From Treponema sp. (GTDB taxonomy: Bacteria > Spirochaetota > Spirochaetia > Treponematales > Breznakiellaceae), in NCBI GenBank assembly GCA_031276815.1, contig JAISMJ010000073.1, positions 1-34,158 of the forward strand: a stretch of 34,158 nucleotides of DNA. Direction: 5' to 3'. The notes beneath the pieces are model-generated. The model was not told where the DNA came from and ran no database searches. It saw only the letters and a program-made list of their open reading frames with translations. Shown piece after piece: positions 1 through 34,158 of this stretch; within the stretch, counting starts at the first letter, position 1; every line of letters starts with the position of its first letter. Both the position numbers and the translations under genes were made by a program.

Positions 1-46
1 TGAACTTTTCCTCGCTTATTGGGTATAGTCGTTTATCCCTTCCCAT
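1..46 (-). CDS. Start of an unidentified gene running off the window edge (possibly transposase-like, unproven)
   Basis: Minus-strand ATG at 46-44 after a GGGGGAGGG purine-rich RBS-like stretch; reads MGRDKRLYPISEEKF with no stop before the window edge. Confidence 0.3.
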   Translation of the reverse strand, partial: MGRDKRLYPISEEKF

Positions 47-103
47 TTTTTCCCTCCCCCACGCCTCCTTTTTATCCTGTTTTTCCCCTTTTGTCTATCT
101 TTG

Positions 104-2236
104 CTAACAGTGCCTAACATAGACCGCATGACCGTAACTAGTACCGCTGGCGGTGTTTTTCAGCGTGGCGCTTGCGTCTGACCCGTAAACGGTACCGCCC
201 GTCTGCTTGGTAAACGTCCCGCCGTATGATACATACACTCCGCCGCCGTAGGAGGAGGCGGTATTGCCGCTGATTTCCCCGCCGCTCATCGTAAACGTCC
301 CGCCGGATACATATACCCCGCCACCATGGGACGACGTGGAGTTGCCGCTGATCTTCGAGCCGGCGTTCATTACCAGCCTCCCTCCGCTGCTCACCACAAC
401 CAGCGAAGCCGTATTGCTTGACCGCCCCTGCAAGGTAATGTTTGCGCCCAGCGTCAGCGTAACGCCGCTTCCTATGGTAAAAAGCGAACCGGTTGAACTT
501 AAACTAATTGTCCGCTCCGTTGAACCGCCGGTGATGGTAATGTTGACGGTTTTTCCACTATATGAAAGCGTCTCGGGCGTGATGGTCTCGTTGGCATTTA
601 GGGTAATGGCATACGCATCGCCTCCCGTTGCGTTATCGCTGATCCACGTTAATGACTCGTTAAGCGTGAGGAGATTAGAGGGCAATGGATCCGCCCAACC
701 GCCCGCCGCGCCGCTTACCGCGCTGTCTAATGTAACGCCGGAACCCACCGTCGTATTGCGTTTTTTTGCCGGAGAAGCAGCGACATAGACCGCATGACCA
801 TAGCTGTCGCTAGAAGCGGTGTTCCGTAAGGAAGTATTCGCGTCATCCGACCCGTAAATAGTACCGCCCGTCTGTTTGGTAAACGCGCCGCCGCTGGCTA
901 CATACACCCCGCCGCCGGAGGACGAAGCGGAGTTGCCGCTGATTTCCCCGCCGCTCATCGTAAACGTCCCGCCGCCGGCTACATGCACCCCGCCGCCGGC
1001 GGATGACGTGGTGTTGCCGCTGATCTTTGAGCCGGCGTTCATTGCCAGCGTCCCTCCGCTGTTCACGGTTACCAGCGGAGCCGTGTTGCTGGTTAGTCCT
1101 TGCAAGGTAACATTTGCGCCCAGCGTTAGCGTTACTCCGTCTCCCACAGTAAAGAGCGAACCGCCTCCGGTCAATGTGATTATTTTCTCTCCTGAATTGC
1201 TGCTCTGAATCGTAATGCTGCGGGAAAGGCTTACCGGTCCTGATGAGAAGCTTTGTGCGATCTGTATGGCGCAGTTCAAGTCCGCCGAAACGGAAGCAAG
1301 GACTGCCGCCATTTCGGCGGCTGTTGAAACGGTAAAGACGAGATCAAAGGGCGTTCCAAACACATCCTCTACACCGGTCAAGACGAGCGCCGCGCCGTTG
1401 TAGCGGAACATATACACCTTACCCCCCTGAAACTCGCTTATGATTTGAGAGAAGACAATCGGATTGCTCGTATTCTGCATGAAGGCATAGCCGGATGTAT
1501 TGCCTGCCTGTACCGCGTACACCGCGTTTTCTTGCGGCATCAGGATAGTTGAAGCGCCTTCCTGCGGTCGCAATTCCACTCCGCCCTGAGTCAATGTGAG
1601 AGAAAAGATACTTTGGTTGTCTATCTTAATACACGCAATCGTAGTGGTAATAGCAGTTATGCGGGGTATCGTTATTGTGGTGATTCTGTGCGCGTCCACC
1701 CGAACCGTAATCGCCGGCGCATCCTGAGTAAAGACCTCAAGCCCGTCAACGGAAACATGGAAACGCGAATAAAATGTAGCTCCATTCGGCGCTGGCTCGG
1801 ACTCAATATTCATCGTTCCGGACGCCGGCACAAGCGCAATTTCCGTAAGCCGGGCGGCATCCTTGTAGATACTCACGGGAAACTGTTCCAGATTCGTAAA
1901 AGATACATAGGTTTTGCCGTCTTCAATCCACTGAGCTGTGAAGGTAACATCCGTATTGACCGTATATGACCCGCCTTCTTGATAGGGGTCATCGTCCGCT
2001 TTCCAGCCGGCGAAGATTTTCCCGAAAGGCGCACTCATGCTTCCCATTCCGGGTAGAGTAATGACTGTTCCTGCGACGGCTGTCTGGGTTGTAGGCGGCT
2101 CGCCGCTTCCGTCCCCCGCACTAAACGTTACGGTGTAGGTAACAGCCGAATCGCCTCCACCGCTATCGCACGCGGCAAGTAAAACCGCCGCTGCGAGTCC
2201 CACCATGACCAGCTTTCCAATAAATTCTCCTTTCAT
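104..2236 (-). CDS. Repeat-rich surface lipoprotein with an InlB B-repeat (Listeria-Bacteroides repeat) domain and GGGVYV/GGTFTMSGGEISGN repeats
   Basis: The supplied ORF starts at 2353, but the better start is MKGEFIGKLVMVGLAAAVLLAAC at 2236 with AAGGAGA upstream and lipobox LLAAC; YTVTF...FAGWK...VTFTAQW module; two long internal modules. Confidence 0.85.
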   Translation of the reverse strand: MKGEFIGKLVMVGLAAAVLLAACDSGGGDSAVTYTVTFSAGDGSGEPPTTQTAVAGTVITLPGMGSMSAPFGKIFAGWKADDDPYQEGGSYTVNTDVTFTAQWIEDGKTYVSFTNLEQFPVSIYKDAARLTEIALVPASGTMNIESEPAPNGATFYSRFHVSVDGLEVFTQDAPAITVRVDAHRITTITIPRITAITTTIACIKIDNQSIFSLTLTQGGVELRPQEGASTILMPQENAVYAVQAGNTSGYAFMQNTSNPIVFSQIISEFQGGKVYMFRYNGAALVLTGVEDVFGTPFDLVFTVSTAAEMAAVLASVSADLNCAIQIAQSFSSGPVSLSRSITIQSSNSGEKIITLTGGGSLFTVGDGVTLTLGANVTLQGLTSNTAPLVTVNSGGTLAMNAGSKISGNTTSSAGGGVHVAGGGTFTMSGGEISGNSASSSGGGVYVASGGAFTKQTGGTIYGSDDANTSLRNTASSDSYGHAVYVAASPAKKRNTTVGSGVTLDSAVSGAAGGWADPLPSNLLTLNESLTWISDNATGGDAYAITLNANETITPETLSYSGKTVNITITGGSTERTISLSSTGSLFTIGSGVTLTLGANITLQGRSSNTASLVVVSSGGRLVMNAGSKISGNSTSSHGGGVYVSGGTFTMSGGEISGNTASSYGGGVYVSYGGTFTKQTGGTVYGSDASATLKNTASGTSYGHAVYVRHC

Positions 2237-2365
2237 AATCTTCTCCTTATTTTTGATGTAAGATAAGGGGCAGTTCCGCATTTGAAACCGCCCTCTAATA
2301 AACGCAAGCGCCGTCCACAGGCGGACGAACGGCGAGTTTGCCCGTCCCGCCATCCGTTAGCTCAG

Positions 2366-3631
2366 TTAGTTGTAGTACCTGCTTGCGTCAACTTCAGTAA
2401 CGGTTATCTCCGCTGCGTTCTCATTAGCGGGGATAGTGATTTCATATACTTTGTTCGCCTGCATGAACATTTCTATTGGAACAAACTTGTTGTTCTCCCA
2501 TGCATTAGCACTGAAATTAATGCTGGTAGTGCTATCTTCGGTTTCAAAACCACTTATCAGCTCGCTCTTTCCGCCGCCAATAACGAAATCAGCGCCTATG
2601 GCTCCGTTGGTCTTCTGTGAATTAGCGTAATATATTCTGATCGATTTGTTGCTGTTGTTCTTCACCAGTACCGCCGGTTTAATGGTAGTCGACTCAGCGT
2701 TGACATTTTGGATTATGGTGGTAAACGGCTCAGCCGCATTGGTTACTATCGCGGTGTTCGCCTGAGAACGATCCGTTGTTTCCACCAGCGCGACTACCTT
2801 CCCGCCATACTTCAATTCTTTAGAAAAGTAGACGAAATAATCGTACGGGGTATTCAAGGCAATCGGTATAGATACCCGTATGGCGTTTGGCGCTATGACC
2901 GCGTAGTTTTCGGTCAAATCCGTCTTTTTAATCTGTACCCAGTAGCCGCTATTGTTGTTAAATATCCACGTACCGCCGCCATAGGTGCTTGAAGGAGAAA
3001 CCGTTATCGTGTAAGGCTGGGTATTTGAGTAATACGTAAGGACGTTGAACTGGGATGCCTGCGCTGTCTGCTCCTCATAGTTCTCCTTGTCCACTGCTAC
3101 GATGGTGTAAAACTTTTCCTCCGGCAGTCTCACCTTAACGTTGCTCAGAGAACCGACGGAACCGATGTAGTTAGACGCCTCCGCAGTACTAATGAATAGT
3201 AGTACCTCGCTTGCTGTGCTGTTCGTGATAGTCAGTCTGCCATTGTTGGCGTCTACCCTGCCGGCGGGGTAGTTATAAAAGTTGCCGTACAATGTCCATT
3301 GTGCGGTAAACGTGGTATTCGCGTTGATCGTAACGCTCGCACCCGCCGCATAGGTCGATTCGCTGGTCTTCCACCCCGCAAAGGATTTTCCGGAAGGCGC
3401 AGTCATAGTTTCCTGCCCGGGCAGAGTAATGCTCGCCCCCTTGCTAACCTCTTGACTCACCGGCGCTGTGCCAGACGCTCCCGTTCCTCTGTTGAAGATC
3501 ACGGTGTATGTGGTCTCATCATCTTTGCCGCCCGACGTATCGCAGCCGCTAATCAGCGCTCCTGCCAGCGCCAATCCGCATACGAGGCTTGTAAGCCCCA
3601 TCCTCTTGAAAAAATATGCTCTTTTACGCAT
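2366..3631 (-). CDS. InlB B-repeat-containing lipoprotein
   Basis: Signal peptide with lipobox (LISGC), YTVIFNRGTG...SFAGWKTSE...TTFTAQW module. Confidence 0.85.
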   Translation of the reverse strand: MRKRAYFFKRMGLTSLVCGLALAGALISGCDTSGGKDDETTYTVIFNRGTGASGTAPVSQEVSKGASITLPGQETMTAPSGKSFAGWKTSESTYAAGASVTINANTTFTAQWTLYGNFYNYPAGRVDANNGRLTITNSTASEVLLFISTAEASNYIGSVGSLSNVKVRLPEEKFYTIVAVDKENYEEQTAQASQFNVLTYYSNTQPYTITVSPSSTYGGGTWIFNNNSGYWVQIKKTDLTENYAVIAPNAIRVSIPIALNTPYDYFVYFSKELKYGGKVVALVETTDRSQANTAIVTNAAEPFTTIIQNVNAESTTIKPAVLVKNNSNKSIRIYYANSQKTNGAIGADFVIGGGKSELISGFETEDSTTSINFSANAWENNKFVPIEMFMQANKVYEITIPANENAAEITVTEVDASRYYN

Positions 3632-4184
3632 ACTATTTCTCTCCTATAGAAAAAATTTGTGTGGAACTTGCCCTCCGGTACGCACGAAATACCCGCCAAG
3701 GAAGCCGGTGCCCGTGGGGGCTGTTTCCATCTATAGCAACCGCAACGCGGCTGTATCCACTATCAAGCGCCGCCGTTTCTGACGGCGCATCCGCCTATCG
3801 GCGCAAAACAAGAAACGCCGCCGCAAAGCCGCGCTTCCGCGATCATATTCCCCCATATTTCCAAGCTATGATCGCCTATACATGCCCCCCGCCGTTTGCC
3901 CGCTTCGTCCCAGAAACGTCTTATTCTGTCTCCCGAATGGGAAAGGAGGTTCGGATTCAAAGGCTTGGCGCGTTCTGTTTTTCTGCTTTGGCTGGAATGT
4001 CGCATCCGACCTAGGAACTTCCCGAATAGAGAAAGCCGGCGTAAGACATGAACGCGCTGTGCGGAGCATGGCGTACGCGGTGATATAAATGTATGTGAAT
4101 TAGTTATAAGAGAAGCGCCGCTGAATACGGCGCGCCTGCCGGAGTCCGGCGTTTTACGTATGTTACTTCTTACGCGATCTGTCC

Positions 4185-4199
4185 GGGGGGGGGGGGGGG
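4185..4199. repeat. G15 homopolymer tract, intergenic
   Basis: gtcc followed by 15 consecutive G, then atcg. Confidence 0.95.
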
Positions 4200-4432
4200 A
4201 TCGTAAGCGAAAACGGCTATAAATCCGCCTGCTGCGGCGCAGCGTCTTGTTGTTTTCATTATTATTTTAGAACGTTTTATAGACATGTTCATACGAAATA
4301 ATATATCACACAATAGCGCCGTTGTCAACATTCACTGTATTAATACGCTAAAAAACTATCAGAAGGACGGATTGCGGCGCTTTCAGCGGCGGCGGGACTA
4401 GAGGGTATGAATCCGTCTCTAGCGGTGTCTCA

Positions 4433-5302
4433 TCAGTCATTGTTAATAATCTTATCAATGATAATATTTATTTCTTCAATGAGAATGCCGGTAAACCGTT
4501 CAATATTATCTATTATATATTGCCGCATTGCGTACATATTGCTGCCTAGCTGTATGCCGTACGGCACGTCAATAGTGACAACAAGATGATAGCCTTCTTT
4601 ACTCTCTTTTACCATGACTCTTTTAAGCAGAATATGCGGATTGTACTCCTCGATACAGTTGATAACCATTTCACTCAAGGCTTCGGCTGAAATAGGAATC
4701 TTGTTGGGTTTTGAATACGAAGGCTTTACCAGCGACTTCTCGTGCATTTTGGGAATAGCGCCTATGGCGTCTGGTATTCTCTTCTGCTTAAAAATATTTA
4801 TGGCTTCATAGAAAATATTCGGATAATTTTGTCTGACTTCCATACTGGGCGCCGGAATGATGTGTTTTCCTTCAGTGCGCCGTATCCTGATGGCTTTCTC
4901 AATATCCGATTGTGAAGATACGTCCTCTATCCTGATGATCTTTGTAGGGGGCGGAAGCTGCAGCCGTATCGCTATCTTGTTCGCCATCTTTTCAGACGTA
5001 CCGATAATGAGTATCTTTCGTGATTTTTCCACCAGCAGTTTTCTGGCGACATCATCACGGTGCGCCTTATCATCAAAGAGCGCTACTTTTACCGCGGCAA
5101 GGAATGAGGCTTCTTGCTTTGCGGAACGCCCTGACAGAATACGGTTGTCTTTAATGAGAAGCCCGTCGTCAATAACAAGGTCGATACGGTATTTCTGGGC
5201 AACGAGTTTCGCCTGAAAACTCTTGCCGGTACCGCTCTCTCCCACAAGCGCGTATGTTTTGATCACAAGAGGTATTGTAGTGAAAGGCGGATGAAACGGC
5301 AA
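4433..5302 (-). CDS. P-loop ATP-binding protein with C-terminal Asp23/Gls24-like domain
   Basis: Walker A GESGTGKS near the N-terminus; C-terminal ISAEALSEMVINCIEEY...VVTIDVPYGIQLGSNMYAMRQYIIDNIERFTGILIEEINIIIDKI resembles the Asp23 pattern. Confidence 0.65.
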   Translation of the reverse strand: MPFHPPFTTIPLVIKTYALVGESGTGKSFQAKLVAQKYRIDLVIDDGLLIKDNRILSGRSAKQEASFLAAVKVALFDDKAHRDDVARKLLVEKSRKILIIGTSEKMANKIAIRLQLPPPTKIIRIEDVSSQSDIEKAIRIRRTEGKHIIPAPSMEVRQNYPNIFYEAINIFKQKRIPDAIGAIPKMHEKSLVKPSYSKPNKIPISAEALSEMVINCIEEYNPHILLKRVMVKESKEGYHLVVTIDVPYGIQLGSNMYAMRQYIIDNIERFTGILIEEINIIIDKIINND

Positions 5303-5344
5303 GTGCGGTATACCGGCGGGGTAGTTACAAAGGGTCGGCGTCCA

Positions 5345-5520
5345 GCATTAGCTTGTAGCGATAACGATACGTAACGCCGCTAGCGGAGACTTCGGACTTA
5401 CAGCGTCCGTCCACTGCGCCTGATTGGTAGAGCTTTGCTCTCATAGAGCTTGCTCTATCGGTCTACGTGTGGGCTGTGAAACAAGAAGCTCAACGCTAAC
5501 CTTTAACGTTGAGCGGCTCA
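5345..5520 (+). ncRNA. Candidate orphan omega-RNA / IS200-IS605 right-end-like element, copy 1
   Basis: GGAGACTTCGGACTTA, tandem AGAGCTTTGCTCT/TAGAGCTTGCTCTA hairpins, GGGCTGTGAAACAAGAAGC, 8-bp stem GCTCAACG...CGTTGAGC (5488-5514), then GGCTCA; shared with 8652-8819. Confidence 0.45.
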
Positions 5521-6498
5521 TTTGTATTCCGGTATGGGTATGCGGTCGAGTATGCTTTCGGTTATTCTGTCGGGAAGCACGCCGCGCACAATGCTTTCCG
5601 GCGAAAGCAGCATCCTTTGACGGAACACAGGCGCCGCTATTTCCTTGACGTCTTCGGGTATCGCGTAATCGCGTCCCCGTATGCCCGCCAACGCCTGGCT
5701 TGCGCGGTAGAGCGCCAGACTTCCACGCGGCGATATGCCGATGCGGAGTCTCGGCTCCTGCCGGGTCGCGTCGATGAGCGCCAACATATATGCTTTTACC
5801 GCCGGTTCAACATGGATTTGACTTACCGCTTCCTGAAGCGTTGCGGCATGTGAACCTATATCCGCGGCTTGTACCGCCGGTCGTATATCCATAACCGGAT
5901 GCGTTATGCGCCGCTGATGTTCCAGCATACGGCTTTCCGCTTCCAGATCAGGGTAGCCGATAGGCAGGGAAAGCAAGAACCTGTCCTTTTGCGCTTCAGG
6001 AAGGGGAAACGTTCCCTCGAATTCAACCGGATTTTCCGTAGCAAGTACAAAGAACGGTTCCGGCAGTTTCAGACGTTTACCCTCAACGCTTATCTGTCCC
6101 TCCGCCATCGCCTCAAGGAGCGCCGATTGGGTGCGCGGCGTTGCGCGGTTTATTTCATCAACCAGTACAAATTGGTTGACGATAGGACCTCTGCGGTACA
6201 CAAAGCGCCCGCCCTTTTCCTCCTGCTGCCATACTGAAACGCCGAGTATGTCTGCGGGAAGCAGATCAGGCGTACATTGGATGCGGGAGAAACTCAATCC
6301 AAGACTTCCGGCAAAGGCGCGCGCCAGAATGGTCTTGCCGGTACCGGGTACGTCTTCCAGCAGTACGTGACCCCGCGCAAGAAAAGCCGCGAGTACCATG
6401 TCGATAACCGCGGTCTTTCCCAAGAACACCGTTTCTATATTTGATCTGATAGTGTCGGCAAATTCTGAAATAGTCATAGTACCTAGTATAAGATACAA
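5518..6498 (-). CDS. MoxR-family AAA+ ATPase
   Basis: GHVLLEDVPGTGKTILARAFA, DEINRATPRTQSALLEAM, FVLATENPVEFEGTFPLPEAQKDRF motifs. Confidence 0.95.
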   Translation of the reverse strand: MYLILGTMTISEFADTIRSNIETVFLGKTAVIDMVLAAFLARGHVLLEDVPGTGKTILARAFAGSLGLSFSRIQCTPDLLPADILGVSVWQQEEKGGRFVYRRGPIVNQFVLVDEINRATPRTQSALLEAMAEGQISVEGKRLKLPEPFFVLATENPVEFEGTFPLPEAQKDRFLLSLPIGYPDLEAESRMLEHQRRITHPVMDIRPAVQAADIGSHAATLQEAVSQIHVEPAVKAYMLALIDATRQEPRLRIGISPRGSLALYRASQALAGIRGRDYAIPEDVKEIAAPVFRQRMLLSPESIVRGVLPDRITESILDRIPIPEYK

Positions 6499-6768
6499 TC
6501 ATGCAAAAAACAATAGGAAGGTTTCCGCCAATAACGTGCGGAGTGTGTCATGTGTATGAATGAAGACATAGACTGATTCAACTAGGCTAATGGAACTATA
6601 GAGTGATCCCAAAAAACAAAACACATACAAAGCTGGTATGCGGAGTACCTCTCCTCCCTATTCTCAAAACACGCCGGTATAGGCTATAGCCCGCAAGCCA
6701 TACTGGAAATACATGATCGATCCGCCTGCAATGCCGCAAACGCATGTAACAACAGAACGCAATAAGAC

Positions 6769-6798
6769 TTGACAAGAGAGTATAGATATAGGTAGTCT
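6769..6798 (+). promoter_or_regulatory. Putative sigma70 promoter upstream of the 7010 gene
   Basis: TTGACA (6769-6774), 18-nt spacer, TAGTCT (6793-6798); -35 context CTTGACAAGA shared with promoters at 8617 and 24416. Confidence 0.35.
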
Positions 6799-7009
6799 AA
6801 CTACTTATGGACATAAAAGATCCGCGCAAGAACTATAAAACAACCGCAACGCCGGTATATAGCTGCCAATAGCATGTGATATGGCGTCCGAAATACCAGC
6901 GGAACGAGCTTCGTATCTCGAAACAATAAGAGGCGAGCCGATTCCGCCGATGAGTCGAATGACATGTTCACCCCTTGCAACTTCGGGCGGCTGACAGTAC
7001 CATACACTT

Positions 7010-8272
7010 ATGACGCTTTTTCATCCCCTATCCGCCGACGTTCGTGCGCGTATTGACGCTTTTCCGCCGCTTATCGACAAGGTTTTCCCACTGCCCGGAC
7101 AGTTCCGGCACACAGTGCCGAATGATATTATAGAGCTTTCCCGCTTACTCACCGGTAACAAGGGAAGCAGAACGCTTTCCTATCTGGGAAAACCCGCCCT
7201 TTTGTCCGCGTATCTTCGCTACTTTCTTCCATGGAACGTGTACCGGCTGTGCCGGCTGCTCCCGTCTCTGTCCATATCGCTGAAACCGGACGACATGATC
7301 GCTGATCTGGGTTCCGGTCCCCTGACCTTTGTTATTGCCCTCTGGATTGCAACGCCGGAACTGCGGGAAACGCCGCTCGAATTCAGGTGTATCGATCATA
7401 CGCAGGCGGTTCTTGACGCGGGGAAAAAGGCGTTTTTTGCGCTTGCTGGTGAAAGATCGGCGTGGACGATCAAAACCATTAAAGACTATATCTATATACG
7501 CCCGCCGGTTTATGGGAAAAGACCCGCGCTGGTTACAGCGGTCAATGTATGTAATGAAATGTACCAAAATCTGCCGCATACGGCTTCCCTCTATGCCGAA
7601 GCGGATAAGATAGGGAGGATGCTCACCGGTTTAGCCCCGCAGGCGCTTGTTGTGGAACCCGGCGTTCCCCGATCAGGTGAATTTATCTCCTTGTTGAGAA
7701 GTGTTTTCTTACGCGCGAGCTTTGACATAGCGTCTCCCTGTCCTCATACGAGTTTCTGTCCCTTGTCCCGCGCCGCAGATCGCAGCGCCGAGCGTGAGCG
7801 GGCGAAATCCAAATGGTGCCACTTCGCGTTCGACACAATCGGCGCGCCGGAAGCTCTCCTCAAGCTCTCCACAGACGCCGGACTTCCCAAAGAACGGGCG
7901 GCATTGAGTTTTCTGTTTGCACAGAGCGGCGAGGTCGCAAGCGGCGACTCTGCGAGCAGCACAAACAAAAAAGCAGGACGCGCTATCTCCGGCACAGGAA
8001 GGGGAGCGGGCGGCTCCGCAAGCGGCGAATCGCGGGTGGCGGTACAGGTACGCGTACTGTCGGACTGCTTCCCGCTTCCGCCGCCAACGCCGGGGCAAAA
8101 GCCGTGTGCCGGCAGATACGGTTGTTCGGAAAAAGGACTCGTTCTTATACGGGGCGGGGAAAAGGCAGTCGGGCGGCTGTTCGCCGGCACGCTGCTTTCG
8201 CTTCAGGTTTCAAGACCTGAAAGGCGGGATGCAAAGACCAATGCCTTGCTTATTGAGGTTACGAAAGAATAG
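7010..8272 (+). CDS. Rsm22/METTL17-like SAM-dependent methyltransferase with Cys-rich (possible Fe-S) motifs
   Basis: DLGSGPLTFVIALW SAM motif; SPCPHTSFCPL...KWCHF and later DCFPLPP...CAGRYGCSEKG, typical of the Rsm22 family. Confidence 0.7.
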   Translation: MTLFHPLSADVRARIDAFPPLIDKVFPLPGQFRHTVPNDIIELSRLLTGNKGSRTLSYLGKPALLSAYLRYFLPWNVYRLCRLLPSLSISLKPDDMIADLGSGPLTFVIALWIATPELRETPLEFRCIDHTQAVLDAGKKAFFALAGERSAWTIKTIKDYIYIRPPVYGKRPALVTAVNVCNEMYQNLPHTASLYAEADKIGRMLTGLAPQALVVEPGVPRSGEFISLLRSVFLRASFDIASPCPHTSFCPLSRAADRSAERERAKSKWCHFAFDTIGAPEALLKLSTDAGLPKERAALSFLFAQSGEVASGDSASSTNKKAGRAISGTGRGAGGSASGESRVAVQVRVLSDCFPLPPPTPGQKPCAGRYGCSEKGLVLIRGGEKAVGRLFAGTLLSLQVSRPERRDAKTNALLIEVTKE

Positions 8273-8616
8273 CGCTCCGGCTATTGCGAACCTGCGGTCT
8301 GCACCGGCGGAACCGGGGCAGACTGAACCGCAAGCCGCCAACAGCGCGACACAGCGGCGAAGTTTGCCCTCTTTTCATGCTCTCCCTATTATTACAAGGC
8401 GCAAGGGGTGTCTGTCTAACAATCACTCATGATTCTTACAAAATCATGTGGTGCAGTACATGCAACAAGAGATACTGTTGTGGCGACAGGGATATACACG
8501 CCTATGGATGGGCGCACTGGCTGCTATTGATAGCAGAGGTGAAATTCCCCTTAGCAAAACCGCGTAATCGGAAGGAAGTAGGAAACATTGTTCAGATTAC
8601 GAATTTGAAATAATGC

Positions 8617-8645
8617 TTGACAAGAATAATGAATAGCCGTATACT
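8617..8645 (+). promoter_or_regulatory. Near-consensus sigma70 promoter driving the structured leader/ncRNA at 8652
   Basis: TTGACA (8617-8622), 17 nt, TATACT (8640-8645). Confidence 0.6.
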
Positions 8646-8651
8646 CCAAGA

Positions 8652-8819
8652 AAGCATTAAATTCGCACGAATTTAATGCTTGTGGAGACTTAGGACTTAT
8701 GAGTAAGTACGTCGCCGCTTGGAGTAGCAGAGCTTGCTCTATCAGTTTAAATTGGGCCTGGGAAACAAGAAGCCCCATTGCTAAAGCGAAGGCTCTTGTT
8801 AAAACTTTGAGTAGCTCAC
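8652..8819 (+). ncRNA. Candidate orphan omega-RNA / IS200-IS605 right-end-like element, copy 2 (or structured 5' leader)
   Basis: 14-bp hairpin AAGCATTAAATTCG-ca-CGAATTTAATGCTT (8652-8681), GGAGACTTAGGACTTA, AGAGCTTGCTCT hairpin, GGGCCTGGGAAACAAGAAGCCCCATTGCTAA, terminal GAGTAGCTCAC. Confidence 0.45.
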
Positions 8820-8853
8820 TGCAATTTCTGTAGATAATAGAGGCGTTGCGTGT

Positions 8854-10458
8854 ATGAAATTAAAAGCCATCTTACTTTTATTGTTTTTTTTTGTATTCTT
8901 CTCGCAGCTCTTTGGATTGGGTGAGATAACTCTGCGTATTGGGCAGGATGCGGGATGGTCTGTGGTTGAAAAACGTGATGGCGTTACCGAAGTTGACGCC
9001 CAGCGTCCATGGACAGTGCTTTCGCTGATTGCGGCTCAACCTGCCATGCGGGGCGTTTATACCGATATGTTGTTTACTTTTGACGAGACTTCGCCGGATC
9101 GCTTTGACGACAGTGCCGGTCATTACAAGGTACTGACGAGGGATGCCTTTGCTGTATCGCAGACTGACAGTCTTACGGCACGGTATGGAGCAGGCGCGGC
9201 GATTTTTTTAGGACGAAACAGCGCCGCATCCGATGGTCCGCTTGTCATTACGCCACAAACAGACGATGCGCTTTTCGCATCCGGGAAACGGATTGGGGAT
9301 TTTAGCATAGAGTTTTGGGCGCTGCCGTTTAATGCGGATACGGGTGAACAGGTGTTTTCGTGGAGTGCTGCAAAATGGCGGACGAGAATCGACTATATCA
9401 TGCAAAGCGTTACGTGTACCATATCTAAAAACAGGTTCCAATGGACATTTCTTGATTTCTTTGCTTCAGCGCGCAATGACGTGCGTTCAACAATTACCCT
9501 GATCGGCAGTATGCCGATCATTCCTAATACATGGTCGCATCATCTTATTCGTTTTGACGCTCATACCGGTCTTTTGGAGTATCTCGTTAATGGTAAGCTC
9601 GAAGCCCTTACCTATGCGACTTCAACAGGACGCGAGGGAGGCGATGTGTATGCCCCGCTCATTGGAGAGGATGGTAGTCTTGTCTTGGGCAAACAATTTT
9701 CAGGACTGCTTGATGAAGTACGCATGATCGGAGGGTACCGGATTGATACGGAAACTATGGAAACGCTGGACATCGCAAAATTTCCCGCTGCTGGCGGACG
9801 CATAGAGACTCGCAGTATTGACCTTGGAGAGCCGAATGTTCAGATCGTCAGGGTTGATGCTTCAACCGGCAGACTTTCTTTCGCAAATAACACGATCAGG
9901 AATGAATTTGCCGGTACGTCCGCAATCAAGTTTTCCGATGAATCCGCGCTTCAATTCTTTATCCGTACCTCTGATTCTCCGTACCACTGGGTAAGCGAAT
10001 GGCGGGTGATAACGCCCGGAGTACCCCTTGTTGAGCAGGTAAAGGGCAGATATGTACAGCTTGCGGTGCAGTTTTACCCAAGTGGAGACGGGGAATCGAC
10101 TCCATATCTGGACGAAATCCGTATTGTTTACAAACCCAATGAACCGCCGTTTCCTCCTACGCTGATTACTGCCATTGCCGGAGATGGCGCCGTGGATCTA
10201 TCATGGAAAAACAGCCCGGATATTGATACAATGGGCTATTTTGTATATTATGGTACCGTTTCCGGTATGTATTTTGGAGAAGGCGCACTATTAGGAGCGT
10301 CTCCTATAGATGTGGGAAAACGTAATTCGATTCGGATTGATGGACTCAAAAACGGTACGCTTTATTATTTTACTATTGCTGCATACGACAGTTTGAGTCC
10401 ACCCCATCTGGGAATGTTTTCCCGTGAAATAACAGCAAGACCTCTACAGGTACGCTGA
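8854..10458 (+). CDS. Secreted LamG-like / fibronectin type III domain protein
   Basis: Signal peptide; concanavalin/LamG-like SIEFWALPF...WSHHLIRFDAHTGLLEYLVNGK; C-terminal FN3 PPTLITAIAGDGAVDLSWKNSPDIDTMGYFVYYGT. Confidence 0.75.
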   Translation: MKLKAILLLLFFFVFFSQLFGLGEITLRIGQDAGWSVVEKRDGVTEVDAQRPWTVLSLIAAQPAMRGVYTDMLFTFDETSPDRFDDSAGHYKVLTRDAFAVSQTDSLTARYGAGAAIFLGRNSAASDGPLVITPQTDDALFASGKRIGDFSIEFWALPFNADTGEQVFSWSAAKWRTRIDYIMQSVTCTISKNRFQWTFLDFFASARNDVRSTITLIGSMPIIPNTWSHHLIRFDAHTGLLEYLVNGKLEALTYATSTGREGGDVYAPLIGEDGSLVLGKQFSGLLDEVRMIGGYRIDTETMETLDIAKFPAAGGRIETRSIDLGEPNVQIVRVDASTGRLSFANNTIRNEFAGTSAIKFSDESALQFFIRTSDSPYHWVSEWRVITPGVPLVEQVKGRYVQLAVQFYPSGDGESTPYLDEIRIVYKPNEPPFPPTLITAIAGDGAVDLSWKNSPDIDTMGYFVYYGTVSGMYFGEGALLGASPIDVGKRNSIRIDGLKNGTLYYFTIAAYDSLSPPHLGMFSREITARPLQVR

Positions 10459-10489
10459 ACGAATTGTCTACTTATGAAAGGATGACGGA

Positions 10490-11869
10490 ATGAGCGCTAT
10501 AGAAATGCAAAAGATCGCCAAGCTTATTAAAGAAGGCGATTATAAAATCGCGGAAGAATTACTTAAAGTTATTCTCGAAGAGTTGCCTCATAACAGAACG
10601 GCTCATTTTCTTTTCGGTATGCTGCTTGCAAAAACAGGTATGCTTGAAGAAGCTGAAACGGAATTCTTTAATTTAGTGAAAGACGATCGCCGCGATGCCG
10701 AAGCTTTATGTGCGCTTGCGATAGTCTACCGGTGGCAGGGTAAACTCAAGGATGCGCTCGGAACATTTAATGAGGCGATCGATCTTGATCCCACACGTTA
10801 CGAATTCTACCGTTATGTAGGGGATATTCAGATACTGGAAAAGAATTTAAAAGCCGCTTTTATGGCGTATGCAAAGGCGATTGAATGTAATCCAGATTTT
10901 GCATCCGCGTACAATAACCTCGGTATCGTGTATTTTGAGATGAATGAAATTAATAAAGCCCTTAATGCCTTCCAGCAGGCTATTTCCCGTGAAAGCGGTA
11001 ACGAAATGTTTCATTACAATTACGCTATTGCGCTGGAAGCAAACGGACAATTACAGGAAGCGGTACATGAATACGAGATTGCAGTAGGTATAACCCCTTA
11101 TTGGACTTCAGCGCGGCTCAATTTTGGTTCTATTCTAGCAAAATTAGAGCAGCTTGACAGGGCTGGCAGTGCTTTTGATATTATTCTTGATGAGGATCCA
11201 TTCAATGCCGACGGATGGAACAATATGGGCATTGTGCTTGCAAAGCAAGGATATAGAGAAGAAGCGATCCGTCATTTTAACAGGGCTCTTGAAGAGCGTT
11301 CGGGCTACGATCTAGCGCGGCGCAACTTGGACAGCGTAAAAAATGACGCGGACCCTAAAGTTGACTTTGCCGTTGCAGGTATGATTCTTGATCAAGAAAT
11401 AGATATCCTATTCACCCAGCCGAAACCCGACTTCAAGCCGCTTTCCGGTGATTTTATGGGTATTGAAATACCGCATTTGGTTACATTTATGAACTATCTT
11501 AAAGAAATAATCAATTTTCTGCCCGAACAGCAAAAGATGGCGTTTAACCAGAGCGACATCCGCATCCGCATGGAATACATCCTCAATACTTTTATGGGAC
11601 ACCGGGGGATTTTACGAGAAATTCAGGATTTACACCTCAAACAGCAACCGCTTATGAATCCTCGTACGAAACAACTAGAAAAAACAAGCCCTGTACAAGA
11701 ATCCGCCGGACAACCGGATGGAGGAGAAGCGGCGGATGGAATGCTTAATGCAGTAGAGATTGCCGATTTTCTTACCTATTTGGGGACGCTTTCCTCAAAT
11801 CTTCCGGACCCCGCATTAACGAAATACCTTACGGAAAAGATAAAAACGGTTGTTTCAGCGATGCGGTGA
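10490..11869 (+). CDS. TPR-repeat protein
   Basis: Serial TPRs such as ALCALAIVYRWQGKLKDALGTFNEAIDLDP and ASAYNNLGIVYFEMNEINKALNAFQQAI. Confidence 0.9.
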   Translation: MSAIEMQKIAKLIKEGDYKIAEELLKVILEELPHNRTAHFLFGMLLAKTGMLEEAETEFFNLVKDDRRDAEALCALAIVYRWQGKLKDALGTFNEAIDLDPTRYEFYRYVGDIQILEKNLKAAFMAYAKAIECNPDFASAYNNLGIVYFEMNEINKALNAFQQAISRESGNEMFHYNYAIALEANGQLQEAVHEYEIAVGITPYWTSARLNFGSILAKLEQLDRAGSAFDIILDEDPFNADGWNNMGIVLAKQGYREEAIRHFNRALEERSGYDLARRNLDSVKNDADPKVDFAVAGMILDQEIDILFTQPKPDFKPLSGDFMGIEIPHLVTFMNYLKEIINFLPEQQKMAFNQSDIRIRMEYILNTFMGHRGILREIQDLHLKQQPLMNPRTKQLEKTSPVQESAGQPDGGEAADGMLNAVEIADFLTYLGTLSSNLPDPALTKYLTEKIKTVVSAMR

Positions 11870-11895
11870 TGGACTGTTTATATGGGTAAAGAGAC

Positions 11896-12756
11896 ATGCA
11901 TGACGAATTTCCTGAAAGAATGAAACGATGTATAAATACCATGCCGAGCCTTCCCACAACGATTTTCAAAGTAATAGAAATTTGCGATAATCCAAGAACA
12001 AGTCCGATGGAGCTGAATAGGGTGATTTCTCTGGATCCGGTTCTCACGGCAAGAGTACTTAAACTCATTAACATGGCATATGACGGGATAAATCATCAGA
12101 CTATGAATCTTGTACGCGCCATCATCATGCTGGGACTTAATACCGTAAAAAACGTGGCGCTTTCGAGTTCGGTGGTGCAAACATCCTTGAAAGAAAAAGG
12201 TAAGAGCTGCTTTAATATGCAGGCGTTTTGGCAACATTCCTTGGGCGTGGGCGTTACGGCAAAACTTCTGGCAAAAAAACGTGGTATTGACCGGAAATAC
12301 TGGGCAAGCTACTTCTGCGCGGGATTTCTTCATGACATAGGAAAACTGCCCTTTGATACCGTATTCGCTGAAGGTTACGTAAACGCCATTATAACTGCGG
12401 AACAGGAGCGGAATCCTTTATTTCATGTTGAAGATAGGTTATTCAATATGAACCATTGCTATATGGGAGAGGTAATCGCCGATTTATGGAAACTAGACGG
12501 CGAACTGCGGGATATGATTGCGTACCATCATACTTACAGCGAGTACAATGGACCGTATAAAGATAAATTGTTTACCGTCGTGGCGGCAAACAATTACGTT
12601 ACTATTTCAAAGATAGGATTTTCAGGCAATACCTACCTCGCAGAGGTCGAGCCGATGGTTCTTGAGGAATTGAAAATTTCGCGGGATATGTTCCTTACGA
12701 TGGAAAAAGAAATTTTGATCGAGATTGAAAAAGCACAGATCTTTTTAAAGATATAA
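11896..12756 (+). CDS. HDOD domain protein
   Basis: MPSLPTTIFKVIEICDNPRTSPMELNRVISLDPVLTARVLKLINMAY and FLHDIGKLPFD. Confidence 0.88.
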   Translation: MHDEFPERMKRCINTMPSLPTTIFKVIEICDNPRTSPMELNRVISLDPVLTARVLKLINMAYDGINHQTMNLVRAIIMLGLNTVKNVALSSSVVQTSLKEKGKSCFNMQAFWQHSLGVGVTAKLLAKKRGIDRKYWASYFCAGFLHDIGKLPFDTVFAEGYVNAIITAEQERNPLFHVEDRLFNMNHCYMGEVIADLWKLDGELRDMIAYHHTYSEYNGPYKDKLFTVVAANNYVTISKIGFSGNTYLAEVEPMVLEELKISRDMFLTMEKEILIEIEKAQIFLKI

Positions 12757-12873
12757 ATGGTGTACGGACAGAAAGAATTGCGCAATATAAAAGCGAGGGG
12801 TATTATAACGTGTTAATTATTTCTGACATTCATGTTATTATAAAAGTGTCTTCTACGAAGATAAGGAGGAACT

Positions 12874-13824
12874 ATGTTATCGGTTCGTTTCTGGGGAGTA
12901 CGGGGATCGGTTCCAAGCCCTGGACCGTCTACGATTATATTTGGCGGCAATACTGCGTGTCTTGAAATTCGCGCTGATGAACGCCTTATCATTGTTGATT
13001 TAGGAACAGGCATTCGGTTGCTGGGAAATTACCTCATGGCAAATGATTTCAAAAAAGGTCCCATTGACGCCGATATTTTCATTACCCATACGCATTGGGA
13101 TCATATTATCGGTTTTCCTCTTTTCGTGCCGCTTTTTATCCCTTCCAGCACGCTGCGTATTTGGGGACCTATTTCAAGCGACGGTGAGACGCTGAAAGAT
13201 ATTTTGGATGTACAGTTAGCGTACAAGTTTTGGCCCGTACGTCTATCCGAACTTTCCGCCCAGATTTCATACGGTCAAATACAGGAAACGACGCTCGATC
13301 TCGGTAACGGACTTATTGTTAAAAGTAAATACCTGAACCATCCGGTATTTTGTCTGGGCTACCGTTTTGAATATGAGGGAAAATCTATTGTTACTGTTTA
13401 CGATCATGAGCCGTTTTTAAATCTGTTTTCCATGGATCCCAACGCGCCCGATTATGATGAAGAAGCAATGGAGGAAGGGGCGCGTACGGCGGCGGAGGAG
13501 AATGAGAAGATATCCGCTTTCTTCAAGAACGCCGATATACTTATTCATGACAGCCAATACACCGAAGCCGAGTATCAACAAGGTAAACGCGGCTGGGGAC
13601 ATTCATCATACGAACATACAATCTCAAGCATACGCGACGCTGGTGTAAAAAAACTGGTTCTTTTCCATCACGATCCGGATACGTCCGATGAAACGCTCAC
13701 GCAGCGTGAAAAAGACTATCAGATTAAGGACGATGGTCCCTCATCAGGTTTTCTGAGTAAACTGAATAAACTGAAACGTACTTCCATTATTATGGCGAAA
13801 GAACATATGACGATAAGAGCGTAA
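12874..13824 (+). CDS. MBL-fold metallo-hydrolase
   Basis: SVRFWGVRGSVPSPGP...GGNTACLEI...THTHWDHIIGFPLF; RBS AAGGAGG upstream. Confidence 0.92.
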   Translation: MLSVRFWGVRGSVPSPGPSTIIFGGNTACLEIRADERLIIVDLGTGIRLLGNYLMANDFKKGPIDADIFITHTHWDHIIGFPLFVPLFIPSSTLRIWGPISSDGETLKDILDVQLAYKFWPVRLSELSAQISYGQIQETTLDLGNGLIVKSKYLNHPVFCLGYRFEYEGKSIVTVYDHEPFLNLFSMDPNAPDYDEEAMEEGARTAAEENEKISAFFKNADILIHDSQYTEAEYQQGKRGWGHSSYEHTISSIRDAGVKKLVLFHHDPDTSDETLTQREKDYQIKDDGPSSGFLSKLNKLKRTSIIMAKEHMTIRA

Positions 13825-13859
13825 ACTGACGGTGAGAGGCGGCTCTTCTATGCGAAGGG

Positions 13860-14966
13860 CTAAAACCGGAACGACGCCCTGTAGGGATTGCGCTTGCCGC
13901 GTAGATACGCCTGATACGCATTGCTTGCCGCATAGTAGCAATTGAAATCTTTGAAAGAAGAGGATTCATCGCAACGATAGAGTTCCATGAGCAGAGGAAA
14001 AAGCGGCGATTCAATGACGCCGGTGTGCAGATGAAGCGGCAGACGAGGCAGAGCCGCCGGAAACATGTGGTTGCGTACGAGGAAACATACGTCATGGATA
14101 ACCGGAGCCGGAAACCCAAGCCGTTCAAGAAAATTTCTGGCGACATGGACGCCGTGTTCCGCGTGCCGTGCAAAACGACTGCCGCCTGATGGAACTGAAA
14201 GCGGTTTCCCTATGTCGTGGAGGAGAAGCCCCAAAGAGAGAACAAGATCGTTCTTTTTCCGGTATTGAAAGGTTTCCATAGTATGTTTCCACCCGTTTCC
14301 TTCAGGATGAAAGTCTTTTACATGATCCACTTCATCAAGTTTGGCGAGTTCCCGCCACAATTCTTCAACAAAACCGCGCTTTTTGAGAAAGTCTAACCCC
14401 ATATCCGGACGGTCTGATAGCAGAAGCGCGGAGAGCAGTATCCGCTGTTGTTCGGTTGAGGGAGTGGCGGTTGAAACGGACGATTCCCCAGTAAATGGTA
14501 ACGGCGCGCGTATATAACGGGCGAGGATCAGCGCGGCGTCCGCGTCATGCATCTGAACAAGCGCCGCCATTCCCATATCTTCCCCCGTTTTCAGCGCGCG
14601 CAGAATGTGGTATATGCCGGCCGGATCGCTGTAGCGGTTAGTCAACGGATCGAAGGCAAAGCGCAACAACGGAGCGGGACGCGCGGGCGGCGCTGCATCC
14701 GGATCAAGGCAGCGGAAATAGATGGTTACGCCGTTGCAATCAAGCGCCGCATCGGCAAGGTCCGCTCCCGGATAGCGCAGAACGCGCTCATCCGTGTCAA
14801 ATAGGCGGGCGAGGGAAACGGCGTCCGCATCGGTTTGAACAAAGCGGAAGGGAAGCGGCGGCAGTTTGAAATAGCGGTCAATAGCGCTGAAGCTATGGAG
14901 GCAGGCTTGAAAACCCGCGCGATACAGAGGCTCGAATATCTCTGACAGAGCGGTAATGGCTTGCAT
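13860..14966 (-). CDS. HD-domain phosphohydrolase with a tRNA-nucleotidyltransferase-like layout
   Basis: GLLLHDIGKPLSV...FARHAEHG...FLERLGFP; the N-terminal region resembles a nucleotidyltransferase layout but lacks an obvious GGxxRD catalytic motif. Confidence 0.7.
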   Translation of the reverse strand: MQAITALSEIFEPLYRAGFQACLHSFSAIDRYFKLPPLPFRFVQTDADAVSLARLFDTDERVLRYPGADLADAALDCNGVTIYFRCLDPDAAPPARPAPLLRFAFDPLTNRYSDPAGIYHILRALKTGEDMGMAALVQMHDADAALILARYIRAPLPFTGESSVSTATPSTEQQRILLSALLLSDRPDMGLDFLKKRGFVEELWRELAKLDEVDHVKDFHPEGNGWKHTMETFQYRKKNDLVLSLGLLLHDIGKPLSVPSGGSRFARHAEHGVHVARNFLERLGFPAPVIHDVCFLVRNHMFPAALPRLPLHLHTGVIESPLFPLLMELYRCDESSSFKDFNCYYAASNAYQAYLRGKRNPYRASFRF

Positions 14967-15002
14967 GATTGTTCAGTATACCGTATTCTCTCAAGATAAA
15001 CT

Positions 15003-15734
15003 ATGACTCGTAACGTAACATATTCCGCTCTTGTTCTTCGCGTGCGCCCTGCGGGGGAGTCAAACCGCGAGGCGTTTTTTCTCACAGCCGAAAGCGGCAT
15101 TATCAAGGCGACGGTTTTTGGGGGACCAAAGAGTAAGCTGCGCTCTTATGTCTCGCCGTTTCATCAGGGGACACTGTGGGTATACCATGATACGGTGAAA
15201 GATTTTATGAAGACGACTGATTTTGACGTGACGCAATGGCGTCCCGGTTTGCGTGAGCTATACGAGCGTTCTATGGCTGCCGCGGCGGTTGCGGATACCA
15301 TTACGGCTACCCACGCCGGCGGCGGACAGTGGGCGGCTGCGCTTGACCACGCAGGAAGGACGCTTGATGCGCTTGACAGCGCCGATGCGCCTATGGCGTT
15401 GCGCGTGTTTTACCATTTTTTGTGGAATTGGATCGATCTGATTGGAGAAAAACCATCCTTGCGCGGGTGTTCTTTGTGCGGCTCCCCGTTTGACGGCGCC
15501 GTTTTGTACGCTCCGGTTGAAGGCGCGTTTCTGTGTCCTTCGTGCGGCGAAGGACATCACGGGTTGCCCCTGGGAACCGGCGCCAGAAAGTGGCTCGCCG
15601 CGGTAGAGAACCTGCCGCCCGCCGCATTGAACAGGTGGCTGCTGGATACGGGATCGCTTGCCCAGGCGCGCTCTGTAATAATGACGCTTATGGCGGGGCT
15701 TCTGGGCAGAAAGCTGGAAAGCTGGAATTGGTAA
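15003..15734 (+). CDS. recO: DNA repair protein RecO
   Basis: N-terminal OB-fold pattern YSALVLRVRPAGESNREAFFLTAESGIIKATVFG and C-terminal CSLCGSPF...FLCPSCGEG zinc motif. Confidence 0.85.
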   Translation: MTRNVTYSALVLRVRPAGESNREAFFLTAESGIIKATVFGGPKSKLRSYVSPFHQGTLWVYHDTVKDFMKTTDFDVTQWRPGLRELYERSMAAAAVADTITATHAGGGQWAAALDHAGRTLDALDSADAPMALRVFYHFLWNWIDLIGEKPSLRGCSLCGSPFDGAVLYAPVEGAFLCPSCGEGHHGLPLGTGARKWLAAVENLPPAALNRWLLDTGSLAQARSVIMTLMAGLLGRKLESWNW

Positions 15735-15884
15735 GCGCCCGCCGTACCGCCCGTATATGGCGCATAGCGCAAAGAACGGCGCTTTTTATACGTCCGCTTT
15801 TCCCGCAACCGCGCTCCCTATCCCTTCGTCTCGTGTTAACCTCGTTCTAACCATGCCCTTTCTACCATCTATATCCTAGGTGGT

Positions 15885-15910
15885 GTCGTCAAAAGGATCC
15901 TTTTGACGAC
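15885..15910. repeat. 26-nt perfect palindrome
   Basis: GTCGTCAAAAGGATCCTTTTGACGAC, followed by TAGACGA-N6-TCGTCTA. Confidence 0.9.
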
Positions 15911-16186
15911 TCTCCCTAATAGACGACACATTTCGTCTATACGACCGTATTGCTACGGTATACGCAATCTTTTTTGCTTTGTCAAGGAGGGAAGCGTTGA
16001 CGAACCGGCGTCCGGTAATCTTCTCTGCGGTCAATACGGCACGGCTTCTCCAAGCCGCCGGGCATCACCTTGCCATCCTTCATCAGTACGTCATATCACC
16101 ATGAGCGATTTGGGAATATCCCACAGGCATGGGAAGAAACGCAGCGATTGACCTAGCCAGCCGGAACCCCGAGTCGCCTACCGACG

Positions 16187-16232
16187 GCGTCCCCAGCTAT
16201 GCTGGGACGCGTAAACAGTCCTGTTATGTGCA
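16187..16232. repeat. attC-like half site (right arm)
   Basis: Hairpin GCGTCCCcAGC-tat-GCTGGGACGC (16187-16210), then GCGTAAACAGTCCTGTTATGTGCAGTTAGGGC; near-exact inverted copy of 16773-16804. Confidence 0.5.
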
Positions 16233-16248
16233 GTTAGGGCGTACTCCA

Positions 16249-16705
16249 TTATATTTTATATAATTTTGTCTTTGTTCCTCCAACGGCTATACCAATACCA
16301 CAATTTGTAAATTCTACCGATGTTGCTTTTTCGTGTTTTATTGCTTTCTCTATGTTATTTTCTATGTCAACTATATATATTTCATCAAGCCCAATAAATG
16401 ATAATTTCCCATCATTGCTCCATGCAATTGAACCTAAATCATAAAATACGTCTTTTGTTTTAAAATTTTCTTTTATTAATTTTACGGCATGGGAGTCTAT
16501 ATTATAAATATATACCTTTGATTCATGTACTATATTACCATGTTCTTCACCGGCATAAAAAGATGTCATTATTGCCAAATTATTTTTATACAATGACAAT
16601 ATCCAAAATCTCTATTTGTATATGTTGAGGCGAAAATAATTTATTTGAATTGGGTAAAAATTTATGCCAAAAGCCATTATTTAATTTGAATGTTTTATTT
16701 ACCAT
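16249..16705 (-). pseudogene. Cassette-like hypothetical protein with beta-propeller-like motifs, probably frameshifted near its N-terminus
   Basis: ORF 16249-16599 (SIAWSNDGKLSFIGLDEIYIVDIE) lacks a good start; an upstream frame MVNKTFKLNNGFWHKFLPNSNKLFSPQHIQIEI starts at 16705 and abuts in another frame; AT-rich versus neighbours. Confidence 0.45.
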
Positions 16706-16772
16706 AAATATTTTATACTATACTTGTTATTATTTTGTCAATATTGATTTGTAATATATTCCAAAAAATTTT

Positions 16773-16804
16773 AGCCCTAATTGCGCATAAAACGACTGTT
16801 TACG
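16773..16804. repeat. attC-like half site (left arm)
   Basis: GCCCTAATTGCGCATAAAACGACTGTTTACGC; matches 28 of 32 positions of the reverse complement of 16201-16232. Confidence 0.5.
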
Positions 16805-16914
16805 CTTCGTCCTTCAGGTCTTGACATTCCCGCGCGATTCATGTTTCCGCTCCTTTTCCCCTATTCGGCTGGTAACACGCCGCCAAACCGCAGATTCGTA
16901 CCCGTCCGCCTCAA

Positions 16915-18618
16915 TTACTCGTTACGCATACCAGCAAAACAAACGGTTATCTTCGTTCCCCGATCCTCACGGCTTTCTAACGCGATCTCCGCTTTGTGGA
17001 GCGCGGCTATATGTTTGACAATCGCCAGCCCAAGACCCGTACCGCCCGTTTTTTTGGAACGCGATTTGTCCGCCCGGTAAAACCGTTCGAACACCCTGCC
17101 CTGCGCTTCTTGGGGAATTCCAATGCCCGTATCGGATACGGACAGGGTAACCTCGCCATTGCCTTTCGTAATCTCAACCGTTACCGCGCCCTCCGGCTTG
17201 TTGTATTTGATGGCATTGTCGATCAGGTTGAAACAGAGTTCCGCCATCATGGAGCGGACAGCCCTGACAGAGACGCCTTCTTCGGCGGGAAGGGTGACGG
17301 AAACGCCCAGTTCGGCGGCTTTCCGCATGAGCGGCGCGGCAGCCTCCTTCACGACAGCCGCAATGTCTACCACAGTAAACAGCCCGCCGCTTTTTCCCTC
17401 GTCTAAACGCGACAGCAGCATAATATCTTCTATCAGCGTAATCAAGCGCCCGGACTCGTCTTTGATTGTACGGATACACGCGGCTTTGTCGCCCTCCTGA
17501 ACCATGCCGCCGTCCAGCATCTCCGCGTACCCGTATATGCTCGTAAGCGGCGTTTTCAGTTCGTGGGAAACATTAGCCGAGAATTCACGCCGCAATTTTT
17601 CAGCCTTCATGGCTTCCGTCATGTCAAGAAAGAGCAGCACCGCGCCGTTGTCCGTAACCGGACTGAAATAGACGCGGTAGTTCCTCCCCGCCCGCTCCAT
17701 GTCCATTTCGCTGCGGCTGCCGGACAGCGCGCCACGCATACACTCCAGAAGCCTGCTGTCGCGCAGAAGCTCTACAATGTTTTTCCCTTCTACCGGCGTG
17801 GACGCGCCGAACATCCGCAGGGCGCTCTTGTTTGCGGAAAGCAGTACGCCCCGGCGGTCAAGCAGCGCCGCGCCCTCGCTCATGTTTTCCATAATCGCGT
17901 GTATAGCGTCCGCCCGTTCCTGTAAAGACGCATACTGCTCGGCGATCTGCGCGCGCTGGTTTTCAATGGCGCGGACAAACGGGGTAAGCTCATCATAGGG
18001 CGCGGTTATTTCCCCGTCAAGACGCGCGGTATTCAGTGGTTTGACGATACGGTCGGTCAGACTGCCGGCTGCGCCGTAGCAGATGACGATGACGCAGAGC
18101 AGGACGCCGAACACCGCGGGCAGCGCGCGTTCAAAGAGTGAAAAGACGCTGCCGGTTGTTTTCGCAATACGCACGACACAGCCATTCGGCAACGCCGCCG
18201 CGCAATAGTAGGTTTCCTGTTTCACGGTATCGGAAAAACGGCGGTTTTCCCCAAAACCGGACGCCCGCGCCGCGCGGACTTCCTCCCGATCCGCATGATT
18301 TTCGAGCCGTTCCGCTTCAACGGTATTGTCGTACAGCACGCTCCCGTCCGCTCCGATAATCGAAACCCGCATGTCCTCCGCAAGCGCGGAACATATCCGC
18401 TCCGGTATATAGACGGTTGGTACGCGCCCGTTTGATTCGTTTGCTTCAAACGCTTGTGAAACCGCCAGCGTATCTTTAAGCGCATAGACCCGCCGCTTCA
18501 TGTCCGCGCGCAGATATGCTGAAAAGTGATGGTAAAAAATGAAGCACAATACGCCGGATACGAGGACAAGACTCATGCCGGCGAGCAGCGTCATGCTCGT
18601 ATATATACGCTTTTTCAT
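16915..18618 (-). CDS. phoR: PhoR-like sensor histidine kinase
   Basis: TM, HAMP-like and PAS regions; EFSANVSHELKTPLTSIYGYAEML (HisKA); NLIDNAIKYN, DTGIGIP, GGTGLGLAIVKHI (HATPase). Confidence 0.85.
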   Translation of the reverse strand: MKKRIYTSMTLLAGMSLVLVSGVLCFIFYHHFSAYLRADMKRRVYALKDTLAVSQAFEANESNGRVPTVYIPERICSALAEDMRVSIIGADGSVLYDNTVEAERLENHADREEVRAARASGFGENRRFSDTVKQETYYCAAALPNGCVVRIAKTTGSVFSLFERALPAVFGVLLCVIVICYGAAGSLTDRIVKPLNTARLDGEITAPYDELTPFVRAIENQRAQIAEQYASLQERADAIHAIMENMSEGAALLDRRGVLLSANKSALRMFGASTPVEGKNIVELLRDSRLLECMRGALSGSRSEMDMERAGRNYRVYFSPVTDNGAVLLFLDMTEAMKAEKLRREFSANVSHELKTPLTSIYGYAEMLDGGMVQEGDKAACIRTIKDESGRLITLIEDIMLLSRLDEGKSGGLFTVVDIAAVVKEAAAPLMRKAAELGVSVTLPAEEGVSVRAVRSMMAELCFNLIDNAIKYNKPEGAVTVEITKGNGEVTLSVSDTGIGIPQEAQGRVFERFYRADKSRSKKTGGTGLGLAIVKHIAALHKAEIALESREDRGTKITVCFAGMRNE

Positions 18619-18624
18619 GGGCTG

Positions 18625-19335
18625 CTACTCCTCCAGCTTGTAGCCCACGTTACGTACGGTCTTAATAACGCCGCCGGTAATGGCGCCGCCCGCCGCCCCG
18701 AGTTTCTGCCGAAGCGACTTGATGTGCATGTCAACGGTTCTGCTGTCGCCTAAATAATCAGACCCCCATATACGGTTCAGTATGATTTCACGGGTCAGCA
18801 CGATATTCTTTTTACGCATGAGGTAGTAGAGTAATTCGAATTCCGTATAGGTGAGCGGTACCGGCGTCTCATTGACGCGGACTGTGCGCTTGTCCGGGGA
18901 AAGAACGATGCCGCAGGCGGTGAGTTCAGCGGGGGGATCGGACGTTTTGGAAGCGGTCCTGCGGAGAACCGCCCGAATACGGGCGATGCTTTCGATGACG
19001 GAGAATGGTTTTGTAATATAGTCGTCCGCGCCGGCGTCAAGCCCTTTGACGCGGTCGTACTCGGCGCCTCGCGCGGTAAGCATGATTACCGGAATACGCG
19101 CGGTTTTCTCGTGCGCCTTTAACCGTTTGAGAAGGGACATCCCGTCTTCTCCGGGTAGCATGACGTCCAGCAGCACCAAATCGGGCGTCTCGGCGGTACG
19201 CAGCGCGTCATGTAGCGCCGCGTAAAAAAGAGCGCCGTCCGCATAACCGGCAACGGCAAAACCGGCTTGCGTTAAGGCGTATACCAGCAACTCCCGAATA
19301 CTATCATCGTCCTCGACTATCCATAGCGTGTCCAC
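18625..19335 (-). CDS. phoB: OmpR/PhoB-family response regulator
   Basis: REC domain (VEDDDSIRELL, LVLLDVMLPGEDG) and winged helix (YTEFELLYYLMRKKNIVLTREIILNRIWG...SRTVDMHIKSLRQKLG). Confidence 0.85.
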   Translation of the reverse strand: MDTLWIVEDDDSIRELLVYALTQAGFAVAGYADGALFYAALHDALRTAETPDLVLLDVMLPGEDGMSLLKRLKAHEKTARIPVIMLTARGAEYDRVKGLDAGADDYITKPFSVIESIARIRAVLRRTASKTSDPPAELTACGIVLSPDKRTVRVNETPVPLTYTEFELLYYLMRKKNIVLTREIILNRIWGSDYLGDSRTVDMHIKSLRQKLGAAGGAITGGVIKTVRNVGYKLEE

Positions 19336-19429
19336 AGGTTCCTCCTTGTTTCCGTCGCTATGGTAGCAGAAACACCGGAAAAAGGAAAGAACGCGCGAGA
19401 GGATATACCCGTATCATAAGGAGCTTTAT

Positions 19430-19958
19430 ATGAGCAGCGATTGGATGCCCACGAGACGGGCGGACCGCGTGGAGCGGACCGCTCGAACAATTTACCGCGT
19501 TGGAAACCCTCCACACCGCCGCGGACGCCCTCCTCCAGAAAGCCGAGAGTGGCGAGCGCACGCCGGTCATCACCGAGTAGTGCCGCGAGGCGTTCGACGC
19601 ACTCACCGCCAAAATGCGGTTCTTCAAGAGGCATTACTTCCTCGTGCCGCCCTCACCGCTGCGGATCTTGTGAATCTGGGCTTGTCCCCCCACGCCACGC
19701 CTACCGGAACCCCCCCCCCCCCCCACCGCGGAAGTAACGGTCGAGACGTATCTGGTGGGGCGGCACGAGCTGGGTATACGGATCATCTACATTACCGGCA
19801 GCCCGAAGGATCGCGCGAACAAGGGCTACCGGATATGGTACAAAGCGGTCGCGCCCAGCGGGGAGGCGGTAACGAGCCCGAAACAGCTCAACGAGTCTTT
19901 TTTCACGAAACGGAAGAAGGATGTGGTGCTTTTCAAGTATGAAGACAGCGGGAAGACA
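19430..19958 (+). pseudogene. Decayed and truncated conserved treponemal hypothetical protein
   Basis: Start MSSDWMPT with RBS AAGGAGC; continuous sense only across frames: LEQFTALETLHTAADALLQKAESGERTPVITE*CREAFDALTAKMRFFKRHYFLVPP, then LTAADLVNLGLSPHATPTGT, then TAEVTVETYLVGRHELGIRIIYITGSPKDRANKGYRIWYKAVAP...FFTKRKKDVVLFKYEDSGKT; TAG at 19578-19580. Confidence 0.75.
19710..19724. repeat. C15 homopolymer tract inside the pseudogene
   Basis: ggaa followed by 15 consecutive C, then accgcgg. Confidence 0.95.
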
Positions 19959-20113
19959 CGGACACATTCACGAAAAACAATCATTATGTTTTCGATATAT
20001 TCGTCAATGCTTTTTTCGTTGCCGATACCGCCGCTGTAATCCCGCTGCGGGCTTGTTATGACCAAATCGACGGATTCCGTGCAATCGGCACAATACATTT
20101 TGTTTGTGTCCAT
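19950..20113 (-). pseudogene. N-terminal remnant of an N4/N6-type DNA methyltransferase
   Basis: MDTNKMYCADCTESVDLVITSPQRDYSGGIGNEKSIDEYIENIMIVFRECVRVF resembles the YCADC...DLVITSPPY...EYLENI..VF.E..RVL start of DNA methylases; catalytic TSPPY reads TSPQR and the rest is missing. Confidence 0.6.
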
Positions 20114-20140
20114 AACTTAGAATATATCCTCTTCTCCGCT

Positions 20141-20395
20141 CTATGCGTTTTCGCTCTCAAAAGCTCCATTACCCATGATAAGGTTCAAGCTCTTCACTTC
20201 GAGAACCAAGTTTCGCTCTTTTAGAAAGAATTGTCCTTCTTTGAGAGCCGGATTCCGCTCTCGGAGAGTCAAATTCGAGTCTTGGAGAATCAATCTTGCC
20301 TCTCCAATAGGGTTATTCCTCTCCCAAAGAGCAATTTTGCAAGTCTCAAAAACCAAAATCAAATCTTTTTGCCCCGAATTAGATTTTTTGAACAT
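20141..20395 (-). CDS. Small heptad-repeat protein (possible)
   Basis: MFKKSNSGQKDLILVFETCKIALWERNNPIGEARLILQDSNLTLRERNPALKEGQFFLKERNLVLEVKSLNLIMGNGAFESENA; the opposite strand is also open, so coding strand is not certain. Confidence 0.35.
   Translation of the reverse strand: MFKKSNSGQKDLILVFETCKIALWERNNPIGEARLILQDSNLTLRERNPALKEGQFFLKERNLVLEVKSLNLIMGNGAFESENA
20156..20386 (-). repeat. 11-unit degenerate 21-bp tandem repeat encoding a heptad-repeat peptide
   Basis: Units of exactly 21 nt starting at 20156, 20177, 20198, 20219, 20240, 20261, 20282, 20303, 20324, 20345 and 20366, e.g. tctcggagagtcaaattcgag / tcttggagaatcaatcttgcc. Confidence 0.75.
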
Positions 20396-20558
20396 GGTAT
20401 ACGAAACTAAAAATTTAAAAGAGCGAAATCGCTAGAAATTCTTCCATAGCCCGCAAGGTACAGAGAGGGGATCACCTTTAAGAAAAAGCGCGGACGCATT
20501 GCCCTCGATGCAGCGTTTTTTTATGCTGCCCCTGGCTCTTTACTCGCACATGGCTGCG

Positions 20559-21038
20559 TTACGGCGTCTTTTTCACAGTCTTCACTTTTCGTTTGGCGCC
20601 GTTCTTCGTCCTGTCAAAGGAACCGCTCTTCCCATCATCCTGCGGTGCGCCGGACCTTCTTTCTTCTTTTTTGACTTTTTTTACAACAAAGCGCTTTTTG
20701 GGATAGGGAGCGCCGCCTTCACTGCCGCCAAAACCGCCGTAGGTATCGCTCCGTCCGCTAATCCGGCTGTCCCTCTGGCTAGAGGCGCGCGCCGTGCGCT
20801 TTTTTTCGCGGTCGGCTTTGTCCATAACCTTCAAGGCATCCTCAAAACCACCCAGAAATTGCGTAAGATCATCGGCAAAAAGTACGACGGACTGCCGTTC
20901 AAAGCCGCCCTCGTCTTTGTTTTTGCTCTCGACAATAGTAAGGTAAATATCACCGAGCCTATTCTCTTTTACATTAAAAAAATACGTCCTGTTTTGCAAC
21001 TGAACCCGCGTTGAAAAAATCTCACCCCGTAAACCCAT
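20559..21038 (-). CDS. PUR-family (DUF3276-like) nucleic-acid-binding protein with basic tail
   Basis: MGLRGEIFSTRVQLQNRTYFFNVKENRLGDIYLTIVESKN...VVLFADDLTQFLGGFEDAL and a Lys/Arg-rich C-terminus. Confidence 0.8.
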   Translation of the reverse strand: MGLRGEIFSTRVQLQNRTYFFNVKENRLGDIYLTIVESKNKDEGGFERQSVVLFADDLTQFLGGFEDALKVMDKADREKKRTARASSQRDSRISGRSDTYGGFGGSEGGAPYPKKRFVVKKVKKEERRSGAPQDDGKSGSFDRTKNGAKRKVKTVKKTP

Positions 21039-21080
21039 ATATTCTCCTCGCGTATCTATTGGATACGCCTTCTATTTATT

Positions 21081-22946
21081 TTATTTGTCGGCTTCAATGA
21101 CCATTGCCCGCTGCCATGCGATCAACTCCCGCTCAAGCTCGAAGCATGAGGCGTCAGCCATGATCCGAAACACAGGCTCGGTACCCGATCCGCGCATCCA
21201 AAGCGCGGCAATACGCGCATCCTTATCGTCAGCAAAAATTATTTTTAGTCCACCACGCCCGGCGTCGCCGAAATGCTCAATATGCAGCTTCTCTTCCATA
21301 CCATTATAATGCGCGGCATCCCACGCGGTTATACCGTATTGTCTGTATAGATGCTCTTTCTTTCTTTCCCAGTCGCGCACAAAAATCTTCTGGTACCGTT
21401 CCTTTAAGCTCGCATGATCTGCGGTCTTCACCTTGAGCAAGGCGTCCGGCGTATAGCCGCCGGTAGTAACAAAGGACGGAAGCGTCCTGATAATATCCGC
21501 CAAGGTAAAATCAGCTTTGTACGAGACAGTATTGCCCGAAAGATCGCGCCAAATCTCAAAAAGCCCCTTTTTATCACCGGCGCTTCTTATGGTAAGCATC
21601 TTGAGCAAGGCAAATACCGTGTCTATAGGATCGCGTACTGCGGAAGGGTGCGTAATATTGCCCCCTGCTGACCCTTCTCCCAAAATACGCACCGTATAGC
21701 CCAAGCCGCGCAGTTTCCGTGCAAGGGACACCACATTCGCCTCGCCCACTTCCGCACGGAATACTTTTGCGCCGAACGCTTCCGCTATGACGTCAATACG
21801 TAGCGATGTGGGATCGTTGACCGCAAGAGCGACCTTGTCGAGAAATTTGCCGTTTTCATCACACCGTAACGAACCGGACCATACAAGATGGGACAATTCA
21901 GCAACGCACGCAAGCGCAAAAACTTCCTGCGCTTCAAGCGGGCGCGTCTTCTTCCGCATATCGTCCCAAATGACAATGTTGCCACGGTCACCGTCGCAAT
22001 CCGGCATGTAGCCCATGACAAAAGAGCTGTCGGCAGTATGCCGTTCTTCCAAAAAGCGCGCGGCATATTCAAGCGATTCGCCTTCCGGCACAATACGGTG
22101 CGCTATGCTTCCGGCTTCGCCATTGATACACGCGAACTTCACGCCAAGAGTCGGCAAGAATTCCGTATCAATAGAAACGGAACGCGCGGAACCATTAAAG
22201 TCCGCTATAATACCGATAGGATAGTCTCTTATTGTCTCTTTAATAGCGACGAACAGCAATTCTTGTTCCGTTTTTTCCCCGGTGCCTGATACTACTTCCC
22301 ACGTAAAATCAAGATATGCGGACAAAGCTTGCTGTTTTACTCGTGCCGACTCGCCGTATACCGCGTCTACCACAGACTGTTCGGCACCATTGATAAGTAC
22401 CAACGCCGTCTCTATTCTGTCTGGCGCGGAGAAAAAGGAGCGAAACGCCTCAATGAGGAGCTTCGAATCGGAGGCGGCAAGTACACCGCCGTCCGTTAAT
22501 CCGAATTTAAGCCCGTTGTGTCCGATTGGGTTATGGCTTGCGGAAATATAAACAAACCCTTGCGCCCTGTTTGAAGCGCCCTCGTTTTTCGTAAACGCCA
22601 TTATTTCAGGAGCAGCGGTAATGCCCGCCCAGCGGACGGTACACCCCTCGGTTATCAGCGTCCGTATCATTGCATCGGCGATACTTTTGCCTGTTGGACG
22701 CGCGTCCATGCCTGCAATCAGTACAGGCTGCGCCGCGCCGGTTGTTTTTTTTACATAATCCGCAAACACTTTGGCGGCAACGGCGGCGATTATGGTATGA
22801 GCCGGTGAAATTTCATCGCAGGAATTTTCCTCGTTTCCATCCGGCGCAAAAACCGTACGCCAGCCCGAAGCGGATAAAATCATAGCGGACAGCGCCGCGT
22901 CAATTACATCTTCCCGTAAACCGGAATCATCCTTTGCTAACTGCAA
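21081..22946 (-). CDS. Phosphoglucomutase/phosphomannomutase family protein
   Basis: YISASHNPIGHNGLKFG (active-site Ser loop), DCDGDRGNIV metal loop, RGSGTEPVFRIMAD phosphate loop. Confidence 0.92.
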   Translation of the reverse strand: MQLAKDDSGLREDVIDAALSAMILSASGWRTVFAPDGNEENSCDEISPAHTIIAAVAAKVFADYVKKTTGAAQPVLIAGMDARPTGKSIADAMIRTLITEGCTVRWAGITAAPEIMAFTKNEGASNRAQGFVYISASHNPIGHNGLKFGLTDGGVLAASDSKLLIEAFRSFFSAPDRIETALVLINGAEQSVVDAVYGESARVKQQALSAYLDFTWEVVSGTGEKTEQELLFVAIKETIRDYPIGIIADFNGSARSVSIDTEFLPTLGVKFACINGEAGSIAHRIVPEGESLEYAARFLEERHTADSSFVMGYMPDCDGDRGNIVIWDDMRKKTRPLEAQEVFALACVAELSHLVWSGSLRCDENGKFLDKVALAVNDPTSLRIDVIAEAFGAKVFRAEVGEANVVSLARKLRGLGYTVRILGEGSAGGNITHPSAVRDPIDTVFALLKMLTIRSAGDKKGLFEIWRDLSGNTVSYKADFTLADIIRTLPSFVTTGGYTPDALLKVKTADHASLKERYQKIFVRDWERKKEHLYRQYGITAWDAAHYNGMEEKLHIEHFGDAGRGGLKIIFADDKDARIAALWMRGSGTEPVFRIMADASCFELERELIAWQRAMVIEADK

Positions 22947-23296
22947 TTTTAACTCCTGTTATATTCAACTGCTTTATTATCATTACATACTCAGATATGG
23001 CGCTAGTCTAGGGGGTATTTAGATAAATGTCAAGTATTGTTGCGCCGTACAATCATCATATTACACGCAAGGGACGTTCATAACTATAAGTTAAAACCCA
23101 CTCAGCGTAATTTTTGATGGCTCAAAAGAGACTTAATTAACCGAAATATATGCCACCCAATACGGCGAAAAATAATTAATACGGAAAACTGTAATTTGAT
23201 TGCCGGGAACAAGACAACAGTAAACACTGATGATATTATCGCCGTCAATGGGCTTCTTATCGAATTACGAACAAGCTCACGACTAGCGTGACGGCT

Positions 23297-24205
23297 TTAG
23301 CCGGGGGTAGCCAACCTGATAAAATACAACGCTACTACTCCGATAAAAAAGATATTTGTCCCGATACCCATGATAAGAATGATCCATGAGCTTACTTCAT
23401 AAAGGACGGCTTTTGCGGAGTAATGGCGCAGCTGTTTTCGCTCATGCGGCTCCTGTATCGCTGTTATATCTGAGCGTATGCTTGCAGTTTCGGCGCATTT
23501 TCGTAGAAAACGACTCATGGAAGTAAACAGGATACCGGGTGGAAGAAAGGGAAAAAGCGGTATGAATACCGCAATAAGCGCGATTATTGCCATGATCCGG
23601 AACGCGGGACGCTGGAGATAGAAAATCGCCATGAGTATGAGGGAAAATATCCCCATGATGATAGAATATGGTGTAACGAGGTTCCAGTAATCGTTCTTGT
23701 TTCTGCTTGCGCTTATGATCCGTACAACAAGGTCTTCATTATCTTCTTTATCGTATAGAATGGTAATGAGGGGATTTTTCTTAGTCGAGGCGAACATTTG
23801 CCGACCATCCTGCCATACAATTTCTCCGGCAACAAAAATTTTTGTCTCTTCGGAAATATCTAGCAGTCTGCGGTTTACGATACGTCGCAAACCGGCATCA
23901 TTGACAAAAAAAATCTGCGTATCTCGTAATCCAAGAGGGATCAGTAAAGATTCGTTCTTGATCCACAGTATTGTTTCGGATACAGATTCAAATTTTCCCA
24001 AAAAACGGAACATTGTATCGTTTACATGCCCTCGTTCAAGCAAACGCCATGTTTCATAGTCCAGAAGAGGTTTGTGTAGGACTACCATAAGCTGCTGCCG
24101 AAAGACTTTTCTGTGGTAGCGGTGAATAAACGTACCAACCACGGGTATCATGCCATACCAGAAAAAGAGAAGACCGGTAATAATACATAGATCGACTATT
24201 CTCAT
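23297..24205 (-). CDS. Conserved multi-TM membrane protein
   Basis: Long ORF with several hydrophobic segments (LCIITGLLFFWYGMIPVVG, YSIIMGIFSLILMAIFYL, IIALIAVFIPLFPFLPPGILF, WIILIMGIGTNIFFIGVVALYFI). Confidence 0.7.
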   Translation of the reverse strand: MRIVDLCIITGLLFFWYGMIPVVGTFIHRYHRKVFRQQLMVVLHKPLLDYETWRLLERGHVNDTMFRFLGKFESVSETILWIKNESLLIPLGLRDTQIFFVNDAGLRRIVNRRLLDISEETKIFVAGEIVWQDGRQMFASTKKNPLITILYDKEDNEDLVVRIISASRNKNDYWNLVTPYSIIMGIFSLILMAIFYLQRPAFRIMAIIALIAVFIPLFPFLPPGILFTSMSRFLRKCAETASIRSDITAIQEPHERKQLRHYSAKAVLYEVSSWIILIMGIGTNIFFIGVVALYFIRLATPG

Positions 24206-24415
24206 AACGGGCTTTCGAACCTTATAGTTTTATTATAACATATAGCATTTATAAAAAAATAACATAAGAAATAAAAAAATACCGATTATAATTTTTATAG
24301 ACGACAGCGTACGCTCATCGTCTAGCCCTCACCTCTTCGGTTCCATAGCTATTGAATTTTCTTTAAAAACTCCACTCCGCATCAAAAAGATTTGAAAACA
24401 ATAAAAAAAACACGC

Positions 24416-24444
24416 TTGACAAGAACGATAGATAATGATAGATT
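24416..24444 (+). promoter_or_regulatory. sigma70-like promoter for the 24676 gene leader
   Basis: TTGACA (24416-24421), 17 nt, TAGATT (24439-24444). Confidence 0.5.
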
Positions 24445-24675
24445 AACTACAAGAATGAAAATTGTATGGGCGTATGAATTTAATGCTTGTGGAGTTAGAG
24501 AAGGCCGGATTGTTACAGCTTGTCCTTCAGTCTAAGTTTCGCCAGCAAAATAAGCTTGTCATAGATTTGGTCTTTAGTAACTCACGTGTGTGCTTATATT
24601 CTGATTGATAAAGCGCTTCCCACATAAACTGAAGTGTTGGGAAAGCCCAAAGTATAAAGGAGATACCGTGGCTTG

Positions 24676-25701
24676 ATGGTGAGATTTAACACCTTTTTAA
24701 GAATGGGATTACTCTGTGTGCTCATAGCGTGTGTTGTCGCGATGATTTTTCCTAAAAAAGTTAATGCAAGCAAACTTGAATCGCAAACGGAAACGGTGGA
24801 AGCCCGCGGCGGTCTGGAACTTACTATCGCTATTGATACACAGAGCGATATGGAAACGGGTACTACAGCCGAAATTGAACCTGAAGAGTTCTCTAAGCCG
24901 AAAATGTTGCTGTATACTTCTTATACTGTTCAGTCAGGTGATGTGATTGGAACAATTGCACAACGATTTGCCCTTGAACAGGGAACCCTCATATCGGTAA
25001 ACAATATAACAAATCCCAAAACATTACAGATAGGGCAGGTACTCAAAATTCCAAACCAGGACGGCGTGCTTGTAAAAGTTGAAAGAATAGAAAAAAAACT
25101 GCCGACCTTAAACGAATTTATAAAGAGAATTTCCCAAAATAGAAAATATCAGGGGACTCCTTCTTCGGAATCAGGATTACAAGCGCTTGCGGTTTCTATA
25201 CAAAGCGCAAATGAATTATTTATGGATATACATGAAAAATTCGGAACGGAAACTAAAAGCGTGTTTATTCCCGGAGTGCAGATAAGTAATTTAGAGTTGC
25301 AGGAAATCAACGGAGATATCTTCTTGTGGCCCGTTCGCGGGCGCATTACCGACACATACGGCTACCGCTACGATCCATTCGGCGGTAATTCCCGAGAATT
25401 CCACAACGGTATGGATATAAGCGCACGTACGGGTACGCCGGTATACGCCACCATGGCTGGGCGTGTGACGTTTGCGGGCTGGAGCGATTCCTATGGATAC
25501 TATGTGGTGATTAGCCATTCGGGGGGGTACCGTACTCTCTATGCACACATGAGTGTTCTCCGCGCCAAAACGGGCGACTATGTAGAGGCTGGCGGGCGTA
25601 TCGGCGATGTGGGAAGTACTGGACGCAGTACCGGATCTCACTTGCACTTCACCGTGTATAAGAACGGTGTTACGGTAAATCCACGATCCTTGCTGCGGTA
25701 A
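24676..25701 (+). CDS. LysM + M23 (LytM-type) metallopeptidase
   Basis: LysM YTVQSGDVIGTIAQRF...LKIPN; M23 DPFGGNSREFHNGMDISARTGTPVYATMAGRV...SGGYRTLYAHMS...TGRSTGSHLHF. Confidence 0.93.
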   Translation: MVRFNTFLRMGLLCVLIACVVAMIFPKKVNASKLESQTETVEARGGLELTIAIDTQSDMETGTTAEIEPEEFSKPKMLLYTSYTVQSGDVIGTIAQRFALEQGTLISVNNITNPKTLQIGQVLKIPNQDGVLVKVERIEKKLPTLNEFIKRISQNRKYQGTPSSESGLQALAVSIQSANELFMDIHEKFGTETKSVFIPGVQISNLELQEINGDIFLWPVRGRITDTYGYRYDPFGGNSREFHNGMDISARTGTPVYATMAGRVTFAGWSDSYGYYVVISHSGGYRTLYAHMSVLRAKTGDYVEAGGRIGDVGSTGRSTGSHLHFTVYKNGVTVNPRSLLR

Positions 25702-25707
25702 GTTGAA

Positions 25708-25956
25708 ATGAATGTAGATTGGCGTGAATTAAAATACGAAGAAGCCTTTGAACAGGAGGTGCGAGGACTTGAACGTCGACGTATCTCTACTGCTTGTACT
25801 CTTGAGGAGATCGAATCCCTTCTGGAAAGCCTTTACAAGCTGGATGGTGATAATTGGCTTGGACGCGGAGAAGTGCAGGATATCGTAATGTCGGCGACTA
25901 TTGCTGCGTACGAACATTTTCTTGCAGAATGGCGGCGCGAAGCGTGCGTGGATTAG
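25708..25956 (+). CDS. Small hypothetical protein
   Basis: 82-aa ORF directly downstream of the M23 gene, same strand. Confidence 0.55.
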   Translation: MNVDWRELKYEEAFEQEVRGLERRRISTACTLEEIESLLESLYKLDGDNWLGRGEVQDIVMSATIAAYEHFLAEWRREACVD

Positions 25957-26058
25957 GGGTACCTCCTAGTAAAGCGTACAAAATGATTATAAAAAGGTGA
26001 AAAACTTTGATACCCCCTTGATCTGATTGGGGTATTTCTGCTATGATAATATCACCGT

Positions 26059-26131
26059 GGGGATATAGCTCAGTTGGTAGAGCGATAGGTTCGCAATCTA
26101 TAGGTCAGGGGTTCGAATCCCCTTATCTCCA
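26059..26131 (+). tRNA. tRNA-Ala (anticodon CGC)
   Basis: 73-nt cloverleaf: GGGGATA/TATCTCC acceptor with G3:U70, anticodon arm ATAGG-TTCGCAA-TCTAT, T arm AGGGG-TTCGAAT-CCCCT, discriminator A; CCA not encoded. Confidence 0.95.
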
Positions 26132-26344
26132 ATCTCTTTAGTTTTTGTGAGGTGATTCACAAAGTGTAGTAAGCCTCAAAAGAAAGCCATGTCAAACACT
26201 TTCCGGTGGTTGAACAGATTCTTGGAAAAACAACAGGTCATCCGAAATGCTCGTCGTATCCGATGCATCAGTCGACTATTATTCCCCTTCAATCCTTACC
26301 ATTCGGTTTATTTTGTCAACAGCTGGCAAAACGCGTATGAAACC

Positions 26345-28072
26345 TCATTTGCTCTTCATCACCTCTACCCCGTCCCAATCCGGCGGCGGCGGGTTATGCG
26401 CGTAGACTTTTGCGCGTTCAAGCAGCATCGAAGCGTTTACGTCTTCGGGAATGAGGGTGAGCGCTTCCCGGAACTGGGCTGCTGCTTCCGCAAAAAACCG
26501 GTTGTAATAATACTTCATGCCTTGATTGTGAATTGACCAGGCTTTCGCTTCCTTTTCCGTGAGACTGCGTTTTACCGCGAAGATTTTTACCCCCTTGGTT
26601 TTGCCCTTGACTGCAACCGTATCAAGAAGCCGCACATGAAACGACAAACCGCTATGCAGACTGCTATTCCGCTCCCGAATCGCATTGTACACGGTTTCTG
26701 AAATAAGCATATCCGCATGGTACATCTTGGTAAGCCCTTCAAGCCGCGAGGCAAGGTTCACGGTGTCCCCGATGACCGTGTAATCCATCTTCCGTTCGCT
26801 GCCGATATTACCCACCGTAACGGTTCCGTAGTTAATACCGATGCCGATGTGGAATTCCGGCTTCCCAAGTTCCCGTTGTTTTGCATTAAAAGTCTGTAGC
26901 GCGTCAATCATATCAAGCCCGGAAAGCACGGACTGCATAATATCGTCTTCATGCTTTACGGGAGCGCCCCAGAACGCCATAATCGCATCGCCTATGTATT
27001 TATCAACGATGCCATTCCGGTTCATAATAATATCGACCTGCCCCGAAAAATACCGATTAAGCGAATGAACAAGCTCATCAGGGCGCAGGGATTCTGAAAT
27101 CGTAGTAAACCCGCGTATGTCGGAAAAAAGGATCGACACCTCGCGATTGTCGCCTACCAGCATGGATTCCGGGGATGCGAAAAATTTATCAATAAGGTCT
27201 TTCGGTACGTATTTCTGAAAAATCTGCCTGATACGCTGCTCCTTTTTCCGCGCCAGCACCGCTTCAAACGCATGACGCTTTATTTCATGATACGCCTGTT
27301 CAAGCCCCGTAATCATCATATTGAAGGTTCCCGCAAGAGTACCGGTCTCATCCCGGTACTCAACCGGCACCCGTCCGCTCATGTCGCCCTCCGTGATGAT
27401 GGCGCTCATAGCGCGAGTCAATGTCGATAAGGGGGTTGTCAGCATACTCGAAAGCAGAATAAGCAGCGCGACGGCAAGCGCCGAAGAGGCGGCGATAATG
27501 AGGATGGTTTGATATTTTATGCTGTTTATATCGTGATAGAAAACGGCTTTTTCTTCGCTTACCACAATATACCATCTGAAAGGAGGAAAGTAAAACGCCC
27601 TGAACACCCGCTCAACGCCGCCCAGCGTCGCGGTCATTATTCCGCCGTTTTCTTCGCCGAATAGCGCCAGTAGCGTCTCTTTTTCGGTATCGGACAGAGT
27701 AATGTCGGAAGTCTTCATAACGACTTCGCCGCTTCCGTCAACGGCGAAGATTTTCTCGGTTATCGGTATATCCGCTGGTACATCTCGATACGCAATAATA
27801 CTCTGCGCATAGAGTTCCACGGCTTTCTGGGCAGCCGCATCCATATCGGCTCTGCCTGCATACCTGTTTTCCACCAGCAACGCCCATTGGCTTTCCGCGT
27901 ACCGCTGTAAATCGGCTGCTTTATAGCTCAAGAAACGCTCCGCGCCGCGGCTAATATCGTTCGCCGCAGAAAAGTACGATGCAACCTCACCCAAAAGCAA
28001 AGGTACTATAATGAGAGGAAGCACGGTTACTATAATTCTCGCTCGAATCTTCATATACTCTATATCCACCAA
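26345..28072 (-). CDS. Membrane-bound class III adenylate/guanylate cyclase with extracytoplasmic sensor and HAMP
   Basis: VSILFSDIRGFTTISESL, GDAIMAFWGAPV, GIGINYGTVTVGNIGSERKMDYTVIGDTVNLASRLE; HAMP-like LTTPLSTLTRAMSAI. Confidence 0.93.
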   Translation of the reverse strand: MVDIEYMKIRARIIVTVLPLIIVPLLLGEVASYFSAANDISRGAERFLSYKAADLQRYAESQWALLVENRYAGRADMDAAAQKAVELYAQSIIAYRDVPADIPITEKIFAVDGSGEVVMKTSDITLSDTEKETLLALFGEENGGIMTATLGGVERVFRAFYFPPFRWYIVVSEEKAVFYHDINSIKYQTILIIAASSALAVALLILLSSMLTTPLSTLTRAMSAIITEGDMSGRVPVEYRDETGTLAGTFNMMITGLEQAYHEIKRHAFEAVLARKKEQRIRQIFQKYVPKDLIDKFFASPESMLVGDNREVSILFSDIRGFTTISESLRPDELVHSLNRYFSGQVDIIMNRNGIVDKYIGDAIMAFWGAPVKHEDDIMQSVLSGLDMIDALQTFNAKQRELGKPEFHIGIGINYGTVTVGNIGSERKMDYTVIGDTVNLASRLEGLTKMYHADMLISETVYNAIRERNSSLHSGLSFHVRLLDTVAVKGKTKGVKIFAVKRSLTEKEAKAWSIHNQGMKYYYNRFFAEAAAQFREALTLIPEDVNASMLLERAKVYAHNPPPPDWDGVEVMKSK

Positions 28073-28198
28073 GTCAAAAACGTGTTGTGATACTCTTTCC
28101 GCTTCATTTTATATGCTTATTTTTCAATAATAGCGAATCGCACTCGCTATGTCAATGAAAGCATTTCATTATTTCTTATATAGTAAAATGCCGCTTCT

Positions 28199-28825
28199 TT
28201 ACACCGCGCGGTTTTTCTCCCGTAGCATATCCGTATAGTACCGCGCCTCGATCTTGTCTTCCTCAATGCCAGTTCTATCGAGACAAGACAGAAGCCGACG
28301 GCGCACTACGGACACGGTACGCTCATCACCACAGCCAGTAAGGATTTCGAGTTCAACAAACCACCCGAGCCCCGCAACCTCGCATAACTCTATAGTAATC
28401 GGCGGATTATTCCCGCTATCCGGCGGGTTTTCGTCTTCAAATCGCCACGCCCAGCCGGTTTTATGCTTGCATAGCGCGAGATGCAGCCCAAAGAGGGTAA
28501 GCAATCCCTCAAACGGTTTTTCAGAGCCGTCTTCCATTATAGAAAACTCCCGTTCGGTATTGACTTCAATACGATCGCGGGTTTCTTTCGTTTTATAAGT
28601 TACCCAAGTTTGCGTACTGCGCTGCAAAACGCCGGAAGCGTTTTCCACATAATCCGTTTCCTTTCTGATCCGTATGCTGGACGTGAAGAGCGCAGCGCTT
28701 GGTTCACGAGGTCGCCAATACGCATCCTCTTTATCAAACGCCTTGATATACCGGGCAAAAGACGAGATAACAGACTTTGTTGTGTGCGGATCATCAACCC
28801 GCGCTTTTACTTCAATTTCGATCAT
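28199..28825 (-). CDS. CYTH-domain protein (class IV adenylate cyclase / triphosphatase-like)
   Basis: N-terminal ExExK motif in MIEIEVKARV and CYTH layout (SIRIRKE, WVTYKTKE, FVELEI). Confidence 0.8.
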   Translation of the reverse strand: MIEIEVKARVDDPHTTKSVISSFARYIKAFDKEDAYWRPREPSAALFTSSIRIRKETDYVENASGVLQRSTQTWVTYKTKETRDRIEVNTEREFSIMEDGSEKPFEGLLTLFGLHLALCKHKTGWAWRFEDENPPDSGNNPPITIELCEVAGLGWFVELEILTGCGDERTVSVVRRRLLSCLDRTGIEEDKIEARYYTDMLREKNRAV

Positions 28826-28856
28826 ATTATTATAATTAGTTCATTAATCAGTTCAT

Positions 28857-28885
28857 TTGACAATTTTTTATTTTTCTTATATACT
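28857..28885 (+). promoter_or_regulatory. Near-consensus sigma70 promoter upstream of the 28971 gene
   Basis: TTGACA (28857-28862), 17 nt, TATACT (28880-28885). Confidence 0.6.
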
Positions 28886-28970
28886 GATTACTATATCATG
28901 ATAGCGTATCGCGGACTAACAAGGCGTAACGTCCCATTATTGAATTTAGTATAGACGAAAAGGAAAAAAT

Positions 28971-29813
28971 TTGCAACGGCAGTTTATGTTTATGCAGAGG
29001 ATGTTTCTCTCTGTTTTTTTGTTTGCGTGCGTAATACGCATCTTTGGAGAAAGCGTTCATACAGTCAAAAACGATGAAACGATTTACTCTATAGCTCTCT
29101 CTTACGGAGTAAGCATGGATGCGCTTATGAAACTGAATGGTATCACGGATCCCAAAAAATTACGCGCCGGGCAGAAACTCAAAATACCGGAGAAACTAGC
29201 GATTGGCTCTCATGGACAAAGCGTTGCGACATATAATAAAGAATATACCGCAATCAAGGGAGATACTCTGTTTGCCCTTGCAAGAAAAAACAACACCACT
29301 GTAGCGGCTATTCGCGCTGCAAACGGGCTTTCCGAATCGTACGTATTAAAAGTGGGCGATAAACTGAAAATCCCATTTGCGGTAACTGAACAACAGAACT
29401 CCGCGCCATCTCAGCCGCAGAGAGTTGCTGTTCAGAGCAACGCCGGTCCTCTACCGAAATATGGCGCTACTACATGGCCCGTTGAGGTACGATCTATTGC
29501 AAAAGCGGAAGGTAAACTGGAGAACGGCGTAATCGTTACGAGTTATGCATCTGAGTCGGTCCGAAGTCTCACTGGCGGCGTCGTAAAAGCTGCGGGACCT
29601 TACTTTAATTTCAGAAACGTCGTTGTCGTGCAGTCGAAAGAAGGCTATTTGTATACGTATGGCGGCTGTGAACGTCTTTCGGTGAAGGTGGGAGATCAGG
29701 TAGGAGTAGGAACAGAACTCGGCAGACTGGACACGAGTAATGATCCACAGCTTTTGCTTATGGTAACAAAAGACAACAAGTCGGTGAATCCCCACGCCGC
29801 TCCGAGAGGGTAA
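28971..29813 (+). CDS. Double-LysM envelope protein with degenerate M23-like C-terminus
   Basis: Signal peptide; LysM HTVKNDETIYSIALSYGV...LKIPE and YTAIKGDTLFALARKNNT...LKIPF; C-terminal GGVVKAAGPYFNFRNVVVVQSKEGYLYTYGGC. Confidence 0.85.
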   Translation: MQRQFMFMQRMFLSVFLFACVIRIFGESVHTVKNDETIYSIALSYGVSMDALMKLNGITDPKKLRAGQKLKIPEKLAIGSHGQSVATYNKEYTAIKGDTLFALARKNNTTVAAIRAANGLSESYVLKVGDKLKIPFAVTEQQNSAPSQPQRVAVQSNAGPLPKYGATTWPVEVRSIAKAEGKLENGVIVTSYASESVRSLTGGVVKAAGPYFNFRNVVVVQSKEGYLYTYGGCERLSVKVGDQVGVGTELGRLDTSNDPQLLLMVTKDNKSVNPHAAPRG

Positions 29814-29866
29814 GCCTAGAGGTACGCCTCTTGCAATTATCATTCTTTTTCAGGTAGGATAGTACT

Positions 29867-30535
29867 ATGGCTACTAAAAGACTATTTTTTTTATCTTTTT
29901 TGATAACGTCTCTTTCTTTCGGCGCATTTTCGCAGGAAATTATCACCGCTGAACGGTACCTTGAAACAGTATCTGAAAAATACGCCAATATGCGTGATTT
30001 CGAGGCGAAGATCTCCATCCAAGCAAGCGGATCAACTATGACGGGAACTATAAGCTACCTTGTCCCCTACTTCCTACGTATAGACTTCACTACTCCCGCA
30101 GAACAGGTAGTCGTGTTCAACGGAGATATGCTCACCTTATTCCTCCCCGATTACCGCGCAACCTTGACGCAAGAGGTAAGCTCCGGGCGTTCTTCGGCGG
30201 ACGGTCAGGGACTCCGTATTCTCAGGCGTAACTATACGCCTTCTTATGTAACCGGTCCCGCGCCGGTCCTCCTTGAAGGAACTTCTGAATCAGTCGTGAA
30301 ACTGAGGCTAACCAGACGTTCTAGTTCTGAAAGTTTTCGGGAAATCATTGTAAGCGTTAATCCTGATACCAAACTCATACGGCGCATGGATGGTACGACT
30401 CTTACCGGTGCGCTGGTACGGTTCGATTTTTCAGCCATAAAGATCAATCAAGGTATTCCTGAGCAGCGTTTCATTTATGATTCTCCAGCCACAGCAAATA
30501 TGTACCACAATTTCTTATTTAAAGATACGGACTAA
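29867..30535 (+). CDS. LolA-like outer-membrane lipoprotein carrier family protein
   Basis: Signal peptide; YANMRDFEAKISIQASGSTMTGTISYLVPYFLRIDFTTPAEQVVVFNGDMLTLFLP. Confidence 0.75.
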   Translation: MATKRLFFLSFLITSLSFGAFSQEIITAERYLETVSEKYANMRDFEAKISIQASGSTMTGTISYLVPYFLRIDFTTPAEQVVVFNGDMLTLFLPDYRATLTQEVSSGRSSADGQGLRILRRNYTPSYVTGPAPVLLEGTSESVVKLRLTRRSSSESFREIIVSVNPDTKLIRRMDGTTLTGALVRFDFSAIKINQGIPEQRFIYDSPATANMYHNFLFKDTD

Positions 30536-30547
30536 TCGGAGGATGCG

Positions 30548-31645
30548 ATGGAAGGTCTAGGAAATACATTAAAAAAAGCCCGTGAATATAAAAAAGAATC
30601 GCTCGAAGACGTAAGCCGTAAAACCAACATTGCAGTCCGGTACCTGAAAGCCCTAGAAGAAGAAGATTTTTCCCTCTTTATGGGAGAGGTCTACGCTATC
30701 GGTTTTTTGAAAAGTTACGGTATGTACCTCGGCATAAACCCTGATGAACTGCTCCCTTTGTATCGGGCTGTGAAACTACAGGAACAGCCGACACCCGTTG
30801 ATCAACTCATAGATGTACGCCGAAAATTTCCTATAAAAATAGTTCTTCATATTCTCGTGGCGCTTGCGATTAGCGTAGCTATTGCGGGGGGCGTGTACTT
30901 CGTGCTGCATCTACCCAAAAGAGCGCCGGAAGAGTCGAAATCCCGTAAAACAAAAGAATATATTATGGAGGAAAACCCAACTGACAGGCGGCTGTCCCTA
31001 GGGGATTCCTTTATTGTGCCATATAACGATTCTAATTACCAGTTTATGCTGATGAATATCGGTGAATATGTGAACATTACATCTCCAATTGGCGATCTTC
31101 GGCTCGATCTGGGACAGGAAGTCAGAGTCGATATGGATAACGACGGCTACAATGAGTTAAAGATCGTAGCTGCGGACTTTGTGAAAAATCATCCGAATAC
31201 GGGGGCACGTATGTATTTCGAGCTTGACGACTCATCGCCGTCGGCAATGGCGGCCTCCCCCGAAACCGCCGAATTCGCCTCTGGTACTGGAAACAATCAA
31301 GCTATTCCCGTAATCGTTATGTTCTCATCTCCCACACCGTACCCATTCACCTTACAAGTAACATTTCAAGGCTACTGTCTTTTCCGTTGGGAAATTCTTG
31401 CGGAACTGAACAGGCAGGGACGCAATGAGCAGTACTTTGAACGGGGCAATGAACTCAACATTCAAGCGCAAAACGGCGTCCGTATTGGCGCGTCCAACGC
31501 CGCTACTGTCAAGATTCAGGTTATTGGCGGTGGGAATACCGTACCCATTGATCTGGGCAGCGCGGGTGAAGTCGTAGTCGCGGACATCCGCTGGATAAAA
31601 GACGAGGATAACCGTTACCGGCTTGTGCTGGCGCCGCTTGAGTAA
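30548..31645 (+). CDS. RodZ-like helix-turn-helix membrane protein
   Basis: N-terminal LGNTLKKAREYKKESLEDVSRKTNIAVRYLKALEEEDFSLFMGEVYAIGFLKSYGMYLGINPDELL, then one TM segment. Confidence 0.8.
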   Translation: MEGLGNTLKKAREYKKESLEDVSRKTNIAVRYLKALEEEDFSLFMGEVYAIGFLKSYGMYLGINPDELLPLYRAVKLQEQPTPVDQLIDVRRKFPIKIVLHILVALAISVAIAGGVYFVLHLPKRAPEESKSRKTKEYIMEENPTDRRLSLGDSFIVPYNDSNYQFMLMNIGEYVNITSPIGDLRLDLGQEVRVDMDNDGYNELKIVAADFVKNHPNTGARMYFELDDSSPSAMAASPETAEFASGTGNNQAIPVIVMFSSPTPYPFTLQVTFQGYCLFRWEILAELNRQGRNEQYFERGNELNIQAQNGVRIGASNAATVKIQVIGGGNTVPIDLGSAGEVVVADIRWIKDEDNRYRLVLAPLE

Positions 31646-31675
31646 GATGTTTCATGGTATCTGCGGCGAGAAGCG

Positions 31676-33037
31676 ATGAAATACTTTATCGATCCATTCG
31701 GCTGCTTTAAAAACCAAGTGGATGCGGAAACCATGATGGCGTTCCTAAACAAGGACGGCTGGGTTTTCGCAGATGCTGAAGAGGCGGACGTTATCATCGT
31801 CAATTCCTGTGGATTCATAGAACGCGCGAAACAGGAGTCCATCAATGCGGCGATTGGATGGCGCGCCCTGTATCCGAACAAGAAGATCGTCCTTGCCGGC
31901 TGTTTAAGCCAGCGGTATGCATCCGAACTTGAAGAATCCCTTACTGAAGTCGATGTGATCTTCGGCAACAAAGACCTCTCAAACATCCGCGCCGCTGTTT
32001 CCGCAGTGGTACGCGGAGAAGGACGCGGCACAGCCGCCGGTTATGCCGCTCCTGAACAGGCGGCTTCCAGCGACGAAATCGAAACCGTCTTGCCGGAAAG
32101 ACCTCTACTCTCCCTGCCCGGCTCCGCTTATATTAAAATCAGCGAAGGGTGCGATAACCGTTGCGCGTTCTGCTCCATTCCATTCATACGCGGACGTTTG
32201 AGAAGCAGAACGATTCCTGCAATCGTGGGAGAATGTTCCGCGCTCCTCATGCGCGGCGTTAAAGAACTCTGCCTCATTGGACAGGACATAGGCTCATTCG
32301 GCATGGACAGGGGCGGCACTCAGGAACTGCCCGATCTGCTGGCGGCTATCTCCGCCCTATCGGGCGATTTTTGGGTGCGGCTACTCTACATACATCCGGA
32401 GCATGTTCCTCTGCAAATCCTCGCTCTCATGCAGAACGATACGCGCTTTCTGCCCTATTTTGATCTCCCCTTCCAGCATGGATCTGCGTCCATTCTCAAA
32501 GCCATGAACCGCCAGCAGTGCGCGGAGGACTATCTTGCCCTGCTTGCCGCGATTCGTTCCGCCCTGCCGGACGCGGTTGTCCGCTCAACTTTCCTGCTCG
32601 GCTTTCCCGGCGAAACTGAAAAAGATATGGATGAACTGCTTGATTTTCAGGAGAAAGCCACGCTGGACTGGCTTGGTTGCTTCACCTATTCGCGGGAGGA
32701 GTATACAAGTGCGTATTCGATGAAGAACCGCGTTTCAAAAAAGACGGCGCTGGAACGAAAACAGCGAGTGGAGCGGAAACAGACGGCGATTACCGAACTG
32801 CGGATGGAACGTTTCATTGGGCGCTCGCTTGACATGCTTATAGAGGAAGCAATTCAGAGAGAAGACCTCTATTTCGGCAGATTGTTCTGTCATGCGCCGG
32901 AAGTAGACGGTTCTGTGGTTATCTCATCAGACGCGGTTCTGGAAACAGGAACTTTTATTCGGGGCGCGGTATTCGCCCGTACAGGATATGATCTGCACGC
33001 TACGGTGCTGCCCTCGCACACCGTACCGACCTGTTGA
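31676..33037 (+). CDS. rimO: Ribosomal protein uS12 methylthiotransferase RimO
   Basis: UPF0004 start (GCFKNQVDAETM), radical SAM motif EGCDNRCAFCSIPFIRG, DLPFQHGSASILKAMNR. Confidence 0.93.
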   Translation: MKYFIDPFGCFKNQVDAETMMAFLNKDGWVFADAEEADVIIVNSCGFIERAKQESINAAIGWRALYPNKKIVLAGCLSQRYASELEESLTEVDVIFGNKDLSNIRAAVSAVVRGEGRGTAAGYAAPEQAASSDEIETVLPERPLLSLPGSAYIKISEGCDNRCAFCSIPFIRGRLRSRTIPAIVGECSALLMRGVKELCLIGQDIGSFGMDRGGTQELPDLLAAISALSGDFWVRLLYIHPEHVPLQILALMQNDTRFLPYFDLPFQHGSASILKAMNRQQCAEDYLALLAAIRSALPDAVVRSTFLLGFPGETEKDMDELLDFQEKATLDWLGCFTYSREEYTSAYSMKNRVSKKTALERKQRVERKQTAITELRMERFIGRSLDMLIEEAIQREDLYFGRLFCHAPEVDGSVVISSDAVLETGTFIRGAVFARTGYDLHATVLPSHTVPTC

Positions 33038-33191
33038 TTTTTTAGCCTAATTGATGCGGTGCGTTCTGACAACGGTGGCGTTCTGCGTTATAGTACTTCG
33101 CATGAATAGGTCTATAACCGCCGGATGAATCCGTGCAGATTGAAATTTGTTCTCGGAATAAATAAATAAAATATAACGCAAAAATTACTTC

Positions 33192-33380
33192 GCATAACGG
33201 GACTGTTTACGCTTCGCCGCAGTAGCGGCTCGGGCTACGTTTTGGCTAGGTCATTCCGCTACGCTTCATTCCCACGCCAAAACTCTGCCACATTTTTGCA
33301 GCCCTGGTCTTGCTACGCAAGCCCTTATTCGGGCTGCAAAACCGTCGTAAACAGCCGGAACGTTATGTGTAATTTGGACT
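33192..33380. repeat. Long attC-like structured site
   Basis: Left arm GCATAACGGGACTGTTTACGC (33192-33212), right arm CGTAAACAGCCGGAACGTTATGTG (33346-33369); internal IRs GTTTTGGC/GCCAAAAC (33239-33246, 33276-33283) and TTTTGCAGCCC/GGGCTGCAAAA (33294-33304, 33331-33341). Confidence 0.55.
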
Positions 33381-33456
33381 GAAATTAGTTGGAAAAATAT
33401 TGAAAAAATGTTTTTTAGAAATAAAATAAACACAAAGGATAATCTGGTTAAATATT

Positions 33457-33920
33457 ATGGAGAATAAAAAAGTTTGCACTGAATGTTATTCAGATAATCC
33501 CCGTAAACACCGTTGAATGGCGCAAGGGAATGTCTTGAAAATCATAGACAATATATATGCTCGACCTGTGGAAGAATTGTGTGTATTGATTTGGGCGGAG
33601 AAAGAAAGGCGAGATGTTTTTCCCTTTTAAGACAAAAGAAATGGCAATATTATATTTAAAATGTGCCGAAATAATTACAAATTCAAATTGTGAAATTTAT
33701 GAAGTAATATATAAAAGAGGAGACAAAAGATACAAAATATTTGAAACGGAAGATGAGTTAAATAACTTTCTGGAAAAATAAAGATGTAAAATGTGAAAAC
33801 AAATGTCCTGTATATATTAAGAAAAAACACAAGACAGTATCGGAAAAACAGGTGAGATATTTAACAAAAGATGAAGTGGAAAAATATATTACCGAACGGG
33901 AAGAAATGGGAATAAAATAA
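33457..33920 (+). pseudogene. Cys-rich cassette-type hypothetical protein with two frameshifts (or sequencing indels)
   Basis: MENKKVCTECYSDNPRKHR / NGARECLENHRQYICSTCGRIVCIDLGGERKARCFFPFKTKEMAILYLKCAEIITNSNCEIYEVIYKRGDKRYKIFETEDELNNFLEK / KDVKCENKCPVYIKKKHKTVSEKQVRYLTKDEVEKYITEREEMGIK across frames. Confidence 0.7.
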
Positions 33921-34042
33921 TTATGTAAAAAACATTGAAAGTAATAATGGGAATGTTATAAAAGATAATGGGTAGCTCACTCTGGTTAAGGCAATGAAGA
34001 AAATGATTGGAATACGGTAAACGGAGTATAGGCGGAGGGAAC

Positions 34043-34158
34043 ATGGCAAAGGAAGCGAAGGCGCGGATAAAAATAAATAAACTTCTGGAACAGGCGGGGT
34101 GGCGGTTCTTTGACGATGAAAACGGAAAGGCATCCATTACCCTTGAATCGTGCGTAGC
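34043..34158 (+). CDS. Start of a type I restriction enzyme R subunit-like protein (partial)
   Basis: ATG after GGCGGAGGG; MAKEAKARIKINKLLEQAGWRFFDDENGKASITLESCVA resembles HsdR-type N-termini. Confidence 0.55.
   Translation, partial: MAKEAKARIKINKLLEQAGWRFFDDENGKASITLESCV

Follow-up and report, generated by a model that had tools for sequence, protein, structure and literature searches.

A probable mobile promoter derived from an IS200/IS605 omega-RNA element in front of a Treponema LamG gene

Small non-autonomous derivatives of IS200/IS605 transposons, called PATEs, are described in Halanaerobium hydrogeniformans (PMC7290912) and Haloquadratum (PMC3119063); they combine a left-end hairpin, the last part of tnpB and the right end, with no intact tnpA or tnpB. 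The Halanaerobium element is built like the family reported here, and the paper describing it does not mention promoters (PMC7290912), whereas the Treponema family adds the tnpA promoter and comprises about 45 copies, many of them placed as gene leaders. For ISDra2-type TnpB, the omega-RNA (reRNA) likewise includes both the end of tnpB (3') and the right end, flanking DNA serves as guide, and the target or TAM adjoins the left end, being TTGAT for ISDra2 and TTAC for IS608 (PMC8612924). Unlike these RNAs, the element studied here carries a promoter of its own, lacks tnpB in cis and has a guide that matches its own insertion site alone. Promoter-carrying MITEs and insertion sequences, such as Correia repeats and IS elements activating silent genes (PMC2229807, PMC9330008), are also small mobile elements that provide the following gene with an outward-facing promoter; the Treponema family differs in its single-strand Y1 type, its omega-RNA leader and several insertions in native promoter spacers. 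Another spirochaete, Borrelia, retains IS605 stem-loop relics at lipoprotein genes, where IS605 ends stay near genes after transposase loss and show RNA-level conservation, but those relics lie at gene 3' ends without a promoter, whereas the Treponema copies are 5' leaders with one. TldR RNA-guided repressors are domesticated TnpB-guide pairs affecting host gene expression (PMC13418256); by comparison, neither an inactive TnpB partner nor a trans target was found in the genome studied here (81% complete). A literature search of incomplete coverage found no paper in which omega-RNA elements of the IS200/IS605 type serve as gene promoters.

The window, meaning the whole 34,158-nucleotide stretch analyzed, belongs to a Treponema genome (G000) of 2.37 Mb in 131 contigs. 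The closest relatives of its LamG protein are in Treponema MAGs, whose isolate codes fit termite-gut metagenomes, and we take the host to be a termite-gut Treponema. An initial annotation had described 8617-8853 as the second of two omega-RNA-like copies, lying behind a strong promoter in the leader of a LamG/FN3 gene. The motifs that it listed (promoter, 14-bp stem, blocks shared with 5345-5520, an end at 8819 and a reading frame at 8854) are all present as given, and both copies are real; their extents needed revision, since the element starts at about 8604 rather than 8617 and the first copy runs from 5329 to 5521. The features of the window that concern this family are as follows.

5325-5521, plus strand: first copy, element 5329-5521 behind TTAC (5325-5328), promoter deleted (alignment, covariance model)
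6746-6904, plus strand: autonomous element reduced to its promoter and the 5' portion of Y1 tnpA (80% identical to the element at C107/L199, E=3e-39)
8604-8819, plus strand: subfamily B non-autonomous IS200/IS605 element, presumably immobile relic without the left-end hairpin (alignment, covariance-model match)
8617-8645, plus strand: predicted element promoter TTGACA-N17-TATACT, derived from the element's tnpA promoter (consensus scan, conserved hexamers)
8652-8681, plus strand: perfect stem-loop of 14 bp at the position of the first helix of the omega-RNA, which is changed here (sequence, fold, family covariation)
8683-8819, plus strand: scaffold of the omega-RNA with the right end of the transposon, GGGAAACAAGAAGCCCC to GTAGCTCAC (alignment; homologue after tnpB at C96)
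8820-8853, plus strand: pre-insertion flank with the native LamG promoter remnant (GATAAT, 8833-8838) and leader, formally in the "guide" position (uninterrupted in L167-L173)
8854-10458, plus strand: LamG/FN3 gene, 534 aa (Pfam Laminin_G_3, 1.7e-8; fn3, 2.2e-4)
24405-24585, plus strand: third copy, weak and degenerate, with TTGACA-N17-TAGATT (covariance model, 44.5 bits; promoter match)

The window element and its family

Alignment of the window element to the other copies begins at 8604, and a covariance model trained on 19 copies matches 8640-8819 (121.7 bits, E=4.7e-26). The hexamers TTGACA (8617-8622) and TATACT (8640-8645), separated by a 17-nt spacer, score 11/12 in the consensus scan; the perfect stem reads AAGCATTAAATTCG-CACG-AATTTAATGCTT, and GAGTAGCTCAC terminates at 8819. 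In this stem, the 5' arm is exactly reverse-complementary to the conserved 3' arm; the sister copies differ there, and the stem looks like a quasi-palindrome made perfect. The RNA fold of the window copy is better than those of its shuffles (z=-2.6). Rfam at the gathering threshold matched only a tRNA in the whole window, indicating that no curated RNA family covers the element. The right-end hairpin is present in the family; the left-end sequence, found in 5329-5521 and many other copies, has been lost from 8604-8819, implying that this copy should no longer move.

The annotation's proposal of a dispersed family was borne out, with far more members than its two: the genome carries 48 BLAST matches to the query 8600-8860, the covariance model finds 45 at E<1e-3, and the window alone adds a third copy and the tnpA relic. 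The window element is one of about 45 to 50 dispersed copies, far above chance. The copies have the right end GTAGCTCAC in common and many begin with the left end AAAAGGTCGCCG; the exact right-end pattern had no match in the genome contig collection beyond the window's own genome. Two subfamilies can be defined: A, marked by GGAGGCTGAAACCGC, and B, marked by GGAGACTTCGGACTTA and an extra hairpin, to which the window copies belong. At C27 (L045/L061) and C44 (L044/L054), A copies lie inside or beside B copies, nested or abutting, suggesting that subfamily A is younger. Insertions at fliS and at an M23 peptidase gene are common to G000 and its nearest congener G005 and absent in the other congeners examined. 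At fliS, G000 also carries a further, nested element, so the family was active both before and after the split of the two. Within the genus the RNA is nearly restricted to the window species. G062, of another genus (g45, L206-L275) of the same family Breznakiellaceae, carries 63 RNA copies; the strongest ones inspected mostly follow a broken or decayed tnpB, and no unbroken tnpB reading frame was readable at the inspected copies. G062 was rejected as an independent check on whether the promoter is used, since those copies mostly accompany tnpB remnants and not a tnpA-promoter fusion.

The origin of the family can be read from its less reduced relatives. At C96, an RNA copy (417-566) lies directly 3' of a tnpB reading frame (C96:7-480) cut by the contig end. 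This fragment matches Pfam Cas12f1-like_TNB above the cut-off, is nearest to the PDB entries 8iaz, 8bf8 and 8h1j, all TnpB structures, and to NCBIfam TnpB models, with scores under the NCBIfam cut-offs because it is partial; its alignments contain the cysteines of the zinc finger along with the later RuvC motifs. At C107 (L199), and also at C38, the left end of the family (TTTTAC joined to AAAAGGTCGGCG) and its promoter (TTGACAAGAAAGATAGATATAAGTATACT) precede a broken Y1 tnpA. It follows from these loci that the small copies consist of the left end, the tnpA promoter and the omega-RNA with the right end, tnpA and most of tnpB having been deleted. In empty orthologous sites, TTAC, the target of IS608 (PMC8612924), coincides exactly with the junction for three genes (C14, C92 and est) and lies within 1 to 4 nt of it for hisD, oadG, cheW and tRNA-Glu. 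Judged by sequence, the window element is a non-autonomous, IS608-like IS200/IS605 element in which a tnpA promoter is fused to an omega-RNA scaffold and right end; the omega-RNA label given by the initial annotation is correct by descent, and TnpB homologues do occur in the genome. No unbroken autonomous copy or intact cognate TnpB was recovered from the window genome, which is 81% complete and in which C96 is cut by its contig end. The TnpB at C22 was considered as a partner and is probably not cognate, having its own right end of another type (by eye). Near this unrelated tnpB, at about 620-1035 of L031, lies a tandem array of GATAACGACACTATCGCTAGC-like units.

Compensatory changes are present in the scaffold. 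Across the family's named helices, 92.3% of cells are paired, compared to 34 to 46% in slid controls, and 23 cells are doubly changed, compared to 9.7 in shuffles (none of 500 reaches 23), a result that is supportive rather than a P value because the sequences are related. Consensus helix 1 of the omega-RNA is among those that covary. The pattern fits selection on an omega-RNA during the active period of the transposon and does not demonstrate RNA-level selection on the leader copies.

Copies in front of genes and the native LamG promoter

Seven congeners (L167-L173) have the same LamG gene without the element, the site being uninterrupted as TTGACTTTGCGG joined to CAATTTCCGTAGATAATA, and in all seven the native promoter TTGACTTTGCGGCAATTTCCGTAGATAATA (TTGACT-N17-GATAAT) is intact and conserved. 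In the window genome, GTAGCTCAC runs into TGCAATTTCTGTAGATAATA; the element sits between the native -35 and -10, and the native -35 is lost. The junction at the LamG site shows GCGG rather than TTAC. The uninterrupted orthologous sites identify the "guide" 8820-8840 as the old LamG promoter and leader, and a search of the genome (81% complete) allowing up to 3 mismatches found no second match, which leaves the earlier suggestion of a guide for another target unsupported.

All copies and their neighbors were taken from the genome and the orthologous upstream regions from congeners, with gene starts from a simple codon-score caller. Genes downstream of copies include eno, fliS, yebC, oadG, hisD, pgsA, rhaM and flhF (NCBIfam, over cut-off), together with a CheW-like gene and a tRNA-Glu before infC (infC named from its sequence alone). 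Among the older subfamily B copies, all 15 with a TTGACA/TATACT-like promoter are directed into a gene at most 250 bp away, compared to 6 of the 12 without a promoter (6 for, 6 against; Fisher P=0.003), counts that come from copies of one genome and are not fully independent. The 15 had included the copy at yebC, which has a native promoter, and missed one at an ABC-transporter gene (TTGACA-N17-TATATT); after the swap the count is still 15/15. The younger subfamily A has no preferred direction (6 for, 6 against). Over all copies together, the orientation bias proved weaker than thought: all older copies against a background of 0.6 gave only P=0.04 and older versus younger copies P=0.13, so the clear bias is limited to promoter-bearing older copies. 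In the 15 leader copies, 5 of 180 hexamer cells depart from consensus versus 60 of 240 in the spacer, a difference that is partly by construction because these copies were chosen for a recognizable promoter; the orientation result is unaffected.

At eno and fliS, a promoter conserved in congeners is missing from the window genome and an element with an intact promoter stands there; yebC, flhF and est keep their native promoters and have a promoterless element. LamG, eno and fliS thus each have an in-element promoter directed into the gene and a native promoter lost or displaced. Insertions between a native -35 and -10 are found at LamG (8820), cheW (L074), C8 (L039) and C92 (L046), and probably at the M23 gene (24439); target preference and selection are both possible reasons for this repetition. 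The leader copies at pgsA, cheW, rhaM and tRNA-Glu have lost much of the scaffold and retained the promoter.

We consider it likely that a mobile promoter took over from native promoters and left an omega-RNA fossil as mRNA leader. An internal deletion would have brought the left end and its tnpA promoter next to the right end and the omega-RNA scaffold derived from tnpB, making each copy a mobile sigma-70-type promoter that faces out via its own right end. One such element entered the LamG promoter in the spacer that separated its native -35 from its native -10. LamG transcription most likely begins just past TATACT, at about 8652, and the transcript would carry the omega-RNA scaffold as a leader of about 200 nt, cross the old -10 region and continue into the gene. 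The same replacement has apparently happened at at least 14 other genes (about 15 sister copies). The reading draws on the element's descent, its insertion point, the loss of the native -35, the orientation bias and the survival of the promoter hexamers, all visible in the compared genomes; on this basis the element most likely supplies the principal working promoter in vivo, with its RNA scaffold most likely a passenger in the leader. The old -10 (GATAAT) downstream of the element could still take part in a second start. In one Treponema lineage with empty sites in close relatives, a TnpB-family transposon appears visibly to have replaced the promoters of housekeeping, motility and envelope genes, so that the turnover of promoters through a mobile element would be readable gene by gene. 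Several host mRNAs should then start with omega-RNA, which makes TnpB action on host transcripts testable.

Competing explanations

It is unlikely that the copies are neutral debris, intergenic by chance, with the genes driven by native promoters elsewhere. The even orientation of subfamily A and the native promoters kept at yebC, flhF and est are what such debris would leave, but the uniform direction of the promoter-bearing older copies, the lost -35 of LamG and the absence at eno and fliS of promoters conserved in congeners are not.

The initial annotation left open whether the element is transcribed as an ncRNA or used as a 5'UTR element, and the evidence favors the leader position. A discrete omega-RNA that starts from the 8617 promoter and serves as a short guide RNA for TnpB, or for an inactive repressor resembling it, acting in trans or at empty sites, is quite unlikely, even though that promoter is strong, the scaffold and right end are intact enough for the 121.7-bit match, the helices covary, and the C96 fragment keeps a zinc finger and later RuvC motifs. 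Its guide occurs once in the genome within 3 mismatches, and the element has replaced the TAM at that single site, so it would target nothing; a scan of the interval between the element and the LamG gene found no terminator-like site; four leader copies shed much of the scaffold and kept the promoter; and alongside the lack of an intact cognate TnpB, the tnpB genes beside G062 copies are broken.

A structured 5'UTR regulator, with the leader scaffold recruited for translation or stability control of LamG and its sister genes, is very unlikely. The leader position and low folding energy are compatible with it, the right-end hairpin at fliS is retained via paired changes between G000 and G005 (by eye), and the 14-bp stem at the mRNA 5' end could protect the mRNA. 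However, the scaffold is shortened in several leader copies that retain the promoter, the downstream genes have no common pathway, and the covariation is accounted for by the omega-RNA of the active transposon. Also very unlikely is a post-transcriptional regulon of the scattered leaders, in which a genome-encoded TnpB or its relic binds or processes the omega-RNA scaffold at the start of the eno, fliS, LamG and other mRNAs and tunes their expression.

Other relics in the window

The first copy (5329-5521) is complete, including the left-end sequence (88.7 bits), and matches the window element by BLAST over 45 nt (82%, E about 1e-7); a promoter scan of 5325-5521 found no promoter-like site, and both flanking genes are on the minus strand. 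The tnpA relic at 6746-6904 lies between a MoxR-type ATPase gene and an Rsm22-like gene. The third copy is upstream of an M23/LysM gene (24673-25701; Pfam Peptidase_M23) and corresponds to C55:10001-10146 in G005, the other congeners examined having a native promoter there. Another dispersed repeat, apparently unrelated to the omega-RNA-like family, occurs at 15875-16100 and 33193-33377 of the window and is common to L198 (C117).
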